Origin: Hellea sp.
GTDB taxonomy: Bacteria; Pseudomonadota; Alphaproteobacteria; Caulobacterales; Maricaulaceae
DNA: 64,000 nt
Direction: 5' to 3'
NCBI GenBank assembly: GCA_020627655.1
Contig: JAHDGM010000006.1
Span: 1-64,000 of the forward strand
Position 1 is the stretch's first letter. Every line of letters starts with the position of its first letter. The position numbers and the translations under genes are program-made. The notes beneath the pieces are model-generated. The model was not told the origin of the DNA. It did not search any database and was given only the letters and a program-made list of their open reading frames with translations. Positions 1 to 64,000 of this stretch are shown here, one piece after another.

Positions 1-232
1 CGGCAGCTATATCTCGCCTCTGGCTTTCTTCGGGTAAAAGCCCCTCAAAAAAGGGCAGGCTTTCACGCCGAGAGAAAGCTTCGGCTTGTAATGGGAGTGA
101 TACAGAAATTGGCATTGTATTGTCGTTAGCTAACCAGCTTTGCGAATATTGAAACTCCGGTTCACCATATTCATTCAGTTTAAGGGAGCCAACAATGCGG
201 TCATCCCACCAGACAGCTAATGAGCGGGTCAT
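1..232 (-). CDS. hipA: HipA-like toxin kinase, N-terminal part (cut by window edge)
   Basis: The minus strand from the ATG at 232 reads about 77 residues beginning MTRSLAVWWDDRIVGSLKLN and running off the window. This matches the N-terminal domain of HipA serine/threonine kinases (a short beta-rich 'couple_hipA' region, then the PISVSLPL and PFFEGLLPEE motifs). HipA toxins phosphorylate an aminoacyl-tRNA synthetase (GltX in E. coli) and are neutralised by HipB. The start codon overlaps the stop of the upstream hipB-like gene by four bases (ATGA), the usual coupled antitoxin-toxin order. The kinase catalytic core lies outside the window, so activity cannot be judged. Confidence 0.85.
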   Translation of the reverse strand, partial: MTRSLAVWWDDRIVGSLKLNEYGEPEFQYSQSWLANDNTMPISVSLPLQAEAFSRRESLPFFEGLLPEESQRRDIAA

Positions 233-441
233 GGCTGTGCGTCCGGCGTCGTGATGCTTACCTTGCAGCCTAGCGCTTCCAGAACCGCCAGAACCTTGCC
301 GATCTGCGCGGTTTCCTTGCCACCCTCCACTTCCACCAGAAAACGCAAACCAACGCCTGAGGCGGCGGCTAACTCGTCCTGTCGCAATCCCTGTCGCTTG
401 CGCTCGGTGCGAATGATATTTCCAATTTGGTCTACAGTCAT
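229..441 (-). CDS. hipB: HipB-like XRE-family antitoxin/repressor
   Basis: A 70-residue protein that is almost entirely one helix-turn-helix domain of the Cro/CI type (IGNIIRTERKRQGLRQDELA, then a recognition helix around SGVGLRFLVEVEGGK). The small size, the domain and the four-base overlap with hipA identify it as the antitoxin and autorepressor of a hipBA module. It should bind the palindromes at 447-460, 496-509 and 545-558; the first lies six bases upstream of its start codon, where binding would block transcription. Alphaproteobacteria often carry several hipBA copies, so the symbol denotes family and not strict orthology with E. coli hipB. Confidence 0.85.
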   Translation of the reverse strand: MTVDQIGNIIRTERKRQGLRQDELAAASGVGLRFLVEVEGGKETAQIGKVLAVLEALGCKVSITTPDAQP

Positions 442-446
442 AATAT

Positions 447-460
447 TTCCCGAACGGGAA
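447..460. promoter_or_regulatory. Operator 1 (palindrome TTCCCG-AA-CGGGAA)
   Basis: A perfect 6+6 inverted repeat with an AA spacer and AT-rich flanks, six bases upstream of the hipB start codon. It is the first of three copies at an exact 49-base start-to-start spacing. Inverted repeats upstream of hipBA are the known HipB operators in E. coli, although the sequence here differs. The role as HipB operator is inferred. Confidence 0.75.
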
Positions 461-495
461 TATAATGTTAGATTCGTATAATTTCAAGGTAATAT

Positions 496-509
496 TTCCC
501 GAACGGGAT
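496..509. promoter_or_regulatory. Operator 2 (TTCCCG-AA-CGGGAT)
   Basis: The second copy of the palindrome, 49 bases after the first, with one mismatch in the outermost right-hand base and the same AT-rich flanks. It lies midway between hipB and the HNH gene and could serve both divergent promoters. Confidence 0.75.
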
Positions 510-544
510 ATTTTAAATGCTTTTGATCGAAAACAACTAAAATA

Positions 545-558
545 TTCCCGCTCGGTAA
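545..558. promoter_or_regulatory. Operator 3, degenerate (TTCCCG-CT-CGGTAA)
   Basis: The third copy, again 49 bases on. The left arm is intact; the right arm has one changed base and the spacer is CT instead of AA. It is closest to the probable start of the divergent HNH gene and is probably a weaker site. The regular spacing is close to five helical turns, so the three sites would lie roughly on one face of the DNA, which favours cooperative binding or looping. Confidence 0.6.
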
Positions 559-614
559 CATTATGTTGTTCTTTAGTGATTGTGAATTCTCGCATCACAA
601 ATTACAGCAAGGAT

Positions 615-1295
615 ATGAAAAGGCGGAAACTTAATCGATCCGAACGTTTTGGCGTCTGGAAAGCTTGGGAAGGAGCATGTTTCTGGTGCCGGGAACCAGT
701 AGTCTTTAGGTCTTGTGAAATCGATCATGTAATTCCCTTAGATGCAGTGTCCAGCAAAGAGGAAGAAGACCGGGTAAAAGCCCATTACGGGCTGAATGAG
801 CACTTTAATTTTGACAACTTCGAAAACTTCGTTCCAGCACATAGCTATTGTAATCGGTCAAAATCATTCTCTCTTCCCGACCCGACGCCTGCATTTCAGT
901 TAAACCTCATGCAGGTGCGTTCCAAAGCAGGCTTGTCAGAAGCAATAGCAGAAAAAATTATAAACGATGCAAAGAAAGACAACCTCCTAACAATGGTAGA
1001 AGCTGCTGTTCGGCAGGGCGATTTGACGGAAGATGATATTGCTGAGCTATTTAAGGGTTTACCGAGCATTATCCGTAAAGCTGTCGATATTCCGGTAACA
1101 GAGCTTTTTCTTACCCCGGGCTGGAAAGTTCATGAACAAAACGGTCATTTAGTTGGGGTTGTTGCTGAGAACGGTCAATACGGTATGACGTCAACATCAT
1201 CTGATCCAAGCTGGGTATGTTCAAATTGCGGCCAAAAAGGCCCGTGGAATGGAATAATATGCCTCAGCTGTGGGAATAGAGAAGCACCAGATTAA
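615..1295 (+). CDS. HNH endonuclease with C-terminal zinc-ribbon
   Basis: From the ATG at 615 the protein is 226 residues. It shows an HNH nuclease core: CFWC near residue 18, the EIDHVIPLD metal-binding histidine motif, then a loop with NFENFVPAHSYCNRSKS carrying the distal histidine, cysteine and asparagine. The C-terminus ends in a four-cysteine zinc-ribbon (CSNC then CLSC). The reading frame is open back to 465, but that part would code across the operators and has no domain, so 615 is preferred; an AAGGA lies unusually close to it and GTG codons at 576 or 582 are alternatives. It is divergent from hipB across the operator array, so co-regulation is likely. A defence or mobile-element nuclease role is inferred; the substrate is unknown. 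Confidence 0.75.
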   Translation: MKRRKLNRSERFGVWKAWEGACFWCREPVVFRSCEIDHVIPLDAVSSKEEEDRVKAHYGLNEHFNFDNFENFVPAHSYCNRSKSFSLPDPTPAFQLNLMQVRSKAGLSEAIAEKIINDAKKDNLLTMVEAAVRQGDLTEDDIAELFKGLPSIIRKAVDIPVTELFLTPGWKVHEQNGHLVGVVAENGQYGMTSTSSDPSWVCSNCGQKGPWNGIICLSCGNREAPD

Positions 1296-1484
1296 TGTTT
1301 AATTGTGAAACAAATCACATGCTAACTGTGTAACAAAACCGATTTTTGGGGATCATTAAACCATTGTTTTTATTGTTTTTTACATTAAAAACTTGACGCA
1401 CATCGCCCGCTCCATTTTCCAAATGTGAACGGAAACCCGTCTCTTAAGGAGTTGATAGATTTAGGTTTTTATTTTCCTTGAGTT

Positions 1485-1500
1485 TTGGCCCTTAGGCCAA
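1485..1500. repeat. Short perfect inverted repeat TTGGCC-CTTA-GGCCAA
   Basis: A six-base perfect inverted repeat with a four-base loop in the non-coding stretch 1296-1555. It is followed by two direct copies of GAGTAC (1503-1508 and 1516-1521). It could be a weak terminator of the HNH gene or part of an old attachment site; there is no U-tract immediately after it. Nothing else is supported in 1296-1555. Confidence 0.35.
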
Positions 1501-1555
1501 GTGAGTACATTTTTCGAGTACAAACCGGATTATCTGCTCACCGCTTTTGAGGAAA

Positions 1556-1677
1556 ATGGCTATGCATGGCCGACATCTGAAGAAACGTGGTAATTGATGG
1601 CACTACTATCGCAATCGTCCCAAGCGGTATAGGGACGTAGAACCACGTTCAGTCATAACCTTTCTTTAAAGACAGCA
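1556..1677 (+). pseudogene. Remnant of a tyrosine recombinase (phage-type integrase), N-terminus only
   Basis: An ATG at 1556 with GAGG just upstream reads MAMHGRHLKKRGN, then an in-frame TGA at 1595, then WHYYRNRPKRYRDVEPRSVI and T. A one-base frame change near 1661 restores SLKTA. This pattern (RHL-KRG-WHYYRR-P-RY-ldpR-vI-SLKT) is the familiar start of alphaproteobacterial tyrosine integrases. The rest of the gene, including the catalytic R-H-R-Y domain, is missing. The stop, the frameshift and the truncation mark it as decayed and point to a former integrated element here. Recognition is by eye. Confidence 0.6.
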
Positions 1678-1721
1678 TGATTTTCACCCAAATTTTGCAC
1701 AATCGACCGAAATCAACAATT

Positions 1722-3149
1722 TTATTTTTCATTTATAGAGCGTAACTCACGACACGCGTAATAACTGGCGCCAGATGTATTTCCAGTGCAAGCAATGCTT
1801 AGGTAATATTTGCCCTTTGAAATATCGAACGGTAGATTTTCCTCGTCCACATATCTTTGACCCAATACATTACATGAGTGCAGGCCCCCAAGATCACAAG
1901 ATTTAGTCAAAAGATCAACAGCCTTCTCGTTATCAGGCGCAACACCTCCTTTTCCCTCGAAATAAAAACGAGCTAATGAATTACAGGAATCGAGATAGCC
2001 GCCAGTACAAGCTTTCTCATACAACACTTTGGCTTTATCTAAGTCCATACTAACGCCCAGATTCCCTCTCTCGAGTACCATGGCATAACCGTGACATTTT
2101 TCCATCACACCTTTATCACACTCTCTTTGATACCAGCGTACTTGTGCATCGGGCGAAGGACTAGGCACTAATTTTGGCGGTACACTTGGCTGTACCACGA
2201 ATTTAGATGTTTGAGTTCTAACTCTTCCATTCACGATATCGCAGCCCTGCTGCATCTGCCTCAGAAGACCTATTGCTTTATTTGCGTCGGATTGTGTTTT
2301 GAAATACATATCGGCCACTTTGACCGAACTTATATAAATATCTGACCCACCAGAGACGTAAATCTTCCAATCGTCTTTCCGGTAAGAAAATGAATTAAGA
2401 CGTTTTCCGGATCCATATAAATTAAAAGTATTATTTTTTTTTGATGGAACTGGCTCTGCATTTGATTTGAATACATTTCGACTATATTTAAACGAACACA
2501 AATTTGCATCTGGGCTAGATAAGTATTGCTTCATGGAAAACGAGACTTTGTGAGTGTGCGTATTTTTTGAATTTTGATCTAGATAGCCCTCGTGATCATA
2601 ACGACCTTTCCCTCTAGCACTATAATCGAAATCCACGTTTTCAACTAATCTCTCCAAAGAGCGATAAGCATCATTAAACCTTTTCCTCCCTCGGTCTAAC
2701 TCCTCTTGTTTTTGTCTTTCAATTTCCGCGAGCTTTCGAGATTCTTCATTTTTTCTATCCTGCTCGATTTTTGTAATTATAGCTTGACGCTTTTGTTCGG
2801 CTTTTACCTTTGGCTCTATCTCTTGATAAAGCGTAAGTGCCTCTTCATACTTTGCATGGTTTGTGGACGTAGCATTGAAGTAGTTTTCCAATGCATTTTT
2901 AGCTGTTAGATAATTACCATTGGCATTCGCGATTTTACCTTGAATAAACAAGTATGTTGGAGGAACGTCCACCCCCAAGGATTGATATTCAGAAATAAGA
3001 TCGTCAGCTTTGGATAATTCATTTTCCTTAATAGCAGCTACAATTTCACGATCCAGTAGCTTGGCCTTCGCTTCTGGCGGTAGCTGGGCAAAAGCAGAAG
3101 CTTTAAATATTAATCCAGCAAAAATTAAATATATGATTGCACGTAGCAT
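1722..3149 (-). CDS. Exported coiled-coil protein with C-terminal Sel1-like repeats
   Basis: A 475-residue protein starting MLRAIIYLIFAGLIFKASAF, a signal peptide. The ATG at 3149 is chosen because GGGAGG sits five bases upstream; an earlier ATG at 3164 would place that site inside the gene. After the leader come a helical TPR-like segment, a charged coiled coil (roughly residues 110-165, rich in K, E, R, Q), a middle region without recognised domain, and about three Sel1-like repeats from residue ~345, each with paired cysteines (ECDKG...KCHGYA, ACTGGYLDSCNSLA, SCDLGGLHSCNVLG) like disulfide-bonded Helicobacter Hcp proteins. It is AT-richer than the core genes and is last in a three-gene run with the two genes upstream. 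Sel1 proteins are scaffolds; the partner here is unknown. Confidence 0.7.
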   Translation of the reverse strand: MLRAIIYLIFAGLIFKASAFAQLPPEAKAKLLDREIVAAIKENELSKADDLISEYQSLGVDVPPTYLFIQGKIANANGNYLTAKNALENYFNATSTNHAKYEEALTLYQEIEPKVKAEQKRQAIITKIEQDRKNEESRKLAEIERQKQEELDRGRKRFNDAYRSLERLVENVDFDYSARGKGRYDHEGYLDQNSKNTHTHKVSFSMKQYLSSPDANLCSFKYSRNVFKSNAEPVPSKKNNTFNLYGSGKRLNSFSYRKDDWKIYVSGGSDIYISSVKVADMYFKTQSDANKAIGLLRQMQQGCDIVNGRVRTQTSKFVVQPSVPPKLVPSPSPDAQVRWYQRECDKGVMEKCHGYAMVLERGNLGVSMDLDKAKVLYEKACTGGYLDSCNSLARFYFEGKGGVAPDNEKAVDLLTKSCDLGGLHSCNVLGQRYVDEENLPFDISKGKYYLSIACTGNTSGASYYACRELRSINEK

Positions 3150-3233
3150 GATTCCCTCCCCCATAAAACTTCAAAGCTTTCTCCTTATCAACAGCGTAGT
3201 AAAGGTTATATTTTGAAAATTTATATGATAATT

Positions 3234-3908
3234 TTAATGACATACTTCGTCGTGATCACCAACCCATGCACATGCCTCGTCTAGCGTATCCGTGATCATA
3301 AAACCCTGCCTAACTGTTGAATCTAGTGATTTTCGCATAATATTTTCAGCCTCCTCTGCGCTTAAAACATAAGGAGAGGAACTACCAGCCTGATACTCTT
3401 CAAATATTTTGCGATTAGGAAATTCCTTGTTCTGTACTTCCACGCAAATCAACCAGCTGTGGTCTGCACGCTTTGAACCCGTAAATAAAGAATACGGGTG
3501 ATTTTCATTGGCAATGGAGATATGCCAGTACTTTCTTGTCTTAAAGACACGCCATTTGCTCGTACTTGGCTCACAGTCTTGGTTGGTCTTACTTGCATTG
3601 TATACTTGGACAATGATTGTCGATTTCGATTTGGACATCATCGCTGACTTGATTGCCGGCTCACTCTTACTTTCTGTCGTCTTCTGTACATCAGATTGTC
3701 TGGAAAGGGCATTGTCAACGGCTTTACTCAAAGCCGTCAATTCCTTCGGTGATAAGTCTATATTCAAGGATTGCGATGATTCGGCGTCTATATTGTTCTC
3801 GTGCTCTGTGTCTGGCATGGAGGGGTCGATAGATTGTTGGCTTGAAACATTGAAATCACGCTCTAAAATCTGATGTGTAGCACTTTCGAAACTCGTTTTA
3901 ATTTTCAT
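3234..3908 (-). CDS. Uncharacterised protein of the accessory operon
   Basis: A 224-residue protein with no recognised domain. The first ~95 residues are polar and low in complexity (many S, E, D, Q, K). The second half looks folded, with aromatic and beta-like segments (WRVFKTRKYWHISIANENHP, SWLICVEVQNKEF) and an acidic C-terminus containing two cysteines. There is no signal peptide or membrane segment. It lies five bases downstream of the small exported protein at 3914-4357 and about 85 bases upstream of the Sel1-like gene, all on the minus strand, so co-transcription is likely. AT-rich codon use matches these two neighbours and not the core genes. Confidence 0.55.
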   Translation of the reverse strand: MKIKTSFESATHQILERDFNVSSQQSIDPSMPDTEHENNIDAESSQSLNIDLSPKELTALSKAVDNALSRQSDVQKTTESKSEPAIKSAMMSKSKSTIIVQVYNASKTNQDCEPSTSKWRVFKTRKYWHISIANENHPYSLFTGSKRADHSWLICVEVQNKEFPNRKIFEEYQAGSSSPYVLSAEEAENIMRKSLDSTVRQGFMITDTLDEACAWVGDHDEVCH

Positions 3909-3913
3909 TTTTC

Positions 3914-4357
3914 TTACATCATAAGAATTTGATATAGCTTCTTCGTTTTCCCGCCGTTGATGACAAGTGCTTCATATTTTTGGATCCTAATTTGTTTTTC
4001 TGTCAAAGATAGCGCTTTAAAGGAATCGCTCGGATATCGTGCTGGGTGTCCACCACCTATACAGAAATCAAAACCAGTAATGCATCTGCAATTAACCTTC
4101 GGTAATTTGTCAATTTCAAACTGCTTTTGAGTATCTAATTTTTTCAATTCCGTCTCTAGCTGACTTTTCCTCATAGCCAGAAAACTCGCCTTAGCCTCAG
4201 CTTTTTTTGCTTCTTCAAATTTCTTAACTGACTGAGCATCTTTGACCCTAATATCTTGTTCAAGAGCCTCTAGGTCGTTCAACAAAACATCAGATTGGGA
4301 ATGCGCCCAATTAAACGTCATCAACGTAATCAAAACAATAATGGTCAAAAGCCTCAT
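3914..4357 (-). CDS. Small exported coiled-coil protein, unknown function
   Basis: A 147-residue protein beginning with a clear signal peptide (MRLLTIIVLITLMTFNWAHS), then a long charged helix of coiled-coil type (about residues 22-85, repeated E/K/A/L/Q), then a short segment with three cysteines (NCRCITGFDFC) followed by GGGHPARYPSD. It is the first gene of the minus-strand accessory run. The mix of helix and Cys-rich tail resembles no family I can name. It may act in the envelope with the Sel1-like protein two genes downstream; that is inference from context only. Confidence 0.55.
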   Translation of the reverse strand: MRLLTIIVLITLMTFNWAHSQSDVLLNDLEALEQDIRVKDAQSVKKFEEAKKAEAKASFLAMRKSQLETELKKLDTQKQFEIDKLPKVNCRCITGFDFCIGGGHPARYPSDSFKALSLTEKQIRIQKYEALVINGGKTKKLYQILMM

Positions 4358-4859
4358 ATCAGAAATTTAATATAAATAGCATTTTCCTTCAAGCATTAAG
4401 CGTTTCAAGGCACTTGCTTTCGGGGTCAAGGGGCCAACCCCCTTGCAAGTTGCATGTCGCGATATTGGGCTTTGCTCTTCGGCCATGGGCTGACAAAGAC
4501 TGGACGCTCCGGGTCAGTCTGCGGGCGGCACTTTACGTGATGGGGCACTGGTGATCTTGCTGCTTATGGTCACGCCCAGCCGTGTTCACCATCATTTGGA
4601 ATGCCGGGTTTATTTATGGCAAAGGATGTTTCGAAAGTAAAAGCGGTGGTCTGGGCCTTTGCCATGTTTGGACTTGTTGTCGTCCTTATGCTCGGCATCG
4701 ATTTTTTAATCCGTATATAGTGGAAATCTACATTTTGGAATCGTAAAGAACTATCTTGACTTAGCCATATCTGCGCGCAATTTGTTCCGATGTTATACCT
4801 CTCAAAACCCTTATGCCCCATAATTGTTATGGCTAGCATAGCAGCCCTGTTTTACTGCC
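4358..4859. other. 502-base gap with structured hairpin and probable gene remnants
   Basis: No intact gene of normal length. At 4412-4450 there is a nested inverted repeat: outer arms ACTTGC (4412-4417) and GCAAGT (4445-4450), inner arms AAGGGG (4428-4433) and CCCCTT (4439-4444). Downstream, hydrophobic protein-like sequence appears in successive frames (RVSLRAALYVMG, then ALVILLLMVTP), as in a decayed membrane protein gene. An ATG at 4616 opens a 34-codon frame to the TAG at 4718 encoding one membrane helix (VVWAFAMFGLVVVLMLGIDF); it may be a real tiny protein or the tail of the decayed gene. Confidence 0.4.
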
Positions 4860-5810
4860 ATGCCGGGCAAGGATAATACGGCCATTAACATGATCCGGAA
4901 ATGGCTGAATTATTATAACCAAATCAAAGACCGGCTTCATATTGACCGGGCCTTTTTTAGCGATGCCAAAACGGTTCTGCGCTTTTACGCTCATTATAAA
5001 TGGGGCAGCGGTAAGCAAAAATTCGCGGCCAATGAAGCAAGGCCCAAGATCGCCTTTTTCCCGCAGCCCGTTGGTCCATGGTATAATATCTGGTTGACCT
5101 TACAAAATACTAAATTGGAGACAATCGATAGTGTAAGTGAAGCCGATTATGTTTTCATATTTGACGATGCCACTTATTCAAATGCCGCCAACTATCTCCC
5201 GAAAGATAATAAAGCTATCCTGATTAATGATCAGGCAACTGACATTTCCAAGTCCTATATCAGCCGTGTTTTTGAACAAATCTTTGGATATGAGATTGAA
5301 ATTGATCCCACCACATATAAAGGTAGGGCCGTGGAAAAGTCTGATGAGAACGGAACCCATGACGGACGGTTAATCACCTGCCCAATTCCAAAAGAAAAGG
5401 TTAGACCGGATTGCTGTTACCAAAAATTTATCGACAGCGCGTTTACAGGCAAGACCAGTGAAGATCTTCGTATTCTATGTGTTTTTGGCGAAGTCGCTGC
5501 CGTGTACCACAAACATAAAGCCTTCGATAAAAGGTTTAGCACGACTTATTTAAACACTACGGTTCATCCGGCAGAAGATCGTTTTTCCGCAAAAGAACTC
5601 GACCTTATTAAAAACTATTGCGACTCAATCGGATTGGATTTTGGAGCTATTGATGTGATGCGAGATAAACACGACAATAAAATATATATTGTTGATGTGA
5701 ATAAAACATGCATGCCAGTCATGTCCCTGCCCTATGCTGTGCAATATCAGTCTATGGCCAAAATCGGGGCTATGTTTGAGCGGTATCTTCCTCCACTAAA
5801 GCCAAACTAA
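4860..5810 (+). CDS. ATP-grasp-like protein of unknown substrate
   Basis: A 316-residue soluble protein. The C-terminal part (LDFGAIDVMRDKHDNKIYIV, then DVNKTC) matches the metal- and ATP-binding end of ATP-grasp enzymes, where an acidic residue and an Asn or Glu coordinate magnesium; the LRILCVFGEV segment before it fits the central lid strand. The first ~80 residues are basic and aromatic with no known domain. ATP-grasp enzymes join a carboxylate to an amine or thiol via an acyl phosphate; similar proteins sit beside glycan and small-molecule genes in marine bacteria. The start at 4860 has no good ribosome site; ATG at 4890 (MIRKW) is an alternative. Next on the strand are the transporter and halogenase, but with separate gaps. 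Confidence 0.55.
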   Translation: MPGKDNTAINMIRKWLNYYNQIKDRLHIDRAFFSDAKTVLRFYAHYKWGSGKQKFAANEARPKIAFFPQPVGPWYNIWLTLQNTKLETIDSVSEADYVFIFDDATYSNAANYLPKDNKAILINDQATDISKSYISRVFEQIFGYEIEIDPTTYKGRAVEKSDENGTHDGRLITCPIPKEKVRPDCCYQKFIDSAFTGKTSEDLRILCVFGEVAAVYHKHKAFDKRFSTTYLNTTVHPAEDRFSAKELDLIKNYCDSIGLDFGAIDVMRDKHDNKIYIVDVNKTCMPVMSLPYAVQYQSMAKIGAMFERYLPPLKPN

Positions 5811-5886
5811 TTAGTGACAGACAGACTCAGTTTATTAACATGATAGCAATAATCGTTATGCCCGCTCAAACTGCGAGAAGGCCAAT

Positions 5887-6894
5887 ATGATAACAAGTCT
5901 ACAAGACAAAGCTCCAGGGTTTTTAGTCTGCGCCGTTATAGGGGTACTGGCTATTTATCTATCAGGCATGACCGGTATGCCCGTCATGCTTTTGGCGATT
6001 ATTATTGGCCTAATTCTTCATTTGCTAAACTCTAAATCCAGTTTAATCGCCGGCATAAATTGGAGTGCCCGAGGCCTGCTCTATATAGGCGTGGCTTTGA
6101 TGGGTCTTCGGATTGATTTAACAGATCTATCACAGGCAGGAATTGCGGCACCAGTTCTGGTTTTATGCACACTTGTCGCTACCCTTTTCATTGGATTTTT
6201 TATCGCAAGAGCCTTTGGTCAAACAAAAGAATTCTCTATTCTCATGTGTGGGTCCGTAGCCATATGCGGTATTTCGGCTGCAGCCGCTATCTGCGCCGCG
6301 CTGGATGATTGCGACTCCCGTAATAGTGAACTCGCAATCACCATTGCAGGCATTACCGTTTTATCGACCGTTGTTATGATTCTCTATCCCATATTGGGCC
6401 ATATGCTTGACCTGTCGGCCCTGGGCAATGGAATATTAATGGGCGGAACAATTCATAATGTATCGCAAGCTGTCGGCGCTGGTTACGTCATGTCGCCTGA
6501 GGCAGGAGATTTGTCCGTTTTACTGAAACTATTACGGGTTTCCATGCTCCTCCCTGTAATAGTATTGGTCTCGGTCATTTGGGGTAAAAACGCCGCGACA
6601 CCATACCCAAATTTAGCCGCTAAAATTCGCGCTAACTCTCCGCCTTTTCTCGTTATATTTCTGATCCTGGCAACTCTGAGCTGCCTAAGCCTGGTTCCAG
6701 AACCTGTCACTAAAATTGGAAATAAATTGGCACATTGGGCCCTTGTCATTTCCCTGGTCGCAATCGGAATCAAAACCGACATGAAGCAAATACTCACGAT
6801 TGGCATTAAACCTTTGATTGCCATGACCATCACCACAGTTTTTATGGCCGGGCTTATTCTGGCTGGGGCCTATGCTATAGGCGCCGCAGTATAG
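5887..6894 (+). CDS. YeiH/UPF0324 family membrane protein (putative sulfate exporter)
   Basis: A 335-residue protein with about ten membrane helices. It has the family landmarks: an N-terminal GMPVMLLAIIIGLILHLL helix, the GVALMGLRIDL segment, the CGSVAICGISAAAAI re-entrant-like motif, GGTIHNVSQAVGAGY, and a final VAIGIKTDM helix. The family is annotated as putative sulfate or anion exporters, but the substrate is not firmly established. It sits in the inner membrane. A spacing of about 70 bases from the halogenase gene is compatible with a shared transcript, but no functional link is shown. Confidence 0.85.
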   Translation: MITSLQDKAPGFLVCAVIGVLAIYLSGMTGMPVMLLAIIIGLILHLLNSKSSLIAGINWSARGLLYIGVALMGLRIDLTDLSQAGIAAPVLVLCTLVATLFIGFFIARAFGQTKEFSILMCGSVAICGISAAAAICAALDDCDSRNSELAITIAGITVLSTVVMILYPILGHMLDLSALGNGILMGGTIHNVSQAVGAGYVMSPEAGDLSVLLKLLRVSMLLPVIVLVSVIWGKNAATPYPNLAAKIRANSPPFLVIFLILATLSCLSLVPEPVTKIGNKLAHWALVISLVAIGIKTDMKQILTIGIKPLIAMTITTVFMAGLILAGAYAIGAAV

Positions 6895-6963
6895 CCTCTT
6901 TGAGACTCTAAGCTTCATAGAAAATGAATGTAAAAATAACTTTCAGTGGTGTACAAATTTAAA

Positions 6964-8466
6964 ATGGATGACGTTTTAGAACATATTATTATTGTTGGCG
7001 GCGGCTCCGCGGGCTGGATGACTGCTGCGGCCCTAGCCAATGCGGTATGCGGACAATGTAAAATCACGCTTATAGAATCAGAGCAAATCGGGACGATTGG
7101 AATTGGCGAAGCAACCATACCACCTATACGCCAGTTTAATAAAAGTCTTGGGGCAGATGAAGCCATCTTTTTAAAAAAAACACACGGAACTTTCAAGCTC
7201 GGCATAGAGTTCATAGACTGGACCCGAAAAGGACATGCCTATTTTCACCCGTTTGGGAAAATTGGTGCTGAATTTGATAGCACACCTTTTTATCAATACT
7301 GGATTCGCCAACACCTTGCTGGCAAGGTCGATCCTCTTGGAGATTACGCCATGGCCTGGGTGGCCGCACGAAAGGCTAAGTTTTGTCATCCTGTTCAAGA
7401 CCCGCGCCGTATGCAATCTCGTTTCGACTATGCCTACCATTTTGACGCAACACTTTATGCGCGCTTCTTAAGAGAATATGCTGAAGCGCGTGGTGTGACC
7501 CGTATCGAAGGCAAAGTTACCTCAGTCGAACAAAATTCTGAGACTGGATTTATTACATCCGTCATAACGGAAAATGGTCAAGAATTTGACGCTGATTTTT
7601 TTGTAGATTGCACAGGCTTTTCAGGTGTTTTGATAGAAAAAGCTCTCAAAACGGGCTATGAAGACTGGTCGCATTGGCTCCCTTGTAACAAGGCCGTAAC
7701 CGTAACGACAGAAAGTACCCAGCCCCTATTACCTTACACGAAGTCCACTGCTGGCTCAGCCGGATGGCAATGGCGGATTCCACTTCAGCACCGAACAGGC
7801 AATGGACTGGTCTATTGCGATAATCACCTCTCCGATACACAAGCCGAACAAAACCTAATGGCAGGCATTACAAGCCCCATTTTGAGCGCGCCTAAAAGTT
7901 TAAAGTTCACGACTGGACGACGTAAAAAATTCTGGAATAAAAACTGCGTGGCCATTGGATTATCCGCTGGATTTATGGAGCCCTTAGAATCTACCAGTCT
8001 TCATCTTATTCAATCTGGGGTTCAAAGATTTGTGGCCATGTTACCCAGTCGAAATTTTTCTGACCTTTTGGCTGCGGAATATAATGCTGTCACATCCGCG
8101 GAATATGAATGCATACGTGATTTTCTGATTTTGCATTACAAAGCAACTGAGCGTGATGACTCCGAATTCTGGAAATATTGTGCGAATATGAAAATTCCGG
8201 AGCGGCTTAGGTATAAAATGGAACACTTTAAAAGTCACAGCATGATTATATCAGATGTAAGGGAGCTCTTCCCGAATTCCAGCTGGGTTACTGTTTATAT
8301 AGGCCAAAATATTATACCTAAGCAGGCCCCGTCTGTAACTTATATGCGTTCAAAACTTCCCGTAGATCAACGTATGACTGAAGTCAGGCGCGCCGCAGAA
8401 GAAGCCGCCAATTCCATGCCAAGTCACAGCGACTATATTAATCAATACTGCAAATCGGCAATGTAA
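6964..8466 (+). CDS. Flavin-dependent tryptophan-halogenase-family protein
   Basis: 500 residues from the ATG at 6964, close to the family length. It has the FAD-binding GGGSAG (residues 12-17), GIGEATIP (46-53), a catalytic-type lysine in TFK (K78, equivalent to K79 of PrnA), the halogenase signature GWQWRIP (267-273) that blocks monooxygenation, and a glutamate in EPLEST (E342, equivalent to E346 of PrnA). These enzymes use FADH2, oxygen and halide to make HOCl or HOBr, which the lysine delivers to an aromatic substrate. All key residues are present, so activity is plausible. Alphaproteobacteria carry many such paralogues of unknown substrate. A GTG at 6946 in frame is an alternative start, but the Rossmann fold begins correctly from 6964. 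Confidence 0.88.
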   Translation: MDDVLEHIIIVGGGSAGWMTAAALANAVCGQCKITLIESEQIGTIGIGEATIPPIRQFNKSLGADEAIFLKKTHGTFKLGIEFIDWTRKGHAYFHPFGKIGAEFDSTPFYQYWIRQHLAGKVDPLGDYAMAWVAARKAKFCHPVQDPRRMQSRFDYAYHFDATLYARFLREYAEARGVTRIEGKVTSVEQNSETGFITSVITENGQEFDADFFVDCTGFSGVLIEKALKTGYEDWSHWLPCNKAVTVTTESTQPLLPYTKSTAGSAGWQWRIPLQHRTGNGLVYCDNHLSDTQAEQNLMAGITSPILSAPKSLKFTTGRRKKFWNKNCVAIGLSAGFMEPLESTSLHLIQSGVQRFVAMLPSRNFSDLLAAEYNAVTSAEYECIRDFLILHYKATERDDSEFWKYCANMKIPERLRYKMEHFKSHSMIISDVRELFPNSSWVTVYIGQNIIPKQAPSVTYMRSKLPVDQRMTEVRRAAEEAANSMPSHSDYINQYCKSAM

Positions 8467-8587
8467 TTTTAGATTTTCGGCAGAACGCCATTTTGAATCT
8501 GACCAAAATTTAAGAAAAATTGCAGCACTGTTCATCTAGGCCTCATACTACATTGTCTATATTTACCCCCAATATAAGTGAGGTTTC

Positions 8588-9454
8588 ATGAAAAAATTTG
8601 CCGTAAAAAGCGTTGCCGCATTTTCCCTTTTACTGGGCACAGCTGTCAGCGTTCAAGCCACAAAGCCCAGTCCTCCACCGGGCTGGAACCCATCAGCGCC
8701 TCATACAGATTTAAAGGCCTTTCCAGCGCCTGCGCCAGGCATGAAACAATTTGTCATCAACTTGCCAACACAAGCAAACCCCGAATCATTCCGAGTGGGC
8801 ATCATTGCCGGACGCATGGAGGAAACGGACGGCATCAATCAAGTCGGTATAGCTGGCCGCCTTACTGAAAAGATCCTGCAAGGCTGGGGCTATAATTATT
8901 TTGAAATTGAAGGCGCCGATGGACCAAGTATGACAACTTTAATTGGCGTGCCGCCGGGAACGCCGCGCGTGACAAAGTTTATAACTCTACCGGAACATTT
9001 AATGACCTATAATAGCCGCCTACCCATAGTGGTATATGCGCCGGATAATTTTGAGGTGCGTTACAGGATTTATAAAGCCGGCCCCGAACAATCCGCATCA
9101 GTTGTAGCCTCCAGTGAACCACATATCTCTGAACCTGTATCAGCTGGGCCCGGAGAAGTCATTCTAGGTTTGCCCCTAGAAGCTCACCTGCCTAACGGGG
9201 CCATAGCAACCATCAGTCTTTATGATTCAATGTTGATGGATGTGGACAGCACTTATGCTCGTCATACACTACCCATTAGCAAGCTGCCCGCACGTCTGCC
9301 ATTACCGACAGTAACCCATATGCCTTTTATAGCGGGACCCGCTGTGAGCGTCACAATCCGGGATGCTAATGGAAAACTGCTTTATTGGAATGATACGGTC
9401 ACACCTATCAATGAAGCCGGCCCAACAAGAATGAAAATGATACGCACCCATTAA
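8588..9454 (+). CDS. Exported ecotin-like protease inhibitor fused to a YbaY-like domain
   Basis: 288 residues, with GAGG upstream of the ATG. Residues 1-24 are a signal peptide ending VQA. Residues ~45-168 align with ecotin, the periplasmic serine-protease inhibitor: PAPGMKQFVINLP, LQGWGYNYFEIEG, a reactive loop SMTTLIGVPPG, and YNSRLPIVVYAPDNFEVRYR. Aligning on the loop puts the P1 residue at Leu118 (Met84 in E. coli). Both ecotin disulfide cysteines are absent (positions occupied by about Gly82 and Val121). Residues ~189-275 look like the YbaY/YscW domain (LPNGAIATISLYDSMLMD, VSVTIRDANGKLLYWNDT). Ordinary ecotin is about 160 residues, so this is a two-domain form. It stands alone between the halogenase and the hut region. 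Confidence 0.75.
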   Translation: MKKFAVKSVAAFSLLLGTAVSVQATKPSPPPGWNPSAPHTDLKAFPAPAPGMKQFVINLPTQANPESFRVGIIAGRMEETDGINQVGIAGRLTEKILQGWGYNYFEIEGADGPSMTTLIGVPPGTPRVTKFITLPEHLMTYNSRLPIVVYAPDNFEVRYRIYKAGPEQSASVVASSEPHISEPVSAGPGEVILGLPLEAHLPNGAIATISLYDSMLMDVDSTYARHTLPISKLPARLPLPTVTHMPFIAGPAVSVTIRDANGKLLYWNDTVTPINEAGPTRMKMIRTH

Positions 9455-9516
9455 ACATTAGCTATTATACATAAACCCGGCAATAAATTAGAATTGTCTA
9501 TTCTGCCGACTCAAAA

Positions 9517-9969
9517 TTAGCCGCGCTCATCCTTGGATGTACCAAGGCATATATAGGACGTTATGCTCCCGACCTGCGGGAGAGTGCCGAGACGGTTGGA
9601 ATGAAAATCCTTATAGGTCGCAAGATCTGTGACTTCGATACGCAGAAGATATTCAACGGTTCCGGTCACATTGTGACACTCTGTAACTTCCGGGGCGGCG
9701 CTCATGGCCCGCTCAAAGGCAAGGCTATCTTCACGCAGTTGCCCAGCAAGACCCACCATCACAAAAATTGTCATGGCACCGCCAAGTTTAGATTTATCCA
9801 CTACGGCCCGATAGCCTTTAATTACGCCTGTGCGCTCCATCTCCTGAACCCGGCGCAAGCAGGCCGAAGGTGATAAACCTACCCGTTCAGCAAGTTCTAC
9901 ATTGGATACGCGCCCATCTCGGGACAGCTCAGACAATATTTTGTCATTAATTGAGTCTAATTGTATCAT
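9517..9969 (-). CDS. Lrp/AsnC-family transcriptional regulator
   Basis: 150 residues from the ATG at 9969 (a TTG three codons earlier is also open). Residues ~1-60 are the winged helix-turn-helix (NVELAERVGLSPSACLRRVQ), and the rest is the RAM ligand-binding domain (VEYLLRIEVTDLATYKDF). Such regulators bind amino acids and form dimers to octamers. The gene is divergent from hutI with about 70 bases between start codons, so it is the natural candidate to control histidine catabolism. That differs from the GntR-type HutC repressor used by Pseudomonas. The control role is inferred from position only. Confidence 0.88.
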   Translation of the reverse strand: MIQLDSINDKILSELSRDGRVSNVELAERVGLSPSACLRRVQEMERTGVIKGYRAVVDKSKLGGAMTIFVMVGLAGQLREDSLAFERAMSAAPEVTECHNVTGTVEYLLRIEVTDLATYKDFHSNRLGTLPQVGSITSYICLGTSKDERG

Positions 9970-10041
9970 ATATTGCAAATATTGCGCCTACACACCTTAA
10001 TTTGCAAGGTAATTGACACCAATGCGCGCTATTATTGCATA
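9970..10041. promoter_or_regulatory. Divergent control region between the Lrp gene and hutI
   Basis: This 72-base gap holds ATTGC repeats (ATTGCAAATATTGC at 9972-9985, and TTTGCAAGG near 10001), AT-rich and partly palindromic as expected for an Lrp-type site. A TTGACA occurs at 10013-10018, but its best partner would overlap the hutI start codon, so I do not assign a -35/-10 pair. The binding role is inferred. Confidence 0.35.
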
Positions 10042-11262
10042 ATGTACGATACACCCCGCAATGCCCATATTTATACAAATGCCCGGATTGCCACCCTTGC
10101 CACCCTGTCAGGTGAACAGAGTTATGGCTTGGTCAGCGGAGCTTTGGTCATAGTAGATGGATGGATTGATCATATCGGCCCCATCCAGTCTTTACCGGAA
10201 AAATATGCGAGAGCCCCACAAACCGATCTTGAAGGACGCCTGATTACACCCGGCCTAATCGATTGTCATACCCATCTGGTTTATGGCGGGTCTCGCGCCA
10301 ATGAATTTGAAATGCGCCTTGAAGGCAAATCCTATGCAGAAATTTCAAAGGCGGGCGGCGGTATTGTTTCCACTGTCGCAGCAACAAAAGCCGCGAGCGA
10401 TGAGGAACTGCTTTTACAGACCCATAAGCGCCTTAATAATCTTTTATCTGAAGGGGTGAGCACAGTCGAAATTAAATCCGGCTACGGCCTTGATGTGGAG
10501 ACTGAACTTCGCATGCTGCGTATTGCCCGCCGGCTTTCGGAACAAAGGCCTGTGCGTATTCAAACAACATTTTTAGGCGCACATGCTATTCCGAAAGGTA
10601 TGAGCGCCGATGCCTATATAGATGATATGTGTATCCCTGCTTTGCGCGCTGCTCATACCGAAGGCCTGGTGGATGCAGTTGACGGATTTTGCGAAAATAT
10701 TGGCTTCACAACAGCTCAAATTTCTCGTGTCTTTGATGCGGCAAAAGAACTTGGACTCCCTGTGAAACTGCACGCCGAACAATTATCTGATCAAGCCGGG
10801 GCGCAGCTCGCAGCCAGTTACAATGCGCTGTCCGCCGATCATTTGGAATATATTTCAGACGAAGGCATAGCCGCCATGGCCAAAGCGGGTGTTGTTGCTG
10901 GAATATTACCGGGTGCCTTTTACTTTCTGGGCGAAACGCAAAAGCCGCCTATCCGGAAACTGCGCGCGGCACGCGTCCCTATGGCCGTTGCCACAGACAG
11001 CAATCCGGGCAGTTCTCCCATGACATCAATTTTGATGGCCATGAATATGGCGGCCACATTATTCGGCCTTACGCCAGAAGAGTGTCTTCGCGGCGTCACA
11101 GTCAATGCAGCAAAAGCTTTGGGCCTGACTGATTGCGGTACACTGGAAATCGGCAAGCGTGCTGATCTTGCCATTTGGGATGTGGACCACCCGGCTGAGC
11201 TTACATATCGCATGGGCGACGCGCCCCTTTATCATCGAATTTTTGAGGGCAAAATATGCTAA
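10042..11262 (+). CDS. hutI: Imidazolonepropionase (HutI)
   Basis: 406 residues from the ATG at 10042; the frame is open further upstream, but those residues are not family-like. It catalyses the third step of histidine breakdown, opening imidazolone propionate to N-formimino-L-glutamate in the cytosol. It is an amidohydrolase-fold metal enzyme: the HTH metal pair is at residues 76-78 in [14 protein letters not shown], followed by SRANEFEMR, the KSGYGLD motif, [10 protein letters not shown], and TDSNPGSSP carrying the metal-binding aspartate. It begins the hutI-hutH-hutU operon and overlaps hutH by seven bases. Confidence 0.95.
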
Positions 11263-12788
11263 CCTTGAACCCTGGCCATGTATCCCTTGAAACACTCGAG
11301 CGGCTTTATCGTGAAGAGCTCTCAGCCAAGCTTGATAAAGATGCCCGCACTCGCGTTCGCGCAGCGGCAAGCCGCCTGGCAAAAGCGGCCAAAGGCAAGG
11401 AAGCGGTTTACGGGGTTAATACAGGGTTTGGCAAACTTGCCTCTATTCGCATAGCGCCTGAAGATACAAGCACGCTGCAGCGCAATCTTATCTTGTCTCA
11501 TTGCTCCGGCGTAGGACCGACAACACCCCGCAATGTGACCCGCTTAATGATGGTTTTAAAATTGATTTCACTCGGGCGCGGCGCCTCCGGTGTTCGGCTT
11601 AAACTCACGAACTTGATTGAAGCTATGTTAAAGTTCGGCATTACCCCGGTCGTGCCTACGCAAGGTTCAGTCGGCGCATCAGGCGATCTTGCACCACTCG
11701 CCCATATGGCCGCAGTCATGATTGGCGAAGGCCGGGCAGCCATTGACGGAAAAGAAATGTCCGGCAAGAGGGCATTGGCCAAAGCCGGATTAAAACCAAT
11801 CACGCTGGGCCCGAAAGAAGGACTTGCCCTTATTAACGGCACCCAATTTAGCACGGCTTACGCGCTCGCTGGATTGTTTGATGCCTGGCGCGCGGCCCAA
11901 ATTGCCCTACTCACTTCAGCTCTGTCCATAGATGCGGCCATGGCATCCACCGCGCCTCTACTCGAAGAAATTCATACCCTGCGCGGTCATCCGGGCCAAA
12001 TCGCAGCGGCCCAAACTATGCGTACCCTCCTCGATGGAAGCGAAATTCGTGATAGTCACCGTGATGATGATCCCCGCGTACAAGACCCTTATTGTATGCG
12101 CTGTCAGCCTCAAGTGGTCGGGGCGGCTATGGATATTTTATCTCAAGCCGCGAGTACCCTCACGCGCGAAGCCAATGCCGCTACGGATAACCCGCTTGTT
12201 CTAACTGAGGTCGATCGTATTGTATCAGGCGGAAACTTTCACGCTGAGCCCGTAGCCTTTGCTGCCGATATGATCGCATTGGCTATGGCCGAGATCGGCG
12301 CGATCAGTCAGCGGCGCATTGCCCTTCTGGTGGATCCGACCTTATCATTTGACCTGCCGCCTTTTTTGGCTGCTGATCCCGGACTGAACTCGGGCATGAT
12401 GATTGCCGAAGTCACCAGCGCTGCTCTCATGAGCGAGAATAAACATTTAGCCAATCCCTGCTCAACCGACAGCACGCCCACCAGTGCCAATCAGGAAGAT
12501 CATGTTTCTATGGCTGCCCATGGGGCAAGGCGCCTCTCGGCCATGGCAGATAATTTGTTTCGAATTTTAGGTATTGAGCTTTTTTGCGGTATTGAAGGTG
12601 TTCGTTTTCGCAGTCCGCTTACGACAAGTCCCGCCCTCTCATCGGTTATGGATTTGTTTTATAGTCAGATAAAACCGCTCAATACGGATCGTTTTCTTGC
12701 GCCCGATCTTGAAAAAGCGAGCGTCCTGGCAAGAAGCGCAGAATTGCTCTTTGCGACCAAAGCTGAATTTCCAACACTGGAGTCTTAA
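11256..12788 (+). CDS. hutH: Histidine ammonia-lyase (HutH)
   Basis: 510 residues, normal for the family. It removes ammonia from L-histidine to give trans-urocanate, the first step of the pathway. The catalytic MIO cofactor forms from the Ala-Ser-Gly triad at residues 141-143 ([12 protein letters not shown]), the position seen in the Pseudomonas enzyme. [10 protein letters not shown] (52-61) supplies the catalytic tyrosine loop, and [11 protein letters not shown] and [13 protein letters not shown] are also conserved. The start overlaps the hutI stop by seven bases and the stop abuts the hutU start, so the three genes are translationally coupled. Confidence 0.97.
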
Positions 12789-14450
12789 ATGTTTACCCGT
12801 AAAAACAGCCGCGACATCTACCCGCCAACCGGCACAGAATTAACTTGTAAATCATGGGTGACCGAGGCCCCGCTGCGTATGTTGATGAATAACCTTCATC
12901 CGGATGTGGCCGAGAACCCGCACGAGCTTGTTGTCTATGGCGGCATTGGGCGCGCTGCGCGCAATTGGGAGGCCTATGACAAAATTGTCGAAAGCCTGCA
13001 AAAGCTCGAAAGTGATGAAACATTATTGGTGCAATCCGGCAAACCGGTTGGTGTGTTTCGCACCCATGAAAATGCGCCCCGGGTTTTAATCGCCAATTCC
13101 AATCTTGTACCCAACTGGGCGAATTGGGATCATTTTAACGAACTCGATAAAAAGGGCCTGATGATGTATGGCCAGATGACGGCAGGGTCCTGGATTTACA
13201 TTGGCACACAAGGCATCGTGCAGGGCACTTATGAAACCTTTGTCGAAGCCGGGCGTCAGCATTATGGCGGCGACCTTAAAGGTCGCTGGGTTTTAACCGC
13301 TGGTCTTGGCGGCATGGGCGGAGCGCAGCCTCTGGCCGCCGTTATGGCAGGAGCCTCTTGCCTTACTATTGAATGCGATGAAACCCGCGCTGAATTTCGG
13401 AAACGCACCCGATATGTGGATGAAATCACCCACGATATAGATGAAGCTCTCTCTATGATCGAAAAGTGGACAGCCGCAGGCAACGCCAAGTCAGTGGGTC
13501 TTATCGGAAACGCTGCTGAGATCGTACCTGAGCTGTTTAAGCGTGGTGTTCGTCCTGATATTGTCACCGATCAGACCAGCGCCCATGATCCTGTGCATGG
13601 CTATCTTCCTATTGGCTGGAGTGTTGGCGAATGGCGTGAAAAACAAAAGTCTGATCCGGCTTTAGTCGAACGCGAAGCCCGTAAATCCATGCGGATCCAT
13701 GTTGAAGCCATGGTTGATTTCCACAAAGCCGGCGTCCCCACGCTGGATTATGGTAATAATATTCGTCAAGTTGCTTTTGATGCAGGCTTTAAAGACGCCT
13801 TTGCTTTCCCGGGATTTGTGCCTGCCTATATCCGGCCGTTATTTTGTAAAGGCATTGGCCCGTTTCGCTGGGCAGCACTTTCCGGTGATCCCGAAGACAT
13901 TTATAAGACAGACGCCAAGGTCAAAGAGATCATTCCTGATGATCCCCACCTTCATAACTGGCTTGATATGGCCCGTGAACGCATTGCCTTTCAGGGCCTG
14001 CCAGCCCGTATCTGCTGGGTGGGCCTTGGCCTGCGCCACAAACTTGGCCTTGCCTTTAATGAAATGGTACGAAAAGGAGAACTCTCCGCACCTGTTGTGA
14101 TCGGGCGCGATCATCTCGATAGCGGTTCCGTAGCCTCCCCCAACCGGGAAACTGAAAGCATGAAAGACGGCTCTGACGCGGTATCTGATTGGCCGCTCTT
14201 AAACGCACTACTCAACACAGCCAGCGGTGCCACATGGGTTAGCCTTCACCACGGCGGCGGTGTGGGCATGGGCTATTCTCAGCATAGCGGTATGGTCATT
14301 TGCGCCGACGGCACAAAGGATGCCGATGAGAGACTTAAGCGCGTGTTATGGAATGACCCCGCTACAGGCGTCATGCGCCACGCCGATGCCGGCTATGAGA
14401 TAGCCAAAGATTGTGCCAAAGAAAATGGACTTAATTTGCCGAGTTTATAA
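12789..14450 (+). CDS. hutU: Urocanate hydratase (HutU)
   Basis: 553 residues, full family length. It hydrates urocanate to 4-imidazolone-5-propionate using tightly bound NAD+ as an electrophile. It shows YGQMTAGSW (127-135), the NAD-binding [10 protein letters not shown] (172-181), TDQTSAHDP, and [16 protein letters not shown] near the C-terminus. It starts directly after the hutH stop. It completes the contiguous hut enzymes; the last enzyme, hutG, lies about 3.3 kb downstream after unrelated genes. Confidence 0.97.
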
Positions 14451-14453
14451 TAA

Positions 14454-15437
14454 ATGATGTTTAAGTTCCTTCCAAAAATAATACTGGGATTTTCAATTTT
14501 TTTTGTAGCCTGCCAAAAGCCTGAGCAATTAAAATTAAATTCGCTCGATTCCATTTTCGACGAAGCATCATCAGAGTGGGTAAATTGTGCGTTTTATCAA
14601 CCCAAAAATGAGCAGCACCAGCATCCTGACTATGGAAACAAATGCGGCCAAATCGATAAGAATGGTTTGGTTCGATTCACACCTGAATTTATGAATCTTG
14701 AGTTATACTTCAGAGAAGAAGCATTAGCATGCACTGCGTTAAGCAAGAGCACCGAAACTGTTCGGAAAGCCTTTTTAGGATGGTTTCATATTACGCCAAC
14801 AGGTTATGGCCGCGGCCATAAAGAATATGGTGATAATGATTGCGCTTATTTGAAAGATCTCGAAAACGGGCTCTTAAAAACCTATGTTAATGGAAAGCTC
14901 GCCTATGTTGATCAGAATTTAAATATCATACATCAAACTGAATTTCCTTTTGGGAATTATCTTTATCAAAGCAAAGCTATTATATGCTCCAAACGACCCA
15001 CTCGAAAATGGGGTCCTCATTTTGAACATTTCGTATGGGCAGGTGGTATTTGTGGTGAGATCGATTCAAGTTTTAATATTATCACACCGATCAACAAACC
15101 TTATGAATATTTCCACCCCTTACCGCCATGGGTGTATGAAGGATATATGTTGGAAACACGCATCCAAACACAGCCCGGTAAAGGCGATGCGTTAAAATCA
15201 CTAATAGAAGCCGGAACGAAAAACATGCCTGGAAATAGAGTGTACAAAATATACAAATTTGGAAGCGCGCCGGATGAACTATTAATTCATGAAGAATGGG
15301 ATCATCGCGATGACCATTTAACATCTCTCAAACTTGAATCCGTGCGGAAGGCTATGCAACAGGGGCGCCATTTTATTACGTCAATAGAAAGAGTCCGAGA
15401 ACACGAACATTATAATAGCGACACGTCAAAACCTTAG
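14454..15437 (+). CDS. Lipoprotein with C-terminal antibiotic-biosynthesis-monooxygenase-like domain
   Basis: 327 residues. The N-terminus (MMFKFLPKIILGFSIFFVAC) is a lipoprotein-type signal with the acceptor cysteine at residue 20. The middle has several cysteines and WG-repeat-like phrases (CGQIDKNGLVRF, KLAYVDQNLNI). From about residue 228 there is a dimeric alpha/beta barrel ABM-like segment (YEGYMLETRIQTQPGKGDAL, then ELLIHEEWDHRDDHLTSL). ABM domains act as quinone or haem monooxygenases or simple sensors, and are normally cytosolic; an outer-envelope lipoprotein form is unusual. It follows hutU by three bases but is AT-richer, suggesting later insertion into the hut operon. Confidence 0.6.
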   Translation: MMFKFLPKIILGFSIFFVACQKPEQLKLNSLDSIFDEASSEWVNCAFYQPKNEQHQHPDYGNKCGQIDKNGLVRFTPEFMNLELYFREEALACTALSKSTETVRKAFLGWFHITPTGYGRGHKEYGDNDCAYLKDLENGLLKTYVNGKLAYVDQNLNIIHQTEFPFGNYLYQSKAIICSKRPTRKWGPHFEHFVWAGGICGEIDSSFNIITPINKPYEYFHPLPPWVYEGYMLETRIQTQPGKGDALKSLIEAGTKNMPGNRVYKIYKFGSAPDELLIHEEWDHRDDHLTSLKLESVRKAMQQGRHFITSIERVREHEHYNSDTSKP

Positions 15438-15454
15438 ACACAGATAAATCGCGC

Positions 15455-15982
15455 TTAATCCGGGCGCACATCATCAGTTGGCACCGGTCTTGGCGGCTGG
15501 GCGTCACCTGTGGGAACATTAGGTAGATTACCCGGTTTGGCATTTCCAACCTTGACCAGGCTATCTTGCGCGCTCATCCGCGCTGCACTCACTGCATAAC
15601 ACGGCATAGTCCCCGTGACCTCTTGCGCTTCTGTGCAGATTTTACGGGTTGTCCCGCGCGGTTTATGCACCACAAAATACCGATAAGACTTGGAGCTATT
15701 TTCCATCATGGCGAGCGCCAATGTCATACCTGCCCCTTGATCGCCCCGCATAATCAACAAACCTGCTTTACCATTCTGCCCCTGGCATTCAAACGCCGTT
15801 CCAGATGTGGTGGCAATGACAGCGCCAACACGGCAACGTACGCGATCCCCCTCCATATTATCAGGTGTTGTTAGCTGCAATCTTTGTTGAGAATGTTGCG
15901 TCCAGGCTTCAGTGGCTGTTAGCATTGAACTCCCTGCCGTGATCATCAAAATGACTGCAGCAGTTTTAATTAAATATGTCAT
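15455..15982 (-). CDS. Periplasmic protein resembling invasion-associated locus B (IalB-like)
   Basis: 175 residues from the ATG at 15982, chosen because GGGGAG stands upstream and the signal peptide (MTYLIKTAAVILMITAGSSM and following) starts there. The mature part has four cysteines and phrases loosely like IalB-type proteins (a WTQHS start, RCRVG, AFECQGQNGK, GAGMTLALAMM, RYFVVHKPRG). The C-terminus is a proline- and aspartate-rich tail. IalB-like proteins are exported and often annotated as invasion-associated, but in free-living bacteria the role is unknown. The match is weak. It faces the ABM lipoprotein gene tail-to-tail. Confidence 0.45.
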   Translation of the reverse strand: MTYLIKTAAVILMITAGSSMLTATEAWTQHSQQRLQLTTPDNMEGDRVRCRVGAVIATTSGTAFECQGQNGKAGLLIMRGDQGAGMTLALAMMENSSKSYRYFVVHKPRGTTRKICTEAQEVTGTMPCYAVSAARMSAQDSLVKVGNAKPGNLPNVPTGDAQPPRPVPTDDVRPD

Positions 15983-16034
15983 GTCTCTACTCCCCGTTTC
16001 AGGCATAATACCATGAATGGGAAGCCGCAGCAAT

Positions 16035-16607
16035 TTAACGGTTTTCCAAGCGCTTTATATTGCCGCTTTCAAGATGCTCTTTGGTAATTGAATGGATACC
16101 GGTTTTATCAAAGACCGGACTATCGCCATAGCGAGCCGTAAGATCACAGGCGAAAGCTTTGCGGCTCATTTCGGTCAGGGGGATTTCACTATCCATAGGA
16201 CGCATATCCCGTTTCCCATACGCATCTTTTTGCTGAATATAATCATTTAGGCACATAGTAAGGTCAGCCATGGCTTCTTCCTGCGTGACTTCATCAATTT
16301 TATCAATGATAGCAGCGTCGCCATCTTCGCAATATTGGCGCATTTGCAGGCCCCAGCTAAAGGAGCACGCACTTGACCCGACAAACGGTTCAACGCCTGG
16401 CGGAGTTTGATTTATATCCGTTGGGTCATATTCTGGCTCGGGCTCGGGCTCGTAAACTTCATAAGAGCTTTCTGCCTCATAAATTGGTGTCATTAAATCC
16501 CGAAGCGCATCTGTTTCAGAGGCTTTATTTTGGCTTTGCAAAAAGAAAAATAATGCCACTCCAAACAATAAAATTGCCAGAGCCAATAAAATACGTGCCG
16601 CTTTCAT
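16035..16607 (-). CDS. Membrane-anchored protein of unknown function
   Basis: 190 residues. One N-terminal membrane helix (ILLALAILLFGVALFFFLQ) acts as an anchor, followed by an acidic low-complexity linker with repeated EP (VYEPEPEPEYDPTD) and a globular part with four cysteines (CSFSWGLQMRQYC, TMCLNDYIQQ, AFACDLTARYG). The topology suggests a periplasm-facing domain. No family recognised. It sits between the IalB-like gene (52 bases away) and the YciI-like lipoprotein gene (8 bases away), all on the minus strand, so the three probably form an operon. Confidence 0.55.
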   Translation of the reverse strand: MKAARILLALAILLFGVALFFFLQSQNKASETDALRDLMTPIYEAESSYEVYEPEPEPEYDPTDINQTPPGVEPFVGSSACSFSWGLQMRQYCEDGDAAIIDKIDEVTQEEAMADLTMCLNDYIQQKDAYGKRDMRPMDSEIPLTEMSRKAFACDLTARYGDSPVFDKTGIHSITKEHLESGNIKRLENR

Positions 16608-16615
16608 AATGTTCC

Positions 16616-17104
16616 CTATATTTCTTTTTCTTGTATGGTTTTATGCACATCATTCACCTGCATCAGCGCTGCAGAGCCATAATATTTAACAAATTCCACC
16701 TTGAAAATCCCGGCAGCTATTGAGGGATCGCTCTGAACCAAAGCTTCTGCTTCATCAATCGTCTCTACATTGAGGATAAACAACCCGCGTTTTTCACCGG
16801 CCTCCATGAACGGGCCTGCCAGAACCAGTTTTCCTTCTTCCGCCAGTCGGCCCATATTGGCAAAGTGACCCTTAAATAATTCGGCGCGCTCAGCCTCATC
16901 CGTAATGACCGCATCATTAGGTCCGGTCAAAAGTGTCGCGAAAATGTAAGATCGCATTCCGTAAGGGTCAGCACCGAGTTTTGCAGCTAGGGCAGAATTA
17001 TATTGTGACGTAGTTGCACTAGACGTTTCGGTTGTGTTTTGAGACTTTTGCGCTTGGCAAGCCGCCAACAAAACAAAGCTTAACAATAAGACTGTTGATT
17101 TCAT
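16616..17104 (-). CDS. YciI-like domain lipoprotein
   Basis: 162 residues. The N-terminus is a lipoprotein signal (LLSFVLLAAC, with cysteine at 16), followed by an S/T/Q-rich linker and a YCII-related dimeric alpha/beta barrel domain: YIFATLLTGPNDAVITDEAE, HFANMGRLAEEGKLVLAGPF and KRGLFILNV are typical. YciI proteins resemble ABM and muconolactone-isomerase folds and have few known functions. Finding a second ferredoxin-like barrel lipoprotein near the ABM lipoprotein at 14454 is notable. It is probably the first gene of the minus-strand trio. Confidence 0.7.
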   Translation of the reverse strand: MKSTVLLLSFVLLAACQAQKSQNTTETSSATTSQYNSALAAKLGADPYGMRSYIFATLLTGPNDAVITDEAERAELFKGHFANMGRLAEEGKLVLAGPFMEAGEKRGLFILNVETIDEAEALVQSDPSIAAGIFKVEFVKYYGSAALMQVNDVHKTIQEKEI

Positions 17105-17242
17105 CCCCGTTTCCTTCCTTTGGAATTGGCAATATCAAAAATTGTAACAACAAGTCAAAACGTAGTTTGATAAAGTCTAATCTCCCTTTCCAAGGCTTCA
17201 GGCCTCTGGCATTGTGTATTCCACGGTTGAAGGAGGGCTCAC

Positions 17243-17800
17243 GTGGCAAAAACACTAATAAAACCATCGTTTTGGAAAACCGCTTTTATCTTCGGCTTTC
17301 CGGCAGGGCTTTTAATCATTGGGTTTATGTTAGCCAGCTTTACATTTTTTGGCTTTAAAAGCGGTGCATCATCTATGGCGATTGGTTTTGCCTTGATGCT
17401 GTTTATCATGCTGTCTTTATTCTTCATCGGGATCAAAAATTTCCGCAATCAACAAAACGGTACGATTTCATTTGGTAAGGCCTTATTATTGGGTGTCGCC
17501 ATGGCCTTATTTTCGGCTCTGGCCTATACTCTGGTATGGGAAATTTACGTAGCTTTTACGGGCAATCGATTCATCATAGAATATACCGATCATCTCATCG
17601 AACTAGAGCGCGCTAAGAATGGCAGCGTTGAGGCTCTGTCGCAATTCATTCAAAAACAAGAGCTGATGAGAGAGAAATACGCTAATCGCAGTTACCGTAT
17701 GCCCGTAACTTTTATAGAAAATTTTCCCATGGGATGCATCGTGGCTTTAGTCGTAACATTTTTTCTGCACAAACCAAAGTTTTGGAGTCAAAAAGCCTAA
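17243..17800 (+). CDS. DUF4199-type membrane protein
   Basis: 185 residues with a GTG start preceded by AAGGAGGG at a good distance. There are four membrane helices (FIFGFPAGLLIIGFMLASFT, FALMLFIMLSLFFIG, LLLGVAMALFSALAYTLVW and a C-terminal helix around GCIVALVVTFFL) with a loop between the third and fourth containing a charged helix (LIELERAKNGSVEAL). This arrangement matches DUF4199, a family common in Bacteroidetes and some Alphaproteobacteria with no known function. Its stop overlaps the hutG start (TAATG), so hutG is probably translated in coupling with it. Confidence 0.7.
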   Translation: MAKTLIKPSFWKTAFIFGFPAGLLIIGFMLASFTFFGFKSGASSMAIGFALMLFIMLSLFFIGIKNFRNQQNGTISFGKALLLGVAMALFSALAYTLVWEIYVAFTGNRFIIEYTDHLIELERAKNGSVEALSQFIQKQELMREKYANRSYRMPVTFIENFPMGCIVALVVTFFLHKPKFWSQKA

Positions 17801-18729
17801 TGCCCGTCACTCTTATAGACCCTCCCAAATGGGCCGGTCGAACTGACCCTGAAGACGGTGATGGCGCCAGACGTTTTTACCATCTTATGGGTGATAATGC
17901 ACCGCGCGCTGTTTTAGGTTTTGCCTGTGAAGCAGGTGTCGCCAGAAATAAAGGCCGAATAGGCGCTGCCCAGGGCCCCGACGCTATTCGCAAAGGCCTT
18001 ATGTCACTTGCAGTTCCAACTGATGCGGGCAAAATAAAAGATCTTGGCGATATTCAGGTCACAGGCGATGATCTTGAGGCTGGACATACTCACCTATCAA
18101 TTGAGCTGGATAAAGCCTTGCGCCATCATAACCGGATTGTTGTTTTAGGAGGTGGCCACGAAACAGCCTTTGGGTCTTATTCCGGTCTGCGCCTCCATTA
18201 TCCTGATACTAAAATTGGGATCATTAACCTGGATGCTCATCTTGACCTGCGCGCTTTAGGCGAAGCCGGCCCGTCATCAGGGACGCCGTTTACCCAAATC
18301 CGTAACCTCGACCCCGGTGGTTTTGACTATCTATGTATTGGAGCCGCGCGAGAGAGCAATACCGAAGCATTGTTTCAAAGGGCCAAAGACTGGGGCGTAA
18401 ACGTTATCTATGATGACGCTATTTCTGCTGATCCCAAAATTGCTGACAAAGTCATTAATGCCATGGCTGACCGGAACGATATTTTATATTTAACCATCGA
18501 TCTTGATGTCTTGCCCCACTATCAAATGCCCGGTGTCAGTGCGCCAGCAGCGCGGGGCGTATCTCTGGAAATCATAGAAAGAATAATAGACCGGATTTTA
18601 GGTCTGGCTGAAATTGGAAAAATTACTCTGCCCCTGGCTGATATTGTAGAACTCTCCCCGCCCCATGACCGGGACGGCATGAGCGCTAAAACAGCCGCTT
18701 TTATCGCGCGGCGTCTATTGCTTGGTTGA
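17800..18729 (+). CDS. hutG: Formimidoylglutamase, arginase family (HutG)
   Basis: 309 residues from the ATG at 17800. It hydrolyses N-formimino-L-glutamate to glutamate and formamide, ending histidine breakdown. The arginase-fold manganese ligands are present: GGGHE (117-121), NLDAHLD (D145, H147, D149) and TIDLDVLP (D234, D236). The product of HutI feeds directly into it. It is separated from hutIHU by the genes at 14454-17800. Its 3' end overlaps the convergent gene at 18715 by 15 bases. Other arginase-family roles (agmatinase, guanidinobutyrase) are possible, but the context favours HutG. Confidence 0.9.
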   Translation: MPVTLIDPPKWAGRTDPEDGDGARRFYHLMGDNAPRAVLGFACEAGVARNKGRIGAAQGPDAIRKGLMSLAVPTDAGKIKDLGDIQVTGDDLEAGHTHLSIELDKALRHHNRIVVLGGGHETAFGSYSGLRLHYPDTKIGIINLDAHLDLRALGEAGPSSGTPFTQIRNLDPGGFDYLCIGAARESNTEALFQRAKDWGVNVIYDDAISADPKIADKVINAMADRNDILYLTIDLDVLPHYQMPGVSAPAARGVSLEIIERIIDRILGLAEIGKITLPLADIVELSPPHDRDGMSAKTAAFIARRLLLG

Positions 18730-20958
18730 TGGTTTGATTAGGTCTTTATGTGCTTTGGAAAACATGGTGCCTAAAAGATTAGAATAATCATCTGACCAAA
18801 CACCTATATAAGCATTTGGTGAGAGAGTTTGCCAATCAGATTTCCCTTCCGTCAAACGGTTTATATCCGACCCACGACCTAGAATTACCCCGCTACTGGA
18901 CGTGATAAAGTCTTTGTGAGGGTGCTCTGAAAAATCTGTCAGGTAAATATGGCGTGCGGATAACTCTGCATCACGGGCAAGATTTTCTACAACAGAATGA
19001 ATATCCAAAGCCCGGTTGGAAGTATGGAAAAACATCAAACCATCGGGCCGAAGTTTCTGGCGATAAAGCGCCAATGCCTCACGCGTAACCAGATGCGTAG
19101 GAATGGAATCGGATGAAAACGCATCAATGATAATAAAATCCTGAGATCCGTCTTTTATGTCCTCAATTTTCAATCGGGCATCACCAATGCGGATATCCGC
19201 ATCCGGAGCACATTCCGACAAAAAGCTGAAATATTTCGGATCACGAGCCATAGAGACAACTTTGGGATCAATTTCAAAATACGTCCAATTATCTTCAGCC
19301 TGCTCATAACAAGCCATAGCTCCGGCTCCGAGGCCGATCATTAAAACGTTCAGGTCTTTTTGATTTTCTCGCGCGAGCTGCAACGCCCGGTCAAAACTAT
19401 TCCCGTGCCCATAATATGCTAACGGTATACGGCGTAAATCGGCGGCCTGATACTGCACATTATGAACGGTATCGCCATGGGCGAATTTATGAACAATCCC
19501 CAATTCAGAAGGAACTTGCCGAACTCGCATAACGCCAAAAAACGAACGGTCCTGCATAATCACATTGCCATCGGAGCCCAAGACGAAAAGCGTGAGTACA
19601 ATTAATGCCAGCCCATCGATAAGAGATTTTATTGTAGTTTTATTAAATACACCGGCCGCAATAAGAATACACAGGACCAAAATTCCAATTCGAATTTGAT
19701 GGGACATGCCAACCCATCCGCTGATCAAATATATGGCTAAAATTAAAGTAGCCGCCAATAAATAACCGCCCAAACGACTCATATATTCTTTAGACGTTTG
19801 AGTGATTTCAGGCAGAGCTAATAGCGCCACTGCCAAAATCAAAATATACTCATAAACATTATTGAAAACCAGCGGCGAAATCAGCGCATTAAATATGCCG
19901 CCCAGTACGCCGCCTACCGACATCCAAATATAAAACTCTGTCAGACCTGCAACATCCGGCTTCCGCTGAACGAGATGCCCATGAAAAACCAAAGCAATCA
20001 CAAAATATGCCAGCAGGCTAAACCCGAAAGAAATCAGTACCCATTGCTTTAGAATAAAGCCCGCGATAAAGGCCATAACGATAGCCGCTTTTGCAAGAGG
20101 GGATATCTTTTCAAGCGAGAGGATAGGTTTGCGCGCAAATACAATAACAAAGGTCAGCAAATAGAGAGCCAGCGGAAATACCCATAACAGCGGCGCTGCT
20201 GCAACATTATTCGTCATATGAGACGTTAGGCCGAGCATCAGGCTGGATGGCACAAAAGCCAACACGACCCAGGAAACTCGTCTAGCCCCGGTAATTTTTT
20301 CAGATGTGTTTTCAGATGTGCCTTTTGGCTTTATCCAGTCCTTGATCCAGGCTCTATAGGCCAGAGCTGCAACACAAACCATAAACGCCACATAGATCCA
20401 GCTCCAATATCGAGTTTGATCCTGGAGACGCATAGCAGGCTCAACCAGCAAAGGATAAGAGCAGAGAGCCAGTAGGCTCCCCACATTGCTGGCTGCATAT
20501 AAAAAATAAGGATTATCCGCGTCCTCTACACCCGTATAGCTATACCAGCGCTGCAATAGCGGTGCATTGGCGGATAAAACAAAAAACGGGACGCCTATAG
20601 ATATTCCAAACAAAGCCAACAACCAAAAGGTCAGGGATCCATCATCAGGCGGTGTCCAGCCCTGCGCTACTGCGAGAGGTAAAAAGAAAAACCCCCAGGC
20701 GAGCAGACATAAATGAACCATGAATTGTGCCTTGACGGGCAGATAGCGGGTCAGCACATGCGCATAAATATAACCTGCCAGTAAGACAGCCTGGAAAAAT
20801 ACCATGGCCGTATTCCAGACATTAGACGCCCCGCCTAAAAGCGGTAAGGTCAGTTTGGCAAACAGGGGCTGAACGGAAAACACAAGGCAGGCGCTGATGA
20901 ACACGGCCAATGTGAATAAGCCTATCTGGCCGGACTGTTTCCGATCACCCGTTTGCAT
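18715..20958 (-). CDS. Membrane protein with C-terminal spermidine-synthase-like domain
   Basis: 747 residues. About 13-14 membrane helices occupy residues 10-470, followed by a spermidine-synthase-type Rossmann domain: NVLMIGLGAGAMACYEQ, TYFEIDPKVV, RIGDARLKIED and FIIIDAFSSDSIPTHLVTRE. This membrane-fused form is widespread in Proteobacteria. It is usually annotated as a fused MFS/spermidine synthase; polyamine synthesis by these proteins has generally not been shown, so the product is uncertain. It is convergent with hutG (15-base overlap) and appears monocistronic. Confidence 0.8.
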   Translation of the reverse strand: MQTGDRKQSGQIGLFTLAVFISACLVFSVQPLFAKLTLPLLGGASNVWNTAMVFFQAVLLAGYIYAHVLTRYLPVKAQFMVHLCLLAWGFFFLPLAVAQGWTPPDDGSLTFWLLALFGISIGVPFFVLSANAPLLQRWYSYTGVEDADNPYFLYAASNVGSLLALCSYPLLVEPAMRLQDQTRYWSWIYVAFMVCVAALAYRAWIKDWIKPKGTSENTSEKITGARRVSWVVLAFVPSSLMLGLTSHMTNNVAAAPLLWVFPLALYLLTFVIVFARKPILSLEKISPLAKAAIVMAFIAGFILKQWVLISFGFSLLAYFVIALVFHGHLVQRKPDVAGLTEFYIWMSVGGVLGGIFNALISPLVFNNVYEYILILAVALLALPEITQTSKEYMSRLGGYLLAATLILAIYLISGWVGMSHQIRIGILVLCILIAAGVFNKTTIKSLIDGLALIVLTLFVLGSDGNVIMQDRSFFGVMRVRQVPSELGIVHKFAHGDTVHNVQYQAADLRRIPLAYYGHGNSFDRALQLARENQKDLNVLMIGLGAGAMACYEQAEDNWTYFEIDPKVVSMARDPKYFSFLSECAPDADIRIGDARLKIEDIKDGSQDFIIIDAFSSDSIPTHLVTREALALYRQKLRPDGLMFFHTSNRALDIHSVVENLARDAELSARHIYLTDFSEHPHKDFITSSSGVILGRGSDINRLTEGKSDWQTLSPNAYIGVWSDDYSNLLGTMFSKAHKDLIKPSTKQ

Positions 20959-21021
20959 AGCCCAAGCCCCTTGATTAGCATCATAAAGGGCATGGGCTTA
21001 AACTATTAATTATCAGTGAAA

Positions 21022-21831
21022 CTATTGGTTAAGCTTAGCTTCTAGAGCATCGATACGCTTATTCTGATTAATAATATGAAGGGTTAGCTCTTCAATTTTT
21101 TCCAGTAGCTTGCCATTCATTGTATTCAGATCAACACCATCACGCCGCATATCTTCAGCGGACGCTATACCCGGCAGGTGACCCTGGGCCGCGATGAACT
21201 GCTCAACAGCAGCCAGAGACGCAAGCTCATATCCGCTGGAGAATACATGGTCAGCCGTTGACACGTGTTTGCCTTTAATGCGGATCACCCCATCACCGGC
21301 ATCTAAATGAATCACTGTATCGCCATCATCATTTTTAAGGGCAATATCACCTGCAGCGCCATTTCCGCCTGCATAAATATTAGCGCGTCCACCATCAATA
21401 TGAAGCCGCATTAACCCATCATCAGAGAATAGAGCGATATCGCCATTGTGACCGCCCCCGCCAACGCGAATGTTACCGTCACCACCATCCATAAAAACAG
21501 TTTGAGCGCCTTCTTCGTCGCGCAGCGCCAGATCTCCAGACGCTCCGTGACCGCCCATGGCCATATTTGCTGAGCCACCAAAAATTTCGACGGTCGTTTC
21601 ACCAACAGAGTTTTTCACATTTACATTGCCGGCATGGCCATGACCGCCAAGATTTATATCAGCGTCATTGCCATCAATATGAATTGTGTTCATACCCTCT
21701 TCATCGCGCAAGGAGATGTCCCCACCTGCACCGCCGCCGCCCAGTGCCAAATTGGCTGAATTACCATTTATGACTCCGGTTTCATCACCGGTTTCATTAC
21801 GAATATCCATTTTTCCGACCAGGTTCGTCAT
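21022..21831 (-). CDS. 31-residue-repeat protein with tail-fibre-like C-terminus
   Basis: 269 residues from the ATG at 21831 (AGGAG seven bases upstream; an earlier in-frame ATG lacks one). After a short start there are five consecutive repeats of exactly 31 residues, pattern x-x-A-N-I-x-L-G-G-x-G-x-x-G-D-I-x-L-x-D-x-x-G-x-x-x-x-x-I-D-G, each coded by 93 bases. The C-terminal ~80 residues (VFSSGYELASLAAVEQFIAA, then GHLPGIASAEDM, MNGKLLEKIEELT and a coiled coil) match the end of tail-fibre or adhesin-type proteins common in Bacteroidetes. No signal peptide is seen. The repeat suggests a beta-helical or beta-prism fibre trimerised by the coiled coil. Function unknown; lateral origin suspected. 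Confidence 0.7.
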   Translation of the reverse strand: MTNLVGKMDIRNETGDETGVINGNSANLALGGGGAGGDISLRDEEGMNTIHIDGNDADINLGGHGHAGNVNVKNSVGETTVEIFGGSANMAMGGHGASGDLALRDEEGAQTVFMDGGDGNIRVGGGGHNGDIALFSDDGLMRLHIDGGRANIYAGGNGAAGDIALKNDDGDTVIHLDAGDGVIRIKGKHVSTADHVFSSGYELASLAAVEQFIAAQGHLPGIASAEDMRRDGVDLNTMNGKLLEKIEELTLHIINQNKRIDALEAKLNQ

Positions 21832-21986
21832 AGTTTTCTCCTTAAAGATGAACAAAATTGAACTGAGTTCGTAACATAGAAATTTCCGCTGTCGAACCCT
21901 CTATACAGCGAAGTTCACCTGTTTGCTCACATCGTCTTTATATAAAGTGACTTGCCTTGCACGCAGGCACATCCAATATAGACTCC

Positions 21987-22469
21987 ATGACTAATTTCGA
22001 ACGCTATTCCATGTTATGGTTATTAGGACTAATCGCCATAATAGCCCTGTTTTACATTGTCCGAGCTGTGCTCGGTTATCAGCGAGTCGCTCAAGATGCA
22101 AAATCTGATTATATCTATAAGTCAGAAAACAACATGATCGATGACCGTATTTCAAAAGAAGGTTATATTCGCGCTTATAAGCGGTTTTATGCCCCGCGTA
22201 ATCATGCTTATATTGGCGGCGGAATTCTAGCCGTTGCTGTTTTGACGCCCTTGGCGCTAGGCTTCATACAATATGTCAGCATGTTTTTTTGGATCAACGC
22301 CGGACGGCCGCCTATTTATGCGCCTCACGGATTTGTCTGGCAGTTCATACAATATTTTGCAACGATCGCTTTCTGGGGCCTGATCGCATATACGGCCGCG
22401 CGGCTTTATCACCGGGGCGCGCCAAAATCTTTACGCGATGAAATGATGAGAGAACGCAAGGGAAAATGA
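21987..22469 (+). CDS. Small membrane protein, three helices, unknown function
   Basis: 160 residues from the ATG at 21987 (MTNFERYSMLWLLGL). Membrane helices lie near residues 9-26, 68-88 and 115-132, with a tyrosine-rich charged loop between the first two (YKSENNMIDDRISKEGYIRA). The C-terminus is basic. No named family recognised. Its stop overlaps the start of the VOC gene (ATGA), so the two are translationally coupled; a shared role is not evident. Confidence 0.65.
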   Translation: MTNFERYSMLWLLGLIAIIALFYIVRAVLGYQRVAQDAKSDYIYKSENNMIDDRISKEGYIRAYKRFYAPRNHAYIGGGILAVAVLTPLALGFIQYVSMFFWINAGRPPIYAPHGFVWQFIQYFATIAFWGLIAYTAARLYHRGAPKSLRDEMMRERKGK

Positions 22470-22933
22470 TGGAATATTTGCACACTATGATCCGGGTTTC
22501 GGATGTCGATGAGTCGTTAAGGTTTTTTTGTACGGGTTTGGGATTAAAAGAGTTGCGCCGCGTAGATAATGAAGCCGGTAGATTCACTTTGATTTTTCTA
22601 GCCAGTCCCGCCGATATAAAGCTTTCAGGCATTACTGAAATATCCTCCCCGCTGCCAAGCGGACTGCCCATGATCGAACTCACGCATAACTGGGACGAAG
22701 CCGGATATAATGAAGGCCGCAATTTCGGGCACATGGCTTATCGGGTCGAAAACATTTACGAAATTTGTCAGCACCTGCGCAATATGGGCTACGTTATTAA
22801 CCGTCCGCCGCGCGATGGTCATATGGCTTTTGTGAGATCACCTGATAATATATCTATCGAGCTTTTACAAAAGGGCGAACGTCTCGCCCCTATTGAGCCC
22901 TGGGCCTCTATGGAAAATACTGGAAAGTGGTGA
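22466..22933 (+). CDS. VOC-family metalloprotein, glyoxalase I-like
   Basis: 155 residues, one vicinal-oxygen-chelate module pair. The N-terminal MIRVSDVDESLRFFCTGLGL with TMIRV start, the ELTHNW segment, FGHMAYRVENI and the final ISIELLQKG match lactoylglutathione lyase: the metal ligands His, Glu, His and Glu appear as H6, E71, H92 and E132 approximately. GloA isomerises the methylglyoxal-glutathione hemithioacetal. Residues after TGLGL differ somewhat from classical GloA, so a related glyoxalase or dioxygenase role remains possible. It overlaps the upstream membrane gene and is convergent with rph. Confidence 0.75.
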   Translation: MMEYLHTMIRVSDVDESLRFFCTGLGLKELRRVDNEAGRFTLIFLASPADIKLSGITEISSPLPSGLPMIELTHNWDEAGYNEGRNFGHMAYRVENIYEICQHLRNMGYVINRPPRDGHMAFVRSPDNISIELLQKGERLAPIEPWASMENTGKW

Positions 22934-22951
22934 TCAACTCACCGCGCCAGC

Positions 22952-23668
22952 CTATTTCCCAACAGCTTTTTTCTGCAAATCGCACAGCTCGCCAATGCCT
23001 TTGCTGGCGAGGCGCATAAGCTCGGCCATTTGCTCTGCTGTAAAAGGTGTATCTTCGGCGCTGGCCTGAACTTCAATGACGCCTCCGCTTTCCGTAAGAA
23101 CAAAATTAGCATCAGCTTGCGCGGCGCTGTCTTCAATATATTCCAGATCAAGGCGGCATTCACCGTCCACAATCCCGGCTGAGACAGCAGCCATTTTATC
23201 TGTCACTGGATTTTCAGCAAGCGTTCCTGCATCCACAAGGCTTTGACAAGCCTGATAAAGTGCCACCCAAGCCCCTGTAATAGAAGCCGTCCGCGTACCA
23301 CCATCTGCCTGCATCACATCACAATCAATAATGATCTGCCGCTCACCCAATTTCTTAAGATCAATCGCCGCCCGCAGGGAACGTCCGATCAGGCGCTGAA
23401 TTTCAACGGTTCGGCCGCCCTGTTTGCCGCGGGTTGCTTCGCGGTTATTCCGGGTATGGGTCGAGCGGGGCAGCATGCCATATTCACCCGTAACCCAGCC
23501 TTTACCGGAGCCTTTCATCCAGCGCGGTACGTTTTCATCCACACTGGCCGTACATAAAACATGAGTATGCCCAAACCGGGCCAAACATGACCCTTCGGCA
23601 TAACGCGAAACCCCAGCCTCCAGAGTTACTGGTCTTAATTCATCACGTTTACGGTTTTCAGGTCTCAT
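22952..23668 (-). CDS. rph: Ribonuclease PH
   Basis: 238 residues, standard length. It trims tRNA 3' ends by phosphorolysis. The start [20 protein letters not shown] is diagnostic; [54 protein letters not shown] and [19 protein letters not shown] are conserved. In many Alphaproteobacteria rph is next to hrcA-grpE, divergent, as it is here, but the pair is interrupted by the AT-rich gene at 23673-24215. Confidence 0.96.
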
Positions 23669-23672
23669 GTTC

Positions 23673-24215
23673 TTATCCTATGCTTTCAGGAAGGCGACCA
23701 AAGATTAAATCCAAATGTCTTTTGAAATTTAATATTTTCTCTATTTGCTCTTTGTTAAATTTAAATAATTCGTGTTCTTCTAGTAAAGTTGTGTCTTTAA
23801 AATAAATTTTTGACCCACTTTTTTTACATAAGGCTTCCAATTCAATCTTAGTTGATAACCAGAAGTCTTCATTGTCCATAAATAAAAATGATGTATCTGT
23901 TGAGTATGCTGTAATTTCGGAAAAATAGATAAAGCTTCTTCTACGATATTTTACTTCGATTAACGTTCCTTGTCGTTCTGCATTCGTTACCATGAAGTCA
24001 GGCTGCTTTGATATGCGTCTTATTGCAACACTATCTCTGAATAATTCGTATTTTCTAAGTAAAACGATTTGAGGTTGGGTTGCTTCATAACCAAATCGAC
24101 AAAAGTCTAAACTTAATTCTTCGAATAACTGCTCGGCAACAGCTTCACCTATTCTACCTTTTATCAAGTTAAAATGATTTGTTTGTTTTGTTGACTTATT
24201 TGGCATTTGTTCCAT
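23673..24215 (-). CDS. PD-(D/E)XK nuclease-like protein
   Basis: 180 residues. It carries the arrangement of the PD-(D/E)XK nuclease core: a helix with [12 protein letters not shown] (E24), QPDFMV (D73), and TLIEVKY (E87 and K89), spaced as in restriction-endonuclease-like and resolvase-like folds. The C-terminal half has no recognised domain. The DNA is strikingly AT-rich (long runs of A and T) against the flanking rph and hrcA genes, and the gene stands just four bases from rph. This points to recent acquisition. A restriction, repair or defence role is possible; no methylase or partner gene is present nearby. Confidence 0.6.
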
Positions 24216-24303
24216 TTCATCATAACTACTTTAGTTTGCACCTTTATCAATTTAAAAATACTCATCTTGAAACCGCTCACAAATTCCCCAAATATCCAGA
24301 ACA

Positions 24304-25380
24304 ATGACACTCATACCTGAAAACTTCACGCTATCCGATCTGGATACCCGCACACGGCGTATCTTTAAGGATATTGTCGAGAGTTATCTGGACACAGGGC
24401 AGCCTGTAGGATCTCGGACTTTGTCGCTTTCAGGCGGGCAGCGCTTATCGCCAGCCACCATCCGCAATACAATGGCCGATCTTGCCCATTTGGGCTTGCT
24501 ACAATCCCCTCATAAAAGCGCCGGACGTTTGCCAAGTCAGATCGGACTGCGCCTCTTTGTGGACGGTTTGTTAGAGGTTGGTGATCTCACCAGCCGTGAA
24601 CGTTCTGGTCTTGAAAATAAACTTAGTGCCAGCACTGACCCATCAAAAATGTTTGAGCAGGCTTCAGCCATGATGGCGGGCCTGGCCGGCGGGGCCGGTA
24701 TTGTTCTAACCCCGATTGACGCGCCCGCCCGAGCCGGGGCAGTCAAACATGTAGAATTTGTCAATCTGGATATGGAACAGGCTTTGGTCGTGATTGTCTA
24801 TGAGGACGGACGTGTGGAGAACCGGCTTATGGCAAGACCCTCCGGCCTGCTTCCGGCCTCACTGGAACGAGCTGGAAACTTTCTATCGGCGCGCCTGAAA
24901 GGCAAGCGCCTTAGCGAAGCCAAAGCCCAAATCATCGCCGAGATCAAATCTGGCCGCGCTCAAATAGATCAGGCCGCTGCCGGGCTGGTAGCACAAGGGC
25001 TTGCCGATTGGTCTGGTGGTCGGGAAATCAGCGAACGCGCGCTGATCGTCAGAGGCCGCGCGCAACTTTTGGAAAACATAGACGCTCAAGCTGATATCGA
25101 ACGCATTCAGATGCTATTCGAAGATTTGGAGCGAAAACAAGAACTGATCGAACTCTTGGATCTGACCGAAGATGCGGACGGCGTGAAGATATTTATCGGC
25201 ACTGAAAACCCATTATTTTCTCTGTCAGATTCTTCTGTCGTGATTGCACCTTACCGGGATTCTGATAAGAATATCATCGGCGCACTTGGCGTCATCGGAC
25301 CAACCCGGTTAAATTATGCTCGCATTATTCCCATGGTTGATTATACAGCGCAGCTTGTCGGGCGTTTGCTCCAAAAATAA
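24304..25380 (+). CDS. hrcA: Heat-inducible transcription repressor HrcA
   Basis: 358 residues. HrcA represses groESL and related genes by binding CIRCE elements and is activated by GroEL. The N-terminal winged helix (RIFKDIVESYLDTGQPVGSR, then LSPATIRNTMADLAHLGLL) and the HSAGR-like motif (SPHKSAGRLPS) are conserved, as is the C-terminal GALGVIGPTRLNYARIIPMV. It is followed by grpE 11 bases later. No CIRCE repeat was seen upstream of hrcA in this window. Confidence 0.95.
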   Translation: MTLIPENFTLSDLDTRTRRIFKDIVESYLDTGQPVGSRTLSLSGGQRLSPATIRNTMADLAHLGLLQSPHKSAGRLPSQIGLRLFVDGLLEVGDLTSRERSGLENKLSASTDPSKMFEQASAMMAGLAGGAGIVLTPIDAPARAGAVKHVEFVNLDMEQALVVIVYEDGRVENRLMARPSGLLPASLERAGNFLSARLKGKRLSEAKAQIIAEIKSGRAQIDQAAAGLVAQGLADWSGGREISERALIVRGRAQLLENIDAQADIERIQMLFEDLERKQELIELLDLTEDADGVKIFIGTENPLFSLSDSSVVIAPYRDSDKNIIGALGVIGPTRLNYARIIPMVDYTAQLVGRLLQK

Positions 25381-25391
25381 CAGGAAAGATA

Positions 25392-26021
25392 ATGGCTAAA
25401 AAACCTAAAAACGATATGGATACAGATCGCATGCCAACCGAGGAAGAGCTGGATGCCATTCAGGCTCAAATCGATGCCGCCTTTGCCGAACCCGGCACTA
25501 AAAAATCTGAGGCTCCAGCCGAAACCGCAAATGACGGCGAGAACAGCGACGAACGGGTGGCAGCTTTGGAGCTGGAAATCGCCAATATCAAAGATCAAGC
25601 CTTACGGGCTATGGCTGAAGCCGAAAATGTCAAAAAGCGGGCCGAGCGCGAAATCGCAGCCGCCAAAGTTTACGGTATTGAACGCTTTGCCACGGATGTT
25701 TTATCCGTCGTTGATAATCTGGGACGCGCCATTATGACCATGGACGGCAAAGCCAAAGCCGATCTTGGAGACAATGCTAAAAACCTGCTCGAAGGCATTG
25801 AACTGACAGAAAAAGAGCTTATCGCCGTGCTGGCCCGTCACGGAATCAAAGCCGTGCCCGGCAAAGGATCAAAATTTAACCCGAATTTTCATCAGGCCGT
25901 AGCACAAATTCCGTCCGATGAGGAAAAAGGTAATGTGGCCGAAGTGATGCAGGTGGGCTTTACCATTGGTGAGCGCACTTTGCGGGCTGCTATGGTTGCT
26001 GTCTCAACAGGTAAAGCATAA
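25392..26021 (+). CDS. grpE: Nucleotide exchange factor GrpE
   Basis: 209 residues. GrpE releases ADP from DnaK. It has an acidic, disordered N-terminus, a long coiled coil (ALRAMAEAENVKKRAEREIA), the RFATDVLSVVDNLGRAI helix and a beta domain (GKGSKFNPNFHQAVAQIPSD, GFTIGERTLRAAMVAV). It lies 11 bases after hrcA, the usual alphaproteobacterial pairing. Confidence 0.95.
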   Translation: MAKKPKNDMDTDRMPTEEELDAIQAQIDAAFAEPGTKKSEAPAETANDGENSDERVAALELEIANIKDQALRAMAEAENVKKRAEREIAAAKVYGIERFATDVLSVVDNLGRAIMTMDGKAKADLGDNAKNLLEGIELTEKELIAVLARHGIKAVPGKGSKFNPNFHQAVAQIPSDEEKGNVAEVMQVGFTIGERTLRAAMVAVSTGKA

Positions 26022-26105
26022 CGGAGCGCTCACATTCATGTGAATTTCTGTGACATGTATTCCTTAAGGACTATGCTATAGGGCTCCGAGAAACTGGAGT
26101 TCACT

Positions 26106-26936
26106 ATGCGTAAACTTTTAATATTTGCTGTTATGGCCTGGCCTGGCATGATGGGTACAGCTTGCGCGCAGCAATCTACGCCTGCCCAAAATCAGGCTAT
26201 TTCGCAACCACAGGCAACTATTATGAAAAAAGAAAAAGTGGCCTGGCCCGTACTTATGCAAAACTTTTTAACCGAACCAGACGCGCAGGGTCTTGTACGG
26301 TTTGACTATAAACGCCTTACGGAGACGCCCGAAGCTCTAGCTTCGCTGGATGCCTATATTACCTATCATGAAAGTCTCTCGCCCTCGACTATGGATGCCG
26401 CTTCGGCCACAGCATATTGGGCCAATTTATATAACGCGCTCACCGTGCGAATTGTTGCAGAAAATTACCCCGTAAAATCTATTCGCAAGATCAGTAAAGG
26501 GCCGTTGCCAACGGGGCCCTGGAAAAGAGATATATCCGTTGTCGAGGGTGAAAATATCAGTCTGGATAAAATCGAACATGGTATATTGCGCGTCCAATAC
26601 CCTTCACCGCTTATCCACTATATGGTCAATTGCGCCAGCGTTGGATGTCCCAACCTTATTGCCGGGGAATGGTCTGCGGCCAATTTAGATCCCCGTCGGG
26701 ATCAGGCGGCCAGAGAATTTATCAACTCACCGCGCGGCGTACGTGTTACGCCAAAAGGTCTCGTTGTTTCTTCAATTTATAAATGGTTTGATGAAGATTT
26801 CGGCGGTAATAAATCCGGCGTGTTAAACCATATTCGTCAATATGCCGATGCTGATCTGGCGGCAGCTATTGATAAGGGCGCAAAAATTACCGGCTATGAT
26901 TATGACTGGAAACTCAATGGAGTCGGTCATGAGTGA
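26106..26936 (+). CDS. DUF547-domain exported protein
   Basis: 276 residues. It has a signal peptide ending near GTACAQ, then a DUF547 domain: AYWANLYNALTVRIVAENYP, then LDKIEHGILR, IHYMVNCASVGCPNL and a C-terminal YKWFDEDFGG. DUF547 proteins have a papain-like or transglutaminase-like look with a conserved Cys, His and Asn set (NCASVGCPNL includes two cysteines), but their reaction is unknown. It is the first gene of an operon with the TVP38-like and flavoprotein genes; the stop overlaps the next start by eight bases. Confidence 0.85.
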   Translation: MRKLLIFAVMAWPGMMGTACAQQSTPAQNQAISQPQATIMKKEKVAWPVLMQNFLTEPDAQGLVRFDYKRLTETPEALASLDAYITYHESLSPSTMDAASATAYWANLYNALTVRIVAENYPVKSIRKISKGPLPTGPWKRDISVVEGENISLDKIEHGILRVQYPSPLIHYMVNCASVGCPNLIAGEWSAANLDPRRDQAAREFINSPRGVRVTPKGLVVSSIYKWFDEDFGGNKSGVLNHIRQYADADLAAAIDKGAKITGYDYDWKLNGVGHE

Positions 26937-27660
26937 GACAGCCAATATACAACCAAAAAGCCTGACAAGGCGGCTATTGCCGCTGGGCATAATTGCTATA
27001 GCTCTGTCAGCGTTTTTCGCGCTTGGCGGACCTGATTATGTTAATTTGGAATCCTTAAAAGCAAACCGTGAATTTCTGGCCGGTTTTGTAGCAGATCATT
27101 TTTGGCTGACCTTGCTAGGTTTTACGGCGCTTTACGCAACGCTCGTGGCTATTTCCTTTCCAGGTGCAGGATTTCTGTCCATTTTTGGCGGGTTTTTGTT
27201 TGGTACTTTTACGGCAGTATTCGGTATTGTCATTGGCGCCACCATCGGCGCTTGCATTATTTTCCTTGTCGCCCGAAACGCCATAGGCGGAAATCTGGCC
27301 GAACGTATGGGACCTTATATGCAGAAGTTTGAAGCCGGACTTAAAAATAACGAACTGTCCTATTTATTTATATTGCGTCTTGTTCCGATATTTCCGTTTT
27401 TTGTGGTCAATGTCGTACCTGCATTATTTAATGTGAAATTTCGTAATTACGCCCTCTCGACCATGTTGGGCATAATTCCTGGCTCATTGGTTTATGCCAG
27501 TATCGGTGACGGAGCCAGTGCCATTTTTGAACAAGGCGGAGATCTAAAACTTTCAGGTGTCATGACAGAACCCCGGGTCTTGTTTCCAATCATAGGGCTC
27601 GCATGCCTTGCGATGATCCCTGTACTCTATAATAAATTCAAACCCGCTAAACCGGCTTGA
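26929..27660 (+). CDS. TVP38/TMEM64-family membrane protein (DedA-like fold)
   Basis: 243 residues from the ATG at 26929. Five to six membrane helices. The family motif SFPGAGFLSIFGGFLFG and the second half motif LRLVPIFPFFVVNVVPAL (with re-entrant loop character) are clear. The family is related to DedA and VTT scramblases and may move lipids or small molecules. The domain combination DUF547-TVP38-flavoprotein recurs in Proteobacteria; the physiological role is not established. Confidence 0.88.
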   Translation: MSETANIQPKSLTRRLLPLGIIAIALSAFFALGGPDYVNLESLKANREFLAGFVADHFWLTLLGFTALYATLVAISFPGAGFLSIFGGFLFGTFTAVFGIVIGATIGACIIFLVARNAIGGNLAERMGPYMQKFEAGLKNNELSYLFILRLVPIFPFFVVNVVPALFNVKFRNYALSTMLGIIPGSLVYASIGDGASAIFEQGGDLKLSGVMTEPRVLFPIIGLACLAMIPVLYNKFKPAKPA

Positions 27661-27676
27661 AACCAAAGAGATAGAT

Positions 27677-29131
27677 ATGAGTAAAAAACAATATAATGTC
27701 GATATTTGTATTATCGGAGCCGGGGCCGGCGGCCTGTCCATTGCTTACGGCGCGTCCCATTTGGGCCGTTCTGTTGTTTTATATGAAGCCGAAGAAATGG
27801 GCGGCGATTGCCTGAATTATGGCTGCGTTCCTTCCAAAGCCATTATTGCTGCAGGAAAACATGCTCATGCTTTATCAAGCGGAACTGAATTTGGTATTGC
27901 GCCAGCAGCAGCTAAAGTCGATTGGAAAGGCGTGAAAGCGCATGTTCAAGGCGTTATTGATACAATTGCGCCTGTTGACAGTCAGGAGCGGTTCGAAGGC
28001 TTCGGAATTGATGTCATTCGGGAACGCGCTAGATTCAAAGATAAAAATACAGTGGAATCTGACACAACCGAAGTGCGGGCCAAACGGTTCATCGTTGCCA
28101 CAGGATCGCGTGCTTCTGCTCCGCCTATTCCGGGCCTGGATAAGGTTCCTTATCTGACCAATGAAACCATTTTCTCAGCAGAGATTATGCCGGAACATTT
28201 ACTGGTTGTCGGGGCAGGCCCCATAGGACTTGAGCTTGGTCAATCCTTCCGCCGTCTTGGTAGCGACGTAACCATTGCAGATATCGCGCCGCCGCTTGGT
28301 CGCAGCGAGCCTGATCATGCCAAAGGCCTTGTAAAAGCCCTGGAAGCTGAAGGCGTTAAATTTTACGCGCCAGCAAAAACAGAAAAAATCTCGGGCAAAA
28401 AAGGTGCTATCACCATCCATCTGGATGACGGTACCAAGATTAAAGGTTCCCACCTTTTAGTCGCTGCCGGGCGGGCACCTGTCGTGGCTGACCTAAATTT
28501 AGAAGCCGCTGGCGTCAATTATGACCGACGCGGCATTGAAACTGATGATTGCCTGCGAAGCTCAAACACCAAAGTCTACGCTGTTGGTGATGTCGCCAAG
28601 GATAAAAACGGTTATGGCCGGGGCGGCCTGACCCACGCCGCCGGCTATCATGCCGGTATTATCATCAAGAGTTTTTACTTTTTACCGCCGCTTATTAATC
28701 GCTGGAAAGGCAAAGCCACAACTGACCGAATGCCCGCAGCTATCTATACCTCCCCCGAACTAGCCTCTATCGGCATGACCGAGGCTCAGGCCCGTGAAAA
28801 AGGACATGACGTTAAGGTTCTGCATTTTGAATTTGCAGAAAATGACCGGGCAATTGCAGAGCGCGCTACTAAGGGTGATGTTAAAATCATTGCCACAAAA
28901 AAAGGGAAAGTCCTTGGCGCATCTATTCTCGGAGAACAGGCGGGAGAACTCATTCATATGATTTCCCTGGCCATGACCAATAACATAAAAGTTTCCGGGC
29001 TTGCTCAGATTATCTCGCCCTATCCAACCCGAAGCGAAGCCGTTAAGCGCGCCGCCAGTTCATTCTATACGGATACGATTTTCAGCCCAAAAACAAGTAA
29101 ACTCGCCGGGCTCTGGACAAAGTTTCATTAA
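27677..29131 (+). CDS. FAD-dependent pyridine nucleotide-disulfide oxidoreductase
   Basis: 484 residues. It has an FAD-binding GAGAGG (14-19), the redox-active disulfide GGDCLNYGCVPSK (C45 and C50), an NAD(P)-binding VVGAGPIGLELG, the AVGDVAKD motif, and a C-terminal dimer domain ending around ISLAMTNNIKVSGLAQIISP and PTRSEAV. It is like mercuric reductase and dihydrolipoamide dehydrogenase but lacks the typical C-terminal HxH...E interface histidine of lipoamide enzymes (IISPYPT where HAHPT is usual). It lacks the vicinal cysteine pair of MerA. The electron acceptor is unknown. Third gene of the DUF547-TVP38 operon. Confidence 0.85.
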   Translation: MSKKQYNVDICIIGAGAGGLSIAYGASHLGRSVVLYEAEEMGGDCLNYGCVPSKAIIAAGKHAHALSSGTEFGIAPAAAKVDWKGVKAHVQGVIDTIAPVDSQERFEGFGIDVIRERARFKDKNTVESDTTEVRAKRFIVATGSRASAPPIPGLDKVPYLTNETIFSAEIMPEHLLVVGAGPIGLELGQSFRRLGSDVTIADIAPPLGRSEPDHAKGLVKALEAEGVKFYAPAKTEKISGKKGAITIHLDDGTKIKGSHLLVAAGRAPVVADLNLEAAGVNYDRRGIETDDCLRSSNTKVYAVGDVAKDKNGYGRGGLTHAAGYHAGIIIKSFYFLPPLINRWKGKATTDRMPAAIYTSPELASIGMTEAQAREKGHDVKVLHFEFAENDRAIAERATKGDVKIIATKKGKVLGASILGEQAGELIHMISLAMTNNIKVSGLAQIISPYPTRSEAVKRAASSFYTDTIFSPKTSKLAGLWTKFH

Positions 29132-29164
29132 TACGTCACCCTTCCCTGCATAAGGGAGGGATTT

Positions 29165-29866
29165 ATGTTTATCGGTCATTATGGTCCCGCTATTTGGGAT
29201 ACACAGCGAAGCCATAACAAGCCCATCATCAAACTTTGGGAAGCTTTTCTGGCCGTGCAGGCCATGGACTTGCTTGCCGGTATTCTCGTTATGTTTAGTC
29301 TGGAAGGTACGCGTCTGAACGCCGCCGGAGATCCAATCTTTCATGTGCCGTGGTCACACTCTCTACTTAGTTCTATCGTTATCGCCATTGTGACTGCAGG
29401 CATATATAAAGCCTTTCGACCCAAGGCCACTGGCCGCGCCATGATCGTGATTGCGGCTTTGGTTTTTTCCCATTGGGTGTTAGATTTGATTGTCCACCGT
29501 CCTGACCTGCCGCTTTATCCGGGCGGTGAAACCCTGCTTGGCTTTGCCTTATGGGATTATCCCTGGCTAGCTTTCGCTCTAGAAGCTGGATTTCTCGCAG
29601 GTGCTTTTTTGTTCTGGCAACGTGTCACCACCGCTAAAAACAAAAAATATGATTATGGAATCTGGGCGTTGTATTTATTGATGGTCGTTTTGCATTTCGC
29701 CTTTATCGTCCATCAAGGCATCCAGGTTCAAAACGGGACTTTCGACATTAATCACGCACCGCCAGACATAATATTAGGTTTGGCATTTTTAGTGGTTATA
29801 GGATTGTTTGCTTTTCTTATCAGCCGAATCGAAAAAGGGCGCCCCTCTAAATTTTCGGCGACTTAA
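29165..29866 (+). CDS. DUF457-like multi-helix membrane protein
   Basis: 233 residues with six or seven membrane helices. The start MFIGHYGPAI, the central PWSHSLLSSIV with paired histidine and SHWVLDLIVHRPDLPLYPGG resemble the membrane-bound metal-dependent hydrolase family (DUF457, YdjM-like), where H and D residues are thought to bind metal. AGGGA upstream suits the ATG. The reaction is unknown. Its stop overlaps the convergent MipA-like gene by four bases. Confidence 0.7.
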   Translation: MFIGHYGPAIWDTQRSHNKPIIKLWEAFLAVQAMDLLAGILVMFSLEGTRLNAAGDPIFHVPWSHSLLSSIVIAIVTAGIYKAFRPKATGRAMIVIAALVFSHWVLDLIVHRPDLPLYPGGETLLGFALWDYPWLAFALEAGFLAGAFLFWQRVTTAKNKKYDYGIWALYLLMVVLHFAFIVHQGIQVQNGTFDINHAPPDIILGLAFLVVIGLFAFLISRIEKGRPSKFSAT

Positions 29867-30693
29867 AACTTTCGGGCAAAAGCCAATCCCGTGAAAAATT
29901 GATCCCGACTACCTCGCCCTGTTACTAACGGGGCATCGGCAGCGTCACCTGTTAGGCGGTCATAACTTCCAATTAAAACAAGCGCTGCATTGCCCTTTCT
30001 TGATACGGGCAACAAAATATTCCCGCTGGCGCCATAAGAATAGATTCCGCTACTTGGATTATTTTCCGCAAGACCGGAAGCGAGAGCTTGTGCTGCGCTA
30101 ACTCCAAAATTTGCGTCTAGAAACTTATTATCCGCCCAAACGACGTTTGGCCCTAAAGTTATAAACAAAGGCGGGCCGCCAGTCATAACCCGCTTATCAT
30201 ATTCGAAGCTAATCTCAGCTTTTGCGCCGTCATGTCCGCCAAGAGCATGACCTGCTGTGACTTTGAGCTCAAAATTTCCAAAATCATATTCGGCAAAGCC
30301 ACCTATAGAAACACTCGTATCAATATCGCCTAGCCCGATCAGATCCTTAGTGCGTTCGCCGCTGATCCGAAACGGACTGGAACCATTTTCGTCACGACCA
30401 AATTCCAGTTGGGCCAAAGGACCCGCCCTGAAATTTTCATTATTAATCAGAGAATAACCCACGCCTTCCTGGACAGAGGCAAAAAATCGGTCCCCTTTGG
30501 TGACGCGAATATAAGGAACTGCAGAGAGTTGATAATCATTATCACCCAAATATGAAGGCGCATAAAGCATGCCGCCCCCAACATAAAAACTCCAACCATC
30601 AGGCTTACTGCCCGGCGGGCCGGGCCTGTTTTGAGCTTCAGCAAATCCGGAAACTACAATAGTCAAAATCAATATATATAAAACACGCCACAT
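29863..30693 (-). CDS. MipA/OmpV-family outer membrane protein
   Basis: 276 residues with a signal peptide (LYILILTIVVSGFAEAQ). The mature part begins with WSFYVGGGMLYAPSYLGDND, typical of MipA/OmpV barrels, with further alternating beta segments (SVSIGGFAEYDFGNFELKVT, FITLGPNVVWADNKFLDANF) and a C-terminal ...LAFARKF ending in phenylalanine as outer membrane barrels do. MipA scaffolds murein enzymes in E. coli; for most members the role is not known. Confidence 0.88.
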   Translation of the reverse strand: MWRVLYILILTIVVSGFAEAQNRPGPPGSKPDGWSFYVGGGMLYAPSYLGDNDYQLSAVPYIRVTKGDRFFASVQEGVGYSLINNENFRAGPLAQLEFGRDENGSSPFRISGERTKDLIGLGDIDTSVSIGGFAEYDFGNFELKVTAGHALGGHDGAKAEISFEYDKRVMTGGPPLFITLGPNVVWADNKFLDANFGVSAAQALASGLAENNPSSGIYSYGASGNILLPVSRKGNAALVLIGSYDRLTGDAADAPLVTGRGSRDQFFTGLAFARKF

Positions 30694-30773
30694 ACGCGAA
30701 TCCTAACATAGCGTTTTTATAAAGTCAGTTTAAGATACAGTTAGAATCATTATTAATGTGAGCATCACTTCTA

Positions 30774-31202
30774 TTATTGATTTGGTAGCACGTAAGTCAC
30801 AACAGACTGACTGGAAATTTTATCCGAGCCAGATCCCCATATATCTACATTGATAACAACAAGAACTTTACCCATTTTTACAATGCGAGCATCCGCCACA
30901 ATTTTTTCGCCCGTGCAGGGCCGAAGAAAGTCTATGTTTAAATTAGATGTCAGCGCCATAGGCGTAATACCAATCCGGGTAAAAATGGCAACATAGGCCG
31001 CATGATCGGCCAGTGTCATTTGCGTAGGTCCCGAGATGAACCCACCGGGCCGGATCATCATATCGGTAACAGGCATAGTAACAACCGCGCGGCCCCAATC
31101 CACTAAACTTGTTTCGGGCATTTGCATTTTTCGCGATTCAAAAGCCTGTTTAAAAAAAGCGTTTAAATCTTCTTTGGAAACACGTGAGGCCTGATTTGAC
31201 AT
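30774..31202 (-). CDS. Hotdog-fold thioesterase, PaaI-like
   Basis: 142 residues from the ATG at 31202; an earlier in-frame ATG at 31250 adds a hydrophobic stretch without family similarity. The 4HBT hotdog motifs are GFISGPTQMTLADHAAYVAI (helix with Asp) and SNLNIDFLRPCTGEKIVADA. Such enzymes hydrolyse acyl-CoA thioesters; substrate not predictable. Divergent from the histidine kinase gene. Confidence 0.8.
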   Translation of the reverse strand: MSNQASRVSKEDLNAFFKQAFESRKMQMPETSLVDWGRAVVTMPVTDMMIRPGGFISGPTQMTLADHAAYVAIFTRIGITPMALTSNLNIDFLRPCTGEKIVADARIVKMGKVLVVINVDIWGSGSDKISSQSVVTYVLPNQ

Positions 31203-31278
31203 AAGAGCGTTTATGGCGAGGCTGATCAGTGTCGTCAAATGAGTTTTCAAACTCGAAAATAGTCACTAAACACCTACT

Positions 31279-32655
31279 ATGGTTTCGCGTTTTATATCCC
31301 GGCTCTCAGGAAAACTTTTAGTTTTAACCATTTTATTTGTTCTTTTTGCCGAAGCCGTCATCTTTTTTCCGTCAGCATCCAGCTTTCGTAAGGATTGGCT
31401 GCAAGAACGCGCTACCAGCGCCGGACATCTGGCTATTGCTCTGAACGAAGCTCCAGAAAGCTTTAACCGGAAAATGCTGGCCGATACATTTATGCAGGAT
31501 ACGGATATTTCGGTCGTCACCACCCAAACTATGGGCCGCAGTCAACTAGTCCTTGGGACTCCCCCTGAAAATATGGACTATGACGTTATCGATTTGCGTC
31601 AACCTCACGCCGGGATACAACTCGGCGCGACTCTTTCCGCATTTACGGGGAAAGAAGGATATTTCAGAGTCTTGACTAATCCCCCTTCAAAGAATTTTGA
31701 GACGCTTGAATATATCGTCCCAAAGTCTGCTCTACAAAAAGCCATGGAACGATATTGCCATAATATTTTGGGTCTCTCGATTTTAATTGCATTTATTACG
31801 GGTCTGTTACTCTATAGCGTCCTTAGATTCCTTATCGTCAAACCTTTACAATGTCTTTCTGATGACGTGGTGGAATTTCAGAATGATCCTGCTGCGCCGA
31901 TCAAAACAAAACGCACACATAATCGTAAAGATGAGATTGGCGATTTATCAAGATCGTTTACAGACATGCAGGAAGGCGTTCAGTCCTCACTGGAACAGCG
32001 CAAGCGCCTCGCCGATCTTGGCCTCGCGGTGTCAAAGATCAATCACGACCTTCGCAATGTGCTTACGTCAGCACAGTTGGTTTCTGACCGCCTCGCTATG
32101 GATAAAGATGAGCGGGTTTCAAAGATGGGCGAACGCCTGGTACGCGCCGTTGATCGCGGCGTTCGGATTGCTGAAGGCGTATTGGAATATGGTCAGGACA
32201 AAGATGAGTCCTTTAACCCGGAAACCATTGAGCTCGCCAAACTTGCAGATGAAGCAGCGTGGGATACCCTTCAGGCTTTTCATAATGTGAGCTACACAAT
32301 CGATATTCCGCCTAAGGTCAAAGTTATTGCCGACCTTGATCATACTTATCGCATTTTTCAAAACCTCATCCGAAACGCTGCTCAGGCCATGAACGATACG
32401 CCAAAGGCGCGCATTACCCTATCAACTCACAACGGAGACGGCAGGGTTAGAGTCCTTGTCACGGATAACGGGCCCGGTTTGCCAAAGCGCGTTCAGGAAA
32501 CATTATTTACACCATTCGTTTCCGGCGGGCGCGGACGAACCGGTTTAGGTTTATCTATCTCCAAAGACCTGGCGAAACTTCAAGGCGGAGACCTTGAACT
32601 AAAAAGCTCAGGCGAAAACGGAACCGTTTTTGAGGTCGAGTTACGATCTGCTTAG
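31279..32655 (+). CDS. Membrane sensor histidine kinase
   Basis: 458 residues: membrane helix ~10-32, a periplasmic domain, second helix ~163-185, a HAMP-like region (LIVKPLQCLSDDVVEFQND), an H-box with SKINHDLRNVLTSAQ (H256), and a HATPase domain (FQNLIRNAAQAMND, VTDNGPGLP, GGRGRTGLGLSISKDLA). It should autophosphorylate and pass phosphate to a response regulator, but none is adjacent; the one at 46715 is 14 kb away. It is convergent with carB with 14 bases between. Confidence 0.9.
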   Translation: MVSRFISRLSGKLLVLTILFVLFAEAVIFFPSASSFRKDWLQERATSAGHLAIALNEAPESFNRKMLADTFMQDTDISVVTTQTMGRSQLVLGTPPENMDYDVIDLRQPHAGIQLGATLSAFTGKEGYFRVLTNPPSKNFETLEYIVPKSALQKAMERYCHNILGLSILIAFITGLLLYSVLRFLIVKPLQCLSDDVVEFQNDPAAPIKTKRTHNRKDEIGDLSRSFTDMQEGVQSSLEQRKRLADLGLAVSKINHDLRNVLTSAQLVSDRLAMDKDERVSKMGERLVRAVDRGVRIAEGVLEYGQDKDESFNPETIELAKLADEAAWDTLQAFHNVSYTIDIPPKVKVIADLDHTYRIFQNLIRNAAQAMNDTPKARITLSTHNGDGRVRVLVTDNGPGLPKRVQETLFTPFVSGGRGRTGLGLSISKDLAKLQGGDLELKSSGENGTVFEVELRSA

Positions 32656-32669
32656 TCAACAAATTCTGA

Positions 32670-35600
32670 TTACCCAGCCAGGGTTTGCAGGCTTTGAATT
32701 TCATAATCTTTTTCAGAAAGCTCTTTTAACGCGGCAACGCAGGCGCGCGCGGCGGCGGCCGTTGTAAAATATGGAATACGCTGAGTTAAAGCTGTCCGCC
32801 GGAGAGAGAAGCTATCCTGTAGGGACTGCTTTCCTGATGTGCTGTTAAATACCAAAGCGATATCTTCGTTTTTCATGGCATCAACAATATGGGGGCGTCC
32901 CTCGGATACCTTGCGCACATATTCTACCTCAAGGCCTTGCTCGCGAAGATATTTTGTGGTGCCGCCAGTGGCGATGATGGAGAAACCAAGATCAATCAAA
33001 TCACGCGCCAGCTCAGCCATCATGGCTTTATGGTCATTTTTAACCGAAATGAAAACCTTACCGGACTTTGGCAGAACAACTCCGCCGCCAAGCTGGCTCT
33101 TAGCAAAGGCCATGCCGAAATTTGTTGATAACCCCATGACTTCACCTGTCGAGCGCATCTCCGGGCCAAGGACTGTATCAACACCCGGGAAGCGAGCAAA
33201 AGGAAAGACGGCTTCTTTGACCGCAATCTGACCTTTATCAATAGTGGATAGATCAAACTCTGACAATTTATGACCGGCCATAACTTTCGCTGCTATATTG
33301 GCAACTGGCAGACCGACGGCTTTGGCAACAAAAGGCACTGTCCTCGAGGCACGCGGGTTCACTTCGATCAGATAAACCACATTATCTTTTACGGCGAACT
33401 GAACATTCATCAAGCCAACAACGCCAAGCTCTAAAGCAAGTACCCCGCTTTGACGTTTTAGTTCATCGACGATTTCATCGGACAATGAATAAGGCGGCAG
33501 CGAACAAGCACTATCGCCGGAATGAACGCCCGCTTCTTCAATATGCTCCATGACGCCGGCCACAAAGACCTTCTCGCCGTCGCAAATCACATCCACATCG
33601 AGCTCGATTGCATCGCGTAAATATTGATCAATCAACAAAGGTGAATTACCTGAAACCTTCACAGCTTCGTTCACATAGCGGCGCAATTGTTCCGTGCTAT
33701 CGACAATTTCCATACCACGGCCGCCCAGAACATTAGATGGACGCAAAACAACCGGATACCCGACTTTTTCTGCTGCCTGCTCCGCTTCTTCGGCATTATG
33801 CGCAATGTCATTATTTGGTTGTTTCAAACCTAACTTTTCAACAAGCGCTTTAAAACGCTCACGGTCTTCGGCCCGGTCAAGTGCGTCACGAGCCGTACCC
33901 AATAGCGGAATATTATTAGCCTCTAAAGCTTCTGCAAGTTTAAGCGGGGTTTGTCCGCCAAACTGCACGATAACGCCTTTTAGGTTTCCGGATTGGCGCT
34001 CGGTTTCGATTAGCTCAAGGACATCTTCTTCGGTGAGCGGTTCAAAATAAAGCCGGTCCGATGTGTCGTAATCCGTCGATACAGTCTCTGGGTTACAGTT
34101 AACCATGATTGACTCAATGCCCAGATCTTCCATGGCAAAAGCAGCATGGCAACAGCAATAATCAAACTCGATCCCCTGACCGATCCTGTTAGGCCCGCCG
34201 CCCAGAATAATAACTTTATCCCGATCAGAAACTCTGGATTCGCAATCAACTTCACCGCCAAAACTCGGCACTTCATAAGTGGAATACATATAAGGTGTTT
34301 TGGCCGCAAATTCAGCCGCGCAGGTATCAACGCGCTTAAACACGGGACGAACCCCCGCAGCCCGGCGAGCATTACGAACTTCAATCTCTGTTGTACCCGT
34401 AAGTTCTGCCAGGCGCGCATCCGCAAATCCTTCGGCTTTAATGGCGCGCCATTCTGCCGCTGTTTTTGGAAGCCCGGTTTCGCTTATATGAGCTTCCGCT
34501 TTCATCAGAATTTCAATCTGACGTAAGAACCACGGATCAATGGAAGTGTATTGATAAACTTTTTCTACGCTAAGGCCGTGACGGAAAGCCTGCGCAACAA
34601 CCCGCAACCGATCTGGTGCCTGAATAGATAATCTGGACTTAATCGCTCGATCCAGATTCCCGTTTTCAGGTTCGATTTCTAGCTCATTCAATCCGGTCAG
34701 ATCAGTCTCCAAAGACCGCAGGGCTTTTTGGAAACTTTCGTTAAAAGTCCGACCGATTGCCATGGCTTCACCTACGGATTTCATGGACGTGGTTAGAGTG
34801 GCTTCGGAACCCGGGAATTTTTCAAAAGCAAAGCGCGGTATCTTTGTAACGACATAATCGATAGTCGGCTCAAAGGCGGCCGGTGTTGCGCCTGTGATGT
34901 CATTATCCAGTTCGTCTAACGTATAGCCTACTGCTAGCTTGGCGGCGATTTTCGCAATCGGGAAACCTGTTGCTTTCGACGCAAGCGCAGAGGAGCGCGA
35001 AACGCGCGGGTTCATTTCAATAACAACCATACGGCCATTTTCAGGATTGACCGCAAATTGGACATTAGAGCCTCCGGTTTCCACACCGATTTCCCGCAGA
35101 ACAGCAATGGAAGCGTCGCGCATGCGTTGATATTCTTTATCCGTTAGCGTCAGCGCGGGCGCAACCGTAATCGAGTCGCCCGTATGCACGCCCATGGGAT
35201 CAATATTTTCAATGGCACAAATGATGATACAGTTATCCGCCTTGTCGCGAACAACCTCCATCTCATATTCCTTCCAGCCCAAAAGACTTTCATCGATAAG
35301 GACTTGATTTGTAGGGGAAGCGGAAAGCCCGGAGCGGACAATCTCTTCAAAGTCCTGTTTATTATAGGCCACACCTCCGCCTGTACCGCCAAGCGTGAAG
35401 GCCGGACGAATAATCGCCGGAAGGCCTGTTTCTTCCAAAAGCTTCATTGCATCGGCCACGCCCTGAGCGATATTGCCTTCAGGTGCTGTAATGATTGAGG
35501 CTTTGGGGTTTTCCAGACCGATCTTTGTCATGGCCGCCGCGAAGCGTTCGCGATTTTCCGCCTTGTCGATAACATCCGCTTTCGCGCCGATCATCTCCAC

Positions 35601-35936
35601 ACCGTATTTCTCTAGAACGCCCATTTCTTCGAGCCGGAGTGCTGTGTTCAAAGCCGTCTGGCCGCCCATGGTCGGCAAAAGCGCGTCCGGACGCTCTTTG
35701 GCAATAATTTTTTCAACCATTTCCGGCGTAATAGGTTCGATGTAAGTTGCATCGGCCATGCCAGGGTCAGTCATAATGGTGGCCGGATTTGAATTGACAA
35801 GGATGACCTTATAACCCTCATCTTTCAGAGCCTTACAAGCCTGTACTCCCGAATAATCAAACTCACAGGCCTGGCCAATAACAATAGGCCCCGCCCCGAT
35901 GATCAGAATACTCTGAATATCCGTGCGCTTACCCAT
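32670..35936 (-). CDS. carB: Carbamoyl-phosphate synthase large chain
   Basis: 1088 residues, normal length. It makes carbamoyl phosphate for arginine and pyrimidines using ammonia from CarA. Two ATP-grasp halves are present, each with its ID motif ([20 protein letters not shown] and [20 protein letters not shown]) and glycine loop ([12 protein letters not shown] and [10 protein letters not shown]), plus the C-terminal MGS allosteric domain ([20 protein letters not shown]). carA is not in the window. Confidence 0.98.
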
Positions 35937-36148
35937 ATCAACCTCTAAAGCTATTCAAATCACTTTTGTATACTTGGGGGAAAAACCAAATTGCCCCCCT
36001 TTAGAGAAGCCCGCTCCAAGGTTCAAGAATTTTACGTGGAAAGTGACAGAAATATTCCAGTTTTCGGCAAAGCTGCACATGGTTAATGCAATCTTAATGT
36101 CTAAAGCCAAATCTGACAGCGAATCGATTCACAAGAAGAGCGCCGGGC
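35937..36148. other. Divergent spacer between carB and the O-antigen ligase gene
   Basis: Non-coding, 212 bases. It should carry the carB promoter on the minus strand and the ligase promoter on the plus strand. A run GGGGGAAAAACC and CCCCCC follow one another near 35975-36000 but do not form a convincing stem. No riboswitch or leader peptide recognised. Confidence 0.3.
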
Positions 36149-37435
36149 ATGGTCAACATACCCTATGATGATATTGCTGTTATGCAGCGCAATCGTGCGT
36201 TCTTCTCGCTATTTCGCTTTTTTGAATCCTGTCTGTTTTTCTTCATCATGGCTTATTTTAGCGGTGCAATAGTCGGGCTGGTTTTTATCCCGCCCGGACA
36301 GGCAGAAGCTCCTGACGGGGCCATAGTTCGCCTCGCTTGGTATCCTATTTACCTACTCGTACTCTTACTCTCCTTGCGGTCGCTCCCTCAGCTCATTCGA
36401 TCGGCGGTTTTCAGCCCGCTTATTGTTGTTTGCGTAATGTGGTGCGGCCTGTCCATGTTGTGGTCAATTGATCCGGGGGTTAGTTTGCGCCGATCTATTG
36501 CCTTGTTAATGACCACTATGTGCGGTCTGGTTTTGGCTTCTCGTTACGATTGGAATGAGATGGTGCAGCGGATCGCTTTTGTCTTTTTTGTTCTGGCAAT
36601 TATATCCGTATTTACAGCATTGCTATGGCCTGCAAAAGGGATCACTCAAGAATTACATGTCGGTGCGTGGCGCGGCCCTTGGGTTGAGAAAAACTATCTG
36701 GGCGGCAATATGACAAAAGGCTTGGTCGCCTGTATGTGTGCCTATGCCATGAGGCCCGATCGATGGTGGTTGTGGATTCCCGGCGGGGTTTTATGTTTCT
36801 TACTGGTTATCATGTCGACATCCAAAACAGCATTATTAGTATCTGTTGCCTGTATTGGTTTATTTGTGGCTATCCGAATTTTTCGACGTCGTCCCATCTT
36901 GCGTATTCCTCTTATGTATTTTTCAGTGATGGGACTGTCTGTCTTCTTAATTCTAATCCTTGCTTTCCCCGAGGATATGTTTGGTCTCATCGGTAAAGAC
37001 CCGACTTTTACGGGTCGTACAGATATTTGGGAACTCTTGATGCAATCCATTCGGGAAAAATTTGTGCTTGGCTATGGCTATGGCGTTTACTGGCAAGACG
37101 AACTAGGACCATCTTATTATGTCCGATCCATTCTGGAATGGGGCGTGCCTACTGCCCATAATGGCTGGATTGAAAGTTGGCTTTCTTGTGGAGTCGTGAT
37201 TATTGCCTTGTTCGGTATCCATTATATTTTCACATTATTACTGGCGATTAACCGCATGAAACGCGGGGGGGTTGAGACCTATTGGGCCATCTTATCCACA
37301 CTGATGTTCTTATTTTTCTCCATGTCAGAAAGCACTATCCTGGCTCAAAATGATTTAACCTGGGTTTTATATGTTGCAACATCAGCCAAGCTCTGGTCCA
37401 TGGAGCGACCTTATTGGCGCAAACGTTATAGCTAA
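36149..37435 (+). CDS. O-antigen ligase-like / polysaccharide polymerase membrane protein
   Basis: 428 residues with about ten to eleven membrane helices and the Wzy_C/WaaL signature: a large periplasmic loop with TFTGRTDIWELLMQSIREKF and LGYGYGVYWQ, then TAHNGWIESWLSCGV (the conserved histidine). Such proteins ligate O-antigen to lipid A core or polymerise exopolysaccharide (ExoQ type). No other glycan genes are adjacent, so the polymer cannot be predicted. Start at 36149; ATG at 36182 is possible. It overlaps the convergent gene at 37432 by four bases. Confidence 0.85.
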   Translation: MVNIPYDDIAVMQRNRAFFSLFRFFESCLFFFIMAYFSGAIVGLVFIPPGQAEAPDGAIVRLAWYPIYLLVLLLSLRSLPQLIRSAVFSPLIVVCVMWCGLSMLWSIDPGVSLRRSIALLMTTMCGLVLASRYDWNEMVQRIAFVFFVLAIISVFTALLWPAKGITQELHVGAWRGPWVEKNYLGGNMTKGLVACMCAYAMRPDRWWLWIPGGVLCFLLVIMSTSKTALLVSVACIGLFVAIRIFRRRPILRIPLMYFSVMGLSVFLILILAFPEDMFGLIGKDPTFTGRTDIWELLMQSIREKFVLGYGYGVYWQDELGPSYYVRSILEWGVPTAHNGWIESWLSCGVVIIALFGIHYIFTLLLAINRMKRGGVETYWAILSTLMFLFFSMSESTILAQNDLTWVLYVATSAKLWSMERPYWRKRYS

Positions 37436-38328
37436 TCGGTTTTTTTACCGCGCAATAATCGACCTGTTTCATCTTCCAAAAGATTTACAATTTTCAGATG
37501 CGGGACATTAGAGCCGTAAATTGCTTCGGCTTTTTTATAACTGCTGCAGACTTTATCGCCCAGTGGCAATGGTACACTTAAATGTGTTCCTAAATTAGAA
37601 ATCAGCTGCATATCTTTATGAGCCAATCCCAACGAGAAAGACGGATCATAACTCCCATCCAAAACCTTAGGAATGTAATTATCAACAACATAGCTTTGTG
37701 CGCAGCTGCTCCCCAATACATCATAAAGCACATCCAGATCCAAATCCGCTTTTGCGCCGAGCATCATGGCTTCGCCAATGCCTTGGGCGGCCAAATAATT
37801 AAGATGTAACTGGCATAGTTTGGCCACATATCCCGCCCCGGAAGGCCCCATACGAACGGCTCGGTTCGTAAACGAAGCCAATATGTCTTTATGGTTTATC
37901 AGCGTGTCCTCATCTATTCCCAGTAACATGGTCAATGTACCTGCCGCCGCCCCTTCTGCGCCGCCCGTTACCGGGGCGTCTACAAGCGTAATGTATGAAG
38001 GCGCGAGAGCCTTGACCTGTTCCCACCTGACCAGTTCATTAGTGCTGGTTTCAAACCAGACTGCGCCGCGTGGCAGGTTTTGCAAAATTTCAGGGGCCAG
38101 CAGATTTATCTCTTTAGCGCTAGGCAGGGATGTAAAAACGACTTCGCACTGACGAGCAACATTTTGTGCCGAATTGCAAGCTATCGCTCCGCGTTTTTCA
38201 AATTCCGTAACAACCGTCCGGTTAATGTCGGTGACGTAAAGTTCATACCCGTTTTCTTGACAATAAGATAAAAGGTTGCCGGCCATGCCGGAGCCCATAT
38301 TTCCAAGGCCTATAAATCCGATATTCAT
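37432..38328 (-). CDS. Beta-hydroxyacid dehydrogenase, NAD-dependent (HIBADH family)
   Basis: 298 residues. NAD-binding GFIGLGNMGSGMAGNLL at the start, the substrate motif DAPVTGGAEGAAAGTLTMLL, and catalytic lysine in GYVAKLCQLHLN. The usual K-x-x-N-N becomes K-L-C-Q-L, so the substrate pocket may be altered. Family members oxidise 3-hydroxyisobutyrate, tartronate semialdehyde, or related beta-hydroxy acids. Last gene of the six-gene operon; its start abuts the oxygenase stop with one shared base. Confidence 0.85.
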   Translation of the reverse strand: MNIGFIGLGNMGSGMAGNLLSYCQENGYELYVTDINRTVVTEFEKRGAIACNSAQNVARQCEVVFTSLPSAKEINLLAPEILQNLPRGAVWFETSTNELVRWEQVKALAPSYITLVDAPVTGGAEGAAAGTLTMLLGIDEDTLINHKDILASFTNRAVRMGPSGAGYVAKLCQLHLNYLAAQGIGEAMMLGAKADLDLDVLYDVLGSSCAQSYVVDNYIPKVLDGSYDPSFSLGLAHKDMQLISNLGTHLSVPLPLGDKVCSSYKKAEAIYGSNVPHLKIVNLLEDETGRLLRGKKTD

Positions 38329-39242
38329 CAGTCCGTCAGCCCATCAAGCCGCGTACGTTCACGCTCCACATGGATCGGCATAGCCCTGCCATAAAACGCT
38401 TTGGCATGATGGGGGCGGTTGACATGATAAGGATCCGTGACATAGGTCGGCAACGCAATAATGCGTGGCCTGGATCCCTTTGTAGGTGTGACTCGGTGCA
38501 GGGAGTATCTGCCTCTAAAAATCTGTAGATCACCCTCTCGGAGTTTCAGCACTTTCACAGAGTCACGTTCGCCCTGCAATACGGCTTTGACACCGTCAAA
38601 GTTTTCCCGCTCCGCCGTCCGTATATTGGGACAATATTCAAAATCCCCGCCGCTCTCACTCTCCTGCACTAGAAGGCTTACCGTGAAATCATTTCCATCA
38701 AAATGCCAAGGGAAATAATCCCCATTATGCATGACGCTATAGGGGTTACGGCCTAACGGGTCAGCCCATCTGTAAATCGGGCCAACATTCAGACATTCAC
38801 TGATAAAATGAACCATCACATCTGAGTCGTAAATTTTCCGCAGTAGTGAATTCGCCTCGAGCTCATCGGAATTAATAAAAGAGCTTGTTCTTTTGGTAAA
38901 AGTCCGTTTGGGATGGTCTTGAGGCAAGCTATCATCATCTGCTGTCAAATAAGGATTGATTTTGGCATCTGCCGGACGCGCCTTATCGATAATACGCATG
39001 GCTTCGGCGCGCATGGTTTCAACCGCAGCGGTCGTCAAAAAGTTCGGAATGTGAGCACATCCAAATGCCTCTAATCCCTCTCTGGCATGATCAATCAAGG
39101 CCTGTCGTTTCGGATTACCGAGTTCGTGAATTGGGAACTGACCTAAGTCGATAAAGTCACGAAGATTGATTTCAACGGCTGCATAGGCGCTCGGGCCTTT
39201 GGGACAATCAGATTCATCAATGATAAAAGTATGTTGGCTCAT
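38328..39242 (-). CDS. Fe(II)/2-oxoglutarate oxygenase related to BesD/HalD (HxD form)
   Basis: 304 residues, cytosolic. The core shows PWHFDGNDFTVSLLVQ (metal ligands H180 and D182), GGDFEYCPNIR, LREGDLQIFRGRYSLHRVTP (third ligand H249) and R260 for 2-oxoglutarate. The phrasing WHFDGN-FTVSLL-Q / GG-FEY-PN-R / FRGRYSLHRVTP is what I recall for the BesD/HalD family of amino-acid-acting enzymes. Radical halogenases in that family replace the aspartate by glycine to bind halide; the aspartate here predicts a hydroxylase. The substrate, perhaps a free amino acid or similar acid, is unknown. It lies inside the catabolic operon between the aldolase and the dehydrogenase. Confidence 0.75.
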   Translation of the reverse strand: MSQHTFIIDESDCPKGPSAYAAVEINLRDFIDLGQFPIHELGNPKRQALIDHAREGLEAFGCAHIPNFLTTAAVETMRAEAMRIIDKARPADAKINPYLTADDDSLPQDHPKRTFTKRTSSFINSDELEANSLLRKIYDSDVMVHFISECLNVGPIYRWADPLGRNPYSVMHNGDYFPWHFDGNDFTVSLLVQESESGGDFEYCPNIRTAERENFDGVKAVLQGERDSVKVLKLREGDLQIFRGRYSLHRVTPTKGSRPRIIALPTYVTDPYHVNRPHHAKAFYGRAMPIHVERERTRLDGLTD

Positions 39243-39269
39243 AACTATCTCATTTTTACGTTACTGCAC

Positions 39270-40001
39270 CTAATGTTTATAAGACGGGTCGAGACGATCA
39301 ATTTGTCGTCTTAAAGCCGGCCATTCATATTTTCCCGGCGGAAATAAAGCATATTGCTCAGCTGCTTTTTCCCAGACTTCAGCAGGTTGATTACAAGTTT
39401 TTAGCCCGCTGGCTGAAACCTGTATGGCCACTTCACACATACGGATCAGATAATACATATTCATGAAACATTCGCCTGCCGTGGCACCCACGGTCAAAAA
39501 CCCATGATTACGCATGACCAGGCAGCTATTACCTTCCAGACGCTCCGCAATCCGAAACCGCTCATCAGGATCAACAGATAATCCTTCCCAATCATGATAA
39601 CCGATTTTCCCATAAAGCATGGAGCTGTCCTGAACGAGGAATGGGATTTCTTCGAACGCTGTTGCGGCAATGGCTGTCGGTGGATGAGCGTGGAACACAA
39701 ATTTGCTGTCCGCGTGATTAAGGTGTACGGCGCTGTGAATAATAAACCCGGCCGTGTTTACATCTTCCGGGCCTTCAATGACTCGGCCCTCTTCATCCAC
39801 TTTAATTAAATTAGATGCTGTAACTTCGGAATAATGCAGGCCAAAACGGTGCATGTAAAAATGATGGTCACTACCCGGCGCCCGCGCCGTAATGTGATTC
39901 CACACCGTATCGTCCCAACCAAAATGGGCCGTCAAACGAAACATAGCCGCCAGATCAATCCTGACTTGTTCCTGTTCTTGCTCTAATGTCAGATCACTCA
40001 T
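39270..40001 (-). CDS. Class II aldolase/adducin-family protein
   Basis: 243 residues. It has the zinc-binding histidines in FVFHAHPPTAIAATA and LVMRNHGFLTVG, and the N-terminal AMFRLTAHFGWDDTVWNHIT that marks this subgroup. Class II aldolases cleave phosphorylated or acidic sugars retro-aldol style; this non-fuculose subgroup is often of unknown role, and some members are decarboxylases. Third-from-last gene of the operon, 14 bases after the enolase-superfamily gene and 27 before the oxygenase. Confidence 0.85.
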   Translation of the reverse strand: MSDLTLEQEQEQVRIDLAAMFRLTAHFGWDDTVWNHITARAPGSDHHFYMHRFGLHYSEVTASNLIKVDEEGRVIEGPEDVNTAGFIIHSAVHLNHADSKFVFHAHPPTAIAATAFEEIPFLVQDSSMLYGKIGYHDWEGLSVDPDERFRIAERLEGNSCLVMRNHGFLTVGATAGECFMNMYYLIRMCEVAIQVSASGLKTCNQPAEVWEKAAEQYALFPPGKYEWPALRRQIDRLDPSYKH

Positions 40002-40015
40002 AATTTCCCTCTTTG

Positions 40016-41119
40016 TTAATTCCAGACACGATCAGGGACACCTAAAACATCCATATCCGGAGTTACGCCCAGACCTGGCCCTTCTGATGGCCGAATAAAC
40101 CCATCCTCACGAACCGGTGCATTTTGATCCAATCTTGGCCCAACATAACTGGATAAGTCACAGACATTGAGCAAAAATTTTGGATCCGTAGATGCACCCA
40201 AATGCAAAGCGGCGGCCGTCACAATATCCGAGCCCCAAGTGTCTTCGACGCACATCTTAACCCCCAGCGACACACAAAGGTCCCGCGCCCGCCGGGCTGC
40301 TGACAGCCCGCCAAATTTTGATATTTTTAAAGCCGTCGCATCTAAACAGTCCGCCTTTGATGCATAAAGCAGATCAGCCGGACTTTGAGTGCTTTCATCC
40401 AGTTTCATAGGCAAACCTGTCGCTTGTTTGACAGAAGCGCACTCATCTATGGTGTCACAGGGTTGTTCCAGCATGATGTCCATATCCATTACAGCTCTGG
40501 CAGTTCGGATAGCTTCCAGCTTACTCGCCCCGCAGTTCCAGTCTGCATATACTAATGGGCCGTCCCCTACGGCCTCGCGTACAAGACGCATGCGCGCGAC
40601 ATCAGCTTCCCAATTCTGATCCGCTCCTAACTTTACTTGAAACTGGGTCACCTTTTGTGAATGCGCGTCTTTGGCTATACGGGCCATCTCTTCCGGTGCG
40701 ATACAGGTTAGAGAGTGATAAACGGGCATTTTTTCAGAGCGGCGACCGCCCAAAAGCATATAAAGCGGCAAACCGGCCGCTTTTGCCGTTATATCCCAAA
40801 ATGCCATATCCAGCGGGGACTTGGCGTAATTATGCCCAATCAAAAAACGGTCTAAACGCGCCATTAGCGATTCCGCGCCAAGCGGGTTAGCCCCAATGAT
40901 TTCAGGCATCATATAATCAATGGCAGGCTCTATACCTGCCGCATAAGCCGGAAGATAATGCGGTATCGGGCAGTTTTCACCCCACCCTGACAAATCATTA
41001 TCCGTATCAATTTTCACAATAATTGTATCAGTCGTCAGGCAGCTTTTACCTGATGACATGTGATAATCTTTGTGACTTTTCAGAGGTTTCTTCCACAACG
41101 ATACACGCGTAACTTTCAT
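40016..41119 (-). CDS. Enolase-superfamily enzyme, muconate lactonising-type (two-lysine)
   Basis: 367 residues. N-terminal capping domain (SGWGENCP, PLDMAFWDITAKAAGLPLY) and a barrel with FQVKLG (K163), YADWNC (D193), MLEQPC (E218), KLDES (D241) and ALKISKFGG (K265). Two lysines on opposite faces define the MLE subgroup, whose members include cis-3-hydroxyproline dehydratase and hydroxyproline betaine 2-epimerase as well as dipeptide epimerases. The preceding K of KxK is Gln161. Reaction: an alpha-proton abstraction on a carboxylate. The start overlaps the stop of the hydroxyacid dehydrogenase by four bases (ATGA). Confidence 0.8.
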   Translation of the reverse strand: MKVTRVSLWKKPLKSHKDYHMSSGKSCLTTDTIIVKIDTDNDLSGWGENCPIPHYLPAYAAGIEPAIDYMMPEIIGANPLGAESLMARLDRFLIGHNYAKSPLDMAFWDITAKAAGLPLYMLLGGRRSEKMPVYHSLTCIAPEEMARIAKDAHSQKVTQFQVKLGADQNWEADVARMRLVREAVGDGPLVYADWNCGASKLEAIRTARAVMDMDIMLEQPCDTIDECASVKQATGLPMKLDESTQSPADLLYASKADCLDATALKISKFGGLSAARRARDLCVSLGVKMCVEDTWGSDIVTAAALHLGASTDPKFLLNVCDLSSYVGPRLDQNAPVREDGFIRPSEGPGLGVTPDMDVLGVPDRVWN

Positions 41120-42045
41120 GCTGCTGTCACCTCGCGTTGATAAATAAATTCCGGCATGCCGCCCCGTTCAAACCTGGCTATATCCCTTGCAATAATCTGG
41201 ACAGCCGTATCTGGATTGGTCGCGCCCGACATGTGAGGCGTTACATTCACTAAAGGATGGTTCCAAAATCGAGAGCTCTTTGGAAGTGGCTCTGTTTCAA
41301 ATACATCAAGCGCTGCGCCAGCAAGCCGGCCTTTATCAAGCTCAGCTAACAAGGCCGCCTCATCAATCACAGCGCCTCGACTGACATTGATAAGCCCCGC
41401 TCCTTTTTTAAGCTGTCCTAATAAATCAGCATTTATAAACCAGCGTGTAGCTGTGTTAAGCGGTAGGCAACACACTAAAACGTCAAGCTCCGGCAATATA
41501 GCAGATAGCCCCTCCTCACCATGGACGCAGTTCACGCCTTCAAAGCTTTTTGGACTTCTAGACCAACCGGAAACTTCAAAACCATTTTTCGCTAAAACCT
41601 TTGCAATATGAGAACCTATAGCCCCCATACCTAAAAGGCCTATATGGAAATCTGGTGCCAAAGGTGTCGGATATCTATGCCAGTGACTCTCTTTTTGTTG
41701 AGACCTGTACACTTTAAACAATCTTTGAAAATGGATCGTCCAATATAAGGTATAAAGGGCCATATCTTCCGCCATGGCCGGATCAATCAGACGAAAAATC
41801 GGAGCCTTTGGCAAGGTTGAGTAAGCATCGATATAATCAACACCCGAGCCTAAAGAAAATACTGCTTTTAAATTTGGATATGTTTCGAGATCTCCAGCAG
41901 GGTGCTTCCAGACGAGCGCATATTCAATAGCCGCTGGATCGGAAATACGGGGATACTCATGAACATCGCGCCCCGGCAAATATTTATGAATAGCCGTGAG
42001 CCATTGGTCATGCCAAAACCCATCATTATTGAGCAGGATCGCCAT
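41116..42045 (-). CDS. D-2-hydroxyacid dehydrogenase, GhrA-like
   Basis: 309 residues. NAD(P)-binding GLLGMGAIGSHIAKVL, then the catalytic Arg, Glu, His in INVSRGAVIDEAALL, ALDVFETEPLP and VTPHMSG. The pattern (FSLGSGVDYID, RLIDPAMAEDMALYTL) is that of glyoxylate/hydroxypyruvate reductase A. It reduces or oxidises 2-oxo/2-hydroxy acids. It follows the SMR gene with one shared base (TAATG) and precedes the enolase-superfamily gene with ATGA overlap. Confidence 0.88.
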   Translation of the reverse strand: MAILLNNDGFWHDQWLTAIHKYLPGRDVHEYPRISDPAAIEYALVWKHPAGDLETYPNLKAVFSLGSGVDYIDAYSTLPKAPIFRLIDPAMAEDMALYTLYWTIHFQRLFKVYRSQQKESHWHRYPTPLAPDFHIGLLGMGAIGSHIAKVLAKNGFEVSGWSRSPKSFEGVNCVHGEEGLSAILPELDVLVCCLPLNTATRWFINADLLGQLKKGAGLINVSRGAVIDEAALLAELDKGRLAGAALDVFETEPLPKSSRFWNHPLVNVTPHMSGATNPDTAVQIIARDIARFERGGMPEFIYQREVTAA

Positions 42046-42374
42046 TACGTCGCACTTTTTGTTAGATCATGCAGGCCCACAACGCCAATAATGATCATGG
42101 CCATAAACAGAGCTTTCAGCGCCGTTAGTTTTTCATCAAATAGAATCATGCTGGCCAGAGTAATCAAGATTATACCCACGCCTGACCAGACGGCATAAGC
42201 TACGCTTAGATCAATTATCCGGGCCGCACGGGCAATACAAAACAGAGCGACCCCAAAACAGGTTAGGCTGGCAAGACTGTAAGCCCACAAGTTAAATCCA
42301 TTTGAAAGCTTCAGGCACAAAGTACCTATCACCTCAACGACGATCCCCATGCCTAAATAGGCCCAAGCATTCAT
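42045..42374 (-). CDS. Small multidrug resistance (SMR) family transporter
   Basis: 109 residues, four membrane helices. The essential glutamate is in the first helix (GIVVEVIGTLCLKLS, E14 as in EmrE), and WSGVGIILITLASMILFDE with YAVWSG marks the family. SMR pumps export cationic compounds, guanidinium or polyamines by proton antiport. It is the first gene of the six-gene operon, divergent from the LysR gene, so it may export or import a pathway compound. Confidence 0.88.
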   Translation of the reverse strand: MNAWAYLGMGIVVEVIGTLCLKLSNGFNLWAYSLASLTCFGVALFCIARAARIIDLSVAYAVWSGVGIILITLASMILFDEKLTALKALFMAMIIIGVVGLHDLTKSAT

Positions 42375-42430
42375 GCCAGCCTCCCTTATTGACTCGATTA
42401 TGACAAAAGACTTAAATGAAATAAAGATTA

Positions 42431-42448
42431 TATTATTGTATCATAATA
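42431..42448. promoter_or_regulatory. Probable LysR-type binding site TATTAT-N6-ATAATA
   Basis: A perfect inverted repeat of six-base arms separated by TGTATC, in the 100-base gap between the SMR gene and the LysR gene; it contains a T-N11-A match (42433 and 42445), the LysR box rule. It is 26 bases upstream of the LysR start, in position to control both divergent units. Confidence 0.55.
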
Positions 42449-42474
42449 TCGATTATTTCGAATTAAGGTGATTA

Positions 42475-43338
42475 ATGAACATTGAGAATATTCGAGCTTT
42501 TCTGGAAGTCAGCCGCACAGGTAGCTTTCAGCAGGCGGCCCGTAATCTCAATATTACACAATCTGCCATGAGCGCGCGCATCAAAGGGCTTGAGATAGGT
42601 CTTAACCGCCAACTTTTTCACCGCAGACGCAATGGGGCGGTTTTAACGCCCGGTGGACAGAGTTTCTTCCGAAGAGCCGCGTCACTCATTCGCACATGGG
42701 AACTCGCCAAACAGGAAAGCGCTTTGCCGGACAATTTCAATTCCATTGTGGGACTTGGCGTACAGCTCAATCACTGGCGATCCATAGTCACGCCGTGGAT
42801 TAACTGGATGGCGGATCATCATCCCGATCTGGCCACCCATATTCAATCTGATTATTCCAGCCGCCTTATGGAATTGCTCAGAGATGGCTCTATCGATGTG
42901 GCAGTCTTGTATGAGCCCCAGCAAATTCCCGGTGTCACCATCGAAAAATTTGCCGATGAAAAACTCGTCCTGATAGCCAGCCAGCCACGTGCCGTTTCGT
43001 CAGGGCCTGTGGACGGTTATATTTTTGTCGATTGGGGCCAGAATTTTCGCGCTGCGCACAGTCTGGCTTTTCCCGGTATCGGAAAACACCGGATTACGGT
43101 TGGATTAGCCGATGTTGCGCTGGGACACATATTAGAGCATGGCGGATCAGGGTATTTTTTAAGCCCCTCTGTGCATGATAAAATTCAGTCCGGTGAGTTG
43201 TTTAAAGTTCAAAACGCACCTGAAATCACCATTTCCACTTATATGGCCTATCTCGATGCACAAGAACGTCAGCATGTTCTAGGGAAGGCCATCACCGCAT
43301 TGCGGCAAGTAGCCGGCATGACGAAAGCTCCATCATGA
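42475..43338 (+). CDS. LysR-family transcriptional regulator
   Basis: 287 residues. N-terminal helix-turn-helix (NIRAFLEVSRTGSFQQAARN, LNITQSAMSARIKGLE) and a periplasmic-binding-like effector domain. Divergent from the six-gene operon and coupled to the downstream enolase-superfamily gene (ATGA overlap), so it most likely senses a pathway intermediate and controls both units. Confidence 0.93.
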   Translation: MNIENIRAFLEVSRTGSFQQAARNLNITQSAMSARIKGLEIGLNRQLFHRRRNGAVLTPGGQSFFRRAASLIRTWELAKQESALPDNFNSIVGLGVQLNHWRSIVTPWINWMADHHPDLATHIQSDYSSRLMELLRDGSIDVAVLYEPQQIPGVTIEKFADEKLVLIASQPRAVSSGPVDGYIFVDWGQNFRAAHSLAFPGIGKHRITVGLADVALGHILEHGGSGYFLSPSVHDKIQSGELFKVQNAPEITISTYMAYLDAQERQHVLGKAITALRQVAGMTKAPS

Positions 43339-44420
43339 AAATCACTGAATTTCAAACCCAATGTGTGAATGTTCCGCTGGATAAGCCTATCGCCACTGCC
43401 ATACACGCCATAGAATCTGTGGGCTGCGTTTTGCTGAGACTCAAAACCGATAAAGGCCTTGAAGGCCAAAGTTATATCTTCACAATTAATGCTGTCCGCC
43501 TGAAAGCTTTTGAGGAAATGGTTAAAGGGTTCAAGCATTTGGTACTGGATCAAGATCCCCATTATGTTTCCGGCATCTGGCAATCCATTTGGGCTGAGAT
43601 CAACCCGACAGGCCACAAAGGCGTCACCATATCTGCGCTATCAGCTATTGATACAGCGCTCTGGGATCTGGTTGGTAAAGCCCATAACAAATCTCTGCAT
43701 CATATTTTCGGTGCCTGCCGCGATAGTATTGATACCTATGCCAGCGGCGGTCTTTGGCTGTCCCAAACAAAAGACGAATTAAAAGCAGAAGCCAACGCTT
43801 TTTTAAAGGCCGGTTTTAAATCCATGAAAATTCGGGTCGGAAAAGATAGTCTCGATGAAGACATCGCCCGCGTAGCAGCGGTTCGCAATACCATCGGACC
43901 AGAACATGGATTACTGGCCGATGCCAATCAGGCCCTAACAGCAAAACAGGCCATACGGCTTGGAAAGGCTCTGGATGAATTTAACTTGATTTGGCTTGAA
44001 GAGCCCGTACCTGCCTATGATCTGGAAGGGCATGCTGAAGTGCGAGCTAATATTCCAATGCCGCTGGCCTCGGGTGAAACGGAATATACAGCTTTGGGCC
44101 TTAAAGACATGATTGAAAAAAAGGCTTGCGATATTTTAATGCCCGATCTGCAGCGCATAGGCGGCCTGTCTGAAATGCGCCGTAGCGCCGAACTGGCCAG
44201 CGTTTATAACCTGCCCGTTTCAACCCATATTTTTACGGAGCACAGCCTATCCATCGCCGGGTCCGCCCCAAACTGTATCAGCGCCGAGCACATGCCCTGG
44301 TATGCCCCTTTATTTCGTGAAGAGATGGAGCTGGATAAAAACGGGCATATCCTCATAGCGGATCGACCTGGCACAGGCTTTACGTTTCACCCTGAGCGAA
44401 TTGACGCATTTCGCATATGA
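43335..44420 (+). CDS. Enolase-superfamily enzyme, mandelate racemase-type
   Basis: 361 residues. The barrel residues align with mandelate racemase at +1: K165 (SMKIRVGK), D196 (LADANQ), E222 (WLEEPV), E248 (ASGETEY), D271 (LMPDLQ), H298 (VSTHIF) and E318 (SAEHMP). The second lysine of K-x-K is Arg167. The His-Asp dyad plus lysine predicts dehydration or racemisation of an acid sugar or alpha-hydroxy acid. Overlaps the LysR gene by four bases, so it shares its transcript, and complements the MLE-type enzyme on the other strand. Confidence 0.85.
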   Translation: MKITEFQTQCVNVPLDKPIATAIHAIESVGCVLLRLKTDKGLEGQSYIFTINAVRLKAFEEMVKGFKHLVLDQDPHYVSGIWQSIWAEINPTGHKGVTISALSAIDTALWDLVGKAHNKSLHHIFGACRDSIDTYASGGLWLSQTKDELKAEANAFLKAGFKSMKIRVGKDSLDEDIARVAAVRNTIGPEHGLLADANQALTAKQAIRLGKALDEFNLIWLEEPVPAYDLEGHAEVRANIPMPLASGETEYTALGLKDMIEKKACDILMPDLQRIGGLSEMRRSAELASVYNLPVSTHIFTEHSLSIAGSAPNCISAEHMPWYAPLFREEMELDKNGHILIADRPGTGFTFHPERIDAFRI

Positions 44421-44477
44421 TAACACCTTGATTTTGGACTGCGCGAACTTATCTAAAGGCTTCACAAGGAACCCGGT

Positions 44478-45782
44478 ATGACTGATTTTTCGCCCCGTGA
44501 AATTGTATCCGAACTGGATCGCCATATTATAGCTCAAAGCGATGCCAAGCGCGCCGTGGCTATTGCCCTTCGTAATCGCTGGCGGCGTAAACGTGTCCAG
44601 CCGGAAAACCTGCGCGCGGAAGTAACCCCGAAAAACATTTTAATGATCGGGCCAACGGGCGTTGGTAAAACCGAAATATCACGCCGCCTGGCGAAACTGG
44701 CCCAGGCTCCTTTTATCAAAGTTGAGGCCACTAAATTTACCGAGGTCGGCTATGTGGGCCGCGATGTAGAGCAAATTATTCGCGATCTGGTCGAAAGCTC
44801 TATCGCCATGCTTAAGGAAACCCGCCGAAACCAAGTCAGTGCCCAGGCAGAGCTCGCTGCAGAAAAACGTATTTTAGATGCATTAGTAGGCAGCAGCGCC
44901 GGTGAAGCGACACGGGAAAAGTTTCGTAAAAAGCTCATTGCCGGGGAACTCGACGATACAGAAGTTGAGCTTGAACTTACGGACACATCGTCTCCATTTC
45001 AGGGTTTTGATATCCCGGGACAACCGGGTGGCAGTATGGGTATGATTGATCTTGGTTCTATGTTTAAAGGGATGGGGCGCACGAAAAAAGTCAAACTGAA
45101 AATCGGCGAAGCTCATGGACCTCTTATGTCCGAAGAGGCCGACAAATTAATTGATGACGAGGCCATAACCCGCGAAGCGGTTGAGCGCGCGGAAAATGAC
45201 GGTATCGTTTTTCTGGATGAAATTGACAAAATTTCGGCCCGCTCTGACGCGCGCGGAGGAGACGTGTCCCGCGAAGGCGTGCAGCGTGATCTCCTGCCCC
45301 TTATTGAGGGAACAACCGTATCCACCAAATATGGCCCTGTGAAAACGGACCATATTTTGTTTATTGCCAGCGGAGCCTTTCATGTAGCCAAACCATCTGA
45401 CATGCTACCTGAACTTCAAGGACGCCTGCCGATCCGGGTTGAACTACGCGCGCTCACGGAAGAAGATTTTATACGCATTCTAACCGAACCTGAGGCTAGC
45501 CTGATCAAACAATATAAAGCACTCATGCTGACCGAAGATGTTACCTTGGAATTTACAGATGACGGCATTGCTGAAATTGCAAAAATTGCAGCCAGTGTGA
45601 ACGCATCGATCGAAAATATCGGGGCGCGGCGCCTGCATACAGTGATGGAGCGCCTACTGGACGAGATCAGTTTTAAGGCCACAGATAAAGGCGGCGAATC
45701 CCTGACAATCGATGCTAATTATGTTCAGAAACATGTTGGTACGCTTGCCGCAGATCAGGACTTATCAAAATTTATTTTGTAG
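44478..45782 (+). CDS. hslU: ATP-dependent protease ATPase subunit HslU
   Basis: 434 residues, family length. N-terminal [20 protein letters not shown], Walker A GPTGVGKT (58-65), the intermediate I domain, Walker [12 protein letters not shown], and [16 protein letters not shown] near the end. It unfolds proteins for the HslV peptidase. hslV, usually immediately upstream, is not here: the gene before is the enolase-superfamily enzyme. Its 3' end overlaps the small convergent gene by 11 bases. Confidence 0.97.
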
Positions 45783-46056
45783 TTTCGGTGAGTAGGTTCA
45801 AATCAGCTCGTAGCTTTACCTGATGTCTGGTTAATAATGCAGGGCATGCCTTGCCATTGGCTATCATATCCTGATTATCCAAGCGTTTGAGCACATAAGG
45901 GGCAAGATAAGTATCTGTGTTGGCCTGCTGAACCGACTGTCGCCAAGCTTGCGAGCATTTCAAATATTGCGAAGAATAATCATCCAGATAGCGCACACTT
46001 CCTATAGAGCCTGCAAACAAGCCAAAAAGTGCCAGATATGCCAAAAATTGTTTCAT
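45772..46056 (-). CDS. Small exported protein of unknown function
   Basis: 94 residues. A signal peptide or single membrane helix ([16 protein letters not shown]) precedes a short domain with two cysteines ([24 protein letters not shown]), possibly a disulfide in the periplasm. No family recognised. It overlaps the hslU 3' end and could be conserved beside it in relatives, which would support it as real. Confidence 0.5.
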
Positions 46057-46110
46057 GGCGAAACAAAAGCAAGAAGCGGGCCATGATTTATGGTTAATAA
46101 AACCTTAGGA

Positions 46111-46614
46111 TTATCGGATTGAGATTTCCGTCCTGGGACCTATTTTTTTTAACAGCTTGATCATCACATCTGGCGTGAGAGCAACACACCCTAATGTTTG
46201 CCGATCATCGGGTTGGGCGATATGAATAAACACGGCTGAACCTGCGCCGGGCGTTGGCGGACTGTCATTATGGTTCATGACTAAAACGATGTCATAAGCT
46301 CCATCTTCGCGCCAAAGCCGTTCATGAGAACCCTCAAATGGTAGACGCACAAACCGATTATAAGCCGCATGGGCGCTGTCATCACACCAACCGTCATTCG
46401 GCTCCATTGGCCAAAAAGGTAAATCGCTCGGAGGTCTAGCCAATCGGTCAGCCCGGTAAAATCCAAAACGGAAAAAATAGTCACCCAAGGGCGTTTTTTC
46501 ATCACCCTCCTGGCCTTGCATACGGTTAATAAATCCGCCGCGCCCTATACGGCAGGGGTATTCATGCCCATCCCAGGCGATAGTTTTGCTTTGACAGTTG
46601 ACGATAACTCGCAT
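46111..46614 (-). CDS. L,D-transpeptidase-like (YkuD-family) protein
   Basis: 167 residues from the ATG at 46614 (MRVIVNCQ). The YkuD core is seen: GRGGFINRMQGQEGDEKTPL, GDYFFRF, and the active-site end VFIHIAQPDDRQTLGCVAL with histidine and nucleophilic cysteine. The canonical SHGC becomes TLGC. It has no signal peptide, so a cytosolic or unconventional location is possible. In the family the enzymes cross-link peptidoglycan or attach proteins to it. Confidence 0.8.
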   Translation of the reverse strand: MRVIVNCQSKTIAWDGHEYPCRIGRGGFINRMQGQEGDEKTPLGDYFFRFGFYRADRLARPPSDLPFWPMEPNDGWCDDSAHAAYNRFVRLPFEGSHERLWREDGAYDIVLVMNHNDSPPTPGAGSAVFIHIAQPDDRQTLGCVALTPDVMIKLLKKIGPRTEISIR

Positions 46615-46714
46615 TTGGCTCACGCTTTTGTGACGACTTGCGAGCAATCTGGCATTAGCTTATGAGTCAGCGCAAGCTTAAAACCCGGTATTTCAACCGA
46701 AGTGGGAAAATATA

Positions 46715-47431
46715 ATGGCTGTTAAAAAACGTCTTTTACTAATCGATGATGATGACGATCTGCGCACGGAACTTGCAGAGCAGTTTGCGCTTTATGAAGA
46801 GTTCGAAACCGTCGATGCCGCAACGGCTGGTGCCGGTATTGAACTGGCAAAGTCAGGCCCGTTTGACTTGATACTTTTAGATGTTGATCTGCCCGATATG
46901 CTTGGCACTGAAGCCTGTGCCCTAATGCGCCAGGCTGGCGTCGCTGCGCCTATTGTGATGCTGACTGGCAGTGATGGGGATATGAATGAAATATTGGGGT
47001 TGAATTCAGGCGCTAATGATTATGTCACCAAGCCGTTCCGCTTCGCTGTATTGCTGGCGCGACTTCGAGCCCACCTTCGCAGTTTTGAACACAGCGAGGA
47101 AGCCAGTTTTCAAATCGGCCCTTATGAATTCAGACCTGCCTATAAAAAACTCATCCCGCCCCAAGATGAAAGTGGTAAACAACCTCGCGATATTCGCCTG
47201 ACAGAAAAAGAAACCAACATACTGAAATATTTATACCGGGCAGGCGGAAAGCCTGTTGGTCGGGACGAGCTGTTACACGAGGTCTGGGGTTATAACTCCG
47301 GCGTCACAACGCATACACTTGAAACCCATGTTTATCGTCTGCGCCAGAAAATCGAACCTGAAAAGGGAACAGCAACATTACTTGTGACTGAACCCGGTGG
47401 ATATCGCCTGGTGATTAGCGGAACCAATTAA
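46715..47431 (+). CDS. OmpR/PhoB-family response regulator
   Basis: 238 residues. Receiver domain with acidic pocket LLIDDDDD and phospho-acceptor D56 (LILLDVDLPD), then K in DYVTKPF, and a C-terminal winged helix (LTEKETNILKYLYRAGGKPV, TLETHVYRLRQKIEPE, GGYRLV). No histidine kinase gene is adjacent. It is two bases upstream of the lysoplasmalogenase gene. Confidence 0.92.
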   Translation: MAVKKRLLLIDDDDDLRTELAEQFALYEEFETVDAATAGAGIELAKSGPFDLILLDVDLPDMLGTEACALMRQAGVAAPIVMLTGSDGDMNEILGLNSGANDYVTKPFRFAVLLARLRAHLRSFEHSEEASFQIGPYEFRPAYKKLIPPQDESGKQPRDIRLTEKETNILKYLYRAGGKPVGRDELLHEVWGYNSGVTTHTLETHVYRLRQKIEPEKGTATLLVTEPGGYRLVISGTN

Positions 47432-47432
47432 T

Positions 47433-48056
47433 ATGGCCTTTGTTTTGATTTTTTATGCCGTAGTTGTAACAGCTCTGACCTGGACTGAATATAACAGCAA
47501 ACAAAATCAACAGATTTGGCTGAAACCTTTAGCAGCCATAATATTTATTCTGATCGCCATTTTTGGCGGCGCTTTATATTGGGACTATGGCCGCTGGATC
47601 TTATGGGCCCTGGTCGCCTGCGCCATAGGCGATGTGTTGCTTCTCTCTCGAAATAGCCAAATAAAGTTTCAACTGGGCATGCTTGCCTTTGCTATCGGCC
47701 ATTTGCTTTATGTGGTAGCCTTTGTGAAACTGTCTGGGCAATGGGGCCTGACGCCCTTGGCGGTGCTCCCTCTTATCGCTGCGGGCCTGTTTTATTTCTG
47801 GTTGCGGCCCAAATTACAAAAAGACATGGTCATTCCTGTTACCACCTACACAGGCATTATAATTCTAATGCTAATCACCTCTCTTGGCGTTTCAGATATT
47901 CGAGTGCCCCTAGCCGCCATTATGTTTGCAGTCTCGGACATGTTTGTCGCCCGGGACCGTTTCGTAAAAAATGAAGGTATCAACGCTCTGGCTATAACGC
48001 CTTTATATTTTGGCGCGCAGGCATTATTTGCGCTCTCAGCGGGAATTGGCTCTTAA
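47433..48056 (+). CDS. YhhN/TMEM86-family lysoplasmalogenase-like membrane protein
   Basis: 207 residues with seven to eight membrane helices. It shows the family sequence pattern WLKPLAAIIFI, ALVACAIGDVLLL, FQLGMLAFAIGHLLYVVAF and FAVSDMFVARDRF, with the paired aspartates near GD and SD thought to be catalytic. Human relatives hydrolyse lysoplasmalogen. Spacing of two bases from the response regulator suggests one transcript; abuts xthA convergently. Confidence 0.85.
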   Translation: MAFVLIFYAVVVTALTWTEYNSKQNQQIWLKPLAAIIFILIAIFGGALYWDYGRWILWALVACAIGDVLLLSRNSQIKFQLGMLAFAIGHLLYVVAFVKLSGQWGLTPLAVLPLIAAGLFYFWLRPKLQKDMVIPVTTYTGIIILMLITSLGVSDIRVPLAAIMFAVSDMFVARDRFVKNEGINALAITPLYFGAQALFALSAGIGS

Positions 48057-48878
48057 TCAGATATCCAGGATTTGCGTGACCGGGACGTGATCCGATGGCT
48101 TTTCTTTAATACGCCAATCCGTATGAATTTCATATCCCTCAGGACCTGCAGCTTCAGCACAAGGTTTAAGCGCCGGACTTACCCAGATATGGTCAAGACG
48201 GCGGCCCCTATTGGATTTAAACACATCTTTGGCCCGATAAGACCACCAGGAATAAAGTTTCTCATCATCCGAACGAAACAGGCGAGATGTATCTGTGAAA
48301 TCATGGCTGGCCCTTAGGCGCTCCAACGTTTCTACTTCAATCGGTGTGTGACTCACGACTTTTAAAAGTTGTTTGTGGGACCAGACATCATTTTCCCCAG
48401 GCGCAATATTAAAATCCCCGACCAAAACCTGTTGATCATCTCCAAAAGCAAAGCGTTCTTTGAAGTAGGTATTCATAGCGCCCAGAAAATCCAGTTTGTG
48501 ACGAAATTTCTCGTTAATTTCAGGGTCCGCCACATCACCGCCTGCTGGAATATAGAAATTATGCAGTTCAAAATCCTCATCACCCGCAATAACGCGCGTG
48601 CTGACATGACGGGCATGATCAAGCGGACAGAAACTAGTCGGCAGGCGCTCCATAGGAAGTTTGGATAAGGTCGCTGCGCCGTGATACCCTTTCTGACCGG
48701 ACACTTCGATATACTCATAGCCTAAATCCCGAAACGGCTCATATGGGAATTGGTCTTCCAGGCATTTAATTTCCTGCAAGGCCAGGAGATCCGGTTCATG
48801 CTCGGCCAAAAAATCTATCACTGTCTGCTGGCGCAGACGAACGGAATTGATGTTCCAAGTGGTAATTTTGACTTTCAT
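48057..48878 (-). CDS. xthA: Exodeoxyribonuclease III
   Basis: 273 residues. It repairs abasic sites and removes 3' blocks. The Mg-dependent nuclease fold has WNINSVRLR, LLALQEIKC (Glu), GDFNIAP (Asp and Asn), LDHIWVSPALK and SDHVPV (Asp-His). Ten bases downstream of the cytochrome gene on the same strand. Confidence 0.95.
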   Translation of the reverse strand: MKVKITTWNINSVRLRQQTVIDFLAEHEPDLLALQEIKCLEDQFPYEPFRDLGYEYIEVSGQKGYHGAATLSKLPMERLPTSFCPLDHARHVSTRVIAGDEDFELHNFYIPAGGDVADPEINEKFRHKLDFLGAMNTYFKERFAFGDDQQVLVGDFNIAPGENDVWSHKQLLKVVSHTPIEVETLERLRASHDFTDTSRLFRSDDEKLYSWWSYRAKDVFKSNRGRRLDHIWVSPALKPCAEAAGPEGYEIHTDWRIKEKPSDHVPVTQILDI

Positions 48879-48887
48879 GGCGCCGAC

Positions 48888-49232
48888 CTATTCAGGTTTT
48901 TCTATGGATTTGAGATAGGCAATGACTTCATCCGTGCCTCTATCACCAAAATCAAAATCCGGCATGTCCGGATGTCCCACATGAACACCTTCTCGAAAAT
49001 CGTCGGCCAGAGAATCTGAATTATAATTGGCTAAAACACGATCCAAAGACGGAGCATCTGTGCGCGGTGACGGATTTTTAGACGAAAGACTGTGACAGGT
49101 CAGGCAGTTAGCTTTTACCAATTCAGCACCTTCGTTTATAGCTATGGCTTCTTCATCCATGGCTGATTGCCCGCACGCAGTAAGAATTATCGACATTATC
49201 GAGGCGATGTATAAGGCAGGCTTTAAACTCAT
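48888..49232 (-). CDS. Cytochrome c-type lipoprotein
   Basis: 114 residues from the ATG at 49232. Lipoprotein signal ending IILTAC, then a single haem site CLTCH and an axial methionine likely in HPDMPDFDF. It resembles small class I cytochromes that shuttle electrons in the periplasm, here tethered to a membrane. Partner not evident from its neighbours. Confidence 0.85.
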   Translation of the reverse strand: MSLKPALYIASIMSIILTACGQSAMDEEAIAINEGAELVKANCLTCHSLSSKNPSPRTDAPSLDRVLANYNSDSLADDFREGVHVGHPDMPDFDFGDRGTDEVIAYLKSIEKPE

Positions 49233-49255
49233 ATCTTCGCCTATCACCTAAACAA

Positions 49256-49276
49256 AAGCCCGGCAATGCCGGGCTT
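49256..49276 (-). terminator. Rho-independent terminator after lolA
   Basis: A perfect inverted repeat (arms AAGCCCGGC and GCCGGGCTT around a three-base loop), followed on the minus strand by TTTGTTT. It stands between lolA and the cytochrome gene, both on the minus strand, so it ends lolA transcription. Confidence 0.8.
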
Positions 49277-49292
49277 GGTAAATCCGTATTAT

Positions 49293-49964
49293 TTAGCGGC
49301 GGCGACGCCTGTCACGACGATCTTCATCCCTGTGCCGGAAAAGACGCGGATCAATATTATCATTATATCGTAAATCTGACAAAACCACCTGGGTCTGCCC
49401 ACCAAAACTGTCAGCAATAATCCAAGATTTAAACGCCAGAGTTTGCGGATCAAAAATCATGGATATTTCCCCGTCCATTTCGCCGCTGCCATCACGGGAG
49501 GTGACACGTATTTCCTGCGGAGATTTGATAAGACCAACAACCTCTGTGTCACGAGCAAGCTGTACATTTTCCTTGAGGAAATAGTTCAGCGGCGTCGAGG
49601 ATAACGGCACACGGTCCGTTGTCTCCAAGGCCTTATCATGCTGAACCAGAGTCACACCGTCTGAAACCACCAATAAAGGATTCGGCGCATCATATTCAAA
49701 TCGCATCCTGCCGGGACGCGAAATAAAAATAACGCCGGTTTCCACTTGTCCTTCAGGGCTATATTGCGTGAAACGACCTTCAAAGTTTGTGATGTTGTTT
49801 AGCGCTGCGTCCAGCCGTGCCAAATCAGTTTCAACGGTTTGAGGATTAGTAAACGCGGCCACTGGCTGAGCCGGAGCATAGGCTTGTCCTGTTTGACCAA
49901 TAGCGATAGCGCCAAGAGCAATGGCAGTAATTGTGCCCAAAAATATGGATTTTGTAATTTTCAT
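49293..49964 (-). CDS. lolA: Outer-membrane lipoprotein carrier protein LolA
   Basis: 223 residues from the ATG at 49964. Signal peptide, then a LolA beta-barrel fold: LNNITNFEGRFTQYSPEGQV, FISRPGRMRFEYDAPNP, LVVSDGVTLVQHDK and LNYFLKENVQL. It ferries lipoproteins across the periplasm. The C-terminal tail ends in an Arg/Asp-rich stretch (HRDEDRRDRRRRR) that is unusual for LolA. Confidence 0.92.
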   Translation of the reverse strand: MKITKSIFLGTITAIALGAIAIGQTGQAYAPAQPVAAFTNPQTVETDLARLDAALNNITNFEGRFTQYSPEGQVETGVIFISRPGRMRFEYDAPNPLLVVSDGVTLVQHDKALETTDRVPLSSTPLNYFLKENVQLARDTEVVGLIKSPQEIRVTSRDGSGEMDGEISMIFDPQTLAFKSWIIADSFGGQTQVVLSDLRYNDNIDPRLFRHRDEDRRDRRRRR

Positions 49965-50158
49965 ATCAGACCTCTTCGTCATGGAGCCTTATACGATTTA
50001 TGAATTTAATCCACCCTGAACAAAAAGGGGGTTTTTCATTAAATTTCATCCATTTTAATCAGCTGTAATTAACCTGTCGAAATAATTGCCGAACATTAAT
50101 GAATATGGTAAACTGCGCCCAAGAGAGAGACAGGGAAAATTGAGCGCTGGAGGCTCCC

Positions 50159-50725
50159 TTGTCATTATTTAATATCCGTCCTGGTATTGAGGACGCTGAA
50201 TCGACAGTAGTTTCAGAAAAAAAAGATACCCGCCGTCTCCCGGACGAGGCGCTTTTCCATGTCCTGTGCACCCATATCGCCAATGATTATATCAAATATA
50301 TTAAAGCTCAGGTCATGACTCAATTGGATATTCCTAAGACTTATAAAATTCGGGACATCCAAATTTTGTCAGCCATATATGAATATACCGGCAATATTAC
50401 ATCTGCCATCATCGCCCGCGATAACAGTTTGGATCCATCCACACTAACACGTTCAGTAAAAACCTTAACCAAAGATGGTTATGTGGAAACTCGAACTGCT
50501 CATAATAATCTAAACAGGCGAATTTTATCTGTTACTGAAAAAGGCGAAAAACTTGGCCGTGAAATATTATTAGCCAATCAAAAAGCTTTTTCCCGTAAGT
50601 TTTTTTACGAAGGCGATGCGGCCTTTATGACACCAAAAGATATTGGTGTTGTTAAAGATATCTTAAGGCGCTTGAAAATGCGGGCCGATATGCAGACCCG
50701 CATAGCAGAAATGATGTCTTCCTAG
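50159..50725 (+). CDS. MarR-like winged-helix regulator
   Basis: 188 residues. TTG start with GGAGG six bases upstream, which decides the start. The winged helix covers ITSAIIARDNSLDPSTLTRS, VKTLTKDGYVETRTAHNNLN and RRILSVTEKG. A ~60-residue N-terminal extension and a C-terminal helix complete it. MarR proteins sense small molecules. Convergent with the PfkB gene (four-base overlap). Confidence 0.85.
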   Translation: MSLFNIRPGIEDAESTVVSEKKDTRRLPDEALFHVLCTHIANDYIKYIKAQVMTQLDIPKTYKIRDIQILSAIYEYTGNITSAIIARDNSLDPSTLTRSVKTLTKDGYVETRTAHNNLNRRILSVTEKGEKLGREILLANQKAFSRKFFYEGDAAFMTPKDIGVVKDILRRLKMRADMQTRIAEMMSS

Positions 50726-51714
50726 CCTGCTAAAATTGCTGCGTTGATGGATTTTTCAGGACGGGCTCCATAATGGGAAATCACTTCAGCCGCACATAAA
50801 CTGCCGAGATACCCGGCAGACGCCCAATCCATACCCATAACATGGCCCGCAAGAACACCGGCTGCATATTGATCCCCGGCGCCGGTGGAATCTGTCAATG
50901 ACGCTGCTTCGGCAACAGGAATTGTGTGAACTTTATCTTCTTCGATAATAACAGAGCCTTTTTCACTGCGCGTAACACAGGCAATTTTACAATCCTGACG
51001 CAAAGATTTGATGGCCTCGTCAAAATCATCAGTTTCATAAAGTGACAAAAGCTCCGCTTCATTAGCAAACAAAATATCGACATGGTGCTGAATAAGGTGC
51101 CGGAAACTATCCCGGTGACGATCGACACAGAATGTATCTGATAATGTCAGAGAAACCTTTTTACCTGCTGCCTGAGCATATTCTGAGGCTTTGACAAAAG
51201 CGGCTTTAGCCACATCACTGTCAAACAGATAGCCTTCAAGATAAATAATCGCCGCTTTTTGAACTTGCTCACGCAAGACATCATCTGGATTAAACTTAAC
51301 GGAGGCCCCCAAAAACGTACTCATTGAGCGCTCGCCATCAGGTGTTACCGCAATTAGGCACCGCGCTGTCGCGTCCTGATTTTTTAAGGGAGGCGTCGAA
51401 TAGTCCACGCCTGCGTCCCGCATACCTCTAGCAAAACGCGCGCCGACACTGTCATTGGCAACCTTACCTATATAACCGGCCTTAAGACCAAGTTGAGCAA
51501 TACCGACCAAAGTATTGGCAGCAGATCCGCCTGCTATTTCCTGAGGGGTCGCGACTTCAGACAATTTATCATGCAAGTCTAGCGCACGGGCCTGATCAAT
51601 CAGGGTCATTGCGCCTTTTTCAACATTGTTATCTTGTAAAAACTTATCGGGAACAGGCGCAATCACATCCATAATCGCATTACCGATACCCAATACATCA
51701 AAACCGCTTGTCAT
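50722..51714 (-). CDS. PfkB-family sugar/nucleoside kinase (adenosine kinase-like)
   Basis: 330 residues from the ATG at 51714. N-terminal GFDVLGIGNAIMDVIAPV, glycine-rich AGGSAANTLVGIAQLG, and the catalytic base motif DSTGAGDQYAAGVLAG. In Alphaproteobacteria this orthologous group is usually annotated adenosine kinase; a broader ribokinase-like role is possible. ATG at 51720 is an alternative start. Confidence 0.88.
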   Translation of the reverse strand: MTSGFDVLGIGNAIMDVIAPVPDKFLQDNNVEKGAMTLIDQARALDLHDKLSEVATPQEIAGGSAANTLVGIAQLGLKAGYIGKVANDSVGARFARGMRDAGVDYSTPPLKNQDATARCLIAVTPDGERSMSTFLGASVKFNPDDVLREQVQKAAIIYLEGYLFDSDVAKAAFVKASEYAQAAGKKVSLTLSDTFCVDRHRDSFRHLIQHHVDILFANEAELLSLYETDDFDEAIKSLRQDCKIACVTRSEKGSVIIEEDKVHTIPVAEAASLTDSTGAGDQYAAGVLAGHVMGMDWASAGYLGSLCAAEVISHYGARPEKSINAAILAG

Positions 51715-51808
51715 AATCATCTCTTTATTTTGCTCAATAGGTAATCTTGGCCTTGTTTGGGGCGGTTAAAACACTATCTGTTATCAAGCAACAAAGAAGT
51801 GAAAATTT

Positions 51809-52717
51809 ATGCCGCAAAAAATAGCCATTCTCGTTTCAGATAACCTCATTTCGGAAAACTCTGACATTCGTGACGATATTTTTGAACTTGAAGAAGAAAT
51901 GGGAAAAATTACGCCTGTTTTTGCCAATTATGACATGGTCACAAACCTTGTCCGTTGGCGTGATGCCGCAGCCCAGGCTCCCAATTATGATGCCATGCTA
52001 CCTTTATTTGTCTGGGATTATTTCGAGGGCAATCAAGAAGCTTTTATTTCAGAAATGGCCAAAGCATCTAAACACACAAAGCTGTTCAATAGCTTTGACG
52101 TAATACGTTGGAATTCAGACAAGTCCTATCTGGATGAGCTGGACCGCTCTGGAGCCCCTGTTATCCAAACCCTATATCTTGAACGTGTCACACAGACCGG
52201 CGTTGAAAGAGCATTCGACACTCTGGATACAGATACTTTAGTGATAAAACCCCAAATCGGCGGGGGCGCCTGGCGACAAGTACTCTATAAAAAAGGCGAA
52301 CCATTTCCGAATAAAGCTGAACTTCCGCCTGAAGGTGCTATGGTTCAGGCTTTTTTACCCAGCGTACAAAGTGAAGGTGAATATTCCTTTTTATATTTCG
52401 GCGGCCACTTTTCTCACGCGCTCGTCAAGCGACCTAAAACCGGGGATTATCGTATTCAGTCCATTTATGGCGGCACTGAAGAAACTTATGAGCCCAGCAA
52501 AACTGAACGTGCCGATGCCCGGCTCATTTTGGACGCTCTGGATTTTACGCCGCTTTATGCCCGGGTAGATTTATTGCGCGGCAATGATGGTGGTCTGCGA
52601 TTGATCGAGCTTGAATTATTAGAACCTTATTTATATTTGGCCCACTCAGACGGTGAAGGCGAAGATAATAAAGGCGCAACCCGTCTTGCTGAAGCCTTGA
52701 AGAAAAAACTGGATTAA
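51809..52717 (+). CDS. ATP-grasp protein, DcsG/RimK-like
   Basis: 302 residues. The ATP-grasp core has TLVIKPQIGGGAW, MVQAFLPSVQSEGEYSFLYF, GGHFSHALVKRPKTGDYR and LYARVDLLRGNDGGLRLIEL then ELLEPYL. The pattern is that of the glutathione-synthetase-like/DcsG group (O-ureidoserine cyclisation in cycloserine synthesis), but members without known chemistry are common. It is flanked by housekeeping genes and stands alone. Confidence 0.75.
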   Translation: MPQKIAILVSDNLISENSDIRDDIFELEEEMGKITPVFANYDMVTNLVRWRDAAAQAPNYDAMLPLFVWDYFEGNQEAFISEMAKASKHTKLFNSFDVIRWNSDKSYLDELDRSGAPVIQTLYLERVTQTGVERAFDTLDTDTLVIKPQIGGGAWRQVLYKKGEPFPNKAELPPEGAMVQAFLPSVQSEGEYSFLYFGGHFSHALVKRPKTGDYRIQSIYGGTEETYEPSKTERADARLILDALDFTPLYARVDLLRGNDGGLRLIELELLEPYLYLAHSDGEGEDNKGATRLAEALKKKLD

Positions 52718-52727
52718 CCTGTTAGTT

Positions 52728-53435
52728 CTATTCCACCGCTTTCGTTTTATCTTTGAATTTGCAAATTTCACTAATGGCGCAGTTAAAACATTTAGGTTTA
52801 CGCGCCACACAGACATAGCGTCCATGGAGTATCAACCAATGATGGGCATGCAGCGCATATTCGTCTGGCGTCACCCGTAACAAATTAAGCTCGACCTCTA
52901 GTGGGTTTTTACCTGGGGCCATACCGGTCCGATTTGATACACGAAAAATATGTGTATCCACGGCCATAGTGGGCTGGCCAAAAGCTTCGTTTAGAACAAC
53001 ATTGGCTGTTTTGCGACCAACGCCAGGCAAGCGCTCTAAGTCTTCGCGTGTTTGCGGTACAGTGCTATCAAAATCATCAATGAGCATTTGCGAGAGCGCC
53101 ATAACATTTTTGGCCTTGGTTCGAAAAAGGCCAATTGTCTTAACGTATTCTCGAACTTGTTCTTCGCCAAGTGCCACCATTTTTTCGGGTGTGTCAGCAG
53201 CCTTAAATAATGCTTTGGTCGCTTTATTGACGCCCACATCTGTAGCCTGCGCTGAAAGGGCCACAGCAACAACCAGTGTATAGGGGTTAGAGTAATTTAA
53301 TTCCGTACGAGGGGCTGGATCCAGTTTGGCGAGCTCTGCATAAATATCAGCAATTTGTGCCCTGGTCAGCCGGGGCCGCGGTAATTTCTTTTTAGGTTTT
53401 TTCTTGGCGGGTTTTGCGGTTTTGGGAGCGCTCAT
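52728..53435 (-). CDS. nth: Endonuclease III
   Basis: 235 residues. Removes oxidised pyrimidines from DNA. Has the helix-hairpin-helix LPGVGRKTANVVLNEAFG with the catalytic lysine, AVDTHIFRVSNR with catalytic aspartate, and the [4Fe-4S] cluster C-x6-C-x2-C-x5-C (CVARKPKCFNC then ISEIC). The N-terminus has a Lys-rich extension. Confidence 0.96.
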   Translation of the reverse strand: MSAPKTAKPAKKKPKKKLPRPRLTRAQIADIYAELAKLDPAPRTELNYSNPYTLVVAVALSAQATDVGVNKATKALFKAADTPEKMVALGEEQVREYVKTIGLFRTKAKNVMALSQMLIDDFDSTVPQTREDLERLPGVGRKTANVVLNEAFGQPTMAVDTHIFRVSNRTGMAPGKNPLEVELNLLRVTPDEYALHAHHWLILHGRYVCVARKPKCFNCAISEICKFKDKTKAVE

Positions 53436-53993
53436 TTAACCGCGCGCCGCAATTCGACCAAACATTTGAGCAATCAATTTATCCGCAAGCATGGAAGCCG
53501 GCTGGGCGATTAAATGGCCTTTTTTATCAAAAGCATTCGCTGCCCCGCCACAACCCACTTGAACAGGTACAAGGTCGGCACCAAGCCGCATTAAAATGAA
53601 TTGAATCTGCCGCATGACCATAATTCCACTCATAGGCCCAGGCGTGCAGGACGCGATACCATAAACAGGGCCACTAATGTGTCCGGTTTCAACTGTGCTG
53701 GTCCAATCAATCGCATTTTTTAAAACAGGCGGGAGACCTCCATTATATTCAGGTGAAATCACAATAACGCCGTCAAAGCCCTTTATTCTACGAATTAGTT
53801 TTTTCACATTATCTGGTGTTTTCAAATCCCCATGATAAAGGGGCAAGTCATATTTGCCCAGATCAATAACACCTGTTTTCCCGCCCGCAGATTTTACCTT
53901 TTTTTGCAGCGCTTTAGAGAGTTGTTGATTGATCGAATCGGTCCGTAATGAACCGCATAAAAATCCAATTCGAGTCTGTTTTGATTGTGTCAT
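53436..53993 (-). CDS. NADPH-dependent FMN reductase
   Basis: 185 residues from the ATG at 53993, which has GAGGTAG upstream. Flavodoxin-like fold with GFLCGSLRTDSINQQL and SPEYNGGLPPVLKNAIDW. It reduces flavin, quinones or azo compounds and is related to YieF and chromate reductase. It abuts nth. Confidence 0.88.
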   Translation of the reverse strand: MTQSKQTRIGFLCGSLRTDSINQQLSKALQKKVKSAGGKTGVIDLGKYDLPLYHGDLKTPDNVKKLIRRIKGFDGVIVISPEYNGGLPPVLKNAIDWTSTVETGHISGPVYGIASCTPGPMSGIMVMRQIQFILMRLGADLVPVQVGCGGAANAFDKKGHLIAQPASMLADKLIAQMFGRIAARG

Positions 53994-54056
53994 ATCTACC
54001 TCTGATTCTCGCACTATAAAAAGCCTGCCCTGCAAGGCAAGCGGCAAACGTTCTGT

Positions 54057-54551
54057 TTATTTGGTTTTTAAAAATATATACCAGGCCCCACTGCCTCCAT
54101 GCCGGATATGAGCGGGCGCATATTCCGTAATAATGTGACGTATATCCTGATGACCCAACCATCCCGGAAGGCTTTGTCGTAACACGCCTTGTCCCCGAAT
54201 TCCTTTGCCGGTCACCACTAACAGGCATTTTTTATTTCGATTATAAGCACGGATAAGCCCGCGTCTTAAAGCCTCAAAAGCCTGATCTGCTGTAAGGTCG
54301 TGAAGGTCAATCTTTCCATCGATGGATACTTTGCCGCGACGGGTTTTCTTATCTTCTCTAGTAAAAACCGGTTTATCCGTTCTGCTGGCCAGCGGCGGCG
54401 GCGGAAGTTTCACATGCATCATATGTTCAAAAGACTCTGAGTCTGCCTTAGAACTTCCGTCTCGTAGAGGCTTAACAGTTCGGGCCACACGCTGCCAAAG
54501 TTCTTTGTCTTCGTCTATATTTTTCGTATTGTTTTTAGGTGGCTTTTTCAT
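54057..54551 (-). CDS. Smr-domain protein
   Basis: 164 residues. N-terminal charged extension, then an Smr domain: IDLHDLTADQAFEALRRGL, CLLVVTGKGIRGQGVLR and GSGAWYIFLK. Smr domains are nucleases active on RNA or branched DNA; in bacteria they have recently been tied to collided ribosomes (SmrB). Found beside mltA and the Tim44-like gene in Alphaproteobacteria. Its start overlaps the transporter stop by 17 bases. Confidence 0.88.
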   Translation of the reverse strand: MKKPPKNNTKNIDEDKELWQRVARTVKPLRDGSSKADSESFEHMMHVKLPPPPLASRTDKPVFTREDKKTRRGKVSIDGKIDLHDLTADQAFEALRRGLIRAYNRNKKCLLVVTGKGIRGQGVLRQSLPGWLGHQDIRHIITEYAPAHIRHGGSGAWYIFLKTK

Positions 54552-55425
54552 GGACTACCTTGCCTTGCTGGACAAGCCATATTGCCCCGAGTATGAGCGC
54601 AGCGCCGCCGAGCTGCAGCCCGGTTAAAGATTCATCAAATAACACCCAAGCAACTGCTGCTGCTACAACAGGCTGTATGACAACCATAACTCCTGCTATA
54701 GCCGCCGGTGTTCTACCCAGACCGGTAATTATAAGGCCTTGTCCTGCCACCTGAACAACAAGCGCCAAAAACAACGGAGCTTTAAAGCCTGATAATTCTG
54801 CTGGAAAAAATTTTTCGCCTGCCAAGGCTGTTAAGAAAACGGCGATAATTAATTCCGTAAAAGTAAGCCAAAAAATAGCTTCTATACCGCTTAACGTATA
54901 ACGCGCTTGTTTAGAACAGAGTAAATAGGCTGAAACGAAAAATGCCGCGCCTAAAGCCAATAAATCTCCTCTTAAAACACCTTTAGTCTCCAGCCCTCCG
55001 CCAAGGCACAAAGCTGCCGCCCCGATTACAGCCAGTAAAATTGCTAAAAACCAAATAGGGCTGAGTCGCTCTTTAAGGAATATCCACGCCAAAAGCCCAA
55101 CTCCCATATTTCCGAGATTAACAATGAACGTCGCATTTGCGACAGTTGTTATAGAAAGAGCCCAATGCCAAAGCCCTATGTCTAGAGCAAAAAACACACC
55201 CGCTAAAACAACCATTTTATTGGGTTTGGATGGGCGGCGTTTATGAATCAACAACACCAGAACAAATAATAAAGGCATAGCAAACATATAACGCCATAGA
55301 GCTACAGCCTGCGGGCCCAAATCATTTATTCCAAATCGAAGCCCTATGGGCGCAAACCCGATACAAATACCACCGGCTAATATTGTCAGCGGGCCAAATA
55401 AATTATTTGGTTTTGGCTCGCTCAT
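54535..55425 (-). CDS. EamA/DMT-family transporter
   Basis: 296 residues with ten membrane helices in two EamA halves (LTILAGGICIGFAPIGLRFG, and the second from about residue 150). The family exports amino acids or other metabolites. Encoded between mltA and Smr in the same direction; the insertion in the usual mltA-smr pair is noted. Confidence 0.88.
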   Translation of the reverse strand: MSEPKPNNLFGPLTILAGGICIGFAPIGLRFGINDLGPQAVALWRYMFAMPLLFVLVLLIHKRRPSKPNKMVVLAGVFFALDIGLWHWALSITTVANATFIVNLGNMGVGLLAWIFLKERLSPIWFLAILLAVIGAAALCLGGGLETKGVLRGDLLALGAAFFVSAYLLCSKQARYTLSGIEAIFWLTFTELIIAVFLTALAGEKFFPAELSGFKAPLFLALVVQVAGQGLIITGLGRTPAAIAGVMVVIQPVVAAAVAWVLFDESLTGLQLGGAALILGAIWLVQQGKVVHEKAT

Positions 55426-55426
55426 G

Positions 55427-56719
55427 TCATGAAATATTTATCAGGGCAAACGCCAGATGAAATGGTAATAAAGCAACCCATCGCGCGGGATGTTTCATAA
55501 CTCCAGCTTTATCGCCTGCTTCTGTGCCAGAACCAAAATACAGGTCAGCTCGTAATTTTCCCCGGATTGCTTTCCCGGTATCCTGCGTGATGGCCAAAAG
55601 CCCTGTCGACACCCCTTTATAATCGCCTTTACCCATTGGTATCTGGGTTTCTATCCAGATAGGCACGCCATAAGGATGATATGATGGGTCGATAGCGATG
55701 GACCCCATAGCCGTTAGCGGCACACGCATGGCACCTTTTGGCCCTTCGTCAGGCAAGATGACTTCTTCTTCGAAGAAAATATATCGCTTATTCTGGTTCA
55801 TCAGCTCCCGGCTTTTGGCAGGACCTGCCACTTTCATCCAATTTTCAATATCTTGTTTCGAAGCCTGATCTTTAGTTAACTCCCCGCGTTCAATAAGGAC
55901 GCGGCCGATAGACGTATAAGAATAACCATTATTCGCTGCATAAGCAGCTCGAACTCTCTGGCCATCCGGAAACTTTAATACGCCAGACCCCTGAATTTGC
56001 ATGAAAAAAACTTCGATGGGTTTTCCATAAGCAATAGGCGCTGCAATAGTTTCTGAGATATCTGAACGCGGTCTATTTTGATCTTTCTCTCTATTTGGTT
56101 TTGTCAAAATCGCTTCTGAATAAATATCATCTTTGACCCGCCGCGCATTTATTTCAGGTTGGTAATAGCCGGTTACCAATCCTTCGGGACTTACATCACT
56201 GGAAATAGTGATAGGTAAAAACTCGCTTTCAAAAAACCTTCTCGCTGCATCCGAATTTAAATTGTCTGTATATCTTCCTATAATACAGGCGGCTTGCCAG
56301 TCATTGGCCCGGCCATAAATCGGTACAGAACTATTTAAATAAATGTCTCTTTCAGGACCCTCTAATTCAGCGCAGCCACGCTGAAAGGCTTTAAGGGCAG
56401 GCCTTAGGTCCGCGCTCTGCCAGCCCGTTAGTTTAGAGAAAACCTCAGGCGTAACAGAGGGTGTTACGGGAGGAGTAACATCTGAGCCGGTGACTGAATC
56501 ATCAGTTTGGTTTTCGGTTGATTCTGATGTGCCCCCAGATTCGGTGCCGGGTGTGGAAATGGAAACTTGATCCGTTGAATCTAGCCCTCCGGATGGCAAT
56601 TCCGTTGATGTTGTTTCCTTATCTCCGGGCGTGTTCGGAACAGGGTTTTGACTAGGCGTTGTTGTGCAGGCCGCAAAGCCTGCGCATAAAAACGCAAGGA
56701 AAAGATGGCGAAGGGTCAT
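55427..56719 (-). CDS. mltA: MltA-family lytic murein transglycosylase
   Basis: 430 residues. Lipoprotein signal with FAACTT, then a ~60-residue S/T/P/G-rich linker, then the MltA domain (VTGYYQPEINARRV, FFMQIQGSGVLKFPDGQRVR, AAYAANNGYSYTSIGRVLIE) and 3D domain with catalytic aspartate in RADLYFGSG. It cleaves peptidoglycan to 1,6-anhydro products. It follows the Tim44-like gene by five bases. Confidence 0.93.
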   Translation of the reverse strand: MTLRHLFLAFLCAGFAACTTTPSQNPVPNTPGDKETTSTELPSGGLDSTDQVSISTPGTESGGTSESTENQTDDSVTGSDVTPPVTPSVTPEVFSKLTGWQSADLRPALKAFQRGCAELEGPERDIYLNSSVPIYGRANDWQAACIIGRYTDNLNSDAARRFFESEFLPITISSDVSPEGLVTGYYQPEINARRVKDDIYSEAILTKPNREKDQNRPRSDISETIAAPIAYGKPIEVFFMQIQGSGVLKFPDGQRVRAAYAANNGYSYTSIGRVLIERGELTKDQASKQDIENWMKVAGPAKSRELMNQNKRYIFFEEEVILPDEGPKGAMRVPLTAMGSIAIDPSYHPYGVPIWIETQIPMGKGDYKGVSTGLLAITQDTGKAIRGKLRADLYFGSGTEAGDKAGVMKHPARWVALLPFHLAFALINIS

Positions 56720-56724
56720 GAACT

Positions 56725-57387
56725 CTATGTGGTTGTATCAGGCGTCGGGTCTGCGCCATTATCTATTCCGTCTGATGGTGCAACATCTGCCAAAAGCCAG
56801 TTAGGGTTTTTGAGTTTTAACTGCCGTTCAAACGACCAAATTTCAGAGCTTTGAGCAAGCACATCAGGATCACCCTGTACCACATTACCCTCAGCATCCG
56901 TCAGAGCTGACGCAAGCTCAGCGCTAAACCGAACGGATATGCGCGCTTGATTATCAATACAGCTGACTTCTGTCACCTCCGCATTAATGAGCCTTGCCAA
57001 ATCCGTAATCTGTGTAAGGTTGTTGACCTCGCGATCTGTAATGGCCTTATCGTAAACCTCATAAACTTTCGGCGTCAAAAGTTCTTTTAATAATGGCCGA
57101 TCACCCTCAGCAAAGGCTTCCAGGATAACGCTATAGGCCCCTTGAGCCTGATCTAGAAATGTCGATAGGGTGAACATGTTATCGAATTTTCTTATCTCCC
57201 CAATGTCGGGGAAGTTTCCATATTCTTCAACAGGCTCAATAACCGCAGGCTGATCCGTTTTTGTATCCAAAAAGCTTTGTGGATCAATTGCGCTTTCGGG
57301 CCCACGGCCCACAGATTTCCCTAAAACAGAATACAGCATAGCGCAGATAACTGTAGCAATAGCTGCATAAAGGATAACTTCGTACAT
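56725..57387 (-). CDS. Tim44/TimA-like membrane-anchored protein
   Basis: 220 residues. N-terminal membrane helix, then a Tim44-like domain (FLDQAQGAYSVILEAFAEGD, LLKELLTPKVYEVYDKAITD). Found in Alphaproteobacteria next to mltA and secB; it is the bacterial homologue of the mitochondrial import motor subunit Tim44. Its partner in bacteria is not settled. Confidence 0.88.
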   Translation of the reverse strand: MYEVILYAAIATVICAMLYSVLGKSVGRGPESAIDPQSFLDTKTDQPAVIEPVEEYGNFPDIGEIRKFDNMFTLSTFLDQAQGAYSVILEAFAEGDRPLLKELLTPKVYEVYDKAITDREVNNLTQITDLARLINAEVTEVSCIDNQARISVRFSAELASALTDAEGNVVQGDPDVLAQSSEIWSFERQLKLKNPNWLLADVAPSDGIDNGADPTPDTTT

Positions 57388-57529
57388 GAATAAGCCTTGT
57401 TATAATGTTATTTTGGCCGCTCTATAGGCTATAAAAATCAGATTGACCAGTTGCCCGGATTGATAGGCTATGTTAGCTGACCCGGCGCTTAACGCAATAA
57501 GATATGTAACCTGAAAACAGGAGTGGCCC

Positions 57530-58033
57530 ATGGCCAAAAAGAAAGATACAAAAAAGGCAGAAGAAGCCCCGGCTCCAGAAGCGGAAAATCAGCCTGGCCC
57601 TATGCTTCAAATTCTGGCTCAATATACAAAAGATCAAAGTTTTGAAAACCCAAACGCACCTGACTCTCTACGTAGTGACCAAGACGCTCCTGCGATCAAT
57701 ATAGGTATTGAAATTGCTCGCCAGGTTATGAGTGATGATGCTGTCGAAGTTACATTGCTTTTAAAAGCTGATGCGCGCCGTGGTGATCAGGTCGCTTTTA
57801 TTGCTGAGTTAGAATATGCAGGGCTTTTTGCATTCCAAAACATCAATATGGAAGAAATTCAGCCTTTAATCATGATTGAATGCCCGCGCTTATTATTCCC
57901 CTTTGCCCGTCAAATAATGGCAGAGATGACACAAAATGGTGGGTATCCTCCCATTATGCTCGAGCCGCCGGATTTCACAGCTATGTTTCGCGATGAAATG
58001 ATGCGCCGCGCAAGCGAAGCCGGAACGGCTTAA
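57530..58033 (+). CDS. secB: Protein-export chaperone SecB
   Basis: 167 residues. SecB tetramer fold: SFENPNAP, VTLLLKADARRGDQVAFIAE, EYAGLFAFQNI and PRLLFPFARQIMAEMTQNGG followed by PPIMLEPPDF. It holds preproteins and delivers them to SecA. It is divergent from the Tim44-like gene and convergent with dnaQ, the alphaproteobacterial order. Confidence 0.97.
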   Translation: MAKKKDTKKAEEAPAPEAENQPGPMLQILAQYTKDQSFENPNAPDSLRSDQDAPAINIGIEIARQVMSDDAVEVTLLLKADARRGDQVAFIAELEYAGLFAFQNINMEEIQPLIMIECPRLLFPFARQIMAEMTQNGGYPPIMLEPPDFTAMFRDEMMRRASEAGTA

Positions 58034-58052
58034 TTCATAAACTTATATTTCT

Positions 58053-58080
58053 AAAGCCCGCTTGATTTAGGCGGGTTTTA
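58053..58080. terminator. Bidirectional terminator between secB and dnaQ
   Basis: A stem with arms AAGCCCGC and GCGGGTTT (one G-U pair) around a nine-base loop, with TTTT on the plus strand. It can end both the secB and the convergent dnaQ transcript; the loop-distal end overlaps the dnaQ stop. Confidence 0.75.
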
Positions 58081-58803
58081 TATTTGGCCGTTTTTCCGGC
58101 GGGCTTTTGCCCAGTGTTTTTGCCAGATCATATCCGCACCTATCGCCTCAATAAAAGCCTGGTGAGCCTCACGCTCATGATTAGATAACATAGGCGACAA
58201 TTTTTCCGAGCGTGGTTTCGCCACTGATATTAATGTCGTGTCTATTTGCCGGGTCGTTTTATCTTCAAATCCAAACCGCCTAGCCCGGCCACCTGAAAGA
58301 TCCAGATATACCTCAGCCAATAATTCCGCATCAATTAAAGCGCCGTGTTTGTTCCGGCTTGTAAGCGAAATGCTAAAGCGTTTACAAAGTGCATCCAGTG
58401 ATGCAGGAGAGCCAGGAAATTTTGCTCGGGCTATTTTCAATGTGTCTGTAAACCGGGACTTTGGATATGGATCATAGCCTGCCCGGGTCAATTCTGCATT
58501 AACAAAGCCCATATCAAACTCGGCGTTATGCGCGACCATTTGAGAGTCGCCCACAAAGTCGATAAAAGCCTGAGCTTGATCTGAAAACAAAGGTTTTCCT
58601 GTTAAAAACTCCCGCGTTAATCCTGTAATTTCTGTTACTTTTTCGGGAATATCGCGAAGGGGGTCCAGATAGGTATGGAAAGTTTCTCCCGTCGGCATCA
58701 GGTCAATAATTTCAACACAGCCAATTTCTGTAATACGGTCATCCCCCCAGGCATCAAAACCTGTAGTTTCTGTATCAAAAACGATTTCTCGTTTACCCGC
58801 CAT
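58078..58803 (-). CDS. dnaQ: DNA polymerase III epsilon subunit
   Basis: 241 residues. Proofreading 3'-5' exonuclease with DEDDh residues: VFDTETTGFD, VAHNAEFDMGFVNAEL and HGALIDAELLAEVY. Start shares one base with the coaE stop, so coupled. Confidence 0.96.
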   Translation of the reverse strand: MAGKREIVFDTETTGFDAWGDDRITEIGCVEIIDLMPTGETFHTYLDPLRDIPEKVTEITGLTREFLTGKPLFSDQAQAFIDFVGDSQMVAHNAEFDMGFVNAELTRAGYDPYPKSRFTDTLKIARAKFPGSPASLDALCKRFSISLTSRNKHGALIDAELLAEVYLDLSGGRARRFGFEDKTTRQIDTTLISVAKPRSEKLSPMLSNHEREAHQAFIEAIGADMIWQKHWAKARRKNGQI

Positions 58804-59411
58804 TATTCTGCTTTTTTGTTAATCTGCTTTTTTATTTCTTCTACAACTGTCTGCACTTGTTTGCGCGCCGCATCCAGCCCTTTATCGGTGAAAATCAAAA
58901 AATCCGCCCGGCGTCTTTTTTCCGCATCTGGAATTTGCCGCGCCAATAGTGTTTCGAACAATTCCTCTGTCATACCAGGCCTGGACAGAACCCGGACTCG
59001 CTGAACTTGGGCCGGGGCTGTAACCACTACAGTTTTATGAACATAAGCGTCCCCGCCTGTTTCAAATAATAAAGGGACATCCATCACAACGATTTCAGCT
59101 TGGTCTTTTTCGGCCTGTTGAAAAAACTCAGTTCTTTTTTCTGCCACCATTGGGTGGATAAAGCTTTCAAGAACTTTCAGATTTAAAGGATCTGACCGCA
59201 TATGCGCGCTGAGTGTTTTTCGGTCAACAGCACCATCTTTTATAGCATCTGGAAAAACCGCTTGGATTAACGGAACTGCTTGCCCTCCTTTTTCATAGAG
59301 TTGATGCACAGCTTTATCGGCATCAAAAACCGGGTAACCCGCCTCTCGAAACATTTGCGCTGTTGTGGTTTTACCCATGCCAATTGAGCCGGTCAGGCCT
59401 AATATAATCAT
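58803..59411 (-). CDS. coaE: Dephospho-CoA kinase
   Basis: 202 residues. Last step of coenzyme A synthesis. P-loop LGLTGSIGMGKTTTAQMF, FDADKAVHQLYEKGG, VVMDVPLLFETGGD and SRPGMTEE. Overlaps aroE by four bases. Confidence 0.96.
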   Translation of the reverse strand: MIILGLTGSIGMGKTTTAQMFREAGYPVFDADKAVHQLYEKGGQAVPLIQAVFPDAIKDGAVDRKTLSAHMRSDPLNLKVLESFIHPMVAEKRTEFFQQAEKDQAEIVVMDVPLLFETGGDAYVHKTVVVTAPAQVQRVRVLSRPGMTEELFETLLARQIPDAEKRRRADFLIFTDKGLDAARKQVQTVVEEIKKQINKKAE

Positions 59412-60256
59412 CGCCCTGACAATTCTTTTTTAATCAGCGGGGTTGGATCTAGGCCTGGGTCTGGGTCTTGGCCAAAAAATAATTTAAAAGATGGTCTGGC
59501 TTGAGCTATCAACATTTCCAGCCCGCCTATAAAAGGTAATTTTTGGGCTTTCGCCTGACGAAGTAATCCTGTCATTCGCGGCGTATAAACCAGATCATAA
59601 ATAAATGTATTTGGAGACGCCTCTTCCAAACTTAAGTTAAGCTTTGGCATACCCTTCATACCAGCTGAACTTGCATTTACTACAATCCCCGCTGATGGCA
59701 AAGATTTATGTCTTTGTTCCCAAGGGACCGCATAAAGACTAGGCAGTTTAAACTCTTGTACCAATTTTATAGCTTTTTCATCCGTGCGGCCGCATATTCT
59801 AATTTCAGGGCAATTCAAACTAAGCAGTGCGCCCAGTACAGCTCTTGCGGCTCCGCCTGTACCAATTACCAAAACAGGTAGGTTCATAATGGCTTTAGCA
59901 CCAAGCCGGTTCAGTAGGGGGGCAGCAAAACCCTGCATATCTGTATTATGGGCAAAAAGCTGTCCGTCTTTTTTATAAAGGCAATTAGCAACCCCTAGTT
60001 TTTCAGCGTCAGGGGTAACAATATCCGCGGCTTCATATGCCAGTCCTTTTAGCGGAATTGTTACATTAACTCCGGCAATTGAAGTTCGTTTCAAATCACG
60101 AAATGCCTGCACAGCATTATCAGGCCTAACCGCAAATTGCACATAAGCACCTGCAATTTGCATTTCCCGTAACCAATAATTGTGAATCACCGGAGACAAT
60201 GAGTGATGCACCGGCCAACCACAAACGCCGGAAAGCTTTGGTATCGGTACGCTCAC
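59408..60256 (-). CDS. aroE: Shikimate 5-dehydrogenase
   Basis: 282 residues. Reduces 3-dehydroshikimate with NADPH in aromatic amino-acid synthesis. VCGWPVHHSLSPVIHNYWL binds substrate, NVTIPLKG carries the catalytic lysine, AHNTDMQGF the aspartate, and VIGTGGAARAVLGAL binds NADPH. Overlaps maf by four bases. Confidence 0.96.
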   Translation of the reverse strand: MSVPIPKLSGVCGWPVHHSLSPVIHNYWLREMQIAGAYVQFAVRPDNAVQAFRDLKRTSIAGVNVTIPLKGLAYEAADIVTPDAEKLGVANCLYKKDGQLFAHNTDMQGFAAPLLNRLGAKAIMNLPVLVIGTGGAARAVLGALLSLNCPEIRICGRTDEKAIKLVQEFKLPSLYAVPWEQRHKSLPSAGIVVNASSAGMKGMPKLNLSLEEASPNTFIYDLVYTPRMTGLLRQAKAQKLPFIGGLEMLIAQARPSFKLFFGQDPDPGLDPTPLIKKELSGR

Positions 60257-60846
60257 GACACAATGGCTCCTCTTTCACGCAAATAATCCAAAACCGGCAA
60301 TAAGGATAATCCCAATATAGAGAAGAAGTCTCCCTCAACTTTGGTAAATAATTGTGAGCCTCTTCCCTCAAACCGATATGCCCCCACACTTTTTAAAACT
60401 GCTTCTCCCTCTGCTTTTAAATATTGATCGAGAAAATGTTCACTGAATTCACGAACGGATAATATGGTTTTAGAAATATGGCGCCAAACAGGCATTCCAT
60501 TTTCACAAATAACAACAGCCCCGATCAAACGATGATCTTTTCCGCGCATGTTAAGTAATCGTCCGCGGGCTTCAGTCATGTCTTTGGGTTTATCAAATAA
60601 TATTCCGTCCATCTCCATGATTTGATCAGCGCCAATAACCAAGCCTTGTTCTTGTAGACTAACTTTTCGTGCTTTTGCTTCAGCTAACGCGTCTGCAATA
60701 TCCCGGATTTTAGCCCCCTCAGCTAAGAGGCTTTGTTTTATGGCGCTTTCATTGACCGGCTTGACAATAACTTCAAAATCCAACCCCGCCTCAGTTAATA
60801 TTGTTTTCCGGATTGCGCTGCCGGATGCCAGTATAATTCGGGTCAT
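60253..60846 (-). CDS. maf: Maf-family nucleotide pyrophosphatase
   Basis: 197 residues. Hydrolyses non-canonical or modified nucleoside triphosphates. IILASGSAIRKTILTEAG, the GADQIMEMDG site and the MRGKDHRLIGAV segment are conserved. Part of the operon PPRP-maf-aroE-coaE-dnaQ. Confidence 0.93.
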   Translation of the reverse strand: MTRIILASGSAIRKTILTEAGLDFEVIVKPVNESAIKQSLLAEGAKIRDIADALAEAKARKVSLQEQGLVIGADQIMEMDGILFDKPKDMTEARGRLLNMRGKDHRLIGAVVICENGMPVWRHISKTILSVREFSEHFLDQYLKAEGEAVLKSVGAYRFEGRGSQLFTKVEGDFFSILGLSLLPVLDYLRERGAIVS

Positions 60847-61694
60847 TATAAAAGTGTCCGGTTTCTGCGTTCTTTTTGATAAAGATTAATAATTTTTGCA
60901 GCCGTTTCTTCAATTGACCGGCGGGTCACGTCAACAATAGGATATCCTTTTTGAGTAAAGAGACGTTTGGATTGGCGCATTTCTTCTCTGACTTTATCTA
61001 TATCTGTATAATCAGTGGTCCGGTTTTCATTCAGCCCAACCAATCTCTGAGTTCTGATTTGTGATATACGATCAGGACTAGCCACGAGCCCAACGATAAA
61101 CGGATTCTCAAAAGTGTCTAAAATCACAGGCAATGGTGCTCCTGGCACAAGTGGAATATTGCCAGTTTTTAGACCTCTATTTGCCAAATAAATACTTGTC
61201 GGTGTTTTTGATGTTCTGCTGATTCCCAATAATACAATATCAGCCTTTCTAAGGCCCGGCACGTTTTGACCATCGTCATGTGCCATAGCATAATCGAGCG
61301 CCGCTATTCGGTCATAATATTCGCTGTCTAATGTTCGCTGGGCTCCAACTTCATGGCTTATAGAAGCTCCAAGATATCGACCCAGCATTGCCAGGCTGGG
61401 ATCTAGAATAGAAATTGCCGGAATATGATGATCTTCACAATATTCTTCAAGAAGTTTACGCCTGTCAGGGTTTGCCAGTGTATAAAGCACCACCCCAGGT
61501 TTGTTTTTTATATCTTCAAGGGTTCGCGCCATTTGCTCTTCCGTTCGCACTAAAGCATGCAAATGTTCAAGCGGCATAGCTGATTTAAACTGAGCGCAAC
61601 TTGCCTTCATCATGGCTACTAATGTTTCTCCAGTTGAATCTGAAACCAGGTGGACATGAAAATATATGGATATGTTTTTATTGCGTGTTTTCAC
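60846..61694 (-). CDS. Bifunctional kinase/pyrophosphorylase of PEP synthase/PPDK (PPRP)
   Basis: 282 residues with a GTG start. The DUF299 family: FHVHLVSDSTGETL at the start, and a P-loop VLLGISRTSKTPTSIYLANRG. It regulates pyruvate phosphate dikinase or PEP synthase by reversible phosphorylation. In Caulobacter this homologue lies beside the chromosomal origin, as here. First gene of the operon reading away from the proposed origin. Confidence 0.93.
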   Translation of the reverse strand: MKTRNKNISIYFHVHLVSDSTGETLVAMMKASCAQFKSAMPLEHLHALVRTEEQMARTLEDIKNKPGVVLYTLANPDRRKLLEEYCEDHHIPAISILDPSLAMLGRYLGASISHEVGAQRTLDSEYYDRIAALDYAMAHDDGQNVPGLRKADIVLLGISRTSKTPTSIYLANRGLKTGNIPLVPGAPLPVILDTFENPFIVGLVASPDRISQIRTQRLVGLNENRTTDYTDIDKVREEMRQSKRLFTQKGYPIVDVTRRSIEETAAKIINLYQKERRNRTLL

Positions 61695-62098
61695 ATTATA
61701 AATCTGAACTTATTTCTACTTACCCACAAGCTCTATTTTCAAAGCTTTTTATATGGGGATATTTTGAGTAAGTATTTGTCATTCAATGTTTTATGCACTT
61801 TGTCGATAAATATTCAGGAAACACGCTATAAGTGTTCATAAGTTTTATTCAATAATAATCCCAATATTTATCCATAGGTTAATCCTATGAAATAATAGAT
61901 TTTTTAAAAATTATTCATGTATTTTCAAAATATGAATTCATAAATTCACTTGAGGATAAAATTGTATAAATTCACAGTTTATTAAATATTCTTACCAAAA
62001 GGTTAAAATCATTCACACATCCACATCCTCTACAACTATTTCTTCCATAAAATATATTAGAGGGGGACAAGACGCCGGAATAAGACTAGGTATAATTC
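61695..62098. other. Probable chromosomal replication origin (oriC)
   Basis: A 404-base gap between the PPRP gene and hemE, the location of the Caulobacter origin. The core 61861-61980 is about 20% G+C by count. Near-consensus DnaA boxes (one mismatch to TTATNCACA or its C-form) are TTACCCACA (61720-61728), TTATGCACT (61791-61799), TGTCGATAA (61801-61809, reverse), TTATCCATA (61868-61876), TGAGGATAA (61951-61959, reverse) and TCATTCACA (62009-62017). TTAA half-sites of CtrA type occur, without a clear TTAA-N7-TTAA pair. No GANTC methylation site was seen in the gap. Confidence 0.75.
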
Positions 62099-63127
62099 GT
62101 GACCCAAAAGATTTTAAAAACCCTGCTCGGCGAAGAGATTAAACCTTATCCTATCTGGATGATGCGTCAGGCTGGACGTCATTTACCCGAATATCTAAAA
62201 ATTCGTGAAACAGCTAAAGATTTTATAGATTTTTGTTTTTCACCAGACAAAGCATCGGAAGTCACGTTACAGCCTGTTCGAAGATATGATATGGATGCAG
62301 CTATTCTCTTTGCTGATATCTTATTAGTCCCTATTGCCTTAGGTCGAGAGGTTCGTTTTGTTAAAGGGACTGGACCCGTTCTTGATCCTTTAAATGTTTC
62401 TGACATAGCAAAATTTAAAACTGATATGTCTGTGTTAGAGCCTGTTTATAAAACGGTTAGTCTTGTTCGCCAAAATCTTACAAAAGATAAAACCTTAATC
62501 GGATTTTGCGGAGGTCCTTGGACTGTTGCAACTTATATGATTGAAGGTAAAGGATCTCCAACAAAAGAAACGGCAAAAAGATTTGCTTATGAACACCCAA
62601 AAGCAATGGATGATCTTTTAATGAAACTTGCCGATAGTAGTGCTGAGTATCTCATAGAGCAATCCAAAGCTGGAGCGGATGTATTGAAGATATTTGAAAG
62701 TTGGGCTGAAAACCTGGCGCCGCCATTATTTGAAAAGTTGGTTATAAAACCAACTCAGCATATTGTTAAAAAAATCCGTAATGCAGCTATTGAAACACCT
62801 ATTATTGGTTTTCCCAGAGGAGCTGGGTTAAATGCCCTAACTTATGCGCAAAACATTAATGTTAGTGCGATCGCTGCGGGAACTGATGTTCCGCTAACAC
62901 AATTTAGAAATTTATTGCCGGAAAATATAACAATACAAGGAAATCTGGATCCGTTAGCTCTCCGAATTGGCGGGCAGACCCTTAGAAAAGCTGTTCAAAG
63001 TGTTCTTGATTCAATTAAGGGACCCCATATTTTTAATTTAGGTCATGGAGTTGCTCCGGATGTAAAAATTAAAAATGTTGAAGCAGTGATAAGTCATATT
63101 AGAACTGGAGATGGAAATTATGTATGA
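62099..63127 (+). CDS. hemE: Uroporphyrinogen decarboxylase
   Basis: 342 residues, GTG start. Removes four carboxyl groups from uroporphyrinogen III in haem synthesis. PIWMMRQAGRHLPEYL near the N-terminus, DAAILFADILLVPIALG, GFCGGPWTVATYMIEG and GNLDPLAL are conserved. AT-rich codon use compared with the rest of the window. Overlaps hemJ by eight bases. Confidence 0.97.
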   Translation: MTQKILKTLLGEEIKPYPIWMMRQAGRHLPEYLKIRETAKDFIDFCFSPDKASEVTLQPVRRYDMDAAILFADILLVPIALGREVRFVKGTGPVLDPLNVSDIAKFKTDMSVLEPVYKTVSLVRQNLTKDKTLIGFCGGPWTVATYMIEGKGSPTKETAKRFAYEHPKAMDDLLMKLADSSAEYLIEQSKAGADVLKIFESWAENLAPPLFEKLVIKPTQHIVKKIRNAAIETPIIGFPRGAGLNALTYAQNINVSAIAAGTDVPLTQFRNLLPENITIQGNLDPLALRIGGQTLRKAVQSVLDSIKGPHIFNLGHGVAPDVKIKNVEAVISHIRTGDGNYV

Positions 63128-63548
63128 GTGGGCTCGTGCATTACATATAATCTCAGTTATTTTCTGGATGGCAGGACTTTTATATTTGCCTCGTTTATAT
63201 GTGTATCACTGGAATGCAAAACTTGGTGGTGAGCTGGATGAAACATTAAAGCTGCAGGAACGAAGGCTTTTAAAAGTAATAATGACGCCGGCTATGCTTG
63301 CGGCACTGGGTTTTGGCTTGTGGCTGATTTATCTAAGACAGGACGCTTTGAGTGGATCAGGCTGGCTCCATCTGAAATTATTTCTGGTATTTTTATTATT
63401 TGGCTATCATGGATTTTTATCAAAAACACGAAAACAATTTGAAGCCGGAGATCGTCCACGCAGTGAAAAATTTTTCCGAATGATCAATGAAATTCCTGCA
63501 TTATTCACCATTGCAATTGTGATTTTAGCGGTCATCGAGCCGTTTTAA
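63120..63548 (+). CDS. hemJ: Protoporphyrinogen oxidase HemJ
   Basis: 142 residues from the ATG at 63120, which has GGAG at a suitable distance; the in-frame ATG at 63111 is too close to it. MYEWARALHIISVIFWMAGL, then YLPRLYVYH, is the family start with a haem-ligating histidine; four membrane helices. HemJ oxidises protoporphyrinogen IX, two steps after HemE in the pathway. Confidence 0.93.
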   Translation: MYEWARALHIISVIFWMAGLLYLPRLYVYHWNAKLGGELDETLKLQERRLLKVIMTPAMLAALGFGLWLIYLRQDALSGSGWLHLKLFLVFLLFGYHGFLSKTRKQFEAGDRPRSEKFFRMINEIPALFTIAIVILAVIEPF

Positions 63549-63554
63549 TTTTGC

Positions 63555-63583
63555 TTGACGGACACAAAAATTGTCCATATAGG
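63555..63583 (+). promoter_or_regulatory. Candidate rho promoter with internal inverted repeat
   Basis: TTGACG (63555-63560), a 17-base spacer and TATAGG (63578-63583), about 67 bases upstream of the rho start. The spacer contains an inverted repeat GGACA (63560-63564) and TGTCC (63572-63576), placed where a regulator could block polymerase. The promoter is inferred from sequence only. Confidence 0.5.
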
Positions 63584-63649
63584 CCATAGATATAGCCGTT
63601 CTGGCGCGAGGCGATATTAGCCTAATTCCCCTTTTCAAAGATATTAATA

Positions 63650-64000
63650 ATGTCCGATACCATTAATATAGATACCCTAGAATCCATTTCATTAGATGAT
63701 TTAAAAGCGAAAAAACCTGCTGAGCTTATCGAATTTGCTAAAATTGTTGGCATTGAAAATGCTGGTTCTATGCGCAAGCAAGACTTGTTTTTCTCTATTT
63801 TAAAAGATTTAGCAGAAGAGCGTGATATTAATATTCACGGCAGCGGTGTTGTTGAGGTTTTACAAGACGGCTTTGGATTTTTAAGAGCACCGGAAGCTAA
63901 TTATCTTCCAGGTCCAGATGATATTTATATCAGCCCTAAGCAAATCAAAAAATTCGGCCTGAAAACAGGAGATACGGTCACGGGAAAAATTCGGAGTCCC
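63650..64000 (+). CDS. rho: Transcription termination factor Rho, N-terminal part (cut by window edge)
   Basis: 117 residues are visible from the ATG at 63650: a helical Rho N-domain ([20 protein letters not shown]) and the start of the cold-shock-like RNA-binding domain ([40 protein letters not shown]). The ATPase motor lies beyond the window. hemE-hemJ-rho is the origin-side order in many Alphaproteobacteria. Confidence 0.95.

Follow-up and report, generated by a model that had tools for sequence, protein, structure and literature searches.

The proven chromosome origin of Caulobacter crescentus (Cori) sits between hemE and the PPRP gene (COG1806), as reported in PMC1914354. Two Cori G-boxes, altered at position 2 of the DnaA box, adjoin or overlap CtrA sites (PMC4468827, PMC4285127), and a CtrA ChIP-seq peak adjoins the origin of Hyphomonas neptunium (PMC7200025). 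Rickettsia prowazekii and Wolbachia carry a hemE-flanked, AT-rich spacer of ~400 bp, the opposite flank of which is COG1806 in Rickettsia and COG1253 in Wolbachia. In Bacillus subtilis, the BUS combines DnaA boxes 6/7 with DnaA-trios in the order tandem boxes, 4-bp gap, bottom-strand trios of the GAT type with a phased middle A, and AT-rich DNA.

The locus presented here lies in a 64-kb window (the whole stretch of DNA that was analysed, positions 1-64000). A spacer of 404 bp (61695..62098; 27% G+C; delimited by composition and skew flip, no strand assigned) separates PPRP/ppsR, the pyruvate phosphate dikinase / PEP synthase regulator of COG1806 (60846..61694, minus strand; NF003742, E 9.3e-94), on the left from hemE (62099..63127, plus strand; TIGR01464, E 4.9e-113) on the right. 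The first-pass annotation had proposed a chromosome origin at the Caulobacter position, and these profile matches bear out both flanks. It had also put the core at about 20% G+C, in agreement with the 17-20% that we measured in 100-bp windows (0.17-0.20) across 61825..61999; the spacer as a whole is the most AT-rich 404 bp anywhere in the window. No phage match was found for the spacer, and the IHF consensus WATCAN5WTR has 0 matches on its two strands, a feature that origin function does not require. Among named organisms the nearest hemE loci are those of Hellea MAGs, including Hellea balneolensis, a cultivated species, and Hellea is a member of the family Robiginitomaculaceae. The PPRP partner was recovered by tblastn at all loci, and the divergent pair with a spacer of 390-620 bp is present at every relative locus of resolved orientation, while loci stored in the opposite orientation contribute the gene pair but no spacer length.

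We conclude, at a probability of about 0.93, that the spacer is the single chromosome origin of an alphaproteobacterium related to Hellea, of the Cori type and homologous in position to Cori. This call is supported by synteny, skew flips, parS proximity, DnaA boxes and a conserved box/trio module, and it settles the origin of the Hellea genus as far as sequence allows. As such, it is an ordinary, well-supported origin of an already known type. Cori and the present locus have in common the hemE and COG1806/PPRP flanks, weak DnaA boxes, the skew flip, and a box altered at position 2 nearest the CtrA element. They differ in that the core box has C at position 2 where the Cori G-boxes have G, in the 27% G+C of the Hellea spacer with no GANTC and no IHF consensus found, and in that Cori contains five CtrA sites whereas exact TTAA-N7-TTAA is absent here. 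The likeness to Rickettsia and Wolbachia lies in the size, AT-richness and flanks of the spacer, but these are obligate intracellular bacteria with other CtrA-site sets. Hyphomonas neptunium is a related budding alphaproteobacterium in which CtrA binding next to the origin was shown, as opposed to predicted in Hellea.

When searched with TTWTNCACA and one mismatch, the spacer yields 7 DnaA boxes against 1.6 expected from shuffles of the spacer itself (p 0.002), and it is the place of highest box density in the window; an eighth one-mismatch box at 61687 overlaps the PPRP start. The box cluster noted previously is confirmed, although the count should be seven and not six. The box TTACCCACA at 61720..61728 (plus strand) is conserved in the genus as TTACCCACA or TTGTCCACA in the alignment of relatives. 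Consensus search further placed boxes with 1 mismatch at 61791..61799 (TTATGCACT, plus), 61801..61809 (TTATCGACA, minus), 61833..61841 (TTATGAACA, minus) and 61951..61959 (TTATCCTCA, minus). At 61868..61882 (plus) the box TTATCCATA overlaps a loose CtrA site, TTATCCATAGGTTAA, the CtrA part of which is not conserved in relatives. Nearest hemE are two tandem core boxes on the plus strand, TCATTCACA at 62009..62017 (TCATCCACA in relatives), which departs from the consensus at position 2 (T to C), and ACATCCACA at 62017..62025, within a conserved block. Conserved boxes in relatives had been proposed as a check on the origin, and both the genus-wide 61720 box and the tandem core pair, found in 31 of 31 family loci, agree with it.

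Immediately before the core boxes lies an element, common to the origin and ccrM, that we consider deserving of a bench test. Three one-mismatch TTAA-N7-TTAA sites occur in the spacer (61868, 61971 and 61992), a count that is not in excess (3 versus 1.85 expected, p 0.29). Since the count was not significant, we relied on conservation and genome-wide rarity instead. The site at 61992 (TTAC-N7-TTAA) is part of a CtrA-like composite, TTAA-ATATTC-TTAC-CAAAAGG-TTAA (61982..62006, plus strand), which ends 2 bp from core box 1 and is distinguished by its conserved block, by a position test and by rarity. In the position test, 20 of 31 family loci have a one-mismatch TTAA-N7-TTAA within the 38 bp that precede the core boxes. 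Shuffling the entire spacer gave a mean of 1.8 (maximum 6) and shuffling this segment by itself a mean of 3.7 (maximum 11), and spacer segments further upstream reach at most 3 of 31. For rarity, a 25-bp pattern, TTAA-N6-YTAMCAAADGGTTAA, was written from the origin and ccrM copies of the genome itself. With 2 mismatches allowed it has 3 matches there, all with 0 mismatches: one at the origin, one upstream of ccrM, and one, 12 kb from the origin, in the interval that separates a DUF3576 lipoprotein gene from an outer-membrane-like gene; the first two are not independent of the pattern, which was derived from them. The reversed control pattern gave 2 weak matches under the same conditions. Across 31 genomes and with one mismatch, 20 matches were obtained in 11 genomes (7 at the origin, 6 at ccrM, 6 at the DUF3576 locus and 1 elsewhere), and the reversed pattern gave 0; the relatives in these counts are not fully independent.

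The identity of the binding protein should be interpreted with some caution, because the central half-site is TTAC rather than TTAA, so that the composite matches neither the strict CtrA consensus nor the TTWW rule given in PMC1914354. It could be hypothesized that the origin is real but that some other regulator occupies the composite, or that the composite belongs to the DnaA assembly itself, with no gating by CtrA. The departure at the central half-site would fit such a role, as would the composite being far rarer than canonical CtrA sites and confined to three loci. Moreover, at most other alphaproteobacterial origins CtrA sites have not been seen, and CtrA use at the origins of marine relatives probably arose independently, as stated in a review (PMC4468827). 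Against this, the TTAA halves and their 11-bp register (N7) are those of CtrA, and perfect TTAA-N7-TTAA sites are found at or near the composite position in relatives, at about the same place in two loci (L049 and L061) and one to two turns upstream in a third (L036). The composite also lies upstream of ccrM, and ccrM is a CtrA target in Caulobacter. On balance we regard a binder other than CtrA as unlikely, and gating of the origin by CtrA through the composite as probable, judging from these sequence features. The first-pass annotation had reported no clear full CtrA site, which holds for exact TTAA-N7-TTAA but misses the conserved one-mismatch composite that adjoins the core boxes.

The composite is part of a hemE-proximal block (61980-62045) with column identities of 0.71-0.94 in an alignment of 13 relatives, in which most of the remaining spacer is poorly conserved. 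The block consists, in order, of the composite, 2 bp, box TCATTCACA, box ACATCCACA, 4 bp, an array of DnaA-trios, and AT-rich DNA. The array occupies 62030..62044 on the bottom strand as 3'-GAT GTT GAT AAA GAA-5' (top strand CTACAACTATTTCTT, that is CTA CAA CTA TTT CTT), and it is one of two scan matches in 64 kb. By the definition of a BUS that we used (tandem DnaA boxes, a gap of at most 16 bp, and at least 3 trios with a middle adenine), the window contains a candidate, its trios being 12 bp from box 1 and 4 bp from box 2; the former distance fits the published peak at 10-13 bp (PMC8287927). The resemblance to B. subtilis includes the 4-bp gap after tandem boxes and the GAT-type bottom-strand trios with phased middle A followed by AT-rich DNA, but the Hellea boxes are weaker and overlap by 1 bp, the trios are degenerate, and a CtrA-like site abuts the first box.

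Two lines of evidence suggest that this array is the unwinding module of the origin. First, tandem boxes, the 4-bp gap and trios are retained in 31 of 31 family loci. Secondly, when trios 2-6 are tallied, T is the middle base in 95 of 155 cases, as compared to 34 and 62 in the other phases; since hand-made patterns at the first trios served to choose the anchor, this statistic is clean for the later trios only. The trios of the window itself are degenerate, with 2 of 5 perfect and a middle A in 4 of 5 (trio 2 is without), and are clearer in relatives, such as the locus with CTA CTA CTA TCA CTA CTT (L049). Such imperfection would fit an alternative in which the trio-like conservation is coincidental, or belongs to a promoter of hemE, and DnaA instead opens the core at 61825-61999, which at 17-20% G+C is the most AT-rich part. 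Yet conservation is low in the core (mostly 0.45-0.7 per column) and highest in the block of CtrA-like site, boxes and trios, and trio phasing is kept across the 31 loci. Opening at the core accordingly appears improbable to us, and a role of the trio array as the unwinding module quite likely, slightly more so than gating by CtrA.

Under the favored reading of the trios and the composite, DnaA-ATP would bind the dispersed weak boxes as well as the two tandem core boxes (62009-62025) and then extend along the bottom-strand trios (62030-62044), melting the AT-rich DNA beside hemE, where the stretch at 62047..62060 would be the probable first-melted segment. CtrA~P would bind the half-sites TTAA/TTAC/TTAA of the composite (61982-62006), which is separated from core box 1 by 2 bp, and could in this way exclude DnaA outside the replicative phase. 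The copy upstream of ccrM would bring expression of the methyltransferase under the same regulator. Taken together, a CtrA composite that is Robiginitomaculaceae-wide and fixed against the trio module, with the 25-bp element common to the ccrM promoter and one outer-membrane locus in the Hellea genus, is a tentative proposal to which we give somewhat less than even odds. If true, a single regulator would use one DNA word to gate the methyltransferase as well as the mechanistic core of origin opening, in an arrangement more compact than the five dispersed Cori sites. The proposal offers a testable picture of a response regulator blocking a DnaA unwinding module, and bears on whether marine relatives of Caulobacter inherited the control of their origins by CtrA or acquired it independently.

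GC skew had been named as a check on the origin call, and the results favor it: the flip falls at PPRP/hemE on the contig of the window and in three complete relatives. As the 2.59-Mb genome is split over 89 contigs, its own skew covers the window's contig only (C82, 79,912 bp), where it is mostly negative over ~60 kb and positive from ~62 kb onward. For each complete relative, 20 spaced stretches served to estimate the global skew. The sign changes at PPRP/hemE at 3.151 Mb in G010, near 2.298 Mb in G032 and near 3.257 Mb in G034. The opposite flip falls near 1.5 Mb of 3.45 Mb, at 0.86-0.98 Mb of 2.69 Mb and at 1.46-1.62 Mb of 3.37 Mb, respectively, so that the two flips are separated by about half a chromosome. 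In G010 and G032 the skew agrees with this position but is not sharp by itself, because over several hundred kb flanking the origin, on one side or on both, it is weak or mixed. The distance from the spacer to perfect parS sites is ~17-19 kb in G010, 8-10 kb in G032 and 10-12 kb in G034. That the spacer is a divergent promoter region only, its blocks serving hemE/PPRP transcription with the origin elsewhere, would agree with its position between two divergent genes and with some conservation adjoining hemE, but is very improbable given the skew flips in four genomes, the parS proximity, the box excess, the DnaA-trio module and the fact that these two genes also flank the proven origin of Caulobacter.

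Within the window the sole parS match has 3 mismatches, which is chance-level; the parS copies of the genome are on contig C67 and not on the origin contig, and the usual mnmG-rsmG-parAB run was not seen after trmE on C82. For these two reasons the origin-proximal gene order seems rearranged. The parS copies on C67 (95300-95361, L208) are two in number and 46 bp apart.

At the other loci of the composite, the copy beside ccrM (C71:40868-40892, L148) is perfect and is adjoined by a DnaA-box-like TATCCACA. The copy between the DUF3576 lipoprotein and outer-membrane-like genes (C82:74065-74089, L150) is likewise perfect. The gene next to the lipoprotein (C82 74121-75968; L002:10121-11968), an adjacency that is conserved, encodes an outer-membrane-like protein of 615 aa that has no Pfam match and whose N-terminal part is rich in proline, glutamine and serine.

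The absence of GANTC from the spacer, noted in the first-pass annotation, was confirmed, but it is at chance level (0.7-0.9 expected, P(0) about 0.4-0.5) and is not conserved, as counts in the spacers of relatives vary from 0 to 10. We therefore rejected it as a sign of altered control; nor are GANTC sites among the features that define a Cori-type origin. The annotation had read the lack of GANTC and CtrA sites as different cell-cycle control, a suggestion of lost CtrA/CcrM control that our results correct: CtrA, CcrM, GcrA and DnaA are all encoded in the genome (CtrA as a 111-aa C-terminal fragment at a contig end, 204 bits, best NCBIfam model CtrA; CcrM at 604 bits), with CtrA, CcrM and GcrA, but not DnaA, below curated cut-offs, the CtrA gene being cut by the contig end; and the CtrA-like composite is conserved and lies upstream of ccrM as well. 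Given the encoded regulators, the conserved composite and a CtrA-type palindrome upstream of ftsZ, control of the cell cycle by CtrA and CcrM is likely retained. The palindrome, GTTAAGAGGTACTTAAC, is canonical and perfect and lies ~60 bp upstream of the ftsZ frame (C58:2317-2333, L220); genome-wide, GTTAA-N7-TTAAC shows no excess over the reversed control, although one of its matches is this site. Across the window (1-64000) GANTC is strongly depleted, with 115 occurrences versus 214 expected from shuffles, which would fit a CcrM-methylated genome.
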